This document shows positions 1-64,000 of a DNA stretch of 64,000 nucleotides, piece by piece; position 1 is the first letter of the stretch; each line of letters begins with the position of its first letter. This DNA is from Alphaproteobacteria bacterium (GTDB lineage: Bacteria; Pseudomonadota; Alphaproteobacteria; RF32; CAG-239): assembly GCA_017480745.1 (NCBI GenBank), contig JAFUSA010000009.1, forward strand, positions 1-64,000, written 5' to 3'. Position numbers and translations under genes: made by a program. The notes under the pieces are model-generated. The model saw only the letters and a program-made list of their open reading frames with translations. It did not search any database and was not told the origin of the DNA.

Positions 1-5
1 CATTT

Positions 6-76
6 TAAAACCTCCTTTATATTATTTTGTTACTCAGTGGTCAGACTGTCTAACTCTTTATATAAAGGAGGTTTTA
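6..76. repeat. 17-bp perfect inverted repeat carrying two ribosome binding sites
   Basis: Positions 6-22 and 60-76 are exact reverse complements, and each arm carries a strong Shine-Dalgarno (AAAGGAGG on its own strand). On the minus strand the arm leads to an ATG at 1-3, so a gene very likely starts here and leaves the window to the left. On the plus strand the arm leads to ATG ATG TAA at 76-84, a two-codon reading frame, followed by a terminator hairpin. A transcript crossing both arms could fold and hide the Shine-Dalgarno. Function is not known. Confidence 0.6.
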
Positions 77-102
77 TGATGTAAAGCTGTAAGCTTTCCG
101 GA

Positions 103-130
103 ACCCCCAGACTATCTGGGGGTTTTCTTT
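103..130 (+). terminator. Rho-independent terminator
   Basis: The hairpin ACCCCCAGA / TCTGGGGGT is followed by TTTTCTTTTT. It would stop plus-strand transcripts coming from the inverted repeat at 6-76. Confidence 0.7.
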
Positions 131-135
131 TTACA

Positions 136-172
136 AAAATTCGGCAGATGCTTTAACGATAATATCTGCCGA
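136..172 (-). terminator. Terminator after the glycosyltransferase gene
   Basis: TCGGCAGAT (141-149) pairs with ATCTGCCGA (164-172). Read on the minus strand the hairpin is followed by a short U tract, just downstream of the glycosyltransferase stop codon. Confidence 0.6.
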
Positions 173-189
173 AAACTTTTTTGTTACAG

Positions 190-951
190 CTACGATTTTT
201 TATTCAAGGCGCGCCACTCAAACCACTTGGCTATTTTCAAAAAACGAAAATAAGCATATGTTGTAGCCATCCAAAAACCACAGGTTCCATATAAAAAATA
301 ACGTTTTTTGAAATAATAAATCAAAAACTGCCGCGGAAACTCTGTATATAAACGTAAATGTGTGTAATAACGCCCTTGTTCAACCGCGGTTCTGACTAAC
401 TCATCGGTATACATATTGAGCTTAAACCAAATTTGTGTCAAAGAAATATACGAATAATGAAAAACAACTTCTTTTAACTGTTCAACCGTTGCCCCTTCAC
501 CCAACACAACACGATCATTAGTTAAATCATCGGGCATATTAGCTTTTTTTCGATTATATAAACGAATATTATTATATGTTTTAGCAAGCATACGCGGTTT
601 TTTATCTCCCGGAAGCATATCGCGTATTTTCATTTTATAAGCATCGGCGGTCGGATTTTGCATTTTTTCTTTAATTTCAGCAATCAACGCAGGAGAAAGT
701 ACTTCATCGGCATCAAGCGATATAACCCAGTCATTATGACATAACTCTTGCCCGAAATGTTTTTGCGATGAAATATTTTTCCACTTATGAAACACAAATT
801 CAGCACCGTAAGATTCGGCTATTTCTTTGGTTTTGTCCGTGCTGCCGCTATCTATCACAAAAATTTCATCAGCAACTTGTTTTACCGCCGCCAAAGTTTT
901 TCCTAACCTTTGTTCTTCATTAAGTGTAACAATATAAGCAGATACCTTCAT
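190..951 (-). CDS. Family 2 glycosyltransferase, LPS-core type (WaaE/KdtX-like)
   Basis: About 253 residues from the chosen ATG. It opens with the GT-A nucleotide-sugar fold: VSAYIVTLNEE at the start, then FVIDSGSTDKT and a DADE motif (SLDADEVL) expected to bind the metal and nucleotide sugar. The C-terminal third is basic and aromatic with a weakly hydrophobic stretch, as in WaaE-like enzymes that add sugars to LPS core at the inner membrane. The reading frame is open 29 codons further upstream, but the start at 951 is preferred because GAGGGA lies just ahead and the conserved fold begins there. It is monocistronic here, with a terminator at 136-172. The acceptor sugar cannot be told from sequence. 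Confidence 0.8.
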   Translation of the reverse strand: MKVSAYIVTLNEEQRLGKTLAAVKQVADEIFVIDSGSTDKTKEIAESYGAEFVFHKWKNISSQKHFGQELCHNDWVISLDADEVLSPALIAEIKEKMQNPTADAYKMKIRDMLPGDKKPRMLAKTYNNIRLYNRKKANMPDDLTNDRVVLGEGATVEQLKEVVFHYSYISLTQIWFKLNMYTDELVRTAVEQGRYYTHLRLYTEFPRQFLIYYFKKRYFLYGTCGFWMATTYAYFRFLKIAKWFEWRALNKKS

Positions 952-1087
952 TATTCCCTCACTAACATAGTGTTGAATATACACCGCAGGCACAGTCATT
1001 GCAAACAAAAAATTTCTATCATTAACATAAAAAAACACCTATTATATGTTTTTGCACATAGCTGGAATTAAAAAATTTCACGAAAAA

Positions 1088-1837
1088 TCAAAAATACATC
1101 CATGAGATTGCACAACGATTAGCGCGAGAATGAGAGCAATTACAAGCAATATTTGCCTGTGCTATGCTCAAAGGAACACGAACATTTCCATCCGGACAAG
1201 CAACTACCTCTCCGGAGCCGTCATCCACAGTTTTAACATATCCGCCGCAACCTATTTGACGATTTTCCAACGCTATCTGCGACGCATTCTCTTCCGAAGC
1301 ATCCGAACCGCCGGCACTAAATAAAATAGAAACCAAACCGGACTGTGAACCCGAACCCCAATCGCTGGTGGCAATTAAAATACAAGCCTCGCGCGACAAA
1401 CCGGTATAAGTAACTTCAAATGCCGCGTCCTTATCAACAGCTGTCGGTAACGGATTGGTCGGATTTATATATACATAACCTTTGAACGGATTTTGCAACA
1501 CATGATTATTTTTTTGAATCAGCCCCTCCGGAACAACATCAAGTTCAATGGCTTGACTATTATTTAAGCCGGTATAATAATGGTCATGTGAAAACAAAGT
1601 GCGAATGTTAGTAACTAACATAGTCAGTTGATCCATCATCTTGTCTGTATGATACATATTCATTGCTTTGGAAAAACTCGAAATTCCAACCATGGTAATA
1701 ATCGCAATAATCGTAAGCACTCCGAGCGTCTCAATCATGCTACGACCGGCTTGCAAATATTTTGCTTTGTTACACGCAAAACCGGCAAGAACTTTATTCC
1801 TGTTCAAAAAGTTGCTATTTGGCTTCAACATTTTCAT
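1088..1837 (-). CDS. Type IVb pilin-like protein P0 (divergent, no structured leader)
   Basis: 249 residues. A 32-residue basic leader ends in the prepilin motif AG-RSMIETLGVLTIIA, with Glu at +5 and a hydrophobic helix after it. The rest matches the family repeated across this window: a 'NIRTLF...YYTGL' helix end, 'EACILIATSDW' (compare EACIEL..DW in the others) and a 'VPLSIAQANIAC' C-terminal motif. The paired cysteines in EAC and the last motif probably form the pilin disulfide loop. It is the most divergent intact copy. It has a normal Shine-Dalgarno (AGGAGCAAC) but neither of the long leaders found upstream of the other copies. The gene diverges from the TPR-methyltransferase gene. Confidence 0.75.
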   Translation of the reverse strand: MKMLKPNSNFLNRNKVLAGFACNKAKYLQAGRSMIETLGVLTIIAIITMVGISSFSKAMNMYHTDKMMDQLTMLVTNIRTLFSHDHYYTGLNNSQAIELDVVPEGLIQKNNHVLQNPFKGYVYINPTNPLPTAVDKDAAFEVTYTGLSREACILIATSDWGSGSQSGLVSILFSAGGSDASEENASQIALENRQIGCGGYVKTVDDGSGEVVACPDGNVRVPLSIAQANIACNCSHSRANRCAISWMYF

Positions 1838-1954
1838 TTTGTTGCTCCTAAATCATGTGCTCATTATACTCTCATAATAGTGTTAAAACAATATTAAAAT
1901 TTATATATTACATTAGTGATATATTCATTTCGGCCTACTGACGGAGGGGTAAAT

Positions 1955-3685
1955 ATGTCGTATGAATTAATGTTTCAAAAGGCAGTGGAATTACAGCAAA
2001 ACGGAGCCTTAAACGAAGCCGAGCAAATTTATCGCCAAATATTGGAAACAGCACCTGATAATGCCGACGTTTTAAATTTATTAGGCTTAATTGCGCAAGC
2101 CAAAGGCATTCATAATCAAGCCGTAGATTATTTTTATAAAGCGGTAAACTCTGCTCCGCACCATTTTCCAATTTTTTTTAATTTAGCGGTATCTCTCGGC
2201 GCTCTGGGCAAATATATAGAAGCAACAGAGGCCTATCACAATGCTTTACGGCTTAAACCGGATTGCAAAGAAGCACATTTAGGGCTCGGTAATTTATATT
2301 GGGCACAAAATAACATATCTGAGGCCATGGACGAATTTAAGGCCGCTCTGAAAATTGACAATAATTACATTGAAGCACAAACCAATTTAGCTGAAATCAG
2401 CAATGATGTAGATACTTTGCAGAAAATAAGCGCCGATAATCCGCAGGCATTGTATTATTTGGGGCGAAGAGCCTTTAATGAAAATAATTTCGCCGAAGCC
2501 GAACAATATTTTGCTGATGCCGATTCGCTGACCGCCGATGATGAAATCAAATCTTTGTTGGCTGAATCTTTGTTGGCGCAAGAAAAAAAAGAAGCGGCAC
2601 AAGAAAAATTTTATCAGGCTTTGCAATTAAATCCTTATAACCTGTCGGCTTTATTAAATTTAGCCGATTTGGAAACCGAACAACGCAATTTTCGTGAAGC
2701 TGAAAAATTTTATAAAAAAGCCATTGAATTATCCCCCGATAATTTGCGCGCGCATACTAACTACGCCAATATGCTTTGCGCAAATAAGCGAACTTTGGAA
2801 GCTTTGGAAGAATATCGCGCCGCTGTAATTTTATCGCCGCAAACACCGGAAATAAGCTATAACCTATCGCTTATTTTAAAGAGTTTGGAAGAATACGAAC
2901 AAGCGCTTGACTTGATGTTTCATGCTTTCTATCTGTCTCCGGAGCATACGGATTGGAGCTTAAATTTAGCCGAAACATTGATTTTGTTTAATGATAAAGC
3001 TCCGGAAAAAGCTCACAAAATCTGCGAAAATTGGTATGAAAAAATGCCGGAAAATATTGTAGCCAAACATTTATGGGCCACAATTAATGGTCAGCCGAGC
3101 GAAACAGAGAAAGAATATAATCAACTTTTGTTTGATAATTTTGCTGCCACTTATGAAAAAACTTTGAGCAACATAAATTACATAGTTGTTGATAAAATAG
3201 CCGAATTGTATGCGCCGTTAAAAGGCAAAATTCTTGACTTGGGATGTGGCACCGGTTTAGTGGCGCAAAAATTAAAAACAGCCGAAAATCAGTTTTTCGG
3301 AGTAGATATTTCCGCTAATATGCTAACATTGGCGCAACAAAAAAATGTATATACCGAATTGCATCAACAAGATATTTTAGCATATTTGCAAAACTCATCG
3401 GCTTTGGATTTTGACTGCATTATCGCCGCCGATGTCTTTTGTTACTTCTCTGATTTAGAGGCAATTATTACGGCTTGCCACGGTGTTCCGCTGATTTTTT
3501 CGGTAGAAATTAATCCTAAAGCGGAAAAATATTTATTGCAAGCGAACGGCCGCAGCCAGCATAACCCGAATTATATTATTCAGGTGCTGACTGCCGCCGG
3601 ATATAATAATATCAGCTCCACCGAACTAACCTTGCGCCAAGAAAACGGTCAACCTGTCAGCGGAGTTATTTATAAGGCGGAGTAA
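1955..3685 (+). CDS. TPR-repeat protein with C-terminal SAM-dependent methyltransferase domain
   Basis: About 576 residues. Roughly the first 390 are tandem tetratricopeptide repeats (for example A..LNEAEQIYRQIL..AP.N, and FREAEKFYKKAIELSPDNL). The last 180 are a class I methyltransferase with motif I LDLGCGTGLVAQKL and the acidic motif FFGVDISANML. The architecture resembles TPR methyltransferases found near surface-polysaccharide and motility genes, where the repeats probably hold the protein substrate. The target is unknown. The start at 1955 follows GACGGAGGGG, and the frame is open 13 codons upstream without a ribosome site. It ends 3 nt before the convergent pilin gene P1. Confidence 0.8.
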   Translation: MSYELMFQKAVELQQNGALNEAEQIYRQILETAPDNADVLNLLGLIAQAKGIHNQAVDYFYKAVNSAPHHFPIFFNLAVSLGALGKYIEATEAYHNALRLKPDCKEAHLGLGNLYWAQNNISEAMDEFKAALKIDNNYIEAQTNLAEISNDVDTLQKISADNPQALYYLGRRAFNENNFAEAEQYFADADSLTADDEIKSLLAESLLAQEKKEAAQEKFYQALQLNPYNLSALLNLADLETEQRNFREAEKFYKKAIELSPDNLRAHTNYANMLCANKRTLEALEEYRAAVILSPQTPEISYNLSLILKSLEEYEQALDLMFHAFYLSPEHTDWSLNLAETLILFNDKAPEKAHKICENWYEKMPENIVAKHLWATINGQPSETEKEYNQLLFDNFAATYEKTLSNINYIVVDKIAELYAPLKGKILDLGCGTGLVAQKLKTAENQFFGVDISANMLTLAQQKNVYTELHQQDILAYLQNSSALDFDCIIAADVFCYFSDLEAIITACHGVPLIFSVEINPKAEKYLLQANGRSQHNPNYIIQVLTAAGYNNISSTELTLRQENGQPVSGVIYKAE

Positions 3686-3688
3686 AGA

Positions 3689-4369
3689 TTAACAACCACC
3701 CTTAGATATAGAACAATTGGTTAATTTTGTACTCCAAAAAGTGCTTAACGGATCAACGTCAATATATAAATCAAAAAACATTGTTGTTACTTCCGGAGTC
3801 GTGCAGATTGTAACAGCTTCATCCAAGCTGAGCGGAGATTTTATACAATACTCGGTATCTGTTCCGTTTGGCGACACACATACTATTGTATTAGAAGCAA
3901 CATTACTCCAATCTTGTGAAGCAAGCTCAATGCACGCTTCTACAGGTATCTCAACTAACTGCATTCTTATAGCATCACATCCACGTGAACAGCCAGTTAA
4001 TCCTTTTGAACGGTCATTATCACCTTTTTGAAAACTATCTACAAAAAAACCACCGCCCCAAATATTGTTCAAAGATGTTTTATTACTATTCCACATCTCA
4101 TCCGGCACCAATTTAGCCTTCTGAACAATTTTACGACCATCTGCACTAGATCCTAATCCAACATAATTTCCCTGCGAAACAAAAAACGAACGTATATTGC
4201 CGGCAATAAGAGTTATTTGTTCAATGGTTTTGTTAATACGATACTTCATCATGGCTTTGCTGTATCCGGCGATTCCACCAACCGACAGCACGCCAATGAT
4301 AGCTAAAACACCCAACATCTCTATCATTGAACGTCCGGATTCTATATTTTTTATTTCAAAGTTATTCAT
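3689..4369 (-). CDS. Type IVb pilin-like protein P1
   Basis: 226 residues. A short 12-residue leader ends at SG, followed by RSMIEMLGVLAIIG, the type IV prepilin helix with Glu at +5. Position +1 is Arg, where classical pilins have Phe, Met or Leu. After the helix come the family-wide block MKYRINKTIEQITLIAGNIR, the DEMW turn, 'EACIELASQDW', a C-terminal 'SPLSLDEAVTIC' motif and an FFDLYIDVDPLSTFW ending. The Cys of EAC and the Cys of AVTIC are conserved across paralogues and likely form a disulfide. It should be an exported, membrane-anchored pilin or pseudopilin. No assembly ATPase, platform protein or prepilin peptidase is in the window. Expression is presumably governed by leader A1. Confidence 0.85.
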   Translation of the reverse strand: MNNFEIKNIESGRSMIEMLGVLAIIGVLSVGGIAGYSKAMMKYRINKTIEQITLIAGNIRSFFVSQGNYVGLGSSADGRKIVQKAKLVPDEMWNSNKTSLNNIWGGGFFVDSFQKGDNDRSKGLTGCSRGCDAIRMQLVEIPVEACIELASQDWSNVASNTIVCVSPNGTDTEYCIKSPLSLDEAVTICTTPEVTTMFFDLYIDVDPLSTFWSTKLTNCSISKGGC

Positions 4370-4409
4370 ATTTTTATCTCCTTTGCTAATAGTTGTATAT
4401 TAAAAAATT

Positions 4410-4597
4410 GACCGCTAAATGGCGGTCGGGAGAGCTGAAAAATCATAGTGTTCGCATGATCTCCCCAACCTTTAGAACAACGTTCCTGAACATCCGTTAG
4501 GGACTCCCCAACCAAAGTCGGAGATATTATAATATCCAATCACGATGCCTAAGCACCGAAACACTAAGAGCTTTTCAGGGCTCCGAACCGAAGTTCT
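4410..4597 (-). ncRNA. Structured 5' leader, type A, copy A1
   Basis: Leader of pilin P1, starting at AGAAC-UUCG-GUUC (4597 downward) and ending with a GACCGC hairpin at 4410-4427, about 40 nt before the ATG. Helices seen: GAAC/GUUC capped by UUCG; CGGUG/CAUCG; CUCCGA with GGGGAG; a long stem UCCCUAAC/GUUGGGGA with inner GAAC/GUUC; AUCAU/AUGAU. The AUCAU hairpin loop (AACACUA) complements UAGUGUU upstream. See the type A findings for covariation across copies. Confidence 0.8.
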
Positions 4598-4631
4598 AAA
4601 CTTATGGTAGCATAAATTAGGCAAAAGTCAA
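4598..4631 (-). promoter_or_regulatory. Promoter of leader A1
   Basis: -35 TTGACT (4626-4631), 16-nt spacer, -10 TACCAT (4604-4609), then 6 nt to the first base of the leader. Confidence 0.7.
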
Positions 4632-4809
4632 GCATGAAAACTGCAAAAATCAGCAAAAATTTTTACCTTAGATATTGTTAATTAAGCATCGCATATAATA
4701 GCAGCCGACAATTTATCAAATATGATGTTCATTTCAAGTTTTTTTTACTTTACTTTTGCCTAAAAAGGACGGATTATTGGTTTGTTTTTAGAATATAATC
4801 GAGGATATT

Positions 4810-5340
4810 ATGCGAAAAGTTTTATGTGTGCTGATGGTGTTCATTTTGGCGGCTTGCGCTGAGCAAAAACAAAATATTGTTCCGGGGATTGTGCCTAATT
4901 CTGCCAAAGAACAGAAAATAATAAAGATATTGCCTAAAAACGTTATCGGAGAAGTGGAGCCTATTTATCTACCACCAATGAAATCGCCTTTTTTGTCACG
5001 CATAGATACCGGAGCGACTTCGTCTTCGTTTGATGCCTACGAGGTTAAGCGTTTTGAACGCGATGGTAAAGACTGGGTTTCATTTAAAGTTATCAATCGT
5101 GAAACCAAAGAAGAACACTCGTTTGAAAAACCGCTTATACGCCGGGTTCGTATCAAAAGAATTGGTGAGGAAGAGCACAGGGTAACTGTGGAGATGGATG
5201 TTAAAATGGGTGGCGAAAAATTCAAAGCCGATTTTACAATAGCCGAACGGCATGATTTTGAATATCAAACGTTAATCGGACGTAATATTTTAGGTGGTCG
5301 TTATGCGGTTGATGTTTCTCTGTCTAACACATTAAAATAA
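4810..5340 (+). CDS. Exported retropepsin-like 'ATP-dependent zinc protease' family lipoprotein
   Basis: 176 residues. The signal peptide ends in a lipobox (FILAAC), so it is probably an outer- or inner-membrane lipoprotein facing the periplasm. The body has the aspartic-protease-like hallmark SRIDTGATSSSFDA (catalytic-type D-T-G-A) and a C-terminal ...QTLIGRNIL-G motif typical of the Zn_protease/RimK-associated family, which adopts a single retropepsin fold. The 'zinc protease' name is historical. It is followed by a 7TM inactive transglutaminase and an ATP-grasp ligase-like gene with gaps of 18 and 1 nt, a conserved proteobacterial trio. A joint role in periplasmic proteolysis or envelope-stress adaptation is inference from related operons. 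Confidence 0.75.
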   Translation: MRKVLCVLMVFILAACAEQKQNIVPGIVPNSAKEQKIIKILPKNVIGEVEPIYLPPMKSPFLSRIDTGATSSSFDAYEVKRFERDGKDWVSFKVINRETKEEHSFEKPLIRRVRIKRIGEEEHRVTVEMDVKMGGEKFKADFTIAERHDFEYQTLIGRNILGGRYAVDVSLSNTLK

Positions 5341-5358
5341 TTAAAAAGGACTGTTTTT

Positions 5359-6891
5359 ATGAAGAAAATTTTTTCCGTGCGTGGTATTTTAGGCATTTTG
5401 TTGGTTTGTTCGATTTTTTTTGCCAGCTATGCCACTTACTATAAAATCGAACATTGGGGTTTTAGCATAAATCCTAAGGAAAAAACAGATGTATGGACTG
5501 TTGATGCCCACATTTCTTTTATTCCAACAGGTGAACCGATTGAAGTATCGCTTTCTACCCCGAAAATAAGCGATGAATATAAAATTTTAAGTGAAGATGT
5601 TATTGCTAAGGGGTATGAGATATCCGAAGACGAAAAACACATGCGAGTTACGATGAAATCTAAGCCACGTAAAGGATTGCAAGATATTTATTATCGCATA
5701 ATGCTATATGATAATGAAGATGTTACCGGCAAAGTGCGTGATTCTTCCGTGCAACAGGTGCAACAGCCGATTTTTGTTGATGAGCAACAGCAACAAATGG
5801 TAGAGGAAATTTGGGCTTTGGCCGATCAAAAGGAAGGAAAACCGGCAAAAAAAATTATTGAATTGCTTAATCAAAAACCTCTACCGGAAGAAGTTGATGC
5901 TTTTTTGCCGATTAAAAAATCACAACGCGTTATGGCTGAAAAGATAATGTTTTTGCTTGCGGTTAAAAATATTCCGTCTCGTATTGTGCGCGGAGTAAAA
6001 TTAAAGGAAAAGAAGCGCTCTGCCTCTGCTGATTTAATGTTGGAAGTTTATGAGGGCAGCAAATGGATGATTTATAACATGGAAACAGGTGTAGCCGGCT
6101 TACCGAAAAACTTTGTTATTTTCCAACGAGGAGGTGTATCGTTGTTGGATGTTGCCGGCGGCAACAAATCCGAAGTAAAGTTTTCGGTTATGAAGTCGGC
6201 AATATCATCGTTTAAAATGGCTAACCGTCGCGCTAAATATGAAAACAGTAATTTGTTTGAATATTCAATATATAATTTGCCGATGTTAGAGCAAAATACC
6301 TTAAAATGGCTAATGATTTTTCCATTAGGTATTTTGATTGTTGTGCTGATGCGCAACGTAGTTGGTATATCCACCATGGGAACATTTACCCCTATGCTTA
6401 TAGCCATGTCGCTTATTCGCACCGGATTTGTTGCCGGTATAATTTGTTTTGGCTTAATTGTATCGCTGGGGTTAATTATTCGCACTATGTTGACACGTCT
6501 TAATTTGTTGTTGGTTCCAAGAATTTCAGCTGTGGTAATTTTTGTTATTATCATTATGCAAATGTTGACTGTTTTGGGTTACCATTATGATTTTCGCATA
6601 GCTTCCTCGGCTGTTTTCTTCCCGATAATCATTACGGCATGGATTATTGAACGCGCCTCAATTACATGGGAAGAAGAGGGTGCACGTAACGCCACCAAAC
6701 AGATAATAAATACTTCCATTGTTGCTGTGTTTACATATTTGATTATCAGTAATGACTACATACGTTATTTGATGTTTGCTTTCAATGAATGGAATTTGGT
6801 TATTTTGTTTATCGTGATGTTGCTTGGAACATATACGGGATACCGCATAACAGAGTTAAAACGTTTTGCTCCGCTGATTAAGGAAAAATAA
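5359..6891 (+). CDS. Inactive transglutaminase fused to seven transmembrane helices
   Basis: 510 residues. The N-terminal membrane anchor (about residues 8-25) is followed by a periplasmic domain containing a degenerate transglutaminase-like fold (about 150-260, 'KNIPSRIVRGVKL'). From about residue 315 to the end are closely packed hydrophobic helices (LKWLMIFPLGILIVVLM, GFVAGIICFGLIVSLGLII, VVIFVIIIMQMLTVLGY and others), matching the 7TM part. The TG domain lacks an obvious Cys-His-Asp triad in this copy, in keeping with the family name. It sits in the middle of the three-gene operon and probably acts as a membrane scaffold or sensor for the neighbouring protease and ligase-like proteins. 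Confidence 0.8.
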   Translation: MKKIFSVRGILGILLVCSIFFASYATYYKIEHWGFSINPKEKTDVWTVDAHISFIPTGEPIEVSLSTPKISDEYKILSEDVIAKGYEISEDEKHMRVTMKSKPRKGLQDIYYRIMLYDNEDVTGKVRDSSVQQVQQPIFVDEQQQQMVEEIWALADQKEGKPAKKIIELLNQKPLPEEVDAFLPIKKSQRVMAEKIMFLLAVKNIPSRIVRGVKLKEKKRSASADLMLEVYEGSKWMIYNMETGVAGLPKNFVIFQRGGVSLLDVAGGNKSEVKFSVMKSAISSFKMANRRAKYENSNLFEYSIYNLPMLEQNTLKWLMIFPLGILIVVLMRNVVGISTMGTFTPMLIAMSLIRTGFVAGIICFGLIVSLGLIIRTMLTRLNLLLVPRISAVVIFVIIIMQMLTVLGYHYDFRIASSAVFFPIIITAWIIERASITWEEEGARNATKQIINTSIVAVFTYLIISNDYIRYLMFAFNEWNLVILFIVMLLGTYTGYRITELKRFAPLIKEK

Positions 6892-6892
6892 T

Positions 6893-7849
6893 ATGTTTGA
6901 ATATTTCAAAATATTTTCCGTGCCACGCAAACTTCGTGCTATTGGTGTTTTGGGAATGAATGCACGTAATCACGGAATTATAGCTCGATATAACAAACGC
7001 TCCCTGTATCCGTTGGTTGATGATAAGGTGCAAACAAAAAAATTAGCCAACAATATAGATATTAATACTCCGCGAATGATTGGAGTGATTGAACATCAAT
7101 ATCAGGTTAAAGATTTGATGCAGGTTGTCGGCAAACATAAGGAATTTGTGATTAAGCCGGCGCACGGCAGTCAGGGTAAAGGTGTGTTGGTAATAAAAAA
7201 ATACAACAACGGAGAATTCATTACTGCTTCCGGTAAAAAACTGAGTTTTAATGATGTTTATCAGCATATTTCAAATCTGTTGAGCGGTCTTTACAGTTTG
7301 GGCGGACAGTATGATGTTGCCTTGATTGAAGAGTTAGTGCATTTTAGCGATGCTTTTAAGAATTTTAGCTATCAAGGAATACCTGATGTGCGGATTATTG
7401 TTTATAAGGGTTATCCGATTATGGCGATGATGCGGTTAGCAACAAAGGAGTCCGACGGACGTGCCAATTTGCATCAGGGAGCTGTCGGAGTTGGGTTGAA
7501 TATGCAAACCGGTAAAGCCGTGCAAGCCGTCAGCCATAATGTGCCGATAGATTTTCATCCGGATACCGGAACTGATTTAATGACCTTGCAAGTTCCGTTT
7601 TGGCGTGAACATTTGATGATTGGCGCACAAGCCTATGAAATGACCGGTTTAGGCTATTTGGGTGCCGATATTGTTTTGGATAAAAAACGCGGACCAATGA
7701 TGTTGGAGCTAAATGCAAGACCGGGATTGGCTGTGCAAATTGCTAACGGACGCGGACTTAAAGAGGCCATCAAAACGGTTGATAAATATTATCCGAAGAA
7801 TTTGACGGCGCAAGAAAGAGTAGATTTTGTCTTGAATTATAAAAAATAA
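6893..7849 (+). CDS. ATP-grasp 'alpha-L-glutamate ligase-like' protein
   Basis: 318 residues. ATP-grasp signatures are present: KPAHGSQGKGVLVI (nucleotide-binding lysine and glycine loop), LIEELV, and the metal-binding end MMLELNARPGLAVQIA. This is the sugar-transfer/RimK-related ATP-grasp group always found after the 7TM transglutaminase in this operon type. It starts 1 nt after the preceding stop codon, so translation is probably coupled. It should join an amino acid or similar carboxylate to an amine using ATP, but the substrate is not known. No signal peptide, so it is cytoplasmic and may face the inner-membrane 7TM partner. Confidence 0.8.
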   Translation: MFEYFKIFSVPRKLRAIGVLGMNARNHGIIARYNKRSLYPLVDDKVQTKKLANNIDINTPRMIGVIEHQYQVKDLMQVVGKHKEFVIKPAHGSQGKGVLVIKKYNNGEFITASGKKLSFNDVYQHISNLLSGLYSLGGQYDVALIEELVHFSDAFKNFSYQGIPDVRIIVYKGYPIMAMMRLATKESDGRANLHQGAVGVGLNMQTGKAVQAVSHNVPIDFHPDTGTDLMTLQVPFWREHLMIGAQAYEMTGLGYLGADIVLDKKRGPMMLELNARPGLAVQIANGRGLKEAIKTVDKYYPKNLTAQERVDFVLNYKK

Positions 7850-7890
7850 CTTCCTAAATAAAATAACATAGACATTGAAAGGAAGATGAA

Positions 7891-8496
7891 ATGAGTAATT
7901 TGTTAGGAAAAAACGAAACACAAAAAATCTCTAAGCCTGATACTAAAAATTTAGAAAATCAGGATACTAAGAAACTTGGTATGAGTGATAGTCGAGCAAA
8001 AAAAATCAAGCATTCATATAAAGTTAAAGATGCAGAAAACGCTATTTTGCTGAAAACAAAATACGGCGATGTGATTATTGAAATGTTTCCCGATGTTGCG
8101 CCGAATCATGTAGCGCGCATTAAAGAATTAGTGCGGCAAGAATTTTATAACGGATTAAAGTTCCATCGGGTAATTGACGGATTTATGGCACAAGCAGGAT
8201 GTCCGCGTGGTGACGGAACAGGTGGTAGCGGTAAAAAATTAAAAGCCGAGTTTAACCGCATTCCGCATAAACGCGGTATTGCCTCAATGGCACGTTCTAT
8301 GATGCCGGATTCGGCTGATAGTCAGTTCTTTATTTGTTATGGAGATTGTCCTTGGTTGGACGGGCAATATACTGTATGGGGCGAAGTAACATCCGGTATG
8401 GAATATATAGACATGCTGAAAAAAGGCAGCGGTGCCAACGGTATGGTTGATGATCCGGATGAAATTATATCTATGACAGTAGTTGCCGATATTTAA
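7891..8496 (+). CDS. Cyclophilin-type peptidyl-prolyl cis-trans isomerase
   Basis: 201 residues. A polar 45-residue N-terminal extension without a signal peptide precedes the cyclophilin core. Core motifs: FYNGLKFHRVIDGFMAQAG (catalytic Arg in FHRV), GSGKKLKAEF, RGIASMARS, DSQFFICYGD and LDGQYTVWGEV, where the usual F of the 'YTVFG' motif is W. It catalyses proline isomerisation during protein folding, probably in the cytoplasm. It has a clean Shine-Dalgarno (GGAAG) and a downstream hairpin at 8521-8545. Confidence 0.85.
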   Translation: MSNLLGKNETQKISKPDTKNLENQDTKKLGMSDSRAKKIKHSYKVKDAENAILLKTKYGDVIIEMFPDVAPNHVARIKELVRQEFYNGLKFHRVIDGFMAQAGCPRGDGTGGSGKKLKAEFNRIPHKRGIASMARSMMPDSADSQFFICYGDCPWLDGQYTVWGEVTSGMEYIDMLKKGSGANGMVDDPDEIISMTVVADI

Positions 8497-8520
8497 CAAA
8501 TCCGTTTTTATAACAATTAT

Positions 8521-8545
8521 GCCGACGCTTGTAAGGAGCGTCGGC
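8521..8545 (+). terminator. Hairpin between convergent genes
   Basis: GCCGACGCT pairs with AGCGTCGGC around a 7-nt loop. The following U tract is poor, so termination strength is uncertain. Confidence 0.5.
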
Positions 8546-8570
8546 TATAATATTTATAACTATGGTTCAT

Positions 8571-9209
8571 TTAATGAAACGCTAAATGTAATTCATTATT
8601 GTCAGCCGATGAGCAATATTCAATAGCTGTTTCCAGAGGCATACTTGCGGCACAATGCACATAATAATTAGATGGACCGACTGATGTTTTTTTAGTGATG
8701 CAATTGTTATGTCCTACTTTACCTCCGTATGCAACTCCGCTAAGATTACCTATTGCATATGCCGAAGTTGCGCTCCAATCGTGTGTTGCTAACTCAATAC
8801 ACGCTTCTTGGGGAAGACCGTAGAATATTATAATAAAATCATCTTTGGGCCCGCCATAAAAAAAAGCATAAATACTTGATAATCTTGCCGTTCCGCCATA
8901 CACATTTTCCAAACCGTTTCCTGCTTCATTCCACATCTCATCGGGTACAAGTTTGGCTTTTTGTATTATTTTTCTACCATCATTAGTAACTGAATCTAAT
9001 CCATCATAATTACCTTGACTGGCAAAAAATGTGCGCACATTACCGGCAACAAGGGTTATCTGTTCTATGGTTTTATTGATGCGATATTTAATCATGGCTT
9101 TGGAATATCCGGCAATACCACCAACAGATAGAACACCGATAATAGCTAAAACGCCAAGCATTTCTATCATCGAACGACCGTTTTGATTTTTAATTTCTAA
9201 ATTATTCAT
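8571..9209 (-). CDS. Type IVb pilin-like protein P2
   Basis: 212 residues with a 10-residue leader ending NG, then RSMIEMLGVLAIIG and the family block KYRINKTIEQITLVAGNVRTFFA. The middle and C-terminal domain is rewritten relative to the other copies, but the anchor motifs stay: DEMW, 'EACIELATHDW', 'SMPLETAIEYC' and the ending NNELHLAFH. This C-terminal ending groups it with P3 (NNGFSLLFH) rather than with the FYFDID group. Arg at +1 of the mature protein is unusual. It follows leader A2. Confidence 0.85.
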   Translation of the reverse strand: MNNLEIKNQNGRSMIEMLGVLAIIGVLSVGGIAGYSKAMIKYRINKTIEQITLVAGNVRTFFASQGNYDGLDSVTNDGRKIIQKAKLVPDEMWNEAGNGLENVYGGTARLSSIYAFFYGGPKDDFIIIFYGLPQEACIELATHDWSATSAYAIGNLSGVAYGGKVGHNNCITKKTSVGPSNYYVHCAASMPLETAIEYCSSADNNELHLAFH

Positions 9210-9250
9210 AATTCTATCTCCTTAAATTAAAGATTGACACACAAATTTTT

Positions 9251-9443
9251 GACCGCCAAACGGCGGTCGGGAGAGCTGATAAATCATATTCTTGCAAATG
9301 ATTTCCCTAACCTTTAGGTAAAAACCCTGAACATCCGTTAGAGACTCCCCAACCATGTCGGAGATAAATCATACACTGTAACGATGTTAAAAATTAACAC
9401 CGACAAGAATAAGAGCCTATCAGAGCTCTCGAACCGAAGTTCT
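9251..9443 (-). ncRNA. Structured 5' leader, type A, copy A2
   Basis: Same architecture as A1, upstream of pilin P2. Copy-specific pairs: CGGUGUU/AACAUCG, UCUCUAAC/GUUAGGGA with inner AGG/CCU, and the long-range helix UAUUCUUG/CAAGAAUA into the AUCAU hairpin loop. It ends with GACCGCC-guuu-GGCGGUC (9251-9268), followed by AAAAAUUU rather than a U run. Confidence 0.8.
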
Positions 9444-9477
9444 GATTTTATACTATCATAAAAGTGGCAAATGTCAA
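9444..9477 (-). promoter_or_regulatory. Promoter of leader A2
   Basis: -35 TTGACA (9472-9477), 16-nt spacer, -10 TAGTAT (9450-9455), 6 nt to the leader start. Confidence 0.75.
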
Positions 9478-9584
9478 ACATTTTTTCCTAAAATCAAAAA
9501 AATATTATGGCACAACTGATAAATATATTTGTATTTTTACCAAATATTTGCTATTCATACGATAAAATAAACAAAAAGGAAAAC

Positions 9585-10562
9585 ATGATGTCAGAGCAAA
9601 AAGTTTTAGTAATCGGCGGTGCAGGCTATATAGGTAGCCATGTTGTGCGTGCGCTGTTGCAGAGTGGTTTTGCCGTTACGGTTTATGATAATCTTTCCAC
9701 AGGTCAAAAGATTAATTTGTTTGCTGATGCAGTTTTTGTTGAGGGGGATATTTTAGACACGGTAAAGTTGGAACAAGTGATGTCCGGCGGATTTGATGCT
9801 GTGGTTCATTTAGCCGCCAAAAAAGCCGTTGGTGAATCTATGGAAAATCCGCAACTTTATGCTCGTAACAATATTAACGGCGCGATAAATATTTTTAACG
9901 CCATGGTTAATAACGGAGTTAAAAATGTTGTATTTTCCTCAACTTCCGCCGTTTACGGTTTACCTCAATATTTGCCGCTTGATGAAAAACATCCGGATAA
10001 TCCGATGAGTTTTTACGGCTTTACAAAAATTGAAATTGAACGGGTAATGAATTGGTTTTCTCGTCTTAAAGATTTTAATTATATTGCATTGCGTTATTTT
10101 AATGCTGTGGGATATGCAGCCGACGGTTCAATCAAAGGTAAAGAAATCAACTCGCAAAATCTGTTACCGATTGTAATGGATGTTATTTGCGGTCGGCGTG
10201 AAAAATTGCTCGTTTACGGCAATGATTATGATACACCGGACGGAACATGTATTCGCGATTATATCCACGTGGAAGATTTAGCAACCGCACATGTAGCAGC
10301 CATCAAAAAATTGCTGACCGAAAAGAAATCACATATTATTAATCTTGGTACCGGCAAGGGAACCTCTGTTTTGGAAATTATAAAATCAGTTGAACATGTA
10401 ACCGGCAAAAAAGTTAAATATGAATTTGCGCCCCGTCGTGCCGGAGATCCATCGGTTGTGTATGCTAAAAGTGATTTAGCCGCACAAATTTTGGATTGGC
10501 GAGCAAAATATAAGGATATTGACGAAATAGTTAAAACAATTTGGAATATGGAAGAAAAATAA
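9585..10562 (+). CDS. galE: UDP-glucose 4-epimerase
   Basis: About 325 residues from the chosen start. It is a short-chain dehydrogenase-type epimerase with the NAD loop VIGGAGYIGSHVV at the N-terminus, VVHLAAKKAVGES, the catalytic SSTSAVYG serine block, the YGFTKIEIE Tyr-x3-Lys pair, and DYIHVEDLATAHV. It interconverts UDP-glucose and UDP-galactose for LPS or capsule sugars. The open frame extends 26 codons upstream, but AAAAAGGAAAAC directly before the ATG at 9585 and the Rossmann start a few residues later fix this start. Its stop codon overlaps the start of the TerC-like gene by one base. Confidence 0.9.
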   Translation: MMSEQKVLVIGGAGYIGSHVVRALLQSGFAVTVYDNLSTGQKINLFADAVFVEGDILDTVKLEQVMSGGFDAVVHLAAKKAVGESMENPQLYARNNINGAINIFNAMVNNGVKNVVFSSTSAVYGLPQYLPLDEKHPDNPMSFYGFTKIEIERVMNWFSRLKDFNYIALRYFNAVGYAADGSIKGKEINSQNLLPIVMDVICGRREKLLVYGNDYDTPDGTCIRDYIHVEDLATAHVAAIKKLLTEKKSHIINLGTGKGTSVLEIIKSVEHVTGKKVKYEFAPRRAGDPSVVYAKSDLAAQILDWRAKYKDIDEIVKTIWNMEEK

Positions 10563-11530
10563 TGGAAATGTTAAGCTCTTTTTTTACTCCGCATGAAACC
10601 CTTTCTCAGTTTTGGTTATGGGCTTGTTTCGGAGTAGTTGTTGTTTTGTTGTTAGCGGCCGACTTATTTTGGTTTAATCGTAAAAATGAGGAGCCACATT
10701 TTTGGCATACGCTGTGGATTTGTATAGCTTATGTAGTAGTAGCCTTGTTATTTGGTGTGTTTGTATGGATTGAAGATGGTGCCGATAAAGGTATGGACTA
10801 TTTTACCGGTTATTTGCTTGAAAAAAGCTTATCCATGGACAATATTTTTGTTATGTCAATGATTTTTACTTCATTGGGTGTGCCGAAAATGTATCAGCAT
10901 CGCGTATTATTTTGGGGAATTATGGGTGCCCTGATTATGCGCGGTATTTTAATCGGCATAGGTGATGTTTTGGTTGTAAAGTTTGATTGGATTTTATATC
11001 TGTTTTCGGCTTTTTTGATTTATACCGGTGTGAAGATGCTTTTCATGAAAAAAAGTGAAACCGGCGATATTCGCGACAGCCGGATTTATAAATTTTTGGC
11101 CAAAATATTCCATGTTACTCATGAAATTCGTGGCGAACATTTTTTTATTAAAGAAAACGGAAAACATTATATTACGCCGCTGTTTTTTGCGTTGTTGATT
11201 ATTGAAACCATGGATGTTGTGTTTGCGCTCGACAGTATTCCGGCAATTTTTTTGGTAACCACAGATGTTTATGTGGTATATACCAGTAATATTTTTGCCA
11301 TTTTAGGTTTGCGAGCTTTATATTTTCTGTTGGCGGCAATTATTGATAAGTTTGTGTATTTGAAACCGGCAATATCAATTATTTTGATATTTATAGGTGC
11401 CAAAATTTTCTTGAAAGATACAGCTTTTGAAGTACATGAATGGCAATCACTTACCGTAACGGTTAGTTTATTGGGTGGAGGAATTGTGCTCTCACTGCTA
11501 AAACCAAAAAAGAAAAACGAAAATGCCTGA
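10562..11530 (+). CDS. TerC/Alx-family integral membrane protein
   Basis: About 322 residues with eight or nine hydrophobic helices. Family hallmarks: WIEDGADKGMDYFTGYLLEKSLSMDNIFV (acidic metal-binding residues in membrane helices) and the mirrored second half LLIIETMDVVFALDSIPAIF. Related Alx/MntC-type proteins export manganese or handle metal loading at the inner membrane; the substrate here is inferred. ATG at 10562 overlaps the galE stop (TAATG) and the gene overlaps the next one by 8 nt, so galE, this gene and the phosphatase gene form one operon. Confidence 0.85.
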   Translation: MEMLSSFFTPHETLSQFWLWACFGVVVVLLLAADLFWFNRKNEEPHFWHTLWICIAYVVVALLFGVFVWIEDGADKGMDYFTGYLLEKSLSMDNIFVMSMIFTSLGVPKMYQHRVLFWGIMGALIMRGILIGIGDVLVVKFDWILYLFSAFLIYTGVKMLFMKKSETGDIRDSRIYKFLAKIFHVTHEIRGEHFFIKENGKHYITPLFFALLIIETMDVVFALDSIPAIFLVTTDVYVVYTSNIFAILGLRALYFLLAAIIDKFVYLKPAISIILIFIGAKIFLKDTAFEVHEWQSLTVTVSLLGGGIVLSLLKPKKKNENA

Positions 11531-12077
11531 GGTATATTTAAGTATAGGTCGCCACGAACGTTACGGATATGACACAGCAATAGAACGTATCGGTATGTTG
11601 GAGGCCTATTTAAGCGGGAAGTATTTGAAAAAGTTTTTGCCTAAATGTGAGACGATTTACCATTCGCCATTGGCACGAGCCGCGGAAACTGCGCGTTTTC
11701 AAGCGTTGGGAATGGAATGTTCACACATTTTGCAAATTGATGCGTTGGATGAAGATACGCCAAAATTTACGGTGCAAAAATTTTTGAACGGATTATTGCA
11801 AAATACCACAGACACTGTGCGGTATTATCATTGTGTAACCCACTTACCGGTGATAGAAAAGCTTGGATTACCTTTTTTGGCAGCAGGTGAGATTTGTTTG
11901 CTAACGGCACAAAATTGGCAAGAAATGCTATCGGAAAATTATAGTCTGCAAGTTATTAAAGTTCCGGTGATTCCGGTAGAATTATGGCAAAAATTAAAAT
12001 TAATACCAGAATCTTTAGAGCGTTTGACGGCAAAAGAAATTTATAATCTTGTAAGTAATGCGAAAAATACAGAGTAA
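11523..12077 (+). CDS. Histidine phosphatase superfamily protein (SixA-like)
   Basis: 184 residues. A catalytic-type histidine lies in YLSIGRHERYG (RHG motif with E in place of G), followed by YHSPLARAAETARF, the Arg-containing loop of the family, and a second His in HCVTHLPVIEKLG, as in SixA. Length and lack of signal peptide fit a small cytoplasmic phosphohistidine phosphatase. RHE instead of RHG may change activity. It is the last gene of the galE operon. The type A promoter A3 begins 12 nt after its stop codon. Confidence 0.65.
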   Translation: MPEVYLSIGRHERYGYDTAIERIGMLEAYLSGKYLKKFLPKCETIYHSPLARAAETARFQALGMECSHILQIDALDEDTPKFTVQKFLNGLLQNTTDTVRYYHCVTHLPVIEKLGLPFLAAGEICLLTAQNWQEMLSENYSLQVIKVPVIPVELWQKLKLIPESLERLTAKEIYNLVSNAKNTE

Positions 12078-12089
12078 AAAAATTTTTAT

Positions 12090-12123
12090 TTGACTTTTAC
12101 TTTTTTTATGATATAGTGAAATC
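12090..12123 (+). promoter_or_regulatory. Promoter of leader A3
   Basis: -35 TTGACT (12090-12095), 16-nt spacer, -10 TATAGT (12112-12117), 6 nt to AGAAC at 12124. Confidence 0.75.
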
Positions 12124-12310
12124 AGAACTTCGGTTCGGAGCTGTAGAAAGCTCTTATTGTTCTCGGTGGGTTACACCGTTACTAAATGTAATAATATCTC
12201 CGATTTGGTCGGGGAGTCCGTAGCGAATGTTCAGAGTGTTGACTTAAAGGTTACGGAAATCATTTAGAACAATATGATTTTCTACCTCTCCCGACCGCTG
12301 TTTAGCGGTC
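12124..12310 (+). ncRNA. Structured 5' leader, type A, copy A3
   Basis: Upstream of pilin P3. Helices: GAAC-UUCG-GUUC; GAGC/GCUC; CGGUG/CACCG; CUCCGA/UCGGGGAG; UCCGUA/UACGGA with inner AGU/ACU; AAUCAU/AUGAUU; GACCGC/GCGGUC (12293-12310). The long-range helix pairs 12155-12163 (UAUUGUUCU) with 12266-12274 (AGAACAAUA), 9 bp without mismatch. The Shine-Dalgarno AAGGAGA lies about 30 nt downstream of the last hairpin. Confidence 0.85.
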
Positions 12311-12351
12311 AAAAATTTGTGCGTAAATCTTTAATTTAAGGAGATAGAATT

Positions 12352-13038
12352 ATGAAAAATTTAAATGTAAAAAATCAAAACGGTCGTTCGATGATAGAAA
12401 TGCTTGGTGTTCTTGCTATCATCGGTGTTTTGTCTGTCGGTGGTATCGCCGGATATAGCAAGGCGATGACTAAATATCGCATTAACAAAACTATTGAGCA
12501 AATAACGTTAATTGCTGGAAATATAAGAGCATTTTTTGCCAATCAAGGAAATTATGCGGGATTATCTTCTTCTGATACAGGAAAAGCAATTATTAAAAAA
12601 GCCAAACTTGTGCCCGATGAAATGTTGGAGCTAAATACAGACGGAACAATAAAGCAAATTAATAACGCTTTTGGCGGAAGAGTTTCTTTATCTTTAATTG
12701 GCGGCAATAAGCAAGATTTCGAAATGTATTTAACGAATGTTCCGCAAGAAGCTTGTATTGAACTTTTGACTAAGGATTGGATAACTTCATCTGTATATGC
12801 CATATTCATGGCTGTAGATAATTCACATGGGGACATACCATTATCTATTGGTGGTTCGGGTAGCGCTAGCGATAATTTGAATTTGAGTTATAATAATTGT
12901 GAGAGTAGCTCTTATTCTGGTAAGAATGGTATTCCTGTATCAGTAAAGTTTGTTTGTTCCTCTACATTGCCTCTTGATACCGCTATAACTTGGTGTTCGT
13001 CAAGTGATAATAACGGATTCTCACTACTTTTCCATTGA
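12352..13038 (+). CDS. Type IVb pilin-like protein P3
   Basis: 228 residues. The leader of 11 residues ends NG and is followed by RSMIEMLGVLAIIG and KYRINKTIEQITLIAGNIR. Later motifs are DEML, 'EACIELLTKDW', 'STLPLDTAITWC' and the ending NNGFSLLFH. A serine/glycine-rich variable stretch lies between the DW and LPLD motifs. It is closest in its ending to P2. The gene is alone behind leader A3 and ends at a strong bidirectional hairpin shared with the convergent LD-carboxypeptidase gene. Confidence 0.85.
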   Translation: MKNLNVKNQNGRSMIEMLGVLAIIGVLSVGGIAGYSKAMTKYRINKTIEQITLIAGNIRAFFANQGNYAGLSSSDTGKAIIKKAKLVPDEMLELNTDGTIKQINNAFGGRVSLSLIGGNKQDFEMYLTNVPQEACIELLTKDWITSSVYAIFMAVDNSHGDIPLSIGGSGSASDNLNLSYNNCESSSYSGKNGIPVSVKFVCSSTLPLDTAITWCSSSDNNGFSLLFH

Positions 13039-13065
13039 TTATGATGCTTCACAAAAAAGGAAATC

Positions 13066-13089
13066 GCCGGCGCAACAAAAAGCGCCGGC
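13066..13089. terminator. Bidirectional terminator-like hairpin
   Basis: GCCGGCGC and GCGCCGGC form an 8-bp stem around AACAAAAA, between the convergent pilin P3 and LD-carboxypeptidase genes. Confidence 0.65.
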
Positions 13090-13116
13090 ACATTCTTTTA
13101 CGTAATCAACATTTAT

Positions 13117-14100
13117 TTATTTTTTCAACACAATTTTACCGTTTTTAATAGTAGCTGTTCCACCCAGCGGAATAGTTATAATAGGAGTTGCGTGTCCAAA
13201 ATCTACATTTGCCAAAACCGGAATATTCCTTAATTCAGGTTTACTCTTAATAATAAATTCCAACTGCTCACGGCTCATTTCCGATGATTTTTGGAAACGG
13301 CCTATTACCAACCCTTTAACATTTTTAAAGTCTTCCTGATAACACAATGCTTGTAACTGGCGGTCAAATTCCACCGGATTACCGGCTGATCCATCATCTT
13401 CAATAAACAATATGGTGTTAGGCTTAAATTGCGGACGGTAAGTTGTGCCCAAAAGCAAAATAAATGTGCATAAATTACCGCCGACAATAGTCCCTTCTGC
13501 TTCGCCGTCTTGAATATTCCAATAACCCTCATTTTTAATAAATTCGCGTTTTTCTTGGTCAATAAACCATAAATCATCGCTCCATTCCATCGCTGGTTCG
13601 AGTGCAACCGCTTCATCAGAAAACAGTATTTTTTGTAAATAATTTAGTGTGTATTCACAACCTTTTTGCATTCCGATAGAGCTGTAATGCGGACCGTAAT
13701 AAACTTCTAATCCGGTTTTGGCGTTTATAGCGTTTAACAAAGACGTAATATCGGAAAATCCGCAAATGATTTTCGGATTTTGCTTAATCACATCATAATC
13801 CAAAAGTTCAATAATTTGGTTAGAGTTAAAACCGCCGATAACCGTAAAAATTGCCTTTACCGATTTATCCTTAAAAGCATACATCACATCGTCGGCTCTA
13901 TCTTTGGCGTTCCATGAACCGAACATATCCCAATTTTCATCTTTGGTATTTGGGGCAAAAACAACTTCCAACCCCATGGCTTTGAAACGTTCAGTTGCAA
14001 TCTTGCGGCAATCTTGACCGATTAATTTCAATCCGCGCGCCGGTGCAACAACCATAATTTTATCGCCTTTTTGCAATTTATTAGGAATAATTTTCTGCAT
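13117..14100 (-). CDS. LD-carboxypeptidase, peptidase family S66 (LdcA/MccF-like)
   Basis: 327 residues. N-terminal GDKIMVVAPARG and the nucleophile elbow ICGFSDITSLLNAI (Ser in GFSD) match S66 serine peptidases. AIFTVIGGFNSNQI is the usual substrate-cleft loop, and a C-terminal GHATPIITIPLGGTA carries the catalytic His. LdcA members remove the terminal D-Ala from tetrapeptides during murein recycling, while MccF members cleave acylated aminoacyl-AMP; sequence alone does not decide between them. It overlaps the upstream phosphatase-QueH gene by one base, third in the uvrA operon. AmpG at 32.8 kb is another murein-recycling gene. Confidence 0.8.
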   Translation of the reverse strand: MQKIIPNKLQKGDKIMVVAPARGLKLIGQDCRKIATERFKAMGLEVVFAPNTKDENWDMFGSWNAKDRADDVMYAFKDKSVKAIFTVIGGFNSNQIIELLDYDVIKQNPKIICGFSDITSLLNAINAKTGLEVYYGPHYSSIGMQKGCEYTLNYLQKILFSDEAVALEPAMEWSDDLWFIDQEKREFIKNEGYWNIQDGEAEGTIVGGNLCTFILLLGTTYRPQFKPNTILFIEDDGSAGNPVEFDRQLQALCYQEDFKNVKGLVIGRFQKSSEMSREQLEFIIKSKPELRNIPVLANVDFGHATPIITIPLGGTATIKNGKIVLKK

Positions 14101-15212
14101 TAGTTTTCTCCTTTATCATTAAAACGCGGCTTGCAACCGCAATAATCTTGATTATACAAATTCAATTCTTTTATTAAGTGTTGCCGCAAATCCTGCATAC
14201 CGTTTTTACGCCCTTCAATTTCAACATACGGTATGGTAGTTTCGGCGGCGGCGGCAAAAGCCGCTTCATTCACTTGTGCCAAATTTTTCCAGCGTGATAC
14301 GCCTAATACCGAAGCAACTGCGGTGAAGCCGTTATGTTTGGCGTATTCCATGGCGCGTTTAAGACGCATTTTAAAACAAACCGAACAGCGCTTGCCGCGT
14401 TCCGGTTCGTTTTCTAAACCTTTGGTTAACGCACACCAGCGCTCATTGTCATATTCTAATTCAACAAAATCAACCCCATATTGCCGACAAACACGTTCAT
14501 TTTCATCTCGGCGCTTGGTGTATTCCGCATACGGGCGAATATTCGGATTATAAAACACAACGCTGAAATCTTTCTTTTGTTCCGCCAATGTTTTAATAAC
14601 AGCGCAAGAACAAGGAGCACAGCAGGAAAGCAATAGTATTTTCTCGACCAATGTTAGCTTACCATCTTCATAAACAAATTCAAAAATCGCTCCGTTAGGC
14701 ATCCCTTGAATAAAGTTACCAGCCATCCAATTCATCAAACGCGCGATGGCACTATGCGTAACCAACAAAATATTATCTGCTTTTTCGTTAGTACAAATAT
14801 CTTGCAATGCGTTTAAAATACGCGCACGAATTTGAGTTTTACTTTCACCCTCATCATAATGCGCATCATCATATTTTGCCTCCGGACTGCACCATGCCGG
14901 ATATATATTCCATGTTTTTACCTCCGACATTAATTGTCCTTCCGCTACGCCGAAATTTCCTTCTATTAAGCCTTCGTGCTCATGTATCGGTAAATTTAAT
15001 GCTTCTGAGATAATTGCGGCCGTTTCGGCGGCGCGTTTGAGTGGACTTGAATATATAGCACCGATATTTTTATTTTGTAGATTCAGCTTAATTTCCTCAG
15101 CCTGCTTAATCCCCTGCAGATTAAGCCCGATGTTGCATTTCTGTCCCTGACATATACCTTTGGCATTATAATCTGTTTGCCCGTGACGTATAATAAATAA
15201 GCGCTTGCTCAT
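14100..15212 (-). CDS. Fusion of histidine phosphatase and epoxyqueuosine reductase QueH
   Basis: 370 residues in one uninterrupted frame. Residues 1-190 are a phosphoglycerate-mutase-like histidine phosphatase: [10 protein letters not shown] (catalytic His 10), [11 protein letters not shown], a [11 protein letters not shown] acid loop and [10 protein letters not shown] (second His, 153). Residues 192-370 are QueH: SCCAPCS (Cys 197, 198 and 201), [23 protein letters not shown] (276 and 279) and a final DYCGC (358 and 360). QueH reduces epoxyqueuosine to queuosine in the tRNA wobble position. Fusion to a phosphatase is unusual; the partner could be a queuosine-salvage or nucleotide phosphatase, but that is inference. 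ATGA overlap with the uvrA stop and a 1-nt overlap with the next gene show an operon. Confidence 0.85.
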
Positions 15213-18028
15213 GCTAACTTACCTTTCAAATATTTGCCGGTAAAACTGCGTTTATTTTTTGCCACTTCTTCCGGCGTGCCGGTAGCTACAATTTCTCCGC
15301 CACCATCGCCGCCTTCCGGCCCCACGTCAATAATATAATCGGCAACTTTTATAACATCTAAATTATGCTCAATAACTACAACCGTATTCCCCTGTTCCAC
15401 TAACATTTGCAACACATCAAGCAGATGTTTTATATCTTCAAAATGCAAACCGGTAGTCGGCTCATCTAAAATATAAAGCGTTTTTCCGGTTGCTTTTTTG
15501 CTCAGCTCTTTTGAAAGTTTAATACGCTGGGCTTCACCGCCTGAAAGAGTCGGCGCCGGTTGTCCTAATTTAACATATCCCAAACCGACACGACGCAATA
15601 AATCCAGACGGCGTTTGATGGCCGGTATATTCTCAAAAAATTTATAGGCATCATCAATCGTCATATCCAAAACATCGGCTATTGATTTATCCTTAAATTT
15701 AACTTCAAGTGTTTCGCGGTTATAACGTGTTCCGTGACAAGCATCGCAAGGAACATACACATCAGGCAAAAAGTTCATTTCAATTTTCATCACGCCGTCA
15801 CCCTTGCAGGCTTCGCAGCGTCCGCCCTGCACATTAAAGGAAAAATATCCCGAAGTATAGCCTCGCGCTTTGGCTTCCGGTAATTCGGCAAACCAATCAC
15901 GAATGTTGGTAAATACACCGGTATAAGTTGCAGGATTAGAACGAGGCGTGCGTCCTATCGGCGACTGGTCAATATCAATAACTTTATCAATATTTTGCAA
16001 ACCGATAAGTTTATCGTATGGTCCAGGTGGAACTCGGCTACCGTTCATCTCTTTATCAACTGCCTTAAACAATGTTTCTAAAATCAGTGATGATTTGCCG
16101 CTACCGGAAATACCGGTAACACAAGTTAAAGTTCCAAGAGGTATTTTGACATTTACATTTTTTAAATTATTAGTTCGAGCCCCCCGCAATTCCAAAAATT
16201 TTCCATTGCCTTTACGTCGTAGGTTTGGCACAGCTATATATTTTTCACCGTTCAAATATTTGGCTGTTAAACTGTTTGGATTTTTCAGCACTTCTTCAAC
16301 GGTTCCGGCGGCAGTAACTTCTCCGCCTTTTGAACCGGCAAGAGGCCCCATATCAACCAAATAATCGGCCGCGCGCATAGCATCTTCGTCATGTTCTACC
16401 ACAATTACTGTATTACCTATATCACGCAAACGATTTAAACTGGCGAGCAATTTATCATTATCGCGCTGATGCAAACCGATAGACGGCTCATCCAAAACAT
16501 ACATAACTCCGGTTAAGCCGGTGCCTATTTGCGAAGCCAAACGAATACGTTGCGCTTCGCCACCGGAAAGTGTCCCCGACTGGCGCGACAAAGTCAGATA
16601 ATCCAAACCGACATTGTTCAAAAAGCTTAATCGCTCATAAATTTCTTTAACTATTTTGCGGGCAATTTCACGCTTTTGCGGAGTAAGCTGTTCCTCTATG
16701 GCGGCAAACCAAGGTAAAGCTTGCTTAATAGACATATTTGATGCTTCAATAATATCTTTGCCGCAAATTTTAACCGCTAAGGCTTCCGGTTTTAAACGTT
16801 TACCGTGACAAACTTCACACGGAGCCGCCGATTGATAATGCGAAAGTTCTTCGCGCACCACCGCTGAATCCGTTTCCATAAAACGACGTTCCATATTGGG
16901 AATAACCCCCTCAAAAGGTTTATCGGTTACCCATTTGGAATAAACCATTGGCACACATCGATTGCCTGAACCATATAAAATTGTTTCCTGCGCATAAGCC
17001 GGCAAGTCTTTCCACGGAGTTTTGTTTGATACTTCCAAAAAATCGCATAAAGAATTTAGTGTTTGCCGATAAAAAATTGAATGACTGCTGACAGACCACG
17101 GAGCTATTGCCCCTCCTGCTAAACTCAGGTTTTCATTAGGAACTACTAATTCCGGATCCATAAACAAACTTGCACCCAAACCACCACAACGCGGGCATGC
17201 TCCCTGCGGATTATTAAAGGAAAACAGACGCGGCTCAATTTCTTCAATCGTAAACCCTGAAACAGGACAAGCAAATTTAGAAGAAAAAGTAAGACGCGAT
17301 TTATCGGCCATATTTTCCACATATAAAAGTCCGTCGCTCAATTTCAGAGCAGTTTCCACCGATTGTGCCAAACGTGTGGCAATACCGTCTTTAATTATGA
17401 TTCTATCAACCACAACTTCAATGTTGTGCTTTATGTTTTTATTTAACTCCGGCAGATCATCTATGTTATATATTTCACCATCAATATCTAAGCGCTGAAA
17501 GCCTTTTTTTTGCAACTCGGCAAATTCTTTTTTGAACTCTCCTTTTTTGCCACGAGCGATCGGTGCCAACAAAACAATTTTACTACCCTGCGGTAATTCC
17601 AAAATTTTATCCACCATTTGCGAAGAAGACTGCGCTTCAATAGGTAATCCGGTTGCCGGAGAATAAGGAGTTCCCGCTCGTGCCCACAAAAGGCGCATAT
17701 AATCATAAATTTCAGTAATAGTGCCAACGGTGGAACGCGGATTATGCGAAACTGTTTTTTGCTCAATAGAAATTGCCGGAGATAAACCTTCTATGGAATC
17801 AACATCAGGTTTGTTCATCAAATCTAAAAATTGGCGAGCATAAACCGATAAACTTTCCACATAGCGTCGTTGTCCTTCGGCATAAATTGTATCAAAAGCC
17901 AGCGATGATTTTCCGGAACCGGAAAGACCGGTAATAACCGTTAATTTGTTTTTGGGAATATTTACATTGATATTTTTTAAATTATGCTGTCGCGCACCTT
18001 TAATTTCTATAAATTTACTCTCGGCCAT
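15209..18028 (-). CDS. uvrA: Excinuclease ABC subunit A
   Basis: About 939 residues from the chosen ATG. Two ABC ATPase halves: Walker [18 protein letters not shown] and [17 protein letters not shown], signatures LSGGEAQRI (twice), [14 protein letters not shown] and [14 protein letters not shown]. Zinc modules CPRCGGLG and CEACKGDG...[10 protein letters not shown] lie in the inserted regions. It is the damage-sensing subunit of nucleotide excision repair. The frame continues 18 codons upstream, but GGAGAAAAA precedes the ATG at 18028 and family members start near this [13 protein letters not shown]. It leads a three-gene operon with the QueH fusion and the LD-carboxypeptidase. Confidence 0.95.
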
Positions 18029-18150
18029 TTTTTTCTCCAATGGATACAGATATAAACTATTCCCCAAAAATAAGCAACCCATTAATAAGATATTGCAATT
18101 AATATTTTTTTGTTATATTGATAAGATGTTTAATAAGCAGAATAAAAGCT

Positions 18151-19263
18151 ATGTGTCGTTTGTTAAAATACGTAGGCTTATGCCTGATATTACTTTTTGT
18201 CGCTCCGGTGCAGGCAAGGGTTAATATTGCGTTGGTGGCGCCAAAAGCGGGAGACTATCAAGAACAGGGTGAAGAGCTCATCAAGGGCGCAAAACGTGCG
18301 GTGGATGAGATTAATCAAAACGGTGGTTTGCTGGGGAAAAAAGTTAATCTGCTGACAGTTGATGATCAATGCAACAACAGTATAGCCATATCTACGGCGC
18401 AAATGTTGGCTATTCAAAAGGAAAATAAAATAAATTTGGTAATCGGACCGTATTGCGCCAATTCGTTTGACCAAGTAGCCGATGTTTATGCCAAAGCGCA
18501 AATATTTCAGATTATTCCGACAACCGTTAACTACACACAAGCCAAAACCATTAAAAAAGGGTTGGTAAAAATGTTGGGATATACCAACCAGCAAGCGCGA
18601 GATTTTTTTAATTTTTATAATCAAACCATGGCAGGACAATATGTGGCAGTTATCAGCAACCAAAATGATATAGAAAGTATGGATGAAGCCAACGCGATTA
18701 TACAGGAATTTTCTAAGCATGGCAAATCATCGCTGATTAAACTTTATACGTATGATATGACCGACAAAGATTATGATTCTTTGGCACGCAAAATCTTCAA
18801 AGAAGGTTATCAAATGGCTTTTTTGTTGGGTTCAGCCAAAAATATACGTAAAATGGCGCGCGCCTTAAAAGAAGACAGGGAAGAATTTATTTTATTTACT
18901 AACCGCTATTCGGCAACCAAAGAATATTTTGACTATTTGGGCAATTTGGCGGAAGGAACTTATTTAATGGAATTGCGCGGTCGTAACGATGATCCCGATT
19001 TTGCCGAAACATTGGTAAAATTGCGTTTAAGCGGTTTTGAAACCAACGGATTATCTCTTTACGGCTATTCGGCAGTTAAATTATGGGAAAGTTTAGCAAA
19101 GAAAGCCGGTTCGTTTGACTATAACAAGCTTTCGGCGGTGACAAACGACAAAAACATCCGGACCGAATTCGGTAACCGGATGTTTCATAACGGCGCTCCC
19201 AAAGTCAGCGAAAGCTACGCTATTTATCGTTACGCCGACGAGGACTTTGAAAAGGTTTATTAG
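18151..19263 (+). CDS. Periplasmic branched-chain amino-acid-type binding protein (LivJ-like)
   Basis: About 370 residues. A signal peptide ([20 protein letters not shown]) precedes a type 1 periplasmic-binding fold: [45 protein letters not shown] is the classic start, with [10 protein letters not shown] and a second lobe containing [13 protein letters not shown]. An upstream TTG at 18118 would add 11 residues; the ATG at 18151 gives a normal signal peptide. No permease or ATPase genes of an ABC importer are next to it, so it may serve as an orphan sensor or pair with transporter genes elsewhere. It converges with the next gene, overlapping by 4 nt. Confidence 0.8.
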
Positions 19264-19649
19264 TATCGCGTATATGGCATGGTAAAGCTTGGTGTGCTTG
19301 GGTATTTGTAATAATAAATCATTTCACGCTCGTTGATTTTATTAGCATCGATAGCCGCTTCCGGAATGCCCCATACAATAGAAATAGGCCAGGTGAGAAG
19401 ATTTAGGGCTCCATAAAGCCAATGCATACTATCTCCGCCATTACCGGCCGCTAAATAAAAATTACCAAACCCCGGCAATATGTTTAACACACCGGCGACG
19501 GCCGGACTTGCCGGACGATCAAAACTACCGGCATGGTCAACATCTATTCCGCGCATTTTTAATTGGTGTAAATCATCTTGTTCTTGTTTGGTTAAGTGTG
19601 TGCAAGCACTAATCGCAAATGCAAGTAAAACACAAAGAAGTTTTTTCAT
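19260..19649 (-). CDS. Small lipoprotein under a type A leader
   Basis: 129 residues. A lipoprotein signal peptide (MKKLLCVLLAFAISAC, lipobox ISAC) is followed by a charged stretch and two hydrophobic segments (PAVAGVLNILPGFGNFYLA, WLYGALNLLTWPISIVWG). It has no prepilin motif and is not part of the pilin family, yet it sits behind leader A4, a full type A copy with the same promoter spacing. This shows the leader marks a regulon rather than a pilin gene family. It is probably outer- or inner-membrane anchored. I do not recognise the family, and the GVLNILPG..NFYL segment recalls small membrane-associated domains only vaguely. Confidence 0.65.
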   Translation of the reverse strand: MKKLLCVLLAFAISACTHLTKQEQDDLHQLKMRGIDVDHAGSFDRPASPAVAGVLNILPGFGNFYLAAGNGGDSMHWLYGALNLLTWPISIVWGIPEAAIDANKINEREMIYYYKYPSTPSFTMPYTRY

Positions 19650-19691
19650 AATTTTATCTCCTAAAATTAAACATTAGCACATTAAAAATTT

Positions 19692-19878
19692 GACCGCCAG
19701 ACGGCGGTCGGGAGAGTTGAACAATCATATAAAGCTAAATGATTCGCGCAATCTTTGAGTAAAACCCTGAACATCCATCACGCGCTCCCCGGCCAAGTCG
19801 GAGATAAATCAATGTTTACTTAACGATGCAATGCACCGAGCTTTATAAGAGCTGTTCAAAGCCCCGAACCGAAGTTCT
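19692..19878 (-). ncRNA. Structured 5' leader, type A, copy A4 (lipoprotein gene)
   Basis: Leader of a non-pilin gene. Copy-specific pairs: CGGUGC/GCAUCG, CGCG/CGCG with inner GGG/CUC, and long-range UAUAAAGCU/AGCUUUAUA (9 bp) into the AUCAU hairpin loop. It ends with GACCGCC-guCU-GGCGGUC (19692-19709). Confidence 0.8.
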
Positions 19879-19912
19879 GCGACCATAATATCATAAAATC
19901 GGCAAATGTAAA
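19879..19912 (-). promoter_or_regulatory. Promoter of leader A4
   Basis: -35 TTTACA (19907-19912), 16-nt spacer, -10 TATTAT (19885-19890), 6 nt to the leader. The spacer is nearly identical to that of the A5 promoter at 23691. Confidence 0.75.
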
Positions 19913-19931
19913 GAACTTTTATAAAATAAGT

Positions 19932-19961
19932 AAAAAAATACCGACGATTTTGCGCCGGTAT
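19932..19961 (-). terminator. Terminator of the 19969-21569 operon
   Basis: On the minus strand ATACCGGC / GTCGGTAT pair around a short loop and are followed by TTTTTTT. Confidence 0.65.
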
Positions 19962-19968
19962 TAAAAAA

Positions 19969-20886
19969 TTACTTTTTAAACCTCTTATTTATGGAGTGTT
20001 CATAAGTATAGTTCTCTATTTTTTTAGCTGTTTCTTCCGCTGCCTTTTTCAACAATTTGCGAATCAAATTATCGGCTATTGTCTGTTCATCTTTGTCGGC
20101 GGCAAACAAAATAAAATGACTTTGCTTTTCGCTCAAAGGTTCAAAATCATCTAATGTTGAAGATAAAGTATCCATACTTATTTCAATGTGCATCTTATGA
20201 TGTTTTTCATCTATTTCATCAACTTCCGAAGTAAGCAAACGCGGTTGCAACAAATAATCAGCCAAACTTTTGTCATCCGTAATATAAAAATATTTGTTAT
20301 CGGCAAAAGCTTCTGTCAATATATCGCGATAATAATCGGACTCATCACCGTTCCAAAAACTCATTTTATCAATATACATGAGCTTGCGGTCATCAACTTT
20401 TTGCGGTTCATAAGTAATTTTTTGCTTAACTTCGTCAACAACAGCGCTTAATTCCTTATTTTCAACCGTATCACTATTTTTATATTCTTCCACTAAATGC
20501 GCCAATTCCTGAGGAGTAATTTCTATCATTGCTTGCAGATTAACACAAATCCGCGGGTCTTTATGAAAAGTAACTTTATGAATGGTATTCAACATATATT
20601 CATCAATAATACGATATGATATTATATCCAACGCACTGGTACTTAAATCAGGATAATATTTCTGAATGATCCCCGAAAGTTTAACCGCTTGCAGGCTTGC
20701 CTTATCAACGGCTCTGTTTTCAGCTGTTTGAGAGTCATCACTTTTCTGGCGTTCATCACACGCATCGGCTTTAACAAATTGCGTTATGGCAATATTATCT
20801 TCCGCGTATAAAGGTGATGAAAACTCATACAAAGCTCCTATTGCACACAGCAGCGAAAGGAAAATATGTTTAACTTTTACCACCAA
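19969..20886 (-). CDS. Exported protein of unknown function
   Basis: 305 residues with a signal peptide ending near SSPLYA. Residues 30-130 (a run of small alternating A/Q residues, 'AENRAVDKASLQAVKLSGIIQ...ISYRIIDEYMLNTIHKVTF') faintly recall the N-terminal domain of FlgT/LPP20-type periplasmic proteins. The second half has a YYRDILTEAFADNKYFYITDDKSLADYLLQPRL segment like lipoproteins that join outer-membrane complexes. It starts 10 nt inside the end of the upstream lipoprotein gene, so the two are translationally coupled and probably act together in the periplasm. No firm family call. Confidence 0.6.
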   Translation of the reverse strand: MVVKVKHIFLSLLCAIGALYEFSSPLYAEDNIAITQFVKADACDERQKSDDSQTAENRAVDKASLQAVKLSGIIQKYYPDLSTSALDIISYRIIDEYMLNTIHKVTFHKDPRICVNLQAMIEITPQELAHLVEEYKNSDTVENKELSAVVDEVKQKITYEPQKVDDRKLMYIDKMSFWNGDESDYYRDILTEAFADNKYFYITDDKSLADYLLQPRLLTSEVDEIDEKHHKMHIEISMDTLSSTLDDFEPLSEKQSHFILFAADKDEQTIADNLIRKLLKKAAEETAKKIENYTYEHSINKRFKK

Positions 20887-21569
20887 CTTCTATCTCCTTC
20901 GGCTTGATGAATAATCTCGCTCCACTCGCCTAAAATATGGTTGTTTTTGGTATTGAGGAACAAATCGTATTTTATTGCCGGAACGGTCTTTGTTGGCGTA
21001 TCATACCAATCAACCACGCTATTTACCACAAAATCTGCTTGTTCTCTGTCTTCTACCACTGTAACATTTTCAATTTGAGCAAAGCGCTTTTTAAGGGTTT
21101 TTGTTCCCTGTTCATTTCCACCCGGCAAATCGGCAGATTTAGTAATTGTTTTATCTATATAAACATTTATGGCACCGGCTTGTTCAAAAAAGGCCGAAGT
21201 TTCCTGTTGCATAGAGTTTACCGTTCTGTTTGCCGATATAACATAAATTTCCGGTGCATCAGGCACATAAACTTTGTCTTCTTGTCCGGGCAACAAAGGC
21301 TCATCCGGACAACAACGGCGTTTGCGTTTTTGACTGAGTTTTTCGGTAACACGAGGTTTTAATACTGTTGGTTTATTTTTTTGTGCACAATCTTGCGTTT
21401 TGGTGCATGAATAGCTGCAAGGAACGGCTACTTCCGTTTGCACCACAACCGGCTCCATAGCGGCAATTTCCACAGGTTGCACAGCAATTTCAGCTTCTTT
21501 TTTCTGACATTTATTGCACGCACATCCGCTTAACAAAATAACAAAACCGAACAATGCAAAATTTTTCAT
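20877..21569 (-). CDS. Cysteine-rich lipoprotein of unknown function
   Basis: 230 residues. Signal peptide with lipobox LLSGCAC. The first 90 residues are rich in cysteine (CNKC, CSYSC, CCPDE) and in basic residues. The rest is a mixed alpha/beta domain, EIYVISANRTVNSMQQETSAFFEQ...REQADFVVNSVVDWYD...YDLFL, similar in outline to the outer-membrane lipoproteins that activate murein synthases (LpoB type) or to TolB-N folds. That likeness is weak. It overlaps the next gene by 10 nt. Confidence 0.6.
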   Translation of the reverse strand: MKNFALFGFVILLSGCACNKCQKKEAEIAVQPVEIAAMEPVVVQTEVAVPCSYSCTKTQDCAQKNKPTVLKPRVTEKLSQKRKRRCCPDEPLLPGQEDKVYVPDAPEIYVISANRTVNSMQQETSAFFEQAGAINVYIDKTITKSADLPGGNEQGTKTLKKRFAQIENVTVVEDREQADFVVNSVVDWYDTPTKTVPAIKYDLFLNTKNNHILGEWSEIIHQAEGDRSWW

Positions 21570-21701
21570 TTTTTACTCCGTAAGAGATTCTTTTGTTCGC
21601 AATATAGAACAATTTAATTTAAAAATACCTTAATATTTATAAAGAAGTATTGAATTATTAAACAAAACGTTTTAAGCTCTGCCTGTATTAAGGAGTTTTA
21701 T

Positions 21702-22142
21702 ATGCTTATTACATTTTTGGCTCTTACGGCACCTTTGCTGATTTTGATTCGGCCGCTGCAAAAAAATATTTTTTTTGTGCTTTATTTTGCGGCAATGATT
21801 TTATCGGCTTATATAACAGAGAATTACTATTTTCGTGTTTCAACTTTTTCCCACAAAGCTTTATTGTTGTTTGTTGTTTATCACTTAACTATTATCAATG
21901 CGGTAACTTTTATTGCATACGGAGTTGATAAACGCGCGGCAATTAAACATTCATGGCGCGTTCCTGAGGTTAGATTGCACGCGTTGGAATTTTTAGGTGG
22001 TTGGATAGGAGCCTTTCTTGCGCAAAAATTTTTTCATCACAAAAACAAAAAACGCAGCTACCAAGCTATGTTTTGGTTTATGTTGGTGTTGCAAGGCGCT
22101 GCCATTTATATTATTTTACATTATCTGCGATTAATTCATTAG
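21702..22142 (+). CDS. DUF1294 family membrane protein
   Basis: 146 residues, four hydrophobic helices. The conserved block AYGVDKRAAIKHSWRVPEVRLHALEFLGGWIGAFLAQKFFHHK is the DUF1294 hallmark, where the helix pair follows a basic YGxDKxxA loop. Role unknown, located in the inner membrane. It is followed after 12 nt by the DUF4139 gene. Confidence 0.8.
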   Translation: MLITFLALTAPLLILIRPLQKNIFFVLYFAAMILSAYITENYYFRVSTFSHKALLLFVVYHLTIINAVTFIAYGVDKRAAIKHSWRVPEVRLHALEFLGGWIGAFLAQKFFHHKNKKRSYQAMFWFMLVLQGAAIYIILHYLRLIH

Positions 22143-22154
22143 GAGGTTTTTAAC

Positions 22155-23615
22155 ATGCGTTACAGTTTGGTGTTTTTTTCTTTGAGTTTATTTATATCCG
22201 GTATGGCTCAGGCCGAACCGATTTTGTTGCAAAATAAAGATAACAACTTATCTTTGAGTATATATAATCAAAATTTGTCGCTAATCAAAGATATGCGTAA
22301 GGCCGATTTAAAAAGCGGACTGAATGAAATTATTTTTGATGGTGTGGCACAACGCATTCAGCCTGAAACAGCCATTATTTACGGCGATGGAATTAAAGTT
22401 ATCGAACAAAATTATAGTTATAATTTAATGAACTACGCAAATTTTGTAAACCAATCAATCGGCGAAAATGTTACCACTGTGCGGATAAATCCGGAAAATG
22501 GTGAAAATATTTTGGAAAAAGCGCAAATTATCGGCTCTAATAATGGTCAGCCTATTTTGCGCTTTGATTATGGTATTGAAACAGATTATCCGGGACGTGT
22601 TGTTTTTAATAAAATTCCGGCAGGAATGAGCAATAAACCAACTTTGGCAACTAAATTGAATGTATCACAGGGCGGACTTAAAAATTTGCAATTAGCTTAT
22701 TTAACCGATGGTATAAGCTGGAAAGCAGACTATGTGGCAAATGTTATCAACCGTAATAAGTTAGATTTAACAGGGTGGGTTACCATTAATAACGAATCCG
22801 GAGTTGATTATGAAAAAGCTAAAATTCAATTGGTAGCCGGAGATGTTAATATTGTGCGTCCGATGATGGCTCGCGGGCGAGGAGTAATGATGAAAGCGAT
22901 GGCTTTTGCTACTAATGACTCCGTAGAAATGGGGGTTCCTGAACCTGAAAACATTAACAGCTACGAGCTATATACCTTGCCTAATATAACCACCATTAAA
23001 GATAAACAAACCAAACAAATTGCTTTAATAGAAAAGAAAGATGTTACATACATAAAAGAGTTTAATTTGCAATCTCCATTTTATTTTGGCAATGGTAATA
23101 ATGAATTTGAAAAATATCATCCGTCTATAACCTATGTTATGGAAAATGTAGTGGCTTCTAATTTGGGTATTTCATTACCTGCCGGAACTATTCGTTTTTA
23201 TGAAAACGATAAGAATGGTAATTTGCAATTCATCGGCTCGGCAAATATTAATAATACTGCAAAAGAAGATACCTTACGTCTTAATTTGGGAGATGCGTTT
23301 AATATTACACTGAGCGGAAAAATCAAACAAATCAAACAAGATGAAATAAGTCGCAGGCCTGAAAATAAATGCTTTATGGTAAAAACATTAAAAACATACG
23401 ATGTTGAAATAAGTGTAAATAATGCCGAAGATGAAGATAACACGGTAATACTAACACAAAATATTCCGGCACAACATAAAATTGTGGAAGAAAATATTAA
23501 AAGCGAACTGAAAAACGCAACCGTTAGAAGATGGATAATCAGCACCGCTAAAAACAGTAAAACAACACTAAAATACAAAGTTGAAGTTACTTTCGATAAT
23601 CGTATTTGTAATTAA
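22155..23615 (+). CDS. DUF4139-domain exported protein
   Basis: 486 residues with a signal peptide cleaved near AQA-EP. The N-terminal half carries 'LSIYNQNLSLIKDMRKADLKSGLNEIIFDGVAQRIQPETAII', typical of the DUF4139 start, and the body continues as beta-rich segments with DGISWKADYVANV and GWVTINNESGVDYEKAKIQLVAGDVN, the family core. It should be periplasmic or outer-membrane associated. Function unknown. The ribosome site AGGAGG at 22141 is strong, and the gene ends at hairpin 23637-23665. Confidence 0.8.
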   Translation: MRYSLVFFSLSLFISGMAQAEPILLQNKDNNLSLSIYNQNLSLIKDMRKADLKSGLNEIIFDGVAQRIQPETAIIYGDGIKVIEQNYSYNLMNYANFVNQSIGENVTTVRINPENGENILEKAQIIGSNNGQPILRFDYGIETDYPGRVVFNKIPAGMSNKPTLATKLNVSQGGLKNLQLAYLTDGISWKADYVANVINRNKLDLTGWVTINNESGVDYEKAKIQLVAGDVNIVRPMMARGRGVMMKAMAFATNDSVEMGVPEPENINSYELYTLPNITTIKDKQTKQIALIEKKDVTYIKEFNLQSPFYFGNGNNEFEKYHPSITYVMENVVASNLGISLPAGTIRFYENDKNGNLQFIGSANINNTAKEDTLRLNLGDAFNITLSGKIKQIKQDEISRRPENKCFMVKTLKTYDVEISVNNAEDEDNTVILTQNIPAQHKIVEENIKSELKNATVRRWIISTAKNSKTTLKYKVEVTFDNRICN

Positions 23616-23636
23616 AACATTGTGTTTTTTATGACT

Positions 23637-23665
23637 ATGCCGGCAAGTATATCTATTGCCGGCAT
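23637..23665 (+). terminator. Terminator-like hairpin
   Basis: ATGCCGGCAA pairs with TTGCCGGCAT around 9 nt, between the DUF4139 gene and the A5 promoter. Confidence 0.6.
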
Positions 23666-23690
23666 GTTGCTATATTCTGCAAAAAAACTC

Positions 23691-23724
23691 TTTACATTTG
23701 CCGATTTTGTGATATTATAGTCGC
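23691..23724 (+). promoter_or_regulatory. Promoter of leader A5
   Basis: -35 TTTACA (23691-23696), 16-nt spacer, -10 TATTAT (23713-23718), 6 nt to AGAAC at 23725. Confidence 0.75.
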
Positions 23725-23911
23725 AGAACTTCGGTTCGGGGCCTTCATAAGCTCTTATTCATGTCGGCGTTTATACGTCGTTATTGATTGTGATAATATC
23801 TCCGATTTTGGTCGGGGAGCTTGCGGTGAATGTTCAGAGCTTTTAGCTTAAAGATTGCAAGGATCATTAGCATGAATATGATTTATGAACTCCCCCGCCG
23901 CCGTTTGGCGG
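23725..23911 (+). ncRNA. Structured 5' leader, type A, copy A5
   Basis: Upstream of pilin P5. Copy-specific pairs: CGGCG/CGUCG, CUUGC/GCAAG with inner AGC/GCU, and long-range UAUUCAUG/CAUGAAUA (8 bp). The terminal CCGCC-guuu-GGCGG (23898-23911) is followed within 5 nt by a U-rich run, closer to an intrinsic terminator than in A2 or A3. Confidence 0.8.
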
Positions 23912-23954
23912 TTAATTTTTTTAAATAAACAACTTTAACAGAGGAGATAAAATT

Positions 23955-24632
23955 ATGAAAAGATCAGAAATTAAAAATAATGATTCTCTCTCCCTCAAGG
24001 GGCGAGGGATCCAGTCCGGTCGTTCAATGATAGAAATGTTGGGTGTATTGGCTATAATCGGTGTGTTGTCGGTAGGTGGTATCGCAGGATATAGCAAGGC
24101 GATGACTAAATATCGCATCAATAAAACTATTGAACAGATAACCCTCATTGCCGGTAATGTGCGAACATTTTTTGCTCCGCAAGGAAATTATGCGGGATTA
24201 GATTCGTCTTCTGATACAGGAAAAGCAATTATCAAAAAAGCCAAACTTGTGCCGGATGAGATGTGGGAGGGTGAAAGAATTGTAGGTTCATTAGGGCATG
24301 TAAACTTGATGAAATTTACAAATAAATACTTTCAGATAGATATTAATGTAGTGGATGAAGAAGAATGTATTGAACTGGCAACAAAGGATTGGAGTAGTGT
24401 GGAATCTGGTATTTCTTCATTGGTTATATATGATTCTGGAGAAGCTGGTACAATTGATGATTATGAATCAGATGATGGTTCATTCGATAATTGCGATGGA
24501 AGTGTATGGGATGATACTATACTGGCTTGTACTAACGGAAAAATATTATCTTTTCCAATACCTTTAAACATAGCCGTTGATATTTGCGGCGATAATTATG
24601 AATCTCATGACTTTGTATTCATATTTAGATAA
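23955..24632 (+). CDS. Type IVb pilin-like protein P5 with extended leader peptide
   Basis: 225 residues. The prepilin leader is 21 residues long, about twice that of its paralogues, because of an inserted palindromic stretch (23991-24009) encoding SLSLKGRG. The rest is standard: SG-RSMIEMLGVLAIIG, KYRINKTIEQITLIAGNVRTFFA, DEMW, 'EECIELATKDW' (E replaces A before Cys), and 'FPIPLNIAVDIC'. The middle is short and acidic (DDYESDDGSFDN). It follows leader A5 and ends at a strong hairpin. Confidence 0.85.
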   Translation: MKRSEIKNNDSLSLKGRGIQSGRSMIEMLGVLAIIGVLSVGGIAGYSKAMTKYRINKTIEQITLIAGNVRTFFAPQGNYAGLDSSSDTGKAIIKKAKLVPDEMWEGERIVGSLGHVNLMKFTNKYFQIDINVVDEEECIELATKDWSSVESGISSLVIYDSGEAGTIDDYESDDGSFDNCDGSVWDDTILACTNGKILSFPIPLNIAVDICGDNYESHDFVFIFR

Positions 24633-24643
24633 AACAAATATCC

Positions 24644-24667
24644 GCCGGCGCTGTTAAGAGCGCCGGC
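24644..24667. terminator. Bidirectional terminator-like hairpin
   Basis: GCCGGCGCT and AGCGCCGGC form a 9-bp stem between the convergent pilin P5 and hppA genes. It is similar in sequence to the hairpin after P3 at 13066. Confidence 0.65.
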
Positions 24668-24689
24668 AGATATTTTATAAAAGCAAAAC

Positions 24690-27137
24690 TTAGTCTACTT
24701 TTTTGGCCTCAATGCGCATAGCATAGAATGAACGCCATACGAAAATTAAACCGATTACCAAGAAGACAACGGCAATGCCTTTTGCCAAACACGGATTGCT
24801 CGCCGATACTTTGGCTGACATTTCTGCTGCCAATAAACCGAACAAAGTAGTGAACTTAATAATCGGATTCAAGGCAACCGAAGCCGTATCTTTATACGGA
24901 TCACCCACTGTATCACCTACCACCGAAGCAGCGTGCAACTCTGAACCTTTTTCATTTAAGTCAACTTCAACCACTTTTTTGGCGTTATCCCAAGCACCGC
25001 CGGCATTAGCCATATACAACGCTTGATATAAACCGAAAATAGCGATGGAAATTAAGTAGCTGGCAAACATTTCCGGCCCGAAGAAAGCAAACGAAATTGC
25101 AAACGAGAAAATAACAATAAAGATATTGAACATACCTTTTTGCGCATACTGAGTGCAAATTTTTACCACAGTTTTAGAATCTTCTACCGAAGCTGCTTTT
25201 CTGGTATCTAACTTAATGTGTTCCTTAATGTAATTTACCGCTCTATAAGCACCGGTAGAAACGGCTTGAATTGCCGCACCGGAGAACCAGTAAATTACCG
25301 CACCACCCAATAACAAACCAATCAACACACGGGCATCAATCAGGTTAAGCTCTAAGTTTAATAACAGAATGATTGAAAAAATCATGGTTGTTGCACCAAT
25401 TACAGCCGTTCCGATTAATACCGGCTTGGAAGTGGCTTTAAAGGTATTACCGGCAGAATCGTTGGCTTCAAGCAAGTGTTTACCTTGTTCAAAATCCGGT
25501 TCAAAACCATAATCCTTTTTAATGGCTTTTTTAATACCGCGAATATTTTCAATTTGCGACAATTCAAACACAGATTGCGCATTATCGGTAACCGGACCGT
25601 AACTGTCCACGGCAATGGTAACCGGTCCCATACCTAACATACCGAATGCTACCAAACCAAAGGCAAATACTGTCGGATAAATCATTATCTGCCCTAAATC
25701 ACCCTGCGATGTAACGTAAGCAACAGCCATTAAACCGGCCATCACTACGCCTTGCCAAAATCCGGAAAAATTACCGGCAACAATACCCGACAAAATATTC
25801 AGCGAAGCGCCCGCCTCACGACTGGCGTTAACAACTTCTTGAACATGCTGAGATTTTGATGAGGTAAATATTTTAGTAAATTCCGGAATAATAGCTGCTG
25901 CCAAAGTTCCGCAACTGATAATTACCGATAATTCCCACCATATATTATGACCGAATTGGGTTGCCGGCAACATATAGTAAGAAACAGCAAAGGTTACCAA
26001 AATAGAAATAATCGACGTAATCCAAATTAAACTGGTTAACGGTTTTTCAAAATCAAACGATTTTGATGCACCATATTTAGCTTTGGCTATTAAACCATTA
26101 ATACCATAAGATACAACCGAAGTTATAATCATTAAAATACGCATAGCGAAAATCCATGTAATTAAGCGTGCTTGCAATTCAGGCGCAAACACACTCATAG
26201 AAATTCCGCCGTCTGTGCCGATATTCATACCAGCTGCTAAAACAATGAAACTGATAAGCGCTACACCGGTAACACCATATGTTTCAAAACCATCAGCTGT
26301 CGGACCGCAAGAGTCACCGGCATTATCACCTGTGCAATCGGCAATAACTCCCGGATTGCGCGCATCATCTTCATCAATTTTGAAAATAATTTTCATTAAA
26401 TCGGCGCCAATGTCGGCAATTTTAGTGAATATACCTCCGCAAATACGCAAAGCCGAAGCGCCCAAAGATTCACCGATTGCAAATCCAATAAAGCAGGCTC
26501 CGGCAGTATCGCGCGGAACAAACACCAAAATATACATCATCATTATCAATTCAACGCAAATCAGCAACACACCAATAGACATACCGGAGCGAAGCGGTAA
26601 ATGCATAACCGGATAAGCTTTACCTTCCAAAGAAGCAAACGATGTGCGCGAGTTTGCGTATGTATTAATACGCATACCAAACCAAGCCACCGTGAACGAA
26701 CCTAAAATACCTAAAATTGACCATAACAAAATATAGGCAACTTTTCCCCAAGGTGTGCCATTTAATCCGGCAAAATAATAAACAATACATGCACCTATAA
26801 ACACCTCTAAAACAAACAAAAGTTTAGCTTGTTGTTTCATATATGTTGTACAGGTTGCATAAATTGTTTCAGAAACTTTAAGCATCGATTCATGAGCCGG
26901 CATTTTTTTAATGCTGAAAAATTCCCACAAACCGAAAATCATTCCCAATAAGCAGATAAACATTCCGCCGACCAATAAACAATCACCGGATAATGTTATC
27001 CCCATAAAGCTGTAGGTTGCTTTGGAAAGTTCCGGAATTATCAAATCCAATTCCGAAGCATTCGCCGCTCCCATAGCAGAAAATATAAATGCAAAAGCCG
27101 ACAAAGCAACTTTACATATTTTTGCTGTATTTAACAT
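24690..27137 (-). CDS. hppA: Membrane-bound proton-translocating pyrophosphatase
   Basis: 815 residues, about 16 membrane helices plus an N-terminal signal-like segment. Catalytic loops: GGGIFTK-type (ICGGIFTKIADIGADL), NPGVIADCTGDNAGDSCGPTADGFETYG, the DNAQ loop YGPVTDNAQSVFEL, and GGAWDNAKK near the C-terminus. The GNTFKAT motif carries Lys where potassium-dependent members have Ala, so potassium-independent proton pumping is predicted. It hydrolyses pyrophosphate and pumps H+ across the inner membrane. Several loops depart from the commonest form (DNAGDSCGPTADGFE rather than DNVGDCAGMAADLFE), as in a divergent bacterial branch. Confidence 0.9.
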   Translation of the reverse strand: MLNTAKICKVALSAFAFIFSAMGAANASELDLIIPELSKATYSFMGITLSGDCLLVGGMFICLLGMIFGLWEFFSIKKMPAHESMLKVSETIYATCTTYMKQQAKLLFVLEVFIGACIVYYFAGLNGTPWGKVAYILLWSILGILGSFTVAWFGMRINTYANSRTSFASLEGKAYPVMHLPLRSGMSIGVLLICVELIMMMYILVFVPRDTAGACFIGFAIGESLGASALRICGGIFTKIADIGADLMKIIFKIDEDDARNPGVIADCTGDNAGDSCGPTADGFETYGVTGVALISFIVLAAGMNIGTDGGISMSVFAPELQARLITWIFAMRILMIITSVVSYGINGLIAKAKYGASKSFDFEKPLTSLIWITSIISILVTFAVSYYMLPATQFGHNIWWELSVIISCGTLAAAIIPEFTKIFTSSKSQHVQEVVNASREAGASLNILSGIVAGNFSGFWQGVVMAGLMAVAYVTSQGDLGQIMIYPTVFAFGLVAFGMLGMGPVTIAVDSYGPVTDNAQSVFELSQIENIRGIKKAIKKDYGFEPDFEQGKHLLEANDSAGNTFKATSKPVLIGTAVIGATTMIFSIILLLNLELNLIDARVLIGLLLGGAVIYWFSGAAIQAVSTGAYRAVNYIKEHIKLDTRKAASVEDSKTVVKICTQYAQKGMFNIFIVIFSFAISFAFFGPEMFASYLISIAIFGLYQALYMANAGGAWDNAKKVVEVDLNEKGSELHAASVVGDTVGDPYKDTASVALNPIIKFTTLFGLLAAEMSAKVSASNPCLAKGIAVVFLVIGLIFVWRSFYAMRIEAKKVD

Positions 27138-27245
27138 TTTTTATTCCTTTACTTATTTATTTTATCGACCGATGTAAGTTCTCCCTTACTGACCGTATTG
27201 TTTTTGTTTAAACATAATAATTATTTATATGAAAGAAAAGAGGAT

Positions 27246-27989
27246 TTATTTTTTCAAATCCTGCTTATTAACATCCATATAAGTTAAACCGTCAAAATCT
27301 TTTATATCAGTATCGGCGCCGGCGGCCAACAGTTGCGAAATTATTTTGTTGCAATCATACGCCGCCGCATAAAACAGAGCCGTTTTACCACTGCGATCTT
27401 GTAAATTAACATCGGCGCCGGCTTTTATTAAAATTGCAATAATATCTTTGTTCCATTCATTGGTTACCGCAGCCATTAACGGTGTTCCGAATGGAGTTTC
27501 CTGATTTACATCTACATTATTTTTAATTAAAGAACGCAAAATTTTTATAGCACGACTCATTTTTAGTAAAACTTCTTTTTCTAATTTTTTGTCGCGCTCT
27601 TCCAATTCTTCCTCTGCAACTTCTTGCGCAGATTTTTTTAACATTTCCGCCTGTGCACGTTCAGCCGTTGTAACCACCCACAACATAGGTGTCATTCCCG
27701 TTACGGAAGATGGCGCATTAAGATCGGCACCGTGATAAATAAGTCTTTCGGCCGATTTATAACTTTCTTCATTTTGCAAAGCATATAGCAGTAATGTGTT
27801 GCCATCTTCATCGCGCATATTAATATCCAAGCCATCAGCAACCATTTTATCAAGAGAAACCGTATCACCGTTTTTAATTATTTTTTGCACAGAATTGATA
27901 TCGGTAACTAATGAAGAAGCCGCAAAAGAAACACCTGCTGAAAACAAAAAACTCAAACAACTTAAAAATACAAACCTAAAACACTTCAT
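27246..27989 (-). CDS. Exported ankyrin-repeat protein
   Basis: 247 residues. Signal peptide (FVFLSCLSFLFSAGVSFA), then about five ankyrin repeats: 'DGNTLLLYALQNEESYKSAERLIYHGADLNAP', 'FGTPLMAAVTNEWNKDIIAILIKAGADVNLQ' and 'SGKTALFYAAAYDCNKIISQLLAAGADTDIK'. A charged insert around 130-150 (EEELEERDKKLEKE) interrupts the array. It is periplasmic or secreted, binding a protein partner that is not known. A second ankyrin gene at 58.1 kb is longer diverged and carries a type B leader; this one has no such leader. Confidence 0.8.
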   Translation of the reverse strand: MKCFRFVFLSCLSFLFSAGVSFAASSLVTDINSVQKIIKNGDTVSLDKMVADGLDINMRDEDGNTLLLYALQNEESYKSAERLIYHGADLNAPSSVTGMTPMLWVVTTAERAQAEMLKKSAQEVAEEELEERDKKLEKEVLLKMSRAIKILRSLIKNNVDVNQETPFGTPLMAAVTNEWNKDIIAILIKAGADVNLQDRSGKTALFYAAAYDCNKIISQLLAAGADTDIKDFDGLTYMDVNKQDLKK

Positions 27990-28084
27990 AATAACCTCAA
28001 TATGTTATTTTAGATAATGTTTAGCACCATATTTTTTACATTTCAAGTAAAATCGGCACAATTTTTACAAAAACAGTTTGACTT

Positions 28085-29452
28085 TTATCTCAATCCGCGT
28101 GAATTTTCTTTCATATCCTCTTTTGTGCGCTCCCGCAAATCTTTTATTTTCAGATTAAGAGATTTATTAAGAGTATTCTGCTCGGCATTTTCTAAAAGGC
28201 GTAATACGGTTTCTAAATTATCTTGCGAATAATTAAACTCAGCCGCCGCATAATAAGAATAAGCCTTATCTCCTTTCATATCATACGCTCGCGCCAAAAG
28301 CTGCCATATAAAACCATTATTTTGCTTAATCAAAGCTTGTTGCAACAAATCAATCGCTCTTTGTATTTGCAATTTGTCTGGAGAACTTTCTAAAATTGCC
28401 TGTGCCAAACTTGTTTGCAACAAAGGGTTATCTGCCAAAAAATTCAGCGCTTGTTCGTATGCTTTAATAGCAACTTTGGTTTGTCCGCTTTCAAACAAAA
28501 TTTGCCCTTTTAACTCATAAAAATAAGGATTGTTCGGTTGAGATTGCAAAAGACTATCCATTATTGCCAAAGATTCTTTTATTCTGCCTTCTCTAAAATA
28601 TAAAATTGCATGTGCATATTGTGCATCAGAACTTTTTTTATATTTAGGATATTGGCGCCATGCTTTTGAAGTATCCGTCAAAAAAGCCGTTAATTTGGCT
28701 TTAATCATAAGCAGTTCGGAATCCAGAGGATTTTCTGTGCCGAAATGATTGTTTTTACCAACTTCCGTAAAATGAGCGATACGTTCAGATGTCAACGGGT
28801 GAGTGCGAAAATAACCATTTTCATCAATTCCGCTCAAAGCATTATTACGTTTTATTTTGTTCATAAACTTACGCAAACCGTCAGTAGATTGTTTAGTAGC
28901 GGTTAATAATTTAACGGCACTTTCATCAGCACTTCGCTCTTCCTGCATTTGATATTGCAACATATTATTCAAAACAGAACTTTGCGAACCTAAAATAACC
29001 GCCATTGCAGCATCGCCTCGCCCGGTTGAAACAGCGGTTGCACCGGCTGCAATCATAGAACCAAGCATAATATACTGCATTTTTTCAAGTTTTAATTTCT
29101 GCCGAACAATATGTCCTCCCATAATATGACCGGTTTCATGTGCCAATATTCCGGCTAATTCATTGGTATTTTCCGCTTCGGTTAATGTTCCAGTATGAAT
29201 AAACAAATAGTTGCCATCGCTTACAAAAGCGTTAAGAGAATTATCTTTAATAATAAATATTTTTTGCGGATTAAACGCCACATTACCTGCTTTAAAAAGA
29301 GGTTGCACAATTTTTGCCAAATAATTCTGCGTTTGTGCGTCGGTAATAACCGATAATCCGGTTGCGGCAACTGCCGGTTGCACCAAACAACCGGCAGTCA
29401 ATGCTATTAAAAATAAGAGTATATAAACTAACCTATTAATTTTTTCCACCAC
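28085..29452 (-). CDS. Periplasmic M48 metalloprotease with TPR domain (BepA-like)
   Basis: 455 residues. Signal peptide (LVYILLFLIALTAGCLVQPAVAA), then the M48 core with the zinc motif LAGILAHETGHIMGGH (HExxH) and the downstream EERSADESAVKLL glutamate. From about residue 290 to the end are TPR repeats. BepA-type proteins assemble or degrade outer-membrane proteins such as LptD, whose gene is also in this window. It overlaps the end of rne by 25 nt, so the two are co-transcribed. Confidence 0.85.
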   Translation of the reverse strand: MVEKINRLVYILLFLIALTAGCLVQPAVAATGLSVITDAQTQNYLAKIVQPLFKAGNVAFNPQKIFIIKDNSLNAFVSDGNYLFIHTGTLTEAENTNELAGILAHETGHIMGGHIVRQKLKLEKMQYIMLGSMIAAGATAVSTGRGDAAMAVILGSQSSVLNNMLQYQMQEERSADESAVKLLTATKQSTDGLRKFMNKIKRNNALSGIDENGYFRTHPLTSERIAHFTEVGKNNHFGTENPLDSELLMIKAKLTAFLTDTSKAWRQYPKYKKSSDAQYAHAILYFREGRIKESLAIMDSLLQSQPNNPYFYELKGQILFESGQTKVAIKAYEQALNFLADNPLLQTSLAQAILESSPDKLQIQRAIDLLQQALIKQNNGFIWQLLARAYDMKGDKAYSYYAAAEFNYSQDNLETVLRLLENAEQNTLNKSLNLKIKDLRERTKEDMKENSRGLR

Positions 29453-31773
29453 GATTTTTTCTCCGGTTTAGGCTCTTCCGTCGGTGCCGGTTCTTCAACT
29501 TTTACACGCCGCTCATAATTATTACGCATATTGCGGTTATTACGACGATTTCGGCCATTACGGCGGAAACGAAAACGTTTATCTGTTCCTTCTTTTTCCG
29601 TTTCATTTACAGATGTTGTTACTTCATCAGCAGTATATTCTTCTTCCTCCGATAAATCATCCTCAACATTTTCTGAATCATAGCAAGAAGTTGCACTGTC
29701 GGCACAATCTTTTGCTTGTTTTACTCTTTCCCGATATATTTTGAATTCGGAAGCATCTTTCATACTTGTATCGGCAGCAATAATTATTTGCGCTTGATAA
29801 TTTTCTTCTAAGTCAGCAAGTTGCTTACGTTTTTGATTGAGCAAATAAACAGCCAAATCAGCCGGAACATTGGTTGTAAACTTAAATTTGCGATTGCGCA
29901 CACACTCACCTTCTAAGGCGCGCAAAATCAAAGTTGCACCGGATTCTATAGTGCGTGTAACACCACGCCCGTTACAATAAGGACATGTTTCATAATTACT
30001 CTCTATAAAAGATGAATGCATACGTTGACGTGATATCTCTAACAAACCGAAAATACTCATCTTAGCTATTTGAATACGTGCGCGATCATCTTTCATCGCT
30101 TCTTTCATTCGTTTTTCAACAGCAATATTATTTTGCGGCTCATACATATCTATAAAATCAACCACTATCAAACCGGCCAAATCTCTCATTTTAAGCTGTT
30201 TAGCAATTTCATCAGCGGCCTCTAAATTAGTTTTCAAGGCTGTTTCCTCAATATCTTTTTCCTTAGTGGCGCGACCGGAGTTAACATCTATGGAAACAAG
30301 AGCTTCTGTCGGGTTAATTACCAAATATCCGCCGGATTCCAACTGGACAATTGGATCATGCAGGCGATCCAATTGCGCTTCAACTTGAAAACGTTGAAAA
30401 ACAGGTGCATCTCCTTGTCGGCGGCAACGAATTTGTTTAAGACTATGTGGCGATAAAATCTTAACAAAATTGCGGGCAGTATGATACGCTTCATTACCAT
30501 CAATAATAACTTCATCAATATCCTTGGTATACATGTCACGCAAAGCTCGCTTGATTAAATTACCCTCCTCGTAAATCATCGCCGGTGCCGGATTTTTCAA
30601 CGCGCCGTAACGAATAGCGTTCCATGTGCGGATTAAATAATTATAATCACGCACTATTTCTGCTTTGGTTTTATCTTCACCCGCAGTGCGAATAATAAGC
30701 GACATATCCGGACTCATCGGTAAATTTTTCATTATACCTTTTAAGCGCCTACGATCATTGGCATTACCTATTTTACGTGATACACCACCGCTTTTTATTC
30801 TGTTTGGCATCAACACACAATAACGACCGGCTAATGATATGTATGTAGTGCAGGCGGCACCTTTATTTCCGCGTTCTTCTTTAACTACTTGGATTAAAAG
30901 CACCTGCCCTTCGCGAATTACATCTTGAATTGTGCAATTATGATACAATTTACGCGCTCTTATCAATCTGCGTTGAGCATCAAAATTATATTCATTGGTA
31001 TCATCAGACAATTCTATATCATCATCGTCATCATCATCAAAATCTTCTTCATTACTATCATCTTGCAACATTTCATCTTGCAAACCGGTAGAATCTGCAA
31101 GTGTTTTGGTTGTTTTTTTTCTATCACGAGGTCGGCGAGTAGTGCGACGATGTTTTTTTGGTTTATTTTCTGTTTCAGATTCTGGTTTTATTTCTTCTTC
31201 AACAGCAATCTCTTCTTCTTCCACCGTTTCTACAGATTCTTTCGAAGAGTTTACTTCTGTATCAGTTCCTTCCTCTTCCGAACTTTCGTCATTTAAAGAC
31301 ATTTCTTCGTTACTTAAATATTCCTCATTTAAAACATCATTCGGCAACGGTTCCAACATAGAATCTTCAATTTCTGCGGCTTGCTCTGCTTCCAGGCGAC
31401 GTTTGGCTTCCAATGCTTCTTTTTCCGCTTTATGGCGAGCACGATTCTCTTCGCGTTCTTTCAAATATTTTATTTTATTTTCAATAATTTCTTCAACTTC
31501 GGCATCTACCTGTTGCAATACTTCTTCGGATACATTATAGTAATCAGGATGAATCTCATTAAAAGCCAAAAATCCGTGCCGATTCCCACCATAGTCAATA
31601 AAAGCGGCTTGCAAAGAAGGTTCTATCCTTATTACTTTTGCTAAATAAATATTACCTTTTATTTGTTTACGAGAAGAAGATTCGTATTCAACATCTTCAA
31701 CTTTGTTTCCATCTACAATAACAACCCGAGTTTCTTCCGGTTGCGTAGCATCAATTAACATTCTTTTTGTCAT
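29428..31773 (-). CDS. rne: Ribonuclease E/G
   Basis: 781 residues. The S1 domain is split by a long acidic and basic insertion (about residues 100-270: EEEGTDTEVNSS..., RRTTRRPRDRK, DEEDFDDDDDDD). The catalytic core carries VSIDVNSGRATKEKDIEET and LIVVDFIDM, giving the two metal-binding Asp residues, and the zinc-link CPYCNGRG. The C-terminal tail is again acidic then arginine-rich (RFRFRRNGRNRRNNRN), the disordered scaffold used for RNA and partner binding. It is the main endonuclease of mRNA decay and rRNA processing. The insertion inside S1 is typical of alphaproteobacterial RNase E. Confidence 0.9.
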   Translation of the reverse strand: MTKRMLIDATQPEETRVVIVDGNKVEDVEYESSSRKQIKGNIYLAKVIRIEPSLQAAFIDYGGNRHGFLAFNEIHPDYYNVSEEVLQQVDAEVEEIIENKIKYLKEREENRARHKAEKEALEAKRRLEAEQAAEIEDSMLEPLPNDVLNEEYLSNEEMSLNDESSEEEGTDTEVNSSKESVETVEEEEIAVEEEIKPESETENKPKKHRRTTRRPRDRKKTTKTLADSTGLQDEMLQDDSNEEDFDDDDDDDIELSDDTNEYNFDAQRRLIRARKLYHNCTIQDVIREGQVLLIQVVKEERGNKGAACTTYISLAGRYCVLMPNRIKSGGVSRKIGNANDRRRLKGIMKNLPMSPDMSLIIRTAGEDKTKAEIVRDYNYLIRTWNAIRYGALKNPAPAMIYEEGNLIKRALRDMYTKDIDEVIIDGNEAYHTARNFVKILSPHSLKQIRCRRQGDAPVFQRFQVEAQLDRLHDPIVQLESGGYLVINPTEALVSIDVNSGRATKEKDIEETALKTNLEAADEIAKQLKMRDLAGLIVVDFIDMYEPQNNIAVEKRMKEAMKDDRARIQIAKMSIFGLLEISRQRMHSSFIESNYETCPYCNGRGVTRTIESGATLILRALEGECVRNRKFKFTTNVPADLAVYLLNQKRKQLADLEENYQAQIIIAADTSMKDASEFKIYRERVKQAKDCADSATSCYDSENVEDDLSEEEEYTADEVTTSVNETEKEGTDKRFRFRRNGRNRRNNRNMRNNYERRVKVEEPAPTEEPKPEKKSWWKKLIG

Positions 31774-32316
31774 TATAATTCCCCAAAAAACACTCTATGT
31801 AAAAACATAAAGTAATTATTTACAGGGCAAAGATAAGCACTAAAACACAACATAAACACGGCAAACATGTGCCATTATAATAAGTCTTTCATAATTTATT
31901 TCGGCCGTCTTTGCTATTTTTCTTCTTATTTATTGAAAAACGGCGGAAATTGTTTATCTTTTACCCGAATTAACATTCTCTATCACAATACATTGCTTTG
32001 CTCTGTCACCTTTATACATAACTCTCAATCAAAAACAACATAATGCCGATAATTCGCTACTCATAATACAGAATAAAAATAAAAATACAATAAATAATTT
32101 TATACAAGTGCAAAAAATATTCATTAAAACCATTATGATAACTCTATTTACAGAGCTTTTTTATAAAATAATATTGTAAAAACAATACATTAAACAAGAT
32201 ACAAAAATAATTTATTTTTTTTTAAAATAATTATTGACAAAATTATCGGAAAGTGTTACAAATGTAATTACAAAATTTATAATTTATATATTGTTTAACT
32301 TAAACTCTTAAAGCTT
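31774..32316. other. AT-rich intergenic region between rne and the 32317 gene
   Basis: No reading frame or tRNA found. The rne side may be the long 5' UTR expected for autoregulated rne transcripts. Toward the right a plus-strand promoter is likely: TTGACA (32234-32239), 17-nt spacer, TACAAA (32257-32262), with an inverted repeat TTACA-AA-TGTAA lying on the -10. Confidence 0.5.
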
Positions 32317-32679
32317 ATGAAATTACAAAAAGTTTTAACCGGGACATCTATTGTTTCTCTCGTTTTCATTCCTCAGTCCTTTGCAGGCACACTTATGGTC
32401 CCGAAGTTTGGTGACTATGAGAATCAGAACATCACTCGCATCGTGCCATGTGAACAGGTTGGTAACAGGTTCTTCGATATCCGCACCGGAAAGCAGGTTG
32501 AGACTGACGAAAACACACAGATCTGGCGTGCCCATACCGGAACGGTATTCACCTACCAAGATGGAACAGAGTTGCTTATATCCAGACGCTATGCTGACAA
32601 CAAGCTCCTCTGCTACCGGCTCGAAGACAACACGGATTTCCACGAACAGACGATGCTCCGCCGCAGTGTGAAAGGATGA
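32317..32679 (+). CDS. Small exported protein with atypical base composition
   Basis: 120 residues. A signal peptide (VLTGTSIVSLVFIPQSFA) precedes about 95 residues of mixed sequence including PKFGDYENQNITRIVPCEQVGNR and IWRAHTGTVFTYQDGTELLISRRY. Family not recognised. The gene is close to half G+C by eye and uses ATC, CTC and CGC codons freely, unlike its AT-rich neighbours, which suggests recent acquisition. It is monocistronic, preceded by a plausible promoter at 32234 and followed by a strong terminator at 32716. Confidence 0.6.
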   Translation: MKLQKVLTGTSIVSLVFIPQSFAGTLMVPKFGDYENQNITRIVPCEQVGNRFFDIRTGKQVETDENTQIWRAHTGTVFTYQDGTELLISRRYADNKLLCYRLEDNTDFHEQTMLRRSVKG

Positions 32680-32715
32680 CATTTTTCATCTGCGAAACAA
32701 GTAAGCTTAATGCGA

Positions 32716-32751
32716 AAGACTCCCAAAGGTTAAACACCTTTCGGAGTCTTT
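32716..32751 (+). terminator. Strong Rho-independent terminator
   Basis: AAGACTCC-AAAGGT pairs with ACCTTT-GGAGTCTT around 5 nt, with a U tract after it. Confidence 0.8.
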
Positions 32752-32782
32752 TCTTAAAAGAAAAATACTCATTTGAATATTT

Positions 32783-34093
32783 TTAATCTTTAATACAAAA
32801 CCATATTATAATAAGGCTCGGTAAACTCATACAAGCAGACACCACAAAAAACAATTTCCATCCTAAAAAAGAAGCAACTATCCCGCTGGTGGAAGAAAAT
32901 ATATCTCTTGAAGCACCCATTACCGATGATAATAAAGCATATTGCGTAGCAGTATATGATTTATTACATAAAGAAGAAACATAGGCCACCAAAGCCGTTG
33001 TAGCCAAACCGGAAATAAAGTTTTCTATCGTAACTACCATTATAAACAACGGCATATTATGTCCATAGCATGCTTGCAACGAAAATAATATGGTGGAAAC
33101 ACACTGTAAAAATCCAAAATAAAGCAACCCTTTTTTTAATCCTATTTTGTTAATAATCATACCTCCGACAATACCACCGCTGATAGCTGCTACCATTCCA
33201 TACAATTTCATAACATTAGCAATTTCAATTTTAGTAAATCCCATATCATCATAAAAAGGATTTATTACAGGATTAAAATAAGCATTACTCAAATGATAAG
33301 TGAATATAAGCACTAAAATTAAATACCAATTTTTATTTTTTATAAAATCTTTGAAAGGTTCCACTACTGAGGTATTTAAAAAATCTTTGATACTTCTTTT
33401 GTATTTTTTATATTCAAATTTAATTGCCTCATCGGCCCATAAAATTGCTGCCAACCCTATTACAATTCCAAAAGCCATAATTTTATAAGCAGTATTCCAA
33501 TCAAAAATTGCCGCCAAATATAAAGCTCCAGCTCCTGAATATATCAATCCCAAACGATAACCTAAAACAAATATTGCCACTCCGTTCGCTTGTTTTTCAG
33601 GTTTATTACTAAAACATTCCACACGATAAGCGTCTAAAACTATATCTTGCGATGCAGATAAAAAAGCAGTTATAAAGGCAAAAATTGCCATTAAACTCAT
33701 ATAAGAAATTGTTATGGAAAAAAAATTATTTGCCACAGATATATTTAGTATAACACCATCATCCGCCGGATTAATACATGACATAGCAATTATTGCTGTA
33801 AACAACAATATTTGAATAACAACAGCCCATGAACGACGACGTCCTAATCTATTAAGAAATGGTAATTTAATATTATCTATAATAGGTGACCATAACCATT
33901 TTACTGAATAAGGTATTTTAACCAAAGAAAAACCGGCAATTAAAGCTATAGGTATTCCCGCTTGTTTAAGCCATAATGTTAATGTTCCGAAAACCAGTAA
34001 AAAAGGAAAACCACTTGAAAAACCCAAAGCCATCAATATAAGCATTTGCTTATTTATATAAATATCGTATATGTTTTTAAAAAATTTAATCAT
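32783..34093 (-). CDS. Muropeptide permease, MFS superfamily (AmpG-like)
   Basis: 436 residues with 12 predicted helices. MLILMALGFSSGFPFLLVFGTLTLWLKQAGI and IPYSVKWLWSPIIDNIKLPFLNRLGRRRSW are AmpG hallmarks (import of anhydro-muropeptides into the cytoplasm). It is the last gene of a coaE-dnaQ-ampG operon on this strand, overlapping dnaQ by 8 nt. With the LD-carboxypeptidase at 13.1 kb it points to a functioning murein-recycling path. Confidence 0.8.
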   Translation of the reverse strand: MIKFFKNIYDIYINKQMLILMALGFSSGFPFLLVFGTLTLWLKQAGIPIALIAGFSLVKIPYSVKWLWSPIIDNIKLPFLNRLGRRRSWAVVIQILLFTAIIAMSCINPADDGVILNISVANNFFSITISYMSLMAIFAFITAFLSASQDIVLDAYRVECFSNKPEKQANGVAIFVLGYRLGLIYSGAGALYLAAIFDWNTAYKIMAFGIVIGLAAILWADEAIKFEYKKYKRSIKDFLNTSVVEPFKDFIKNKNWYLILVLIFTYHLSNAYFNPVINPFYDDMGFTKIEIANVMKLYGMVAAISGGIVGGMIINKIGLKKGLLYFGFLQCVSTILFSLQACYGHNMPLFIMVVTIENFISGLATTALVAYVSSLCNKSYTATQYALLSSVMGASRDIFSSTSGIVASFLGWKLFFVVSACMSLPSLIIIWFCIKD

Positions 34094-34778
34094 CCTTTTT
34101 TATTTCATCTCTCATCCAAATAGGATTATTTATATTTTTTTCCAAAAAATCACGATGTTCTTGCAAAACATCTTTCGATAATTCATAAGAACGATTTAAT
34201 ATTTCTACTTTTTTAATATTATCGCGGCGAATTTCTTCGGAGCCGACAAATTTTATACTTGGTTCATCTCCACCTAATAGTTGTAAATACACTTCGGCTA
34301 ACAACTCAGCATCAAGCAAAGCTCCGTGATATATGCGCGCCGAATTATCTATATTAAAACGCCGACACAAAGCATCTAAGTTATTTCGAGCCCCTGGAAA
34401 TTCATTTTTTGCAATAGCCAAAGTATCAACAACTCTATCCCATTTATATGTAGGAAAACCACATCGCTCAAGTTCAAAATTTATAAATCTCATATCAAAT
34501 TCAGCATTATGAGCTACAAAAATTCCATCATCTCCAACAAAATCAACCCATTTTTGCGCAATTTCATAAAACTTAGGCTTATCTGCCAAAAATTCTGTGG
34601 TTATACCGTGAACTTTTACCACCTCATCAGGTACTTCACGTTCAGGATTTATATATTCGTGAAAAATTTTACCTGTCGGAATATGGTTTATTAATTCCAA
34701 AGCACCTATTTCTATAAGTCTGTCTCCATTATTTACATTTAATCCTGTTGTTTCTGTATCAAAACAAATTTCTCTCAT
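34086..34778 (-). CDS. dnaQ: DNA polymerase III epsilon subunit (3'-5' proofreading exonuclease)
   Basis: 230 residues. Exo I FDTETTGL (catalytic Asp and Glu), Exo II VAHNAEFDMRF and Exo III HGALLDAELLAEVY give the DEDDh nuclease. The C-terminal tail after residue 180 would bind the polymerase alpha subunit. It lies directly between coaE and ampG; coaE-dnaQ next to the origin is the usual alphaproteobacterial arrangement. Confidence 0.9.
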   Translation of the reverse strand: MREICFDTETTGLNVNNGDRLIEIGALELINHIPTGKIFHEYINPEREVPDEVVKVHGITTEFLADKPKFYEIAQKWVDFVGDDGIFVAHNAEFDMRFINFELERCGFPTYKWDRVVDTLAIAKNEFPGARNNLDALCRRFNIDNSARIYHGALLDAELLAEVYLQLLGGDEPSIKFVGSEEIRRDNIKKVEILNRSYELSKDVLQEHRDFLEKNINNPIWMRDEIKKDD

Positions 34779-35356
34779 TAAACAATCTCTTCCATAAATT
34801 TTATAATTTGAACTTTATTTATTCCGTCAGGCATAGTTGTATCAATAACATAATCTGCTAATTCTTTTTTGTGTTGTTGCGGAATTTGTATGGCTGTTAT
34901 TTTTGCAAAATCTTCTTCTGAAACATTATCACGTTTCATAACTCTTTGTTTTTGAGTTTGTTCGTCAGCATCTGCCACAATAACATAATCACAATATTTA
35001 TGCCACTCCATTTCAAACAGCAAAGCCACATCTAAAAATAAAAAATCATTTTTTTGCGCATATTGATGCACAATACTTTTTAATTTTTGTTTTAAAAAAG
35101 GATGAATAAGACTTTCTAATTTTTGCAATTGTTTATTATTACCAAAAACACAATTTCTCAATATTCTTTTATTAAAAACCCCATTTTCAAAGGATTTTGG
35201 AAAATTTTTTTCAATAACTTTAAGAAAAGAACTTTTTGTGTATAACTCATGCACCCATACATCTGGATTATATACACTAAACCCTAAACTTTTTATCATA
35301 TTTGCTAAATAAGTTTTACCGCAACCGATTGAACCTGTAATACCAATAATTATCAT
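34778..35356 (-). CDS. coaE: Dephospho-CoA kinase
   Basis: 192 residues. P-loop GITGSIGCGKTYLA at the N-terminus and the CoA-binding middle (LFLDVALLFEMEWHKYCDYVIVADA) identify the last enzyme of coenzyme A synthesis. It starts the coaE-dnaQ-ampG operon, transcribed away from the putative origin. Upstream maf and aroE, often found beside coaE in this order, are not here. Confidence 0.9.
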   Translation of the reverse strand: MIIIGITGSIGCGKTYLANMIKSLGFSVYNPDVWVHELYTKSSFLKVIEKNFPKSFENGVFNKRILRNCVFGNNKQLQKLESLIHPFLKQKLKSIVHQYAQKNDFLFLDVALLFEMEWHKYCDYVIVADADEQTQKQRVMKRDNVSEEDFAKITAIQIPQQHKKELADYVIDTTMPDGINKVQIIKFMEEIV

Positions 35357-35782
35357 TTTTTACCTTTTTTCAATATATTACAAACATTATACACACAAAC
35401 CTATCCAAAATGTGTATAACTTTCACCTATTGAAAATTCTAACAAATTATATACATATTGTAAAAATTTTATACAAAGTTATTAACATGTTGATAACTTT
35501 ATACACATATTGTGGAAAGTGGGGATAACTTTATTAACCATTTATTAAATAATTGAATCATTAATAAATTATTAACTTCGTAATATTTCCTAAAAATTAA
35601 TAACCTGTTAATATTTACATTATGCACATTTTTAACAAAGTTTACTACGTACAATAATATTTTATTTAAATAAAATAGGCGTTAAAAATTGTGGAAAAAT
35701 AATTGACATAAACAAATAACTCATATATAAGCAAGCAAAATAATTCTAAAATTCAATTAAACAAAATCTTAAAAGGTAATCA
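35357..35782. other. Putative chromosomal replication origin (oriC)
   Basis: 426 bp, very AT-rich, between divergent coaE and rho, the place where many alphaproteobacteria keep oriC. DnaA boxes: TTATACACA at 35387-35395, its reverse at 35411-35419, TTATACACA at 35499-35507 and TTATGCACA at 35620-35628, plus near matches at 35469-35477 and 35520-35528. A TTAA-N7-TTAA (CtrA-like) sequence lies at 35534-35548, which could arise by chance in such AT-rich DNA. A GANTC (35555-35559) is a candidate CcrM site. AT-rich runs between boxes could melt. Confidence 0.75.
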
Positions 35783-37036
35783 ATGCATTTAAAAGAGTTA
35801 AAGGATAAGTCTCCTACGGAGCTTTTGAATAAAGCTGAAGATATGGGGATTGAAGACGCATCATCTATGCGTGTGCAAGATTTAATTTTTGCGATAATGA
35901 AAAAATTAGCGGAAAATGATCAGGTAATTAATGGTGATGGCGTTATTGAAGTTATGCAAGACGGTTTTGGTTTTTTGCGCTCGGCAAAATCAAATTATTT
36001 AGCCAGTGCCGATGATATATATGTTTCTCCGCAACAAGTTAAAAAATATGGTTTGCGCACAGGTGATTCGGTTGAAGGCGAAATCAGAGCTCCTAAGGAA
36101 AATGAACGTTATTTTGCTTTAACAAAAATAAATACTATAAATTTTGATGATCCGGAAAAATCTAAATTGAGAGTTAATTTTGATAATTTAACTCCGTTAT
36201 ATCCTACTAAAAAGCTCAATTTTGATATAATATGCGGTGATAAGGATTATACTACTCGGGTTATAGATTTAATTTCTCCGCAAGGTAAAGGGCAACGCGG
36301 GCTTATTGTGGCTCCTCCGCGAACAGGTAAAACAGTTATGTTGCAAAATATAGCGCATGCTATTGCTTGTAATCATCCGGAAGTTTTTTTAATGGTTTTA
36401 CTTATTGATGAGCGACCGGAAGAAGTTACCGATATGACACGTTCAGTTAAAGGAGAAGTTATATCTTCTACATTTGATGAACCGGCCAGCCGCCATGTTC
36501 AAGTTGCAGAAATGTGTATTGAAAAAGCTAAACGTTTAGTGGAAAATAAAAAAGACGTAGTTATATTACTTGATTCTATAACTCGTTTAGGAAGAGCATA
36601 TAATGCTGTTATTCCGTCTTCTGGAAAAGTTTTAACCGGAGGTGTTGATGCTAACGCCTTACAGCGTCCGAAACGTTTGTTAGGTGCGGCTCGTAATGTT
36701 GAAGAAGGAGGTTCTTTGACAATTATTGCCACTGCATTAATTGATACGGGTTCACGAATGGATGAGGTTATTTTTGAAGAATTTAAAGGAACAGGTAATT
36801 CGGAAATTATATTAGATCGTAAGTTAACCGATAAGCGTTTGTTCCCTACTATCGATATTACACGTTCTGGCACACGTAAGGAAGAGCTTTTGGTTGATAA
36901 AGCAACTCTTACCAAAATGTGGGTTTTGCGCCGTGTGTTAATGCAAATGGGTATGACTGACGGTATGGAATTTTTATTGGAAAAATTACGACAAACAAAA
37001 AATAATGAAGATTTCTTTCAAAATATGAACTCTTAA
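35783..37036 (+). CDS. rho: Transcription termination factor Rho
   Basis: 417 residues. N-terminal cold-shock RNA-binding part ([15 protein letters not shown]), then the ATPase with P-loop [13 protein letters not shown] and [15 protein letters not shown] (Walker B) and the Q/R loops. Hexameric RNA helicase that ends untranslated transcripts. Starts just right of the putative oriC. In most alphaproteobacteria rho is followed by mnmE, mnmG, rsmG and parA; here 20 kb with pilins, lpt genes and rpoBC separates them. Confidence 0.95.
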
Positions 37037-37059
37037 TTTAACTTTTTTATAATTAAAAG

Positions 37060-37090
37060 ACTCTCAATTTTTAAAAGTTGAGAGTTTTTT
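37060..37090 (+). terminator. Rho-gene intrinsic terminator
   Basis: ACTCTCAA / TTGAGAGT stem followed by TTTTTT. Confidence 0.75.
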
Positions 37091-37109
37091 ATATTGTTAT
37101 AAAAATAAA

Positions 37110-37143
37110 TTGACATTTGAAATAATTATGCTATTATAAAGAC
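37110..37143 (+). promoter_or_regulatory. Promoter of leader A6
   Basis: -35 TTGACA (37110-37115), 16-nt spacer, -10 TATTAT (37132-37137), 6 nt to AGAAC at 37144. Confidence 0.8.
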
Positions 37144-37339
37144 AGAACTTCGGTTCGGAGCCTTAAACAGCTCTTGTTATCTGCGGTGTTATTGTAATAG
37201 CATCGTTAATTGATATGATAAATATCTCCGATTTTGGTTGGGGAGCGTTTTACGAATGTTCAGGGCGTTAGTCTAAAGGTAAAGCGGATCATTTCAGATA
37301 GCATGATTGTTTAACTCTCCCGACCGCCGTTTGGCGGTC
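37144..37339 (+). ncRNA. Structured 5' leader, type A, copy A6
   Basis: Upstream of pilin P6. Pairs: CGGUG/CAUCG with a longer loop than other copies, CGUUUU/AAAGCG with inner GGGC/GUCU (G-U pairs), and long-range UGUUAUCUG/CAGAUAGCA (9 bp, one G-U). Ends with GACCGCC-guuu-GGCGGUC (37322-37339), followed by AAAAAUUU. Confidence 0.8.
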
Positions 37340-37373
37340 AAAAATTTGTGTGTAAATTTTAGGAGATAATATT

Positions 37374-37994
37374 ATGAAAAAATTAAAAAATCAAAACGGT
37401 CGTTCAATGATAGAAATGTTGGGCGTTTTAGCCATTATCGGCGTATTGTCTGTTGGCGGAATTGCAGGTTATTCCAAAGCGACGATGAAGTATAGGGTAA
37501 ACAAAACTATTGAGCAAATAACTTTAATTGCCGGTAATGTGCGCACATTTTTTGCAAACCAGAGAAATTATGATGGAGTGAATGATAGAAATATCATTAA
37601 AAAAGCAAAGCTTGTACCGGATGAAATGATTGAATATTGCACTACCGGAGGTTCTAATGAATGTCCAAAAGTAGGAGATATACATGGTATATCCAACGAA
37701 TTTGGACCAGTATCATTAACTTCAGCAGGTAAATCATCTTCAAGTGGAAAAGATGCTTTTTCTATTTCTTTTAGCGGTATGCCTGCAGAAGCTTGTATTG
37801 AGATTTGTTCTCACGATTGGAGAGATGTTAATTTAGGAGCAATGGAAATTTATATTGGTGGTGGACAAGTTTCTGTTAAAAAAATACCTATGGATGTAGA
37901 TGCTGCTGTAAATTTTTGTTTAGATAGAGAACCTATTACTCTTTATTTTGATATAGACGTTAACTCAACCTATTGGAGCAGTAAATTTAACTAA
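37374..37994 (+). CDS. Type IVb pilin-like protein P6
   Basis: 206 residues, the shortest copy. Leader of 8 residues ends NG, then RSMIEMLGVLAIIG; the family KAM block reads KATMKYRVNKTIEQ. It has DEMI, 'AEACIEICSHDW', 'IPMDVDAAVNFC' and the ending YFDIDVNSTYW, which groups it with P7, P8 and P9. A second cysteine near IEIC and an unusual CTTGGSNECPKVG loop suggest extra disulfides. Tail-to-tail with P7, which is on the other strand behind a type B leader. Confidence 0.85.
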   Translation: MKKLKNQNGRSMIEMLGVLAIIGVLSVGGIAGYSKATMKYRVNKTIEQITLIAGNVRTFFANQRNYDGVNDRNIIKKAKLVPDEMIEYCTTGGSNECPKVGDIHGISNEFGPVSLTSAGKSSSSGKDAFSISFSGMPAEACIEICSHDWRDVNLGAMEIYIGGGQVSVKKIPMDVDAAVNFCLDREPITLYFDIDVNSTYWSSKFN

Positions 37995-38016
37995 ACTTTT
38001 TTTATTAGTTGCTGTG

Positions 38017-38048
38017 CAGACTACCCATATTAAAATAGGGGTAGTCTG
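38017..38048 (+). terminator. Terminator-like hairpin after P6
   Basis: CAGACTACCC pairs with GGGTAGTCTG around AT-rich loop sequence. There is no long U tract directly after it. Confidence 0.5.
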
Positions 38049-38065
38049 TAAGGCATTAAAAATAA

Positions 38066-38090
38066 AACCTCCGGCTAATAACCGGAGGTT
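38066..38090. terminator. Bidirectional terminator between P6 and P7
   Basis: AACCTCCGG pairs with CCGGAGGTT around 7 nt, with A tract before and T tract after, so it would work on both strands. Confidence 0.75.
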
Positions 38091-38096
38091 TTGCAA

Positions 38097-38756
38097 TTAG
38101 CTTGGATTTAACTTGTTCCTCCAATATGTAGAATTAGTATCTATATCAAAATAGAAATTAAGAGTAAAATATTTGTTGCACAGATTAACGGCTGTTTCTA
38201 CATCAACAGGTATTTTTTTATAAACCTCTTGTTCATTACTGTTAACAATCATTATTGCATCTACATTAGCATTAGTCCAATCTTGACTAATTAATTCTAT
38301 ACATGCTTCGTCTGGTATTCCTCCTTCTAAATTACTTCCATTAAAAGACATGCTAAATGCTTTATTATCGCCATCTGTTGCTTTTGTAAATGAATAAACA
38401 CTAATTGACTCACCAAAGGCACCAGTGATATTGTCGATCATCTTACCACATGTTTCATGATGTGATGTTGTAAGCATTTCATCAGGTATTAGTTTAGCCT
38501 TTGTTATAATACAATTTATGGCATCATCAGTAGAAGTTGAATCTAAACCAGCGTAACTTCTTTGCGGTGCAAAAAATGCTCTTACATTACCGGCAATTAA
38601 AGTTATTTGCTCAATAGTTTTATTTATGCGATATTTCATCATCGCTTTTGAATATCCGGCTATACCACCGACAGAGAGAACGCCTATTATGGCCAAAACG
38701 CCTAACATCTCAATCATTGAACGACCGGCTTCATTTTTATAATCAAAGTTTTTCAT
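38097..38756 (-). CDS. Type IVb pilin-like protein P7 (under a type B leader)
   Basis: 219 residues. Leader of about 11 residues ends AG, then RSMIEMLGVLAIIG and KYRINKTIEQITLIAGNVRAFFA. Then DEML, 'DEACIELISQDW', 'IPVDVETAVNLC' and YFDIDTNSTYW. The protein clearly belongs with P6, P8 and P9, yet it is the only pilin behind the type B leader, showing that leader and gene can be exchanged. Three cysteines lie outside the EAC/NLC pair (CIITKAK, TCGKM). Confidence 0.85.
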   Translation of the reverse strand: MKNFDYKNEAGRSMIEMLGVLAIIGVLSVGGIAGYSKAMMKYRINKTIEQITLIAGNVRAFFAPQRSYAGLDSTSTDDAINCIITKAKLIPDEMLTTSHHETCGKMIDNITGAFGESISVYSFTKATDGDNKAFSMSFNGSNLEGGIPDEACIELISQDWTNANVDAIMIVNSNEQEVYKKIPVDVETAVNLCNKYFTLNFYFDIDTNSTYWRNKLNPS

Positions 38757-38800
38757 AGTATACTTCCTTTCAATTAATTAAATAACTAATAAAAACAATA

Positions 38801-38973
38801 CCACCTCTATTGAGGCGGCTGGAAGCTCATAACTACCATAAACAATAGCGTTACATATTTATTATTTTTACATAACTTATTTTGCAACCTTCCAACCATA
38901 AAGTCGGAACTATTTAACGTCATTAAAGACGGTTTATGAGAGGCTATGAGACCTCAGACAAGTTACCTCATCT
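38801..38973 (-). ncRNA. Structured 5' leader, type B, copy B1
   Basis: Starts AGAUGAGGUAACUU (38973 downward) and ends with the hairpin CCGCCUC/GAGGUGG (38801-38818). Helices: GAGGU/(G)CCUC near the 5' end, with loop CUCAUA that can pair with UAUGAG close to the 3' end; CGUC/GACG; and GGUUGGAAG with CUUCCAGCC just before the last hairpin. The 5' GAGGU can also pair with the GCCUC arm of the last hairpin. Confidence 0.75.
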
Positions 38974-39007
38974 TGCATAAATATACCACAAAGAATTTAA
39001 AAGTCAA
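38974..39007 (-). promoter_or_regulatory. Promoter of leader B1
   Basis: -35 TTGACT (39002-39007), 16-nt spacer, -10 TATATT (38980-38985), 6 nt to AGATGAGG. Confidence 0.7.
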
Positions 39008-39125
39008 ACATTTTTTGATAAAAATTAGGTGTTTATATTTTTATATAATTTATTTTTATCAATAAATGGGGGTATATCTTGCAATAATTGTTGCTTATTA
39101 CAAAATTACAGTTATAATTTTTGCT

Positions 39126-40256
39126 ATGAAAATACTAAACAGATATATTGTAAAACAAATATTTATCGGCTTTTTGCTGATTTCATTTTCGCTTTTAGCG
39201 ATGTTATGGTTAACACAATCTCTCCGTTTTGTTGAAATGGTAACTCGTCAGGGGTTGCCGGTTTACCTATTTGCTGAAATGACATCTTTGCTTATGCCGC
39301 GCATTTTTAATGTTTTATCACCGATAGCTTTGTTTGTGGCGGTGTTGTTTGTTTATAACAGAATGATAACCGATCGAGAATTAGTGGTTATGCAGTCAGC
39401 CGGTATAAGCCCTTGGAATAATGCAAATGCGGCAGTATTTATGGGTATATTGCTTTCATTTTTTAATATTTTTGTTATGAATTGGGTGATTCCGGCTTCG
39501 GAGAGTAAATTTAGAGATTTGGAATGGCAAGTTCGTAATAATATGACACAAATGATTTTTCGTGAAGGAGAATTTACAACCGTAAAAAAAGGAATAACGG
39601 TCTTTATAGATAAGCATGAAGAAGATGGTTCTGTCAGTGGAATTTTTGTCAGCGATGAAAGCAAGCCAGATGTAAAAATTACTTTAACAGCAGAAAAAGG
39701 AAGAATGATTCAAAGTGAAAAAGGTCCGCGAATATTATTTATAAATGGTGTCAGACAAGAAATAAACAAACAGACTTTCCAATTTAATACCCTTTCTTTC
39801 AAACGTTATTCTGCCGAATTTGTAAGTAATGAAAGCAGTGAACGTCGCGAACAATCAGTGCGTGAACGAAATATTTTTGATTTGTTAAATTCAGACAAAG
39901 ATCCTTCCTTAACTCCGCAAGAACAACGTAAAAATATTGTTGAGGGACATCGTCGCATAATATATCCGTTTTATAATATTGTTTTTGCCTTATTTGCTTG
40001 TGTGGGGTTATTGATAAGTAATTTTAATCGCCGCGGACAGGCGCATATTATTGTAGCAGAAGTTATTTGTATGATGATTGTTAGTGCCTTAGATTTAACT
40101 TTAACTAATTTAAGCGGACGCTCACTTTATTTTTTACCTTTATTATATTTGAATTGTTTATTGCCGCTTTTGGTTTGTATATACTTACTCAATTTTTATA
40201 ATCCTTTTATTTTCCGTCGTAGTCGCGCTTTTATCGGAGCCTTAAATGAGAAATAA
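39126..40256 (+). CDS. lptF: LPS export ABC permease LptF
   Basis: About 376 residues from the chosen start (MKILNRYIVKQIF). The frame opens 20 codons earlier, but family members start with MxxLxRYIxKQ here. Three N-terminal helices, a periplasmic jellyroll domain (about 130-270) and three C-terminal helices match YjgP/YjgQ permeases, which pull LPS from the inner membrane to the Lpt bridge. LptG, normally adjacent, is missing here; lptD follows directly with an 11-nt overlap. Confidence 0.85.
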   Translation: MKILNRYIVKQIFIGFLLISFSLLAMLWLTQSLRFVEMVTRQGLPVYLFAEMTSLLMPRIFNVLSPIALFVAVLFVYNRMITDRELVVMQSAGISPWNNANAAVFMGILLSFFNIFVMNWVIPASESKFRDLEWQVRNNMTQMIFREGEFTTVKKGITVFIDKHEEDGSVSGIFVSDESKPDVKITLTAEKGRMIQSEKGPRILFINGVRQEINKQTFQFNTLSFKRYSAEFVSNESSERREQSVRERNIFDLLNSDKDPSLTPQEQRKNIVEGHRRIIYPFYNIVFALFACVGLLISNFNRRGQAHIIVAEVICMMIVSALDLTLTNLSGRSLYFLPLLYLNCLLPLLVCIYLLNFYNPFIFRRSRAFIGALNEK

Positions 40257-42519
40257 ATTTTCAAAATATATATGTTTTATATTGTTTTTTTTGAGTATAA
40301 GTTCTACTTCTTATGCTGTTAAGGAAGCAGGAGAGTTTCGTAAAAAAGAAAGTAAAACACCGCACGCTAATTTTTTTGTTACCAATGACATTACAAATAT
40401 TAAAACTCCGGAAGATAATCCTGATAATTCTGTTGAGGAAATAGTATTCAGCGCTGATGAAATGACTTCTGATGATAAACAAGGAATTGTTACGGCAAAA
40501 GGAAATGTAGAAATTGAATATAATAATATGCGGCTTAAAACCGATAAACTTATTTATAATCAAAAGAGTGATATAGTTACGGCAGTCGGTAATGTAAAAA
40601 TGCACACATCTGACGGAGCTATAATATACAGCGATGAAGTTTCACTTTCTGATAATATGTCTGTTGGAGAAATGCATAATATAAAAATGCTTATGCGCGA
40701 TAAATCACATGTTATTGCCGGAACTTTTCGTAAAAAAGATAATCAAACAAAAGTTTTAACAGATGCCACATATACCGCTTGCGATTTATGTGAGGGTAAA
40801 CTTCCTCTGTGGGAAGTTAGCGCTCGCAAGGTTCAACATGATGAACGAACAAAAAACGTTAATTATAACAACGCCATATTAAAATTTAAGGGTGTTCCGG
40901 CATTTTATACTCCCTTTTTAACCCATCCTGACCCTACGGTTAAACGTCGTTCAGGTTTATTACCTCCTACATTCGGTAGTTCGTCTTATTTAGGAACATT
41001 ATTTCAGCCTCGTTATTTTTGGGCGGTAAATGACCAAACAAATGTTATTTTTTCACCGATATTTTCCAATAAAAAAGATCCTGTGTGGGGTGGTGCATAT
41101 AAGCAATATTTTTATAATTCTTTCATAGATATATCAGGTTCATATTTGAAAGATAATGAAGAAAATCGTCCTACAAACCGCGGCAATTTGTTTGTAAAAG
41201 GTATTTATGATATTAACGACTATTGGCGTATGAAATATGATTGGAAATATGTCAGCGATTATATTTATTTGAAAGATTTAAATCTGCCTTATGATAGTGA
41301 TGCTTGGCTTACTTCAAATATTGCTTTTGAACGTTTCTCCGGTCGTGATTATACTTCGGTAGAAGCTTATTATTATAAAATGCTCAGTTATAATTTACAT
41401 CAGTATAATCAGCAACAATTCCGCGAGATAAACAATCATAAACCGATAGTTGCTCCGCTTATTGACGCTGAATTTTATAGTGATCCGGATTCATACGGTT
41501 CTTACTTTAAGAATGAATTTAACGGTGCTTCAATTTATCATCGTAGCGGTTCACAAACTCAACGCCTGACATCAATAAATTCTTGGGAATTACCGCTGAC
41601 ATCTACTTTTGGAGAAAAATATCGTTTTGTCGCTTCCTTAAAATCTGATGCATATTATGTAAAAAAATATGACTATTTACCTAATGATCGTTATACGGGA
41701 ACAACTACCCGCTTTTTTCCGCAAGCAGGTGTTGAATGGCGTTTACCTTTTGTCAGAGCCAGTGAAGATTCCCGACAAATTATAGAGCCTGTAATTGTGG
41801 CAGTATTAGCGCCTGATGGTGGAAATAAAATAAATAAAATACCTAATGAAGACAGTGAAGATGTTTATTTTGATGATACAAACGTTTTAGATTTGAATCG
41901 TTATGCCGGATATGATAGGAATGACAGCGGTAGCCGAATCAGTTATGGTTTGCGTTGGAATTCTTACGGAGATATTTTCGGCAGAACATCAGCATTTGTT
42001 GCCCAAAGTTTGGAAAGAAACAAAGATTCAAGTTTTATGGAAAGTTTGGATAATAAAGATAAAAAGAATTTAAGCGATTTTGTAGGTCGTATAAATGCCC
42101 AGCCTAATAAATATTTGGATTTAAATTACCGTTTTAGGTTGGATAATAAAACAATGAAAGCCAAATATAACGAACTTAATACTTCTTTTGGTCCTTCTTT
42201 CTTAAAAGCAAATGTTTCATATATTTTTTTACAAGGCAATACACATTATAACAATTTGTATTCCGAGCGAAAAGAATTATATACATCTTTGAGTTCAGAT
42301 ATTTCGCAATATTGGTCGGTTAGTGTTTACAACTTGCGCGACCTTACTTCAAACAGTCGCGGAAATTTGGAACATGGCGGAACACTTTCATATAATGATG
42401 AGTGTTTCGGCTGGAACTTGGTAGTAAGAAAATATAACAGCAGTAATCCGAACTTAGAAAATGACTATGAATTTACCATGACTTTTTATCTTAAAACTAT
42501 TGGTAGTTTTGGTTCTTGA
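40246..42519 (+). CDS. lptD: LPS-assembly outer-membrane protein LptD
   Basis: 757 residues. Signal peptide (CFILFFLSISSTSYA), an OstA/LptA-like beta-jellyroll (VTAKGNVEIEYNNMRLKTDKLIYNQ...GNVKMHTSDGA), then the barrel with family markers YTACDLCEGKLPLWEVSARKV and KFKGVPAFYTPFLTHPDP and RRSGLLPPTFG. It inserts LPS into the outer leaflet. It overlaps lptF and is followed after 15 nt by surA, whose product helps fold it. The cysteines in CDLC are part of the usual N-terminal pair. Confidence 0.9.
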   Translation: MRNKFSKYICFILFFLSISSTSYAVKEAGEFRKKESKTPHANFFVTNDITNIKTPEDNPDNSVEEIVFSADEMTSDDKQGIVTAKGNVEIEYNNMRLKTDKLIYNQKSDIVTAVGNVKMHTSDGAIIYSDEVSLSDNMSVGEMHNIKMLMRDKSHVIAGTFRKKDNQTKVLTDATYTACDLCEGKLPLWEVSARKVQHDERTKNVNYNNAILKFKGVPAFYTPFLTHPDPTVKRRSGLLPPTFGSSSYLGTLFQPRYFWAVNDQTNVIFSPIFSNKKDPVWGGAYKQYFYNSFIDISGSYLKDNEENRPTNRGNLFVKGIYDINDYWRMKYDWKYVSDYIYLKDLNLPYDSDAWLTSNIAFERFSGRDYTSVEAYYYKMLSYNLHQYNQQQFREINNHKPIVAPLIDAEFYSDPDSYGSYFKNEFNGASIYHRSGSQTQRLTSINSWELPLTSTFGEKYRFVASLKSDAYYVKKYDYLPNDRYTGTTTRFFPQAGVEWRLPFVRASEDSRQIIEPVIVAVLAPDGGNKINKIPNEDSEDVYFDDTNVLDLNRYAGYDRNDSGSRISYGLRWNSYGDIFGRTSAFVAQSLERNKDSSFMESLDNKDKKNLSDFVGRINAQPNKYLDLNYRFRLDNKTMKAKYNELNTSFGPSFLKANVSYIFLQGNTHYNNLYSERKELYTSLSSDISQYWSVSVYNLRDLTSNSRGNLEHGGTLSYNDECFGWNLVVRKYNSSNPNLENDYEFTMTFYLKTIGSFGS

Positions 42520-42534
42520 TAATAGGAAAATAAA

Positions 42535-43734
42535 ATGAAAAAACAAATATTTATTTTACTTAGTTTATGTTTTTGCACTTTTGAAGCAAACTCAGCAGAA
42601 GTTAATTTGCAGCAAATTGATACGGATTCGCGTATTATGCAGCCGGCAAGTAATTCTATAATGTTTCGTCGCAATGCCGAGCAATATCAACAATTAAGCG
42701 ATGAAGAAAGGGCAGAAATAGAGCGTCAACGCGAAATTAATCGTCAACAAATGGAAGAATATGAACGGCAAAAAGCTGAATATGAGCGTCAGCAGGCAAT
42801 TATTGCCGAACAACAACGAGCCATGGAAGAGGAAGCTCGCCGCCGAGCAGAAGCCTTAAAGCCGATTACTCTTTACGAAAACAAACTGAAAATATATGCG
42901 CTTGTAAATGGAGAAATTATTACTAGTAATGATATGCAAAGCCGTATTAATGCTTTTATTTTAACTACCGGAATACCTTATAATAATCAAACCAAGGCAA
43001 TGATTACCGAAAAGGTTTTGCAGGCGGCTATTGATGAAAAGCTAAAATTGCAGGAAGCCAAGAAAAATAAAGTATCTGTTTCGCGGGCAGAACTTAATAA
43101 AGCCGTTCGTGAATTTGAACAAGCCAACGGAATGCAAGCAGGTCAACTTAAACAAGAGTTAGAGGCCAACAAGGTCAGTATGAATGTGTGGACTACGCAA
43201 ATTGAAGCCGATATCGCATGGAAAAAGCTTATTTCTCAAAAAGGTTATTCTAATATTCGTATTAGTGAAAGTGAAATAAAACGGGCGATGTCTGATGTGC
43301 AAAAAGATATGAAAACGCAAAAAATCATGCTTTTGGAAATAGTTATAAATAAGAAAGATGCCAAAGAAATAAGTAAGTTGTCGGAAACTTTACGTCAGGA
43401 TCCGCGTTTTGAATTGTATGCCATGCAGTTTTCACAAAGTCCGAGTGCGGTTAATGGCGGACGTTTGGGGTGGATAACCAAAGGAAAATTACCAAAGCTT
43501 TTGGAACAAAAAGCTTTTGCTCTGAAAGAGGGAGCAGTATCTGATCCGATAGCCTATGGTAACGATTACTATATTTATAAGTTGGAGAAAATATTTAATC
43601 CGGCTACCGATGCGCAAAAATTACCAACCAAAAAAGAAGTTCAAACATATTTGGAAAATAAAAAATTAGAAGAACTTGCAGCAAAATATATGAAAGATCT
43701 GCGCAGTAAAGCTTTAATTGAAAAGAAAGTATAA
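42535..43734 (+). CDS. surA: Periplasmic chaperone / parvulin isomerase SurA
   Basis: 399 residues. Signal peptide ends ANSA. An unusual glutamine/glutamate-rich coiled coil (about residues 55-110, EERAEIERQREINRQQMEEYERQ...) precedes the SurA N-domain (VNGEIITSNDMQSRI) and one PpiC domain (FSQSPSAVNGGRLGWITKGKLP). SurA escorts outer-membrane proteins such as LptD. The coiled-coil insertion is not in E. coli SurA. The next gene starts 1 nt after its stop; pdxA, often between surA and rsmA, is absent. Confidence 0.85.
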   Translation: MKKQIFILLSLCFCTFEANSAEVNLQQIDTDSRIMQPASNSIMFRRNAEQYQQLSDEERAEIERQREINRQQMEEYERQKAEYERQQAIIAEQQRAMEEEARRRAEALKPITLYENKLKIYALVNGEIITSNDMQSRINAFILTTGIPYNNQTKAMITEKVLQAAIDEKLKLQEAKKNKVSVSRAELNKAVREFEQANGMQAGQLKQELEANKVSMNVWTTQIEADIAWKKLISQKGYSNIRISESEIKRAMSDVQKDMKTQKIMLLEIVINKKDAKEISKLSETLRQDPRFELYAMQFSQSPSAVNGGRLGWITKGKLPKLLEQKAFALKEGAVSDPIAYGNDYYIYKLEKIFNPATDAQKLPTKKEVQTYLENKKLEELAAKYMKDLRSKALIEKKV

Positions 43735-43735
43735 A

Positions 43736-44566
43736 ATGCAGTTACCTACTTTGCGAGAGACGGTTGAAAAATACGAATTGCTGGCTAAAAAATCTTTAGG
43801 GCAAAATTTTTTACTGGATATGAATATTACCGAAAAAATAATCCGTCAATCACTAAGTATACAGAATTTAGAAAGTTTTGCCGGAACCTATGTTTATGAG
43901 GTTGGTCCGGGACCGGGAGGATTAACGCGCGCTATTTTAAAAAATAATCCGCAACGCTTGACGGTAATAGAAATGGATTCGCGCTGTATAGATATAATGA
44001 ATGATATAAAAAATGTCGTAGGCGAGCAGTTGCAAATAATAGAAGGTGATGCTCTTAAATATAATTTTGCCGCCGAAAATGTTGCACCAAAACATATTGT
44101 AAGCAATTTACCATACAATATATCTGTTCCTCTTTTGGTTGGATGGCTCAAAAATATGGCGCAATACAGCAGTTTAACATTGATGTTTCAAAAAGAAGTT
44201 GCCGAACGCATCATAGCCGAAACTAATAACAAAAGTTACGGCAGAATATCGGTTTTAGCACAGTTAACTTGCCATATAAAAGTATTGATGAATTTAAATC
44301 CTAATTGTTTTGTTCCGGCACCGAAAATATGGTCAACCGTATTGTTATTCCAACCGCGAGAGATAATTCCTTCGGCGGAAATATTACAAAAAGTTTCAAA
44401 CCTGACGGAATTAGCATTCGGTCAGCGCCGTAAAATGATTCGCCAAAGTTTAAAATCAATCAAAAATTTAGCGGAAATTTGCTCCGGTTTGAATATTCCA
44501 CTAACCGCACGTGCGGAAAATCTATCACCGGAGCAATATTTAGAGTTAGCCAAAACAATTATTTAA
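43736..44566 (+). CDS. rsmA: 16S rRNA dimethyladenosine transferase
   Basis: About 276 residues from the ATG at 43736. SAM motif YEVGPGPGGLTRAIL, FSNLPYNISVPLL-type substrate motif (IVSNLPYNISVPLL) and a C-terminal KMIRQSLK box identify KsgA, which dimethylates two adenosines near the 3' end of 16S rRNA. The frame extends 6 codons upstream inside surA. Its stop overlaps by 4 nt the stop of the convergent pilin P8, with no terminator between. Confidence 0.9.
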   Translation: MQLPTLRETVEKYELLAKKSLGQNFLLDMNITEKIIRQSLSIQNLESFAGTYVYEVGPGPGGLTRAILKNNPQRLTVIEMDSRCIDIMNDIKNVVGEQLQIIEGDALKYNFAAENVAPKHIVSNLPYNISVPLLVGWLKNMAQYSSLTLMFQKEVAERIIAETNNKSYGRISVLAQLTCHIKVLMNLNPNCFVPAPKIWSTVLLFQPREIIPSAEILQKVSNLTELAFGQRRKMIRQSLKSIKNLAEICSGLNIPLTARAENLSPEQYLELAKTII

Positions 44567-45216
44567 ATGCCGCTACCTTTATAAATATTATTAGATGGAT
44601 CTATATCAAAATAAAAACGTATAGTATCTTCAAAAAATCGTCCGCTACATGCTGAGATGGCGTCATTTATATCAACCGGAGTAGATAAATAACGTATCTC
44701 ATGAGTATTTGAATTATCAATATAAATAAGTTGTGCTCCAATATTTGACCAATCTTGTGAAACTATTTCAATACAAGCTTCATCAGGTATATTTCCGGCA
44801 GTATTTTGTGTATAACCAAATTGGATATAAAATCCTTTTTTATCATCTTTGTAATTTTTATCAACTGCTTTTAATGTTACACCTTCACCAAATGCACCTT
44901 GTAAAATATTTTCAAAACCATAATGGGATTTAATCCACATTTCATCAGGCACAAGCTTTGCTTTCTTAATAATAATTGGACTATCAGAGGAGCAACCTAT
45001 TCCTGTTGATAATCCTTTATAATTACCTTGATTGGCGAAAAATGTGCGCACATTACCGGCAATGAGAGTTATTTGTTCAATAGTTTTATTAATGCGATAT
45101 TTCATCATGGCTTTGGAATATCCGGCGATTCCGCCAACACTCAAAACACCGATTATTGCTAATACGCCCAACATTTCTATCATTGAGCGTCCGTTTTGAT
45201 TTTTTAATTTTTTCAT
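44563..45216 (-). CDS. Type IVb pilin-like protein P8
   Basis: 217 residues. Leader of 8 residues ends NG, then RSMIEMLGVLAIIG and KYRINKTIEQITLIAGNVRTFFA. It has DEMW, 'DEACIEIVSQDW', 'TPVDINDAISAC' and RFYFDIDPSNN. Groups with P6, P7 and P9. Extra Cys in TGIGCSSDS. It converges with rsmA, overlapping its end by 4 nt. Its leader A7 begins immediately after the rpoC terminator. Confidence 0.85.
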   Translation of the reverse strand: MKKLKNQNGRSMIEMLGVLAIIGVLSVGGIAGYSKAMMKYRINKTIEQITLIAGNVRTFFANQGNYKGLSTGIGCSSDSPIIIKKAKLVPDEMWIKSHYGFENILQGAFGEGVTLKAVDKNYKDDKKGFYIQFGYTQNTAGNIPDEACIEIVSQDWSNIGAQLIYIDNSNTHEIRYLSTPVDINDAISACSGRFFEDTIRFYFDIDPSNNIYKGSGI

Positions 45217-45255
45217 AATTTTATCTCCTAAAATTAAAGGTTGAATACTAAAAAA

Positions 45256-45437
45256 CCGCCAAACGGCGGCAGGGGAGTTAACAAATCATAGCGTTTAATG
45301 ATCACCACAATCTTTAAGCTAAAAGCTCTGAACATCCATTGCAGTCTCCCCGACCCAATCGGAGACATCATCATATTTATTAACGATGCTAAGCACCGAA
45401 ACGCTAAGAGCTTGTTAAGGCCCCGAACCGAAGTTCT
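45256..45437 (-). ncRNA. Structured 5' leader, type A, copy A7
   Basis: Upstream of pilin P8. Pairs: CGGUGC/GCAUCG, ACUGCAAU/AUUGUGGU with inner AGC/GCU, and long-range UAGCGUUU/AAACGCUA (8 bp). The terminal hairpin CCGCC-guuu-GGCGG (45256-45269) is followed directly by UUUUUU, a canonical terminator. Confidence 0.8.
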
Positions 45438-45471
45438 ATACTCATAATATCAGAAAAAAATAAAATGTCAA
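45438..45471 (-). promoter_or_regulatory. Promoter of leader A7
   Basis: -35 TTGACA (45466-45471), 16-nt spacer, -10 TATTAT (45444-45449), 6 nt to the leader. Confidence 0.75.
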
Positions 45472-45473
45472 AT

Positions 45474-45507
45474 AAAAAAATACCGGCGAATAATTTATTC
45501 GCCGGTA
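45474..45507 (-). terminator. rpoC terminator
   Basis: On the minus strand TACCGGCGAATAA pairs with TTATTCGCCGGTA and is followed by a run of seven U. The A7 -35 box lies right behind the U tract. Confidence 0.85.
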
Positions 45508-45527
45508 AACACTAAATAAACAGTTGT

Positions 45528-48500
45528 TTAGGCATTATTTTCCAACACAGGAGCCATATTGCCTTCGGCTGTTGCTTGTTCGCGCAACTCTAAGATTTCC
45601 TTATCATTTTGCGCGGCTACACGACGTAACGAACGTAATACACTACCTGTACCTGCCGGAATTAAACGACCAACAATAACGTTTTCTTTCAGGCCTTTCA
45701 AGTCATCTACTTTGCCTTCAACGGCTGCTTCTGTTAACACACGAGTTGTTTCTTGGAATGAAGCAGCTGAAATAAAGGACTTAGTCTGCAATGAAGCTTT
45801 GGTAATACCTAACAAAACAGGATCACATTGAGCCGGCAAACCTCCCTCGGCAATAACTTTTTCGTTTTCCTGCTCAAAGATATCTCGGTCAACCTGTTCT
45901 CCAACTAAGAATGTTGTATCACCCGGAGCGGTAATTTCAACTTTCTTCAACATTTGAGATACAATAACTTCAATGTGTTTATCGTTAATATTAACACCTT
46001 GCAGACGGTAAACGTCTTGAACTTCTTGCACCAAATACTCAGCTAATTTTTCTACGCCTAACACGCGTAAAATATCATGCGGAGCCGGTGTTCCGTCAAC
46101 TAACAAGTCGCCTTTCTTAACCATATCACCGTCTTGAACTACCAAACGACGTCCCTTTGGAATTAAATATTCAACCGGATTACCATTATCAGGCACAACC
46201 ATAATACGTTGTTTTGCCTTATAATCCTTGCCATATTCTACCATACCGTCAATATCGGAAATAACAGCCGGATCCTTTGGTTTACGTGCTTCAAACAATT
46301 CAGCCACACGTGGCAAACCACCGGTAATATCTTTTGTTTTAGTACCTTCTCTCGGAATACGTGCAATAACATCGCCGACTTTGATTTCATCACCGTTGTC
46401 AACATTTAAAACCGCATCCGGAGACAAATAATAACGAACTTCTTTTCCGTTATCAAATGTTACTGGTTTTCCTTTGGCATCTTTCAAAGTAATGCTCGGT
46501 TTAAGGTTAACATTTGCGGTAGGTCCTAAATGCCAGTCAATAACCACCTTAGAGCTGATACCGGTTACATCATCTGTGTTTTCTTTTACCGAAACATTCG
46601 GAATTAAGTCAACCAACTGTGCCTGACCGGCTTTTTCAGAAATTACAGGGGTCATAAACGGATCCCACTCGGCAACTTTCTGTCCTTTACTTACCACTTG
46701 ACCCTCTTGAACCAAGATTTTTGCACCATAAGGAACATGGTGACGCGATTTTTCACGTCCTTCTTCATCAGAAATTACAATGTTGCAGTTACGTGATAAA
46801 ATAATCAAGTTACCTTCTGAGTTAGTAATATAGTGAGTATTTTCTAACTTCAAAACACCACCGAACGGAACTTCAATTGTGGCTTGTTCGGCAGATTGTG
46901 AAGCCGCACCACCGATGTGGAATGTACGCAAGGTTAATTGGGTACCCGGTTCACCGATTGACTGTGCTGCGATAACACCAACAGCCTCACCAATGCTTAC
47001 AGGAGTTCCGCGAGCCAAGTCACGACCATAACAAGCTGCGCAGACACCGTTTTCGCTTTCACAGGTCAATACAGAACGAATTTTAACTTGTTCGACTTTG
47101 GCTTCTTCAACCTTTTTAACATCGTCTTCGTCTATTAATTTACCTTTTTCAACCAAAACCTCACCGGTTTCCGGATTCAATATATCTTCCTGCGCCGTGC
47201 GTCCTAAAATACGTTCGCCGATAGAGGCAATTACGTTACCACCGTCAACTACCGGACGAACAATAATTCCACGCTCCGTTCCGCAGTCTGTTTCCGTAAT
47301 AACCACATCTTGTCCAACATCAACCAAACGACGTGTTAAATAACCGGCGTTAGCGGTTTTCAAAGCCGTATCAGCCAAACCTTTACGAGCACCGTGGGTT
47401 GAGTTGAAGTATTCCGACACCGTCAAACCTTCTTTAAAGTTAGAGATAATCGGTTGTTCAATAATTTCACCCGACGGTTTAGCCATCAATCCGCGCATAC
47501 CGGCAAGCTGACGCATTTGCGCTGCACTACCACGAGCTCCGGAATCTGCCATCATATAAACGGAGTTATATGTGCCATTTTCAGGCTTAGCAATGTTTTG
47601 CATCATTTCATCGGCAACTTTATCTGTGCAGGCTGCCCAAATATCAACTACTTTGTTGTATTTTTCACCTTTGGTGATTAAACCGTTTTGATATTGTTGC
47701 TCAAACTCTTTAACTTGTGCCGAAGTTTCTTCAATCAATTTCTTTTTGGCACCCGGAACAATCAAATCATCTTTACCGAAAGAAATACCGGATAAGCAAG
47801 CGTATCTGTAACCCAAACTCATAATAGCATCGGCCATGATACAGGTTTCTTTACCGCCACATACACGATATACTTCATCAATGATTTCAGAAATTTGTTT
47901 TTTCTTAACCAAACGATTTACCAACTTAAAAGGAACGCCTTCACGCTTCGGTAATATATCAGAAACGATAATACGTCCAGGAGTTGTTTCAACAATTCCT
48001 TTGGTAAATTTACCATCATCACCGACATATTCCATACGACATTTGATTTTAGAGTGTAAATCAACGGCTTTTGCATTTAAAGCCAACATACATTCTTCCG
48101 GACTGGAATATACACTGCCCTCACCTATCAATCCAGGCATTTCGTATGTAAGGTAATAAATACCCAATACCATATCTTGTGAAGGAACGATAATAGGTTT
48201 ACCTGATGCCGGAGATAATACATTGTTAGAAGACATCATTAAAACGCGGGCTTCTAATTGAGATTCAATCGAAAGCGGAACATGTACTGCCATTTGGTCA
48301 CCATCGAAGTCGGCGTTGAAAGCGGTACAAGCCAGCGGGTGAAGGTGAATTGCTTTACCTTCAACCAACACCGGTTCATAGGCTTGAATACCAAGTCTGT
48401 GCAATGTTGGCGCACGGTTCAATAATACCGGATGTTCGCGAATTACTTCTTCCAAAATATCCCATACTTCCGGACGCTCTTTTTCTACCATGCGTCTGGC

Positions 48501-49697
48501 GGCTTTTATGGTTGTTGCCATACCATAAAGTTCCAATTTAGCATAAACAAACGGCTTAAACAGTTCCAAAGCCATCTTTTTAGGCAAACCGCATTGGTGC
48601 ATTTTAAGTTCCGGACCAACAGTAATAACTGAACGACCTGAGTAGTCAACACGTTTACCTAACAAGTTTTGACGGAAACGACCTTGTTTACCTTTAAGCA
48701 TATCTGCCAAAGATTTTAACGGACGTTTGTTGGTGCCTGTAATTGCACGACCGCGACGACCGTTATCAAACAAAGCATCAACGGATTCTTGCAACATTCT
48801 TTTTTCGTTACGGATAATAATATCCGGAGCATGCAATTCAATCAATCTCTTCAAACGGTTGTTACGGTTAATTACACGACGATATAAATCGTTCAAATCC
48901 GAAGTGGCAAAACGACCACCATCCAATGGAACAAGCGGACGCAAATCAGGTGGAATAACAGGTAATACGGTTAAAATCATCCACTCCGGTTTGGTGTTGG
49001 AAGCAATGAAAGCTTCTACTAACTTCAACCGTTTTACTAATTTTTTGCGTTTTGCTTCCGAATTTGTTTCTTTCAAATCAGCACGCATAATTGCGCGTTC
49101 TGCTTCTAAATCAATACCTGCTAAAATTTCACGCAAAGCTTCGGCACCAATACCGGCTCTGAATGCATCTTCACCATATCTGTCAATAGCATCCTGATAT
49201 TCATCTTCTGTCAATAACTGATGCATAGCCAAATCGGTTAAACCAGGTTCAATAACCACATAACTTTCAAAATACAAAACACGTTCCAACGCCTTTTCCT
49301 GCATATCGGTCAGGGTTGCAATTCTGGACGGTAAAGATTTCAAAAACCAAATATGCGCTACCGGAGCGGCCAACTCAATGTGGCCCATTCTTTCACGACG
49401 AACTTTGGATAGTGTAACTTCAACACCGCACTTTTCGCAAACAATACCACGGTATTTCATTCTTTTATATTTACCGCACAAGCACTCGTAATCTTTTACC
49501 GGACCAAAAATTCGCGCACAGAACAAACCGTCTTTTTCCGGCTTAAATGTGCGGTAGTTAATTGTTTCCGGTTTTTTAACTTCACCGTAAGACCACGAAC
49601 GGATTTGTTCCGGAGAAGCAATCGAGATTTTAATTGAGTTAAAAGTCTCGGCTACTAATTGTTGCGGGTCTAAAACATTCATTAATTCGTTATTCAT
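45528..49697 (-). CDS. rpoC: RNA polymerase beta' subunit
   Basis: 1389 residues, normal length. N-terminal zinc ribbon [23 protein letters not shown], active-site [12 protein letters not shown] (catalytic Mg), second zinc site [19 protein letters not shown], and the trigger-loop and bridge-helix region. It follows rpoB with an 18-nt gap. The rpoBC pair is not preceded by ribosomal protein genes rplKAJL and not followed by rpsL/rpsG, unlike the usual order. Confidence 0.97.
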
Positions 49698-49715
49698 TAT
49701 CTAATTTCCTCCGAC

Positions 49716-52700
49716 TTAAGCTTCTTCATTTAACATTTCCACATTCAATCCCAAAGATTTGATTTCTTTGGTCAATACATTGAATGATTCCGGAATGCCT
49801 GTGTCAAAGCTGTCTTCGCCACGAACAATGGCTTCATAAACTCTTGTTCTGCCGTTAACATCATCTGATTTAATGGTAAGCATTTCTTGCAATGTATAGG
49901 CTGCGCCGTATGCCTGCAAAGCCCAAACTTCCATTTCACCAAAACGTTGTCCGCCGAATTGAGCCTTACCGCCCAACGGTTGTTGAGTAACCAAACCATA
50001 AGGACCAACAGAACGAGCGTGCATTTTTTCATCAACAATGTGGTGAAGTTTAATCATATACATAACGCCTACGGTCACTTTACGATCAAACTTTTCACCG
50101 GTACGACCGTCATATAAATCAATTTGTCCGGATGTAGGCAAACCGGCCATCGATAACATATTGTTAATGTCATCACCGGTAGCACCATCAAATACCGGAG
50201 TAGCCATCGGCACACCGTTTTTCAAATTAGAAACCATTTCTAATTTTTCATCTTGTGTTAAATCAGCCACTTCTTGTTTGTATTGTTTCTCACCGTAAAT
50301 TTCTTTCAAACGGTTATTCAAGTCTTTTAAGCTCTTTTCGCCACGTTTGTATTGTTCGCACAATTCATTAAGTTGTTTACCTAATTCTCTGGCAGCCCAA
50401 CCTAAGTGAGTTTCCAAAATTTGTCCCACATTCATACGTGAAGGCACACCCAACGGATTAAGCACTACATCAACCGGAGTTCCGTCTTCCGTATAAGGCA
50501 TGTCAGCGAGTGGTAATACGCGTGATACAGTACCTTTGTTACCATGGCGTCCGGCCATTTTATCACCTGTTTGCATTTTTCTCTTGGTAGCGATAAACAC
50601 TTTAACCAATTTCAAAACGCCAGGTAATAAATCATCACCGCGTTGAACTTTTTCAACTTTATCTTCAAAACGTTTTTGAATATTTTTCAAACGTTCGTCA
50701 AATGCAACCGAAAACTCTTCCAACTTAGACATAACATCTTCGTCTTTTACTACAATTTTACGCCACTGTGAAGAAGGAATATTTTCTAACATTTCTGCGG
50801 TTATGGTAGATTTTTTAGCAATACCCTTCGGTGCATCAACCACTTTTTGATCAATTAACATTGTTCTCAAACGTGTTTCATAGTTACGACGAATAATAGC
50901 TATCTCATCATCTCTATCTTTGGCCAAAGCGGTAATTTCTTCCTGTTCAATAGCCAAGGCACGCTCATCTTTTTCAACACCGCGACGGGAGAAAATACGA
51001 ACATCTACCACAATTCCGTCAACACCAGGTTGCGCACGCATAGATGTATCGCGAACATCACTTGCCTTTTCACCAAAAATAGCGCGTAACAATTTTTCTT
51101 CCGGTGTAATCAGAGATTCACCTTTCGGTGTTACTTTACCAACTAAAATATCACCGGCTTTAACATGTGCGCCAACATATACTATACCTGCTTCATCCAA
51201 ATTACGCAAAGCATCTTCACCAACGTTTGGAATATCACGGGTAATTTCTTCTTGGCCCAATTTTGTATCACGAGCCATAACTTCAAATTCCTCAATGTGT
51301 AATGAAGTCAGAACATCATCGCGTGAAATTCTTTCCGAAAGCAAAATAGCATCTTCGTAGTTTAAACCATTCCACGGCATAAAGGCAACAAGCAAGTTTT
51401 TACCCAAAGCCAATTCGCCTAAGTTTGTGCATGGACCATCGGCAATAATATCACCTTTCTTGATATGATCGCCAACTTTAACAAGCGGAACTTGGTTTAT
51501 ACAGGTGTTTTGGTTAGAACGACGGAATTTAGACAGTTTGTAGATTTCCACACCAACATCGCGAGCATCGTCTGCATCACTGCGAATAACGATACGATTT
51601 GAGTCAACGGCATCTACCACACCGTCATATTTTGCTACCAGAGTTGCACCGGAATCTTTGGCAACGGTTGCTTCAATACCGGTACCTACCAACGGAGCTT
51701 CCGAACGCAACAAAGGCACACCTTGACGTTGCATGTTTGAACCCATCAACGCACGGTTAGCGTCATCGTTTTCCAAAAATGGAATCAAAGCCGCAGCTAC
51801 CGAAACTAATTGTTTTGGAGAAACGTCAATGTAATTAATATCTTCCGGCTTATCAAACTCAACTTCACCGCCGCGACGGCAGGTAATTAAGTCATTTTCA
51901 AAATGACCGTCTTCTTTAACTTTTGCATTTGCCTCGGCAATTACTACTTTACCTTCATCATCTGCTGACAAATAAACAACTTCGTTTGTTACAACACCGT
52001 TAACAACCTTGCGATACGGGCATTCAATGAAACCATATTTGTTTACACGAGCATAAGTTGAAAGCGAGTTAATCAAACCGATGTTAGGACCTTCCGGAGA
52101 TTCAATCGGGCAAATACGTCCATAGTGAGTTGGGTGCACATCGCGCACTTCAAAACCGGCTCTTTCACGGCTCAAACCTCCCGGTCCCAAAGCCGATAAA
52201 CGACGTTTGTGGGTAATTTCCGACAATGGATTGTTTTGATCCATAAATTGTGAAAGTTGGGAAGAACCGAAAAATTCGCGAATAACAGAGGCAATCGGCT
52301 TAGCATTAACCAAATCTTGCGGTTTAACGTTGTTCAAAACCTCAGCACCCATCTTTTCACGAATGGCTCTTTCCATTCTAAGCAATCCCATACGATATTG
52401 ATTTTCCATCAATTCGCCTACCGAACGCACACGACGGTTACCTAAGTGATCAATATCATCAACACTGCCTTTGCCGTCACGGATATCAACCAATTTTTTA
52501 ACAATGCGCAAAATATCATCTTTGCGGACAACGCGTTCCGTATCCGGAGCATCTTCCATACTGATATCAAGGGATGCATTCATTTTTACACGACCAACGG
52601 CTGATAAATCATAGCGTTCTTCGTCAAAGAAAAGTTGTTTGAACAAAGCATCGGCGGCTTCATATGTGGCAGGTTCACCCGGACGCATAACACGATAAAT

Positions 52701-53891
52701 ATCAAACAAAGCTTCCTGACGGTTATGGTTTTTATCGGCGGCCAAGGTGTTGCGAATATACGGACCAACATTTGTGCCGTCAATAAACAATGTTTCAACT
52801 GATTTTATTTTATTTTCAGACAATTTACCCAAAATTTCTTCGTTGATTTCATCACCGGCTTCGGCAATTATTTCGCCGCTTTTGGTTATTATGTCTTTGG
52901 CTAAAAATTTACCAAACATTTGGTTAGTGGAAACAGCATAATATTCCAAACCTTCATCAGCCAATTTTTGAGCCATTCTTGGTGCCAATTTTTTACCGGC
53001 ATCCCAAACAGTTTCTCCTGTTTTGGCATTTACAAGCGGAAAGTCAAACTTAACACCTTTCATACGGCTCGGTTCAAACTTCATTTTCCACGCTTTTTTG
53101 TCAGCAGTATAAATTTCGGTATCATAGAAGTAATTTAAGATTTCTTCCTTATCCATACCTTTAATATCTTCTAAGGCAATTTCTTTACCTTCTTTTGCCA
53201 ATTCGGCAACTTTGGCTTCTGTTTCTTTGGAATACAAAGAATAGAAAATAGAAGTTACCGGCAATTTACGACGTTTATCAATGCGGGCATAAACCAAATC
53301 TTTGGCATCAAATTCAAAATCTAACCATGAACCGCGATACGGAATAATGCGTGCAGAGAACAGTTTTTTACCGGTAGAGATGGTTTTACCACCGTCACTG
53401 TCAAAGAAAACACCAGGTGAACGGTGCATTTGTGATACTACAACACGCTCGGTTCCGTTAAAAATAAAGGTTCCTTTATCTGTCATCAATGGAATATCAC
53501 CCATATACACGTCTTGTTCCTTAACATCGTGAATGGATTTAGTGCCGGTTGATTCATCAACATCATACACAACAAGACGTAAAGTTGCTCTGATTGGAGC
53601 AGCATAGGTCATGTCGCGCTTCATGCACTCTTCAACATCGTATTTAGGTTCTTCCAAAACATATTTAACAAATTCCAACTCGCCTGTTCCGGAAAAATCT
53701 TTAATCGGAAAAACAGAGTTGAAAACCTCTTCCAAACCAAATTCACAACGCTCCCCGTTAGGATCCTTGTTATTAATAAAACTTTCGTATGAATCTGTTT
53801 GAACATTAATCAAATTAGGCATTTCCATTACGGAATCGATTCGCCCAAAATTTTTTCTTACACGCTTTTTGCCCGTATAAGATTCTGTCAT
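49716..53891 (-). CDS. rpoB: RNA polymerase beta subunit
   Basis: 1391 residues. N-terminal [27 protein letters not shown], the rifampicin region [43 protein letters not shown] (wild-type-looking key residues), and the C-terminal [24 protein letters not shown] promoter at 54083-54110 gives about 185 nt of 5' UTR. Confidence 0.97.
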
Positions 53892-54082
53892 TTGTTTTAT
53901 CCTCTAATATCTTGATTCTGCGACAATTCTTATGAAAAAACTTCAATCCCGCCCGCAGAAGGTTAATCTTATGTTTAAGTTAAAATGAATATTGCTACAC
54001 CACTGGCAAACCCGCCTCCTTAGCCATATTCACCGAATAATAACCGCCGTATTTTTTACAAACCCGACTTCAAACTGGCGCG

Positions 54083-54110
54083 ATTATAATACAACTTTTT
54101 ATTTTTGCAA
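54083..54110 (-). promoter_or_regulatory. rpoB promoter
   Basis: -35 TTGCAA (54105-54110), 16-nt spacer, -10 TATAAT (54083-54088). The leader holds a short frame (54027 down to 53995, 10 codons) that contains an AAGGAGG sequence. Confidence 0.6.
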
Positions 54111-54218
54111 CATTTTTTTGCAAATTTGTGCATTTTTTTGTAAAAAAATAAATTTTTATAAAAACCGCCGATGTGGTTATATTTTTTGTGTGTATCGGCG
54201 GTTTCAATTTACATATTT

Positions 54219-54425
54219 TTATTTTTTGAATTTCATCACAATCGTGCTATTATCTTCACAAGCATCGGTTGCAATATCCAAAGGAACCGGAATACCGATT
54301 TCAGAACCACCTACACAGGCTACAAATAAGCGAGAACTTCTAGTTTCATCACAACTATCTCCATCAACAAAAAAAGAATCAATAGTTGATCCGGCAATAC
54401 CGACAAAACCACCGGATACAATAAA
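54219..54425 (-). pseudogene. C-terminal remnant of a type IVb pilin-like gene
   Basis: A 68-codon stretch, ending at a stop codon at 54219, reads GGFVGIAGSTIDSFF...CVGGSEIG-IPVPLDIATDAC-EDN, matching the C-terminal motif of the pilins nearby (FPIPLNIAVDIC in P5, LPLDTAITWC in P3). An in-frame TAA at 54426-54428 and the loss of the prepilin helix and the DW motif show that it lost its 5' part. No leader or start codon belongs to it. Lies in the gap between rpoB and the 54535 gene, on the rpoB strand. Confidence 0.7.
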
Positions 54426-54534
54426 TTACCACTTTTGCAGATAAAAGAAAAATTTTTTGCAAAATGCTTAAAAATTTGTTGATTTTTTGTCAAAAGCATG
54501 TTATGGTATGGCATATTTAATGGAGTAATCGAAT

Positions 54535-56478
54535 ATGCCTACCGAACAACTGCTGGTAAAAACCAAAGATGAACGTGTTGCCGTCTGCACTATCAACTAT
54601 AATGATGCGGCGGAAAAGGCACAAATTGTCGGGCAATGTGAGCAATTTTTTGCTACAACCGGTATTATAGGGTTCAATACCGCTAATTTTCCGGTTGGCG
54701 GTGCACAGGTTGATGTTGACAATACGGAATTTATCAATCGGGAAATTTCGGGATATCGTTATCGCAAACAGCCAAACGAATTTAATAACGGCTTGCAAGC
54801 TAATAATTATCCGGCAAATGTTTGCCAGCCGGATACATTGCACTTTGATAATATTATCGCTGACAATATGTTTCCGTTGGTTATTCAAAACATAGGTTAC
54901 AAAATAGAGCCGGTTGATAAGATTTATGATGTTGTATTAAATCCGGCAACCAATGAATATGAGGTGCCAAATAAGGAAAATACATGTGCCACGGTTTATA
55001 AACACAATAAACGTATGGAAATTGTACGTAATCATTTTCAGTTTCCTCCGGCGGAATATGTGCGCATTCGTTCTATGATAACGCAGTTTGAACAGGCAAA
55101 GCAAGCTAATCCTAAATTAGATATTATAGAATATGCTTCCAACAAATATCCAAACCGCAAAGACTATAGCTTGTTTAATGTTTATATGCAAGAATATTTA
55201 CGCCTGCAACATATTGATAAAACTATCGGTCACGAATGTGATCATGTGATTGACGGTATTTTTTATGACGGTTTGGAACTTAAAGACGACTGCAAACGAA
55301 TGACAGTTGAAAATTGCTATAAAGCAGCGGTGGATTTGGAACGTAAAGCCTATTTTGGGCAGCTAATTCGCTCACTTAATACTTATTTGCAAAAAGGCGA
55401 TTTAAGCGATTATACAATGTTTGATAACGAGAGTCGTCCGTTCGCTGAGCGGCTGAAAGCTCTGCCAAATGATGCTGCACGCCTAAGTTATGCCACTAAC
55501 TATCCGCTTTTGATGCAAGAAATGTTTGAGCAATTCAAACAAGAACATAAACCGGATTATGATGCCAATCAATTTCCTGTTTATGTTGATGAAATGATAA
55601 AAAAATTGCCGTTAAGTGTGCCGGAAGAGAATAATGACGAGCAATATCTGCGCTTGCGTCGTTTATATTATCAGTTTGACGTTTATAATCCGACGAGTGG
55701 GCGTATGGAGAGAATGAGCTTTGCTGATAATATTACCCCGAATATGGAAGTTGAAATAACTCCACAAATACAAACAGCCGTAATAGATGTGCAAAAACAA
55801 AATTTGCAAAATTATTTGACAGATTTCACAGCCAAAAAAAATAGCGGGCGAATTAATGTCGGTTTGGTGGGGCCAGCCAAGGCAATGTTGCGTCAAAATT
55901 TACAAAGCACGGAATATGTTAACGAAATTAATAATCTACGAGTGGCAGATTTGCTGGAAGAGCCGCAGAATAATCCAAATATTCCCAACAATAATGCCGG
56001 TTGGAGCGATAATTTGCAACAATATTGGAGCGGGGTTAACGGTTATCAAGAAATCGCCAAAAATAATTTGGAATATAGTTTTAAGATAAATGACGCATCA
56101 GTGCGCTATACAGCAGAAAATAAAGTGGAAATCAGTAATAACGCGGATTTTGCTCTTTATGTTAAGCTATTGCAGGAGCCTTCAAATGCCAATAAGCCGG
56201 TTGAATTTTTAGATACCTTAACTCCGGAACAAGCCTTGACATTATATATTGCTTGCGTTAATTATGGACGTCAGCCGGTGGGTAATATCCCGCAAGATTT
56301 ATCAGGCATTGCTAATTTGCAAGGTATTCCTCCGGCGGAACTGAATCGTTTTCGACACAGAACCGGTGGTGGCAACAATACAGGAAACAATGGCAACGGA
56401 GGCAATAACGGTGGAGGAGCTCCACAAAGAACAATTCCTCTTCCGCGAGGTCGTTCAGGCAGAGGTGGATACTCTTAA
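54535..56478 (+). CDS. Large protein with HExxH motif, putative metallopeptidase
   Basis: 647 residues, no signal peptide or membrane segment. At 230-237 the sequence KTIGHECDHVIDG contains HECDH, the zinc-peptidase motif HExxH, and DLERKAYF at 267-274 offers a downstream Glu as third ligand, as in many gluzincins. Before it lie 230 residues of mixed sequence (DTLHFDNIIADNMFPLVIQN). The C-terminus ends in a low-complexity Gly/Asn-rich tail and RGRSGRGGYS. Family not recognised. Such tails and the absence of a signal peptide could fit an effector or a cell-surface-associated enzyme, but that is speculation. It has its own upstream region and stands alone. Confidence 0.5.
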   Translation: MPTEQLLVKTKDERVAVCTINYNDAAEKAQIVGQCEQFFATTGIIGFNTANFPVGGAQVDVDNTEFINREISGYRYRKQPNEFNNGLQANNYPANVCQPDTLHFDNIIADNMFPLVIQNIGYKIEPVDKIYDVVLNPATNEYEVPNKENTCATVYKHNKRMEIVRNHFQFPPAEYVRIRSMITQFEQAKQANPKLDIIEYASNKYPNRKDYSLFNVYMQEYLRLQHIDKTIGHECDHVIDGIFYDGLELKDDCKRMTVENCYKAAVDLERKAYFGQLIRSLNTYLQKGDLSDYTMFDNESRPFAERLKALPNDAARLSYATNYPLLMQEMFEQFKQEHKPDYDANQFPVYVDEMIKKLPLSVPEENNDEQYLRLRRLYYQFDVYNPTSGRMERMSFADNITPNMEVEITPQIQTAVIDVQKQNLQNYLTDFTAKKNSGRINVGLVGPAKAMLRQNLQSTEYVNEINNLRVADLLEEPQNNPNIPNNNAGWSDNLQQYWSGVNGYQEIAKNNLEYSFKINDASVRYTAENKVEISNNADFALYVKLLQEPSNANKPVEFLDTLTPEQALTLYIACVNYGRQPVGNIPQDLSGIANLQGIPPAELNRFRHRTGGGNNTGNNGNGGNNGGGAPQRTIPLPRGRSGRGGYS

Positions 56479-56610
56479 AAGTTGTCCTCCATAAATCGTC
56501 GCAGAGGCTATGTTTCTTAAAAAAATGAGTTGCATATCGCAAAAAGTATAATTGATTCTCTACGGGCTTAAAAACGACCATAAAATTGATTTGATGTTTT
56601 TGGAGAGATT

Positions 56611-57948
56611 ATGGACAATAAAACAATATATGCTCTTTCAACTTTGTTTGGTAAGTCAGGAATAGCTGTAATTCGTGTATCCGGAAAAAATGCGTTTGCG
56701 GTTATTGAAAAGATGACGGAGATTGATGCGGCAAATTTAATAAGTCGCAAAATGTATTTTACTCAAATTTTTGATGCTGTTTCACGTGAAACATTAGATA
56801 ATGCACTGGTGGTTGCTTTTAAAAATCCGCAGTCATTTACCGGAGAAGATACGGTGGAGATTAATTGTCATGGCTCTAAGGCGGTAATTCGCAGTGTGCT
56901 TGCTTCGCTTGCCAAATTGCCGGATTTTCGCTTGGCAGAAGCCGGTGAGTTTTCGCGCCGTGCTTTTTATAACGGTAAAATGGATTTAACCAAAGCCGAG
57001 GGTTTGGCCGACTTAATTGATGCTGAAACAGCATTGCAGCGCAAAGTTGCTTTGCAACAAATGGGTGGAACATTGCTCAATTTATATGAAAATTGGCGTG
57101 AGCGGTTGCTTTCTACTCTTTCATATATTGAAGCATATATTGATTTTCCGGAAGAAAATATTCCGCACAACACAGTGGTGAAAATTGAAAACAGTGTATT
57201 TAAAATAATGGATGAGATTGAACGTCATATTACGGATAACAATATTGAAGAGCGGTTGCGAGATGGGTTTAGAGTGGTTATTGCCGGAGAGCCTAATGCC
57301 GGTAAATCAAGCTTGATTAATGCTATTGTTAAACGCAATGTAGCGATTGTTTCTGATGTTGCCGGCACCACCAGAGATGTTATTGATGCGTATGTTGATT
57401 TGCGCGGTTTTCCGGTAGTGTTTTCTGATACTGCCGGTTTGCGTGACGGTGGAGATGAAGTTGAAAGAATTGGTATTGAGTTAGCCAAAGAAAAAATTAT
57501 GTCCGCCGATTTCAAAATTTTTATTTTTGATGCCAAAAAAGGTTGTCCGCATGGTATAACACCGTATTTAAATGACAATGAATATTTATTGGTGGCTAAT
57601 AAATCAGATACTCTTTCAGAAGATGAAATAGAAGAGCTTAGCCACTATGATTATGTTTTGGCTTCTGCCAAAAAGAATGTTAACATCGATATTATTACTG
57701 ATAAAATATACGAGCATTTCAAAGAGTTATATGTGCAAGGTTCATCGGGTGTTATAACTCGTCAACGCTATAAAGAAGCATTGCAGGAATGTGTGGAAAA
57801 TTTGCAACGTTTTAATTTGCGTAAAGAAATAGAGTTAGCGGCAGAGGATATTCGTTTGGCTTGTCGTGCCATTGGTAAAATAACCGGCAAGGTGGAAGTA
57901 AACGAAGTTTTGGATAAAATTTTCAGTAACTTTTGTATTGGTAAATAG
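56611..57948 (+). CDS. mnmE: tRNA uridine-5-carboxymethylaminomethyl modification GTPase MnmE
   Basis: 445 residues. N-terminal formyl-THF domain (MDNKTIYALSTLFGKSGIAVIRVSG), G domain with P-loop IAGEPNAGKSSL, DTAG and NKSD, and the C-terminal CIGK motif (NFCIGK) with its essential Cys. With MnmG it makes cmnm5U at tRNA wobble U34. It contains parS site 1 (56778-56793). Confidence 0.95.
   Translation: MDNKTIYALSTLFGKSGIAVIRVSGKNAFAVIEKMTEIDAANLISRKMYFTQIFDAVSRETLDNALVVAFKNPQSFTGEDTVEINCHGSKAVIRSVLASLAKLPDFRLAEAGEFSRRAFYNGKMDLTKAEGLADLIDAETALQRKVALQQMGGTLLNLYENWRERLLSTLSYIEAYIDFPEENIPHNTVVKIENSVFKIMDEIERHITDNNIEERLRDGFRVVIAGEPNAGKSSLINAIVKRNVAIVSDVAGTTRDVIDAYVDLRGFPVVFSDTAGLRDGGDEVERIGIELAKEKIMSADFKIFIFDAKKGCPHGITPYLNDNEYLLVANKSDTLSEDEIEELSHYDYVLASAKKNVNIDIITDKIYEHFKELYVQGSSGVITRQRYKEALQECVENLQRFNLRKEIELAAEDIRLACRAIGKITGKVEVNEVLDKIFSNFCIGK
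56778..56793. other. parS site 1, inside mnmE
   Basis: Perfect palindrome TGTTTCACGTGAAACA, the bacterial ParB centromere. In frame it encodes part of VSRET (DAVSRETLDN). Confidence 0.9.
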
Positions 57949-58081
57949 TTTTTTGAATCACTGTATTTAAACTGCACGGATTTTTGTTTGTAAATTCAAA
58001 TATTTTTGAGATTATATTGAATCAAAGCATCAATCCGTGCAGTTTATATGAACGATGTTTTTGTAGATATAAATTTGAATG
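57949..58081. repeat. 14-bp inverted repeat between mnmE and the ankyrin gene
   Basis: AAACTGCACGGATT (57969-57982) and its exact reverse complement (58032-58045) flank 49 nt of AT-rich DNA. It may fold as a long-range hairpin between two convergent genes. Confidence 0.5.
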
Positions 58082-58702
58082 CTAAGCATTCTGTTTAGCA
58101 TCTTTCATTACTTTTTGATAGAAAGCATAGCTTGTTTTACCTTTTTGTTGAGAAAGATTCTGACTGTTCATTTGTTCATCATACTTTTTTGAAATGTTAC
58201 ACTTCAGATCGAAGTCTTTTTTATCTTTAAGATTTCTTTTTACTCCATTTATTCCCCAGTTGTCAAATTTATCTCTTTCTGCATAATCTAATACAGTTGC
58301 ACCATCATTATCTTTAAGAAGCAAATTTGCTCCATTTTCCATAAGGTAATTAGTTATATCATGATAATTCATGCCGTCCTTAAAACTAAACTTAGTATGA
58401 ACAGCATTTTCTGCGGCAATCATAACAGGTGTTTGCCCTTTATAATTTGTTGCGTTAATATCAGCGCCATCTTTGATAGCCAATTTAATTTTTTCTAAGT
58501 CGCCATCTTCTAATGCTTTAAAAAGAGATTCATTTAATTTCTTCTGTTTAATTTGATTAGAAGAAACAACTTCTGTTTTATCTTTCGTATCATCAAATTT
58601 TTCCGCAACAGCAGTCGATACCTTTGGTGCGGCCAAACCAAGCAGAACACCGCCTGCCAATAAGGCTATTCTGTCTTTAAGCATTTTATTCTTAATATCC
58701 AT
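58082..58702 (-). CDS. Ankyrin-repeat protein under a type B leader
   Basis: 206 residues. N-terminal signal-like or anchor segment (LLAGGVLLGLAAPKVSTAVA) and about three ankyrin repeats: 'ALEDGDLEKIKLAIKDGADINATNYKGQTPVMIAAENAVH', 'NYLMENGANLLLKDNDGATVLDYAERD'. C-terminal tail basic and Gln/Ser-rich. Not related in sequence to the pilins, but it shares the type B leader with pilin P7, including start sequence and terminal hairpin. Probably an exported or membrane-tethered protein-binding factor. Confidence 0.75.
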   Translation of the reverse strand: MDIKNKMLKDRIALLAGGVLLGLAAPKVSTAVAEKFDDTKDKTEVVSSNQIKQKKLNESLFKALEDGDLEKIKLAIKDGADINATNYKGQTPVMIAAENAVHTKFSFKDGMNYHDITNYLMENGANLLLKDNDGATVLDYAERDKFDNWGINGVKRNLKDKKDFDLKCNISKKYDEQMNSQNLSQQKGKTSYAFYQKVMKDAKQNA

Positions 58703-58740
58703 AACACTACTCTTTCAGTGAAAAATATAAAACCAATCAA

Positions 58741-58903
58741 CCACCTAAACGAGGTGGCTGGAAGTTGAAGACTATCAAATAGAAATAGTGTTGTGTATTT
58801 ATGTTTAGCTTATTCCACAACCTTCCAACCAAAGTGGGAAGTGTTTTGACGTCTTTACTGACGCTATTTGAGGGTCTTCACACCCAGATAAGTTACCTCA
58901 TCT
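58741..58903 (-). ncRNA. Structured 5' leader, type B, copy B2
   Basis: Starts AGAUGAGGUAACUU (58903 downward), ends with CCACCUC-like hairpin CCACCU/AGGUGG (58741-58757). Shares with B1 the stems CGUC/GACG, GGUUGGAAG with CUUCCAGCC, and a 5' hairpin GGGU/ACCC whose loop (UGAAG) pairs with CUUCA near the 3' end. In B1 the same two segments are CUCAUA and UAUGAG, a compensated change. Confidence 0.75.
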
Positions 58904-58938
58904 GATATTAGAATATCACAAGAAAACACAGAAGTCAA
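58904..58938 (-). promoter_or_regulatory. Promoter of leader B2
   Basis: -35 TTGACT (58933-58938), 17-nt spacer, -10 TATTCT (58910-58915), 6 nt to AGATGAGG. Confidence 0.7.
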
Positions 58939-59011
58939 ACATTTTTTGCAAAAGATGATTGATTTTTAATAAAAGATATGTTTTATTGGTGCTAAATTTA
59001 GTGAGGTTAAG

Positions 59012-60859
59012 ATGAATAAATCGTTTGATGTGATTGTGGTTGGTGGTGGGCATGCTGGTTGTGAGGCATGTGCGGCGGCTGCGCGAATGGGGGCAAATAC
59101 TGCTTTAATTACCCATAAAATTACCACTATCGGTGAAATGTCTTGCAATCCTGCCATCGGTGGTTTGGGTAAAGGGCATTTAGTGCGAGAAATTGATGCA
59201 CTTGATGGTTTGATGGCGCGTGTTATTGACAAAGCTGGTATTCAATTCAGGATGTTAAATCTTTCCAAAGGTCCGGCGGTTCGTGGACCACGTGCACAAG
59301 CTGATAGAGATTTATATAAAAAATATATGCTAAAAGCCTTACGTGAAACGGAAAATCTTAGTTTGGTGGAAGGGGCGGTTGAAGAGCTTTTATTTAATGG
59401 CGATAAAATATGTGGTGTGCGTTTAGCCAACGGCGAAGAATATAAAGCACAAGCCGTTGTATTAACTACCGGAACATTTTTAAATGGCGTTATGTTTACC
59501 GGTCATCAAACTACGGTTGGTGGCCGTGTTGGGGATATTGCTTGTGTCGGTATAACACCGTATTTAAAAGAAAAAGGGTTGAAAATTGGCCGTCTTAAAA
59601 CCGGAACACCGGCGCGTTTGAATGGTAAAACTATTCGCTGGAATGTGTTGGAACATCAATCCGGTGATGATAATCCGCAAGCATTTTCTTTTTTAAGCGA
59701 AAAAATCACCAATAAACAAATAGATTGCGGTATAACTTACACCAATGAGGCAACTCATAAAGTAATTCGCGATAACTTTGATAAATGTGCGCTTTTTTCC
59801 GGTTTGATTACCGGTCGTGGACCGCGCTATTGCCCGAGTATTGAAGATAAATTGGTGCGTTTTGCCGATCGCACTTCACATCAAATATTTTTAGAGCCTG
59901 AGGGTTATAACACTAATGTTGTATATCCAAACGGAATTTCCACTTCGCTGCCAGCCGATGTGCAAAACATTTTTATCCATACCATGAAAGGTTTGGAAAA
60001 TGTTGAAATTTTGCGCTATGCTTACGCTATTGAGTATGATTATGTTGATCCGCGTGAGTTAGATCATTGTTTGCAGGTTAAAAAAATACCGGCACTGTTT
60101 TTGGCCGGACAAATTAACGGCACAACCGGTTATGAGGAAGCAGCTGCACAAGGCTTAATTGCCGGTGTGAACGCCGCTCTTGTTGCACAGAATGGCGGAA
60201 AAGAATTTTATGTTGATCGCAGTCAAGGCTATATTGGAGTTATGATTGACGATTTGATTACCAAAGGAGTTGATGAGCCGTATAGAATGTTTACTTCGCG
60301 CTCGGAATATCGTTTAGTTTTACGTGCCGATAACGCTGATGCGCGTTTGACTGAATTGGGTCATGAAATAGGTTGTGTGAGTGAAGCTCGATACGGTGTA
60401 TTTAAACGCAAAATGGAACAAATCCGCCGCTTTGATGATTATTGCCAAGCACAAATTGTGCCATATAGTGAAATTGAAAAAGCAGGGCTTGCTATTCGTC
60501 AACACGGTAAAAAAAGCTTAAAAGATGTTATGGGATACCCTAATGTTTCACGTGAAACAATATCTGTTTTAGGATATAATATCCAGGATATAGACGATAA
60601 AATTTATGAACAGGTGGAAATTGATGCCAAGTATGCCGGCTACTTGAAACGCGAATGTGAAGATATAGCCATATTTAAGCGTGATGAAAATCTGAAAATT
60701 CGCGAAGATGTTGATTACAGCAAAATCGGCGGACTTTCTACCGAAATGGTGCAGCGTTTTACGGCGGTTAGACCTAAAACTATCGGTGAGGCCTCGCGAA
60801 TAACCGGTGTGACACCTGCTGCCATAACAGCAATTTTAGGATATATAAAAAATGCCTGA
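59012..60859 (+). CDS. mnmG: tRNA uridine-5-carboxymethylaminomethyl modification enzyme MnmG
   Basis: 615 residues. FAD loop [43 protein letters not shown], the [10 protein letters not shown] box and [21 protein letters not shown]. Partner of MnmE. It contains parS site 2 in the C-terminal region. It is followed by the PHP gene with an 8-nt overlap. Confidence 0.95.
60544..60559. other. parS site 2, inside mnmG
   Basis: Perfect TGTTTCACGTGAAACA, encoding part of VSRET ([10 protein letters not shown]) in the mnmG frame. Confidence 0.9.
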
Positions 60860-61697
60860 TATACAAAATTTTACGTATCACTGCCACACAAATTTTTCCG
60901 ATGGCCGCAATTCTATTGGGGAAATGCTTTTGTGTGCCAAAGATTTAGGTTTTAGCGAAATCGGTGTTAGTGATCATTTGATGGTTCATAAAAATATGCA
61001 GCAGAGTAAGTCGGCTGAATTTTGGCGTCAACAACAACATGCTTGGATTTTTTATGATGATTTTCAAAAAATATTGCCGATGTATCAGCGGCATTGTGAA
61101 AATTTGCGCCGTAAAGCCAAAGAGTTAAACATAAAACTTTATGTTGGTTTTGAGGTTGATTTTTTTACCTATGATGGCTGGTTGGAAGAGTTTAAGGAAT
61201 TTATTACTCAGCTTGACTACGATTATTTAATAAGCGGAAATCATATGTTTTTTGATGAAAGCGGCGAAGATTTATTTGATATTAACTATTTCAGATATAT
61301 GAATCCTGACGCAGAGATGGCAAAAGATTATTTGCATAGGCACTTTCAAACTATTGAAAAAGCTGTTCAGAGCGGTGTATTTAAATTTTTGGCGCATTTG
61401 GATTATGCGCGTAAATTGGGTGAGGCTGTTTGCTCGGCAGATTCATTTAAAGGTGAAAAAACAGCCATTCTTGAAGCGTTGCAAAATCAAAACGTCGGTA
61501 TGGAAATCAGCACTAAGGGACTGCGTAAAATAGGTGATTTTTATCCATGCGGATGGATTTTGGACGAGGCGGCAAAAAGAAATATTAAAATGGTCATCAG
61601 TGATGATGCGCACAAAATTGAAGAATTGGGTATGGATTTTGCAAAAGCTGAATCCGCGCTGTTGGCGCATAATATAAAAAATCGTATGAAATTTTAA
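60852..61697 (+). CDS. PHP-domain phosphoesterase (histidinol-phosphatase-like)
   Basis: 281 residues. Metal-binding PHP motifs: [39 protein letters not shown] and a late [10 protein letters not shown]. Related enzymes hydrolyse histidinol phosphate or small phosphoesters; no his genes are nearby, so a general phosphoesterase is as likely. It overlaps the mnmG end by 8 nt. Confidence 0.75.
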
Positions 61698-61705
61698 AAT
61701 ACTTC

Positions 61706-61739
61706 TTTACATTTGCAAATATTATGATATCATAATGTT
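61706..61739 (+). promoter_or_regulatory. Promoter of leader A8
   Basis: -35 TTTACA (61706-61711), 16-nt spacer, -10 TATCAT (61728-61733), 6 nt to AGAAC at 61740. Confidence 0.75.
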
Positions 61740-61924
61740 AGAACTTCGGTTCGGGGCCTTAAACAGCTCTTACCTTAGTCGGTGCTTTTGCATCGTTGTT
61801 GAATATGATAAATATCTCCGATTTGGTCGGGGAGCTCGTAGTGGATGTTCAGAGCTGTTAGCTTAAAGATTATGAGGATCGTTCTAAGGTATGATTGTTT
61901 AACTCCCCTGCCGCCGTTTGGCGG
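61740..61924 (+). ncRNA. Structured 5' leader, type A, copy A8
   Basis: Upstream of pilin P9. Pairs: CGGUGC/GCAUCG, CUCGUA/UAUGAG with inner AGC/GCU, and long-range UACCUUAG (61771-61778) with CUAAGGUA (61884-61891), 8 bp perfect. The final hairpin CCGCC-guuu-GGCGG is followed by UUUUUU (61925-61930), a canonical terminator about 35 nt before the ATG. Confidence 0.85.
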
Positions 61925-61964
61925 TTTTTTAATTTGTGTATATTTAATTTGAGGAGATAAAATT

Positions 61965-62693
61965 ATGATAAACTTAAAGAATCAAAACGGGCGCTCAATG
62001 ATAGAGATGCTTGGCGTGTTAGCCATTATTGGTGTTTTGTCGGTTGGCGGAATCGCCGGATATTCAAAAGCTATGATGAAATACAGAGTTAATAAAACCA
62101 TTGAACAAATAACACTAATAGCCGGAAATATACGAGCATTCTTCGGACCGCAGAAGAATTATGTTGGGGTGTTGTGTGGTTTTACTTGCGGTACCGCTTG
62201 CTATGGGAGTGATGGCGGTGTTGGTAGCAACGGCTCTCCTACCTATGCTGAAAATGGCTGTCCGATAATTAAAAAAGCCAAGATATTACCCGATGAAATG
62301 CTTACTGTTAATGTGGATGGTAAAATTACCGCTATTAGCAATCCCTTTGGTATTTCTGTTCGGTTAGATTCATCGAATAAAGCACAAAGCAGTGGTAGTG
62401 ATAATCAAGCGTTTAGTATTACGTACTATATAAATAACGAAGAAGCTTGTATAGAATTGGTCACACATGATTGGACAGCAGCTAATGCAAGAATCATAAT
62501 GTTTGGAAATGTTGCAGGCCCAGGAGATTCTAGTAAAAAATATTTTACGCTACCAATGGATATTGATACAGCTGTTGAAAGATGTTCAACACTTTTTGCA
62601 AGGAGTAAACGATATGGAGGTAATTCTATAAGTCTTAATTTCTATTTCGACATTGACGGCAATTCTACCTATTGGCAAAATCAATTAAACTAA
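61965..62693 (+). CDS. Type IVb pilin-like protein P9
   Basis: 242 residues, the longest short-leader copy. Leader of 8 residues ends NG, then RSMIEMLGVLAIIG and KYRVNKTIEQITLIAGNIRAFF. A cysteine-rich insertion (LCGFTCGTACYGSDGGVGSNG) follows the helix, then DEML, 'EEACIELVTHDW', 'LPMDIDTAVERC' and FYFDIDGNSTYW. Groups with P6-P8. The extra Cys cluster may form a second disulfide loop. It lies between the PHP and rsmG genes in the mnmE-parA block. Confidence 0.85.
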   Translation: MINLKNQNGRSMIEMLGVLAIIGVLSVGGIAGYSKAMMKYRVNKTIEQITLIAGNIRAFFGPQKNYVGVLCGFTCGTACYGSDGGVGSNGSPTYAENGCPIIKKAKILPDEMLTVNVDGKITAISNPFGISVRLDSSNKAQSSGSDNQAFSITYYINNEEACIELVTHDWTAANARIIMFGNVAGPGDSSKKYFTLPMDIDTAVERCSTLFARSKRYGGNSISLNFYFDIDGNSTYWQNQLN

Positions 62694-62767
62694 AATCTGG
62701 TTAATAACCTTTTAAATATGTTGCAAGAAAATCAATTATCCGTCATACTCCAAAAGCAGAGGGTGTG

Positions 62768-63394
62768 ATGGATATTGATTTAGAGTTACAAAAATACTAT
62801 GTTTCACGTGAAACAATTAATAATTTTTCCGCTTTTATCAATATATTAGAGGAGTGGAACAGCAAAATCAATTTAGTGAGTAAAAACTCGCTGGCTGAGG
62901 TTTGGTCGCGCCATGTTTTGGACTCTTTGCAGCTCATCAATTATATTCCGTCAACCGCCGTTAATATTGTCGATATAGGCAGCGGAGGCGGATTTCCGGC
63001 AATCATTCTGGCAATTGCCTTAAAGGAAAAAAATCCGGCGGCTAAAATTACTATGGTGGAAAGTATTACTAAAAAAACGCTGTATTTAAACGATGTATGC
63101 ACGCGTCTGCAACTTGATAATGTACAGGTTATCAATGATCGGGTGGAAAATTTGCATCTGCATAATGTTGATATTATCACCGCACGCGCGGTTGCTGCGC
63201 TTGATGTATTGTGCGGGTATGCTCATAAAATCGGCGGTAAAAATACGGAACTTCTGCTTTTAAAAGGAAAATCTTTTGCCGAAGAACAAAGAGAAGCAAT
63301 GCAAAACTGGAACTTTGAATGTCAAACATTTGCTAACCATTACAGCGAAGATGGTGTTGTTGTTAAAATCAATAATTTGAGGAAGCGTAAATGA
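62768..63394 (+). CDS. rsmG: 16S rRNA (guanine-N7) methyltransferase RsmG
   Basis: About 208 residues. SAM motif IVDIGSGGGFPAIILA and the ARAVAALDVL region of GidB. It methylates G527 of 16S rRNA. The ATG at 62768 has GAGGG ahead; a GTG one codon upstream is an alternative. The sequence VSRETIN near the start contains parS site 3. Its stop overlaps the parA start (ATGA). Confidence 0.9.
   Translation: MDIDLELQKYYVSRETINNFSAFINILEEWNSKINLVSKNSLAEVWSRHVLDSLQLINYIPSTAVNIVDIGSGGGFPAIILAIALKEKNPAAKITMVESITKKTLYLNDVCTRLQLDNVQVINDRVENLHLHNVDIITARAVAALDVLCGYAHKIGGKNTELLLLKGKSFAEEQREAMQNWNFECQTFANHYSEDGVVVKINNLRKRK
62800..62815. other. parS site 3, inside rsmG
   Basis: Perfect TGTTTCACGTGAAACA, encoding part of VSRET in the rsmG frame (YYVSRETINN). 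Confidence 0.9.
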
Positions 63395-64000
63395 AAATAA
63401 TTTCCATTGCCAACCGCAAAGGCGGTGTTGGAAAAACTACAACAGCGATTAACATGGCAACCGCCCTTTCAGCGGCAAATAAGAAGGTGTTGGTTATTGA
63501 CTTTGATCCGCAGGGAAATGCTACGACATCTTTGGGAGTGGCAAAACAAAAAGGTCGCCCGTCATCATATGAATTGATAATCGGTAAGTGTTCTGTAAAT
63601 GAGACTATTGTGCATACGGAGCTTCCTCGTTTTGATTTAATTCCGTCTTCGCCAGACTTGGCAGCGGCAGAAATTGAGTTGGTTGAGGTGGAACATCGTG
63701 AGTATATGCTTAAAAACGCTTTTTCCTCTCTTTCTTCGGTTTATGACTATATAATTATTGATTGTCCGCCGTCGCTCAATTTAATAACCATTAATTCGCT
63801 TGTAGCCTCAAATTCGGTAATTGTTCCGTTGCAATGCGAATTTTTAGCGTTGGAAGGGCTTGCGGATTTAATGAAAAATATCAATGCAATTAAACGCAAT
63901 TTTAATGCCGGATTATCTTTGCACGGTATATTACTGACAATGTTTAGCAAGCAGAATAATTTAAGCAAGATGATAGAAGAAGATGTGCGAAAATACTTTG
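63391..64000 (+). CDS. parA: Chromosome-partitioning ATPase ParA (5' part, runs off the window)
   Basis: At least 203 residues to the window edge. MKIISIANRKGGVGKTTTAINMA is the deviant Walker A of ParA/Soj; VLVIDFDPQGNATTSLG and DYIIIDCPPSLNLI follow. ATGA overlap with rsmG. It acts with ParB on the nearby parS sites; parB should lie next, outside the window. Confidence 0.95.
   Translation, partial: MKIISIANRKGGVGKTTTAINMATALSAANKKVLVIDFDPQGNATTSLGVAKQKGRPSSYELIIGKCSVNETIVHTELPRFDLIPSSPDLAAAEIELVEVEHREYMLKNAFSSLSSVYDYIIIDCPPSLNLITINSLVASNSVIVPLQCEFLALEGLADLMKNINAIKRNFNAGLSLHGILLTMFSKQNNLSKMIEEDVRKYF

Follow-up and report, generated by a model that had tools for sequence, protein, structure and literature searches.

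Probable C4-type antisense RNA leaders with their own pairing words precede pilin-like genes in an alphaproteobacterial genome

C4 is the textbook antisense immunity switch of phages P1 and P7. In phage P1 it represses translation through a second target, a2/b2, at the downstream ribosome-binding site (RBS). A C4-like prophage RNA, isrK (RF01394), comes from a single prophage locus. The models of C4 and c4-a1b1 come from Weinberg et al. 2010 (PMC2864571), and GGW is the RNase P cleavage motif reported for the P1 and P7 RNAs (PMC5320573). The latter paper, citing Citron & Schuster 1990, states that 4 differing nucleotides in this region of P1 and P7 suffice to abolish cross-reaction. Bacterial RNAs of this type include 21 C4-like Group 1 small RNAs (sRNAs) of A. 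baumannii AB5075, in which a specificity loop of 7-11 nt varies and which seem to undergo RNase P-like processing at GGW (PMC5320573). They also include sRNA-Xcc1 (RF02221), which lies upstream of symE in Xanthomonas integron cassettes (PMC12444791). The literature that we searched, a selection outside which most subscription papers fell, held no report of C4-type leaders in Alphaproteobacteria.

The DNA analysed here, called the window, is a stretch of 64,000 nucleotides from an Alphaproteobacteria bacterium (GTDB RF32; CAG-239). The original prediction described eight "type A" leaders in it, A1 to A8, in which the 7-9 nt before a CGGUG stem pair with the loop of a hairpin about 110 nt downstream, with a different sequence in every copy. 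All eight segment pairs were located, 110-120 nt apart and truly complementary, and those of A3 lie exactly at 12155-12163 and 12266-12274. Seven of the eight leaders stand directly upstream of pilin-like genes. On the minus strand these are A1 (4428-4584; gene 3689-4369), A2 (9269-9429; gene 8571-9209) and A7 (45271-45424; gene 44563-45216), and on the plus strand A5 (23738-23896; gene 23955-24632), A6 (37157-37321; gene 37374-37994), A8 (61753-61909; gene 61965-62693) and A3, whose gene at 12352-13038 matches Pfam PilS and Bundlin and has a Shine-Dalgarno sequence, GGAG, at 12340-12343. The exception is A4 (19710-19865, minus strand), which precedes a putative lipoprotein gene (19260-19649, minus strand).

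Leader A3, on the plus strand, serves to describe the parts. Directly upstream is a promoter-like arrangement, also found upstream of nearly all copies, with a -35 TTGACT (12090-12095), a 16-nt spacer and a -10 TATAGT (12112-12117). A hairpin, GAAC-UUCG-GUUC (12125-12136), stands ahead of the target region. Then come a1 (GUAGAAA, 12143-12149), which pairs with a′ (UUUCUAC, 12279-12285) in helix P1, and b1 (UAUUGUUCU, 12155-12163), the 5′ segment of the original prediction, which pairs with b′ (AGAACAAUA, 12266-12274), its 3′ segment, in helix P2. The P3 hairpin CGGUG...CACCG (12164-12178) follows, and after it strand A (UAUCUCCGA, 12195-12203), which folding and co-change pair with strand B (GGUCGGGGAG, 12207-12216) in hairpin P4. 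Strand B is also the 5′ strand of a C4-like outer stem, whose 3′ strand is strand C (CUCUCCCGACC, 12286-12296). Inside that stem are the P5/P6 hairpin (12217-12257), with a conserved internal loop AAUGUUCAG / UAAAG, and the Y/Z hairpin (12259-12278), in which AUCA (12259-12262) and UGAU (12275-12278) enclose the antisense word b′. An intrinsic-terminator-like hairpin, GACCGCU-GUUU-AGCGGUC followed by AAAAAUUUG (12293-12310), overlaps strand C with its 5′ arm.

This layout is that of phage P1/P7 C4 (RF01695, RF03163), with the order hairpin, a1, b1 (8-9 nt), spacer and C4-like RNA, and with the hairpin at the same place before a1. The annotated phage P1 sequence (AF234172) has an a1 of 7 nt, a b1 of 8 nt and then the 77-nt C4 RNA. 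The three stems of C4 (outer stem, small hairpin and hairpin with the antisense loop) are all present, with GGU at the start of the outer stem and an RCC sequence after it. Upstream a1 and b1 are complementary to a′ and b′ in the same order and at similar sizes. As in the phage RNA, b′ sits in the loop of a short-stem hairpin, a′ is single-stranded (in the C4 fold, between that hairpin and the outer stem), and the same transcript continues from the RNA into a gene. Since the P1 layout and the Rfam placements agree, we take the 5′ strand of P1 as a1, the 5′ strand of P2 as b1 and the RNA from 12207 onward as C4-like. There are differences as well. The leaders precede chromosomal pilin and surface genes rather than a phage antirepressor, and this one genome holds more than 100 of them, about 85 of type A and at least 25 of a second family, type B. 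Their inner hairpin is larger and carries the conserved internal loop, their Rfam scores stay below gathering, and instead of a detectable a2/b2 at the RBS they have a terminator that overlaps the outer stem. When we searched for such a second target at the RBS or in the gene, own pairs did no better than permuted ones in this genome (p 0.65-0.71) or in relatives (p at least 0.14), and only isolated a2-like stretches turned up (loci L113, L122 and L127).

Neither C4 nor c4-a1b1 was matched at gathering score in loci of the window's own lineage, nor did any known riboswitch or other Rfam family cover the leaders at gathering; for riboswitches this also held at E up to 10. A permissive Rfam scan of distant relatives placed c4-a1b1 over the 5′ part of one locus (L132, 29.5 bits, E 6e-4, its best match to that model and still sub-threshold) and, as its best C4 match, C4 over the 3′ part of another (L133, 23.5 bits, sub-threshold). 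isrK matched weakly at L132 (19.1 bits, E 3.1), and sRNA-Xcc1 fell at the same position in five class loci, again sub-threshold. The sRNA-Xcc1 model, run on Alphaproteobacteria, hit 37 of 289 genomes at E up to 1e-3 and 5 of 289 over its curated cut-off. Its matches included the RNA that our own covariance model, R1 (built from 37 leader copies), found in genome G171, as well as three places in the genome studied here. In this genome several type B copies scored 25.7-34.7 bits against a cut-off of 53, and type A copies gave no match. Most of the 12 sRNA-Xcc1 loci that we inspected have a1 and b1 upstream. The sRNA-Xcc1 RNA shares the C4-like fold and the leader-like position, but it is described as a trans-acting sRNA, and the portions of its descriptions that we saw mention no upstream a1/b1 pairing. 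Direct homology by model match to phage P1 C4 was dropped as an argument, because R1 and a second model, R2, both missed that RNA. Judged by architecture, by the intermediate Rfam matches and by sRNA-Xcc1, the leader belongs to the C4-type antisense RNA systems and is related to phage P1 C4. Another class member (G245), with 13 sRNA-Xcc1 matches listed, also has an amplified C4-like family.

Searched against the 1.6-Mb genome, R1 marked 91 places, 83 of them full-length and above 119 bits. Among the 85 type A copies in this genome, 78 precede a pilin-like gene, and the genome has at least 150 such genes. The nine b1/b′ pairs are complete in 73 copies, and at least eight of the nine form in 81. 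To gauge chance, we took the longest helix between the 5′ segment of copy i and the 3′ segment of copy j, with identical search freedom for own and mismatched pairs. A helix of 7 bp or more was found for the own pair in 81 of 85 copies, whereas 15.9% of mismatched pairs had one, so the claim that complementarity by chance is very unlikely stands. The same held for homologues from other genomes (60 of 61, against 18.3% of mismatched pairs), and non-complementary homologues, for which we looked specifically, are rare (L108). The words themselves are almost all different, with 80 distinct b words among the 81 copies that form at least eight of nine pairs. The only shared word belongs to a truncated leader without an intact gene (L177). 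This own pairing "password" in almost every intact copy suggests a separate RNA switch for each gene.

Covariation bears the helix out. In an alignment of 37 copies (alignment A2, distinct from leader A2), eight of the nine b1/b′ pairs show double-sided changes. A second long-range helix, a1/a′, lies just outside b1/b′ and covaries similarly strongly (99.6% paired, 6 of 7 pairs double-changed); own-versus-cross comparison supports it too. Double changes were also seen in 5 of 6 pairs of P3 and all 8 of P5. The structure as a whole was 98.1% paired, with 358 double-changed cells, and none of 500 shuffles reached the observed values.

Exceptions to the helix were few: in this genome L028, L166, L170 and L176, in another L108, and in the type B family L204. 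One of them, L028, is chimeric. Apart from a single base its 5′ half equals that of window copy A7, whereas its 3′ half has another origin; the b helix is disrupted, and the downstream gene is broken too, having lost its start codon. In L170 and L204 the pairing is broken, yet the downstream genes seem intact, which counts against the explanation that we favor below. The type B copy L204 is chimeric as well, with unmatched halves and a gene still present.

The original prediction also held that private words could keep paralogous leaders from pairing in trans. Separation as such fits what is known of C4 and fits predicted duplex energies, in which 80 of 81 targets had their own partner as the best among 81, by a median margin of 7.1 kcal/mol. 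Near-collisions between b words were neither in excess nor lacking relative to independent draws, and we therefore rejected the idea that selection keeps the words dissimilar to each other. In an initial comparison b1/b′ seemed to diverge faster than the rest of the leader. That idea was dropped when every other leader helix proved likewise uncoupled from overall similarity, with P5 about as divergent. Since the words behave as independent draws and the other helices are equally uncoupled, we claim no special diversification of b1/b′.

Type B is a second, diverged leader family that precedes other pilin genes and follows the same a/b and A/B/C logic. The window's copy (38817-38950, minus strand; pilin-like gene 38097-38756, minus strand) has a1 CUCAUAGC with a′ GUUAUGAG, b1 UCAUAAAC with b′ GUUUAUGG, and an outer stem GGUUGGAAG/CUUCCAGCC. 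The family, to which loci L179-L208 also belong, has at least 40 places that match at the DNA level. Both helices are kept in 25 of 26 usable copies, among which there are 23 distinct b words.

Folding predictions and covariation together show two conserved folds. Predicted structures of full-length leaders contained b1/b′ in 76 of 80 copies from this genome and in 52 of 53 from relatives. The 3′ piece alone was predicted to adopt the C4 fold with the word exposed in the hairpin loop in 79 of 80 own and 53 of 53 related copies. The closed precursor, with a1b1 on b′a′ and B on A in P4, is one conserved fold, in which strand C also pairs with GGAG at 12137-12140. The C4 fold, with B on C and both b′ and a′ exposed, is the second, mutually exclusive with the first. 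A and C are each complementary to strand B; the three strands change together in L074 and L095, and type B leaders show A-B plus B-C co-change. An alignment of the 3′ pieces of 62 loci adds covariation, with 95.9% pairing and six double-changed pairs in the outer stem, 98.4% and two in the Y/Z stem, and 8 of 8 in P5. The hairpin that the original prediction gave as partner is thus real and holds the partner strand within its loop, and its stem varies across the class as AUCA/UGAU, AUCG/CGAU, ACCG/CGGU, GCCG/CGGC and others.

The terminator points to what the folds may do. A terminator-like hairpin is present in 82 of 85 own copies. For 34 of 44 relatives from the order, the first base of its 5′ arm is also the last base of the core (position -1 from the core end). 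The hairpin begins within strand C, and about 4 nt are therefore contested between the complete outer stem and the complete terminator. Many terminators in this genome have a displaced U-run, which counts against a role in termination. The U-run of A3 (AAAAAUUUG) is weaker than in most relatives. Given that no private second target was found and that the terminator overlaps C, we propose attenuation. The reading that we consider probable is that each leader is a self-contained C4-type module that exerts locus-specific control of readthrough into the gene behind it. From these features we infer the switch function, processing by RNase P, action in trans, and the effect on the gene with its direction. 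RNase P would probably release the C4-like piece at the GGU of strand B, as it does for phage C4, and this GGW motif is present at 12207. The released piece could then act in trans on a1b1 in fresh transcripts from the same locus, a restriction expected because only own words match. The closed fold would most likely leave the terminator intact (OFF), and occupying or breaking a1b1/b′a′ would favor the C4 fold and lessen termination, so that the switch would set the frequency of readthrough by RNA polymerase into the gene behind it. Of all these steps, the direction of the feedback is the least secure.

A purely cis-acting attenuator or riboswitch would explain several of the same features. Here b1/b′ and a1/a′ would do no more than close a domain that responds to a protein or a small molecule, with the conserved AUGUUCAG/UAAAG loop as one possible sensor, and that governs the terminator. 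Nothing would act in trans, and the words would drift freely. The fixed position before genes, the terminator overlap, the strongly conserved internal loop, words that look like neutral draws and the missing second target all fit it. What a closed domain would not need is the complete, covarying C4-like fold that the 3′ piece keeps, and the matches of relatives to sRNA-Xcc1 and c4-a1b1 also speak against it. We regard this account as unlikely. The internal loop, UAUGUUCAG / UAAAG, is conserved in order relatives and type A copies and absent from phage P1 C4 and type B leaders, which makes P5/P6 lineage-specific. It is a candidate protein-binding site.

With the partner in a hairpin loop, the original prediction allowed either a pseudoknot or pairings that exclude each other. 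A true pseudoknot would hold b1/b′ and the Y/Z hairpin in one stable structure by kissing of the loop with the strand. Both helices covary, Y/Z immediately flanks b′, and by our own estimate 9 bp in a 12-nt loop are sterically possible. The consensus fold, on the other hand, places the Z strand against the 5′ side once b1/b′ has formed; B can pair with only one of A and C at a time, and two-state folding explains all helices. Mutual exclusion is the better reading since B pairs with A or C and since the whole leader and the 3′ piece fold differently. A stable pseudoknot is quite improbable; a transient loop-strand complex of b1 and b′ is possible.

Relatives let us follow single loci between genomes. 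Of 153 genomes from the order, R1 detected the leader in at least 126, and of 385 drawn from the class in at least 29; these are lower bounds because the searches used stricter filters and capped the number of candidates per genome. The original account of the leaders had included neither this distribution nor helix a1/a′, the C4 architecture or the competition with P4 and the terminator. The closest of the genomes compared are from uncultured Alphaproteobacteria, several of them from ruminant fore-stomachs. The lipoprotein gene of A4 is found behind this leader in at least four further genomes (L091, L097, L104 and L107; 57-69% protein identity), where the b1 words are TATCATCTT, TACATAACG (L097 and L104) and TATTGCACA, against TATAAAGCT for A4. 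Similarly, L076, L077 and L079 precede one gene (78-80% identity) with the words TACTCACAG, TACACATAG and TACGTATAG, each with its complement. Orthologous loci with differing words, each complementary, are what direct co-evolution looks like at the sequence level. A same-strand gene lies close downstream at nearly all loci. In relatives these genes encode lipoproteins, glycosyltransferases, large surface proteins, HTH regulators and one pilin-like protein (L120), with product types read from N-terminal sequences and family libraries applied to some. Pilin-like genes number 51-62 in G018, G019 and G020, 33 in G157, 18 in G028 and 0-7 in most other relatives. In sister species no leader was found beside rpoC in the flanks examined, where several contigs end.

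These loci also bear on whether the leaders could be stand-alone sRNAs with targets elsewhere and only incidental downstream genes, as proposed for A. baumannii Group 1 (PMC5320573). Group 1 resembles the leaders in its many paralogous C4-like RNAs with a variable loop, but no private upstream target, gene-by-gene leaders or pilin link is reported for it (PMC5320573). C4 homology and the canonical terminator right after the RNA in relatives would suit such sRNAs. Against them, a gene on the same strand almost always follows, a1b1 lies within the same transcript and changes together with a′b′, and the gene behind A4 keeps its leader across five genomes while the words differ, all of which makes the idea very improbable. 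A DNA-level recombination or cassette-mobility site, with the inverted repeats acting as single-stranded DNA, would suit the cassette-like amplification (more than 100 copies) and the recombination visible in L028 and L204, but it is scarcely credible given that G-U pairs are retained in the leader helices, that a promoter lies upstream and a terminator and RBS downstream, and that the RNA is homologous to C4.

On the module reading, Alphaproteobacteria appear to use C4-type modules widely as chromosomal leader elements, placed before surface and regulatory genes. In one small rumen-type genome they have been amplified to more than 100 copies, nearly all with distinct specificity words. They would form a natural library of orthogonal RNA regulators and offer a testable idea for how about 150 pilin paralogues could be controlled one by one. 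A bolder and rather doubtful proposal is that these orthogonal switches run in parallel, each holding the self-maintaining on/off state of one pilin or surface gene, with the words as addresses. If so, the cell surface could vary epigenetically without DNA rearrangement, and the words would prevent interference.

Two further features of the window lie apart from the leaders. The parS consensus TGTTTCACGTGAAACA occurs three times, at 56778, 60544 and 62800, which suggests a replication-origin region. At 14-124 (minus strand) Rfam's STnc490 (RF01405) matches with 65 bits, over gathering. This RNA is antisense to an IS200 transposase, and an IS200-like element may thus lie at the window's left edge.
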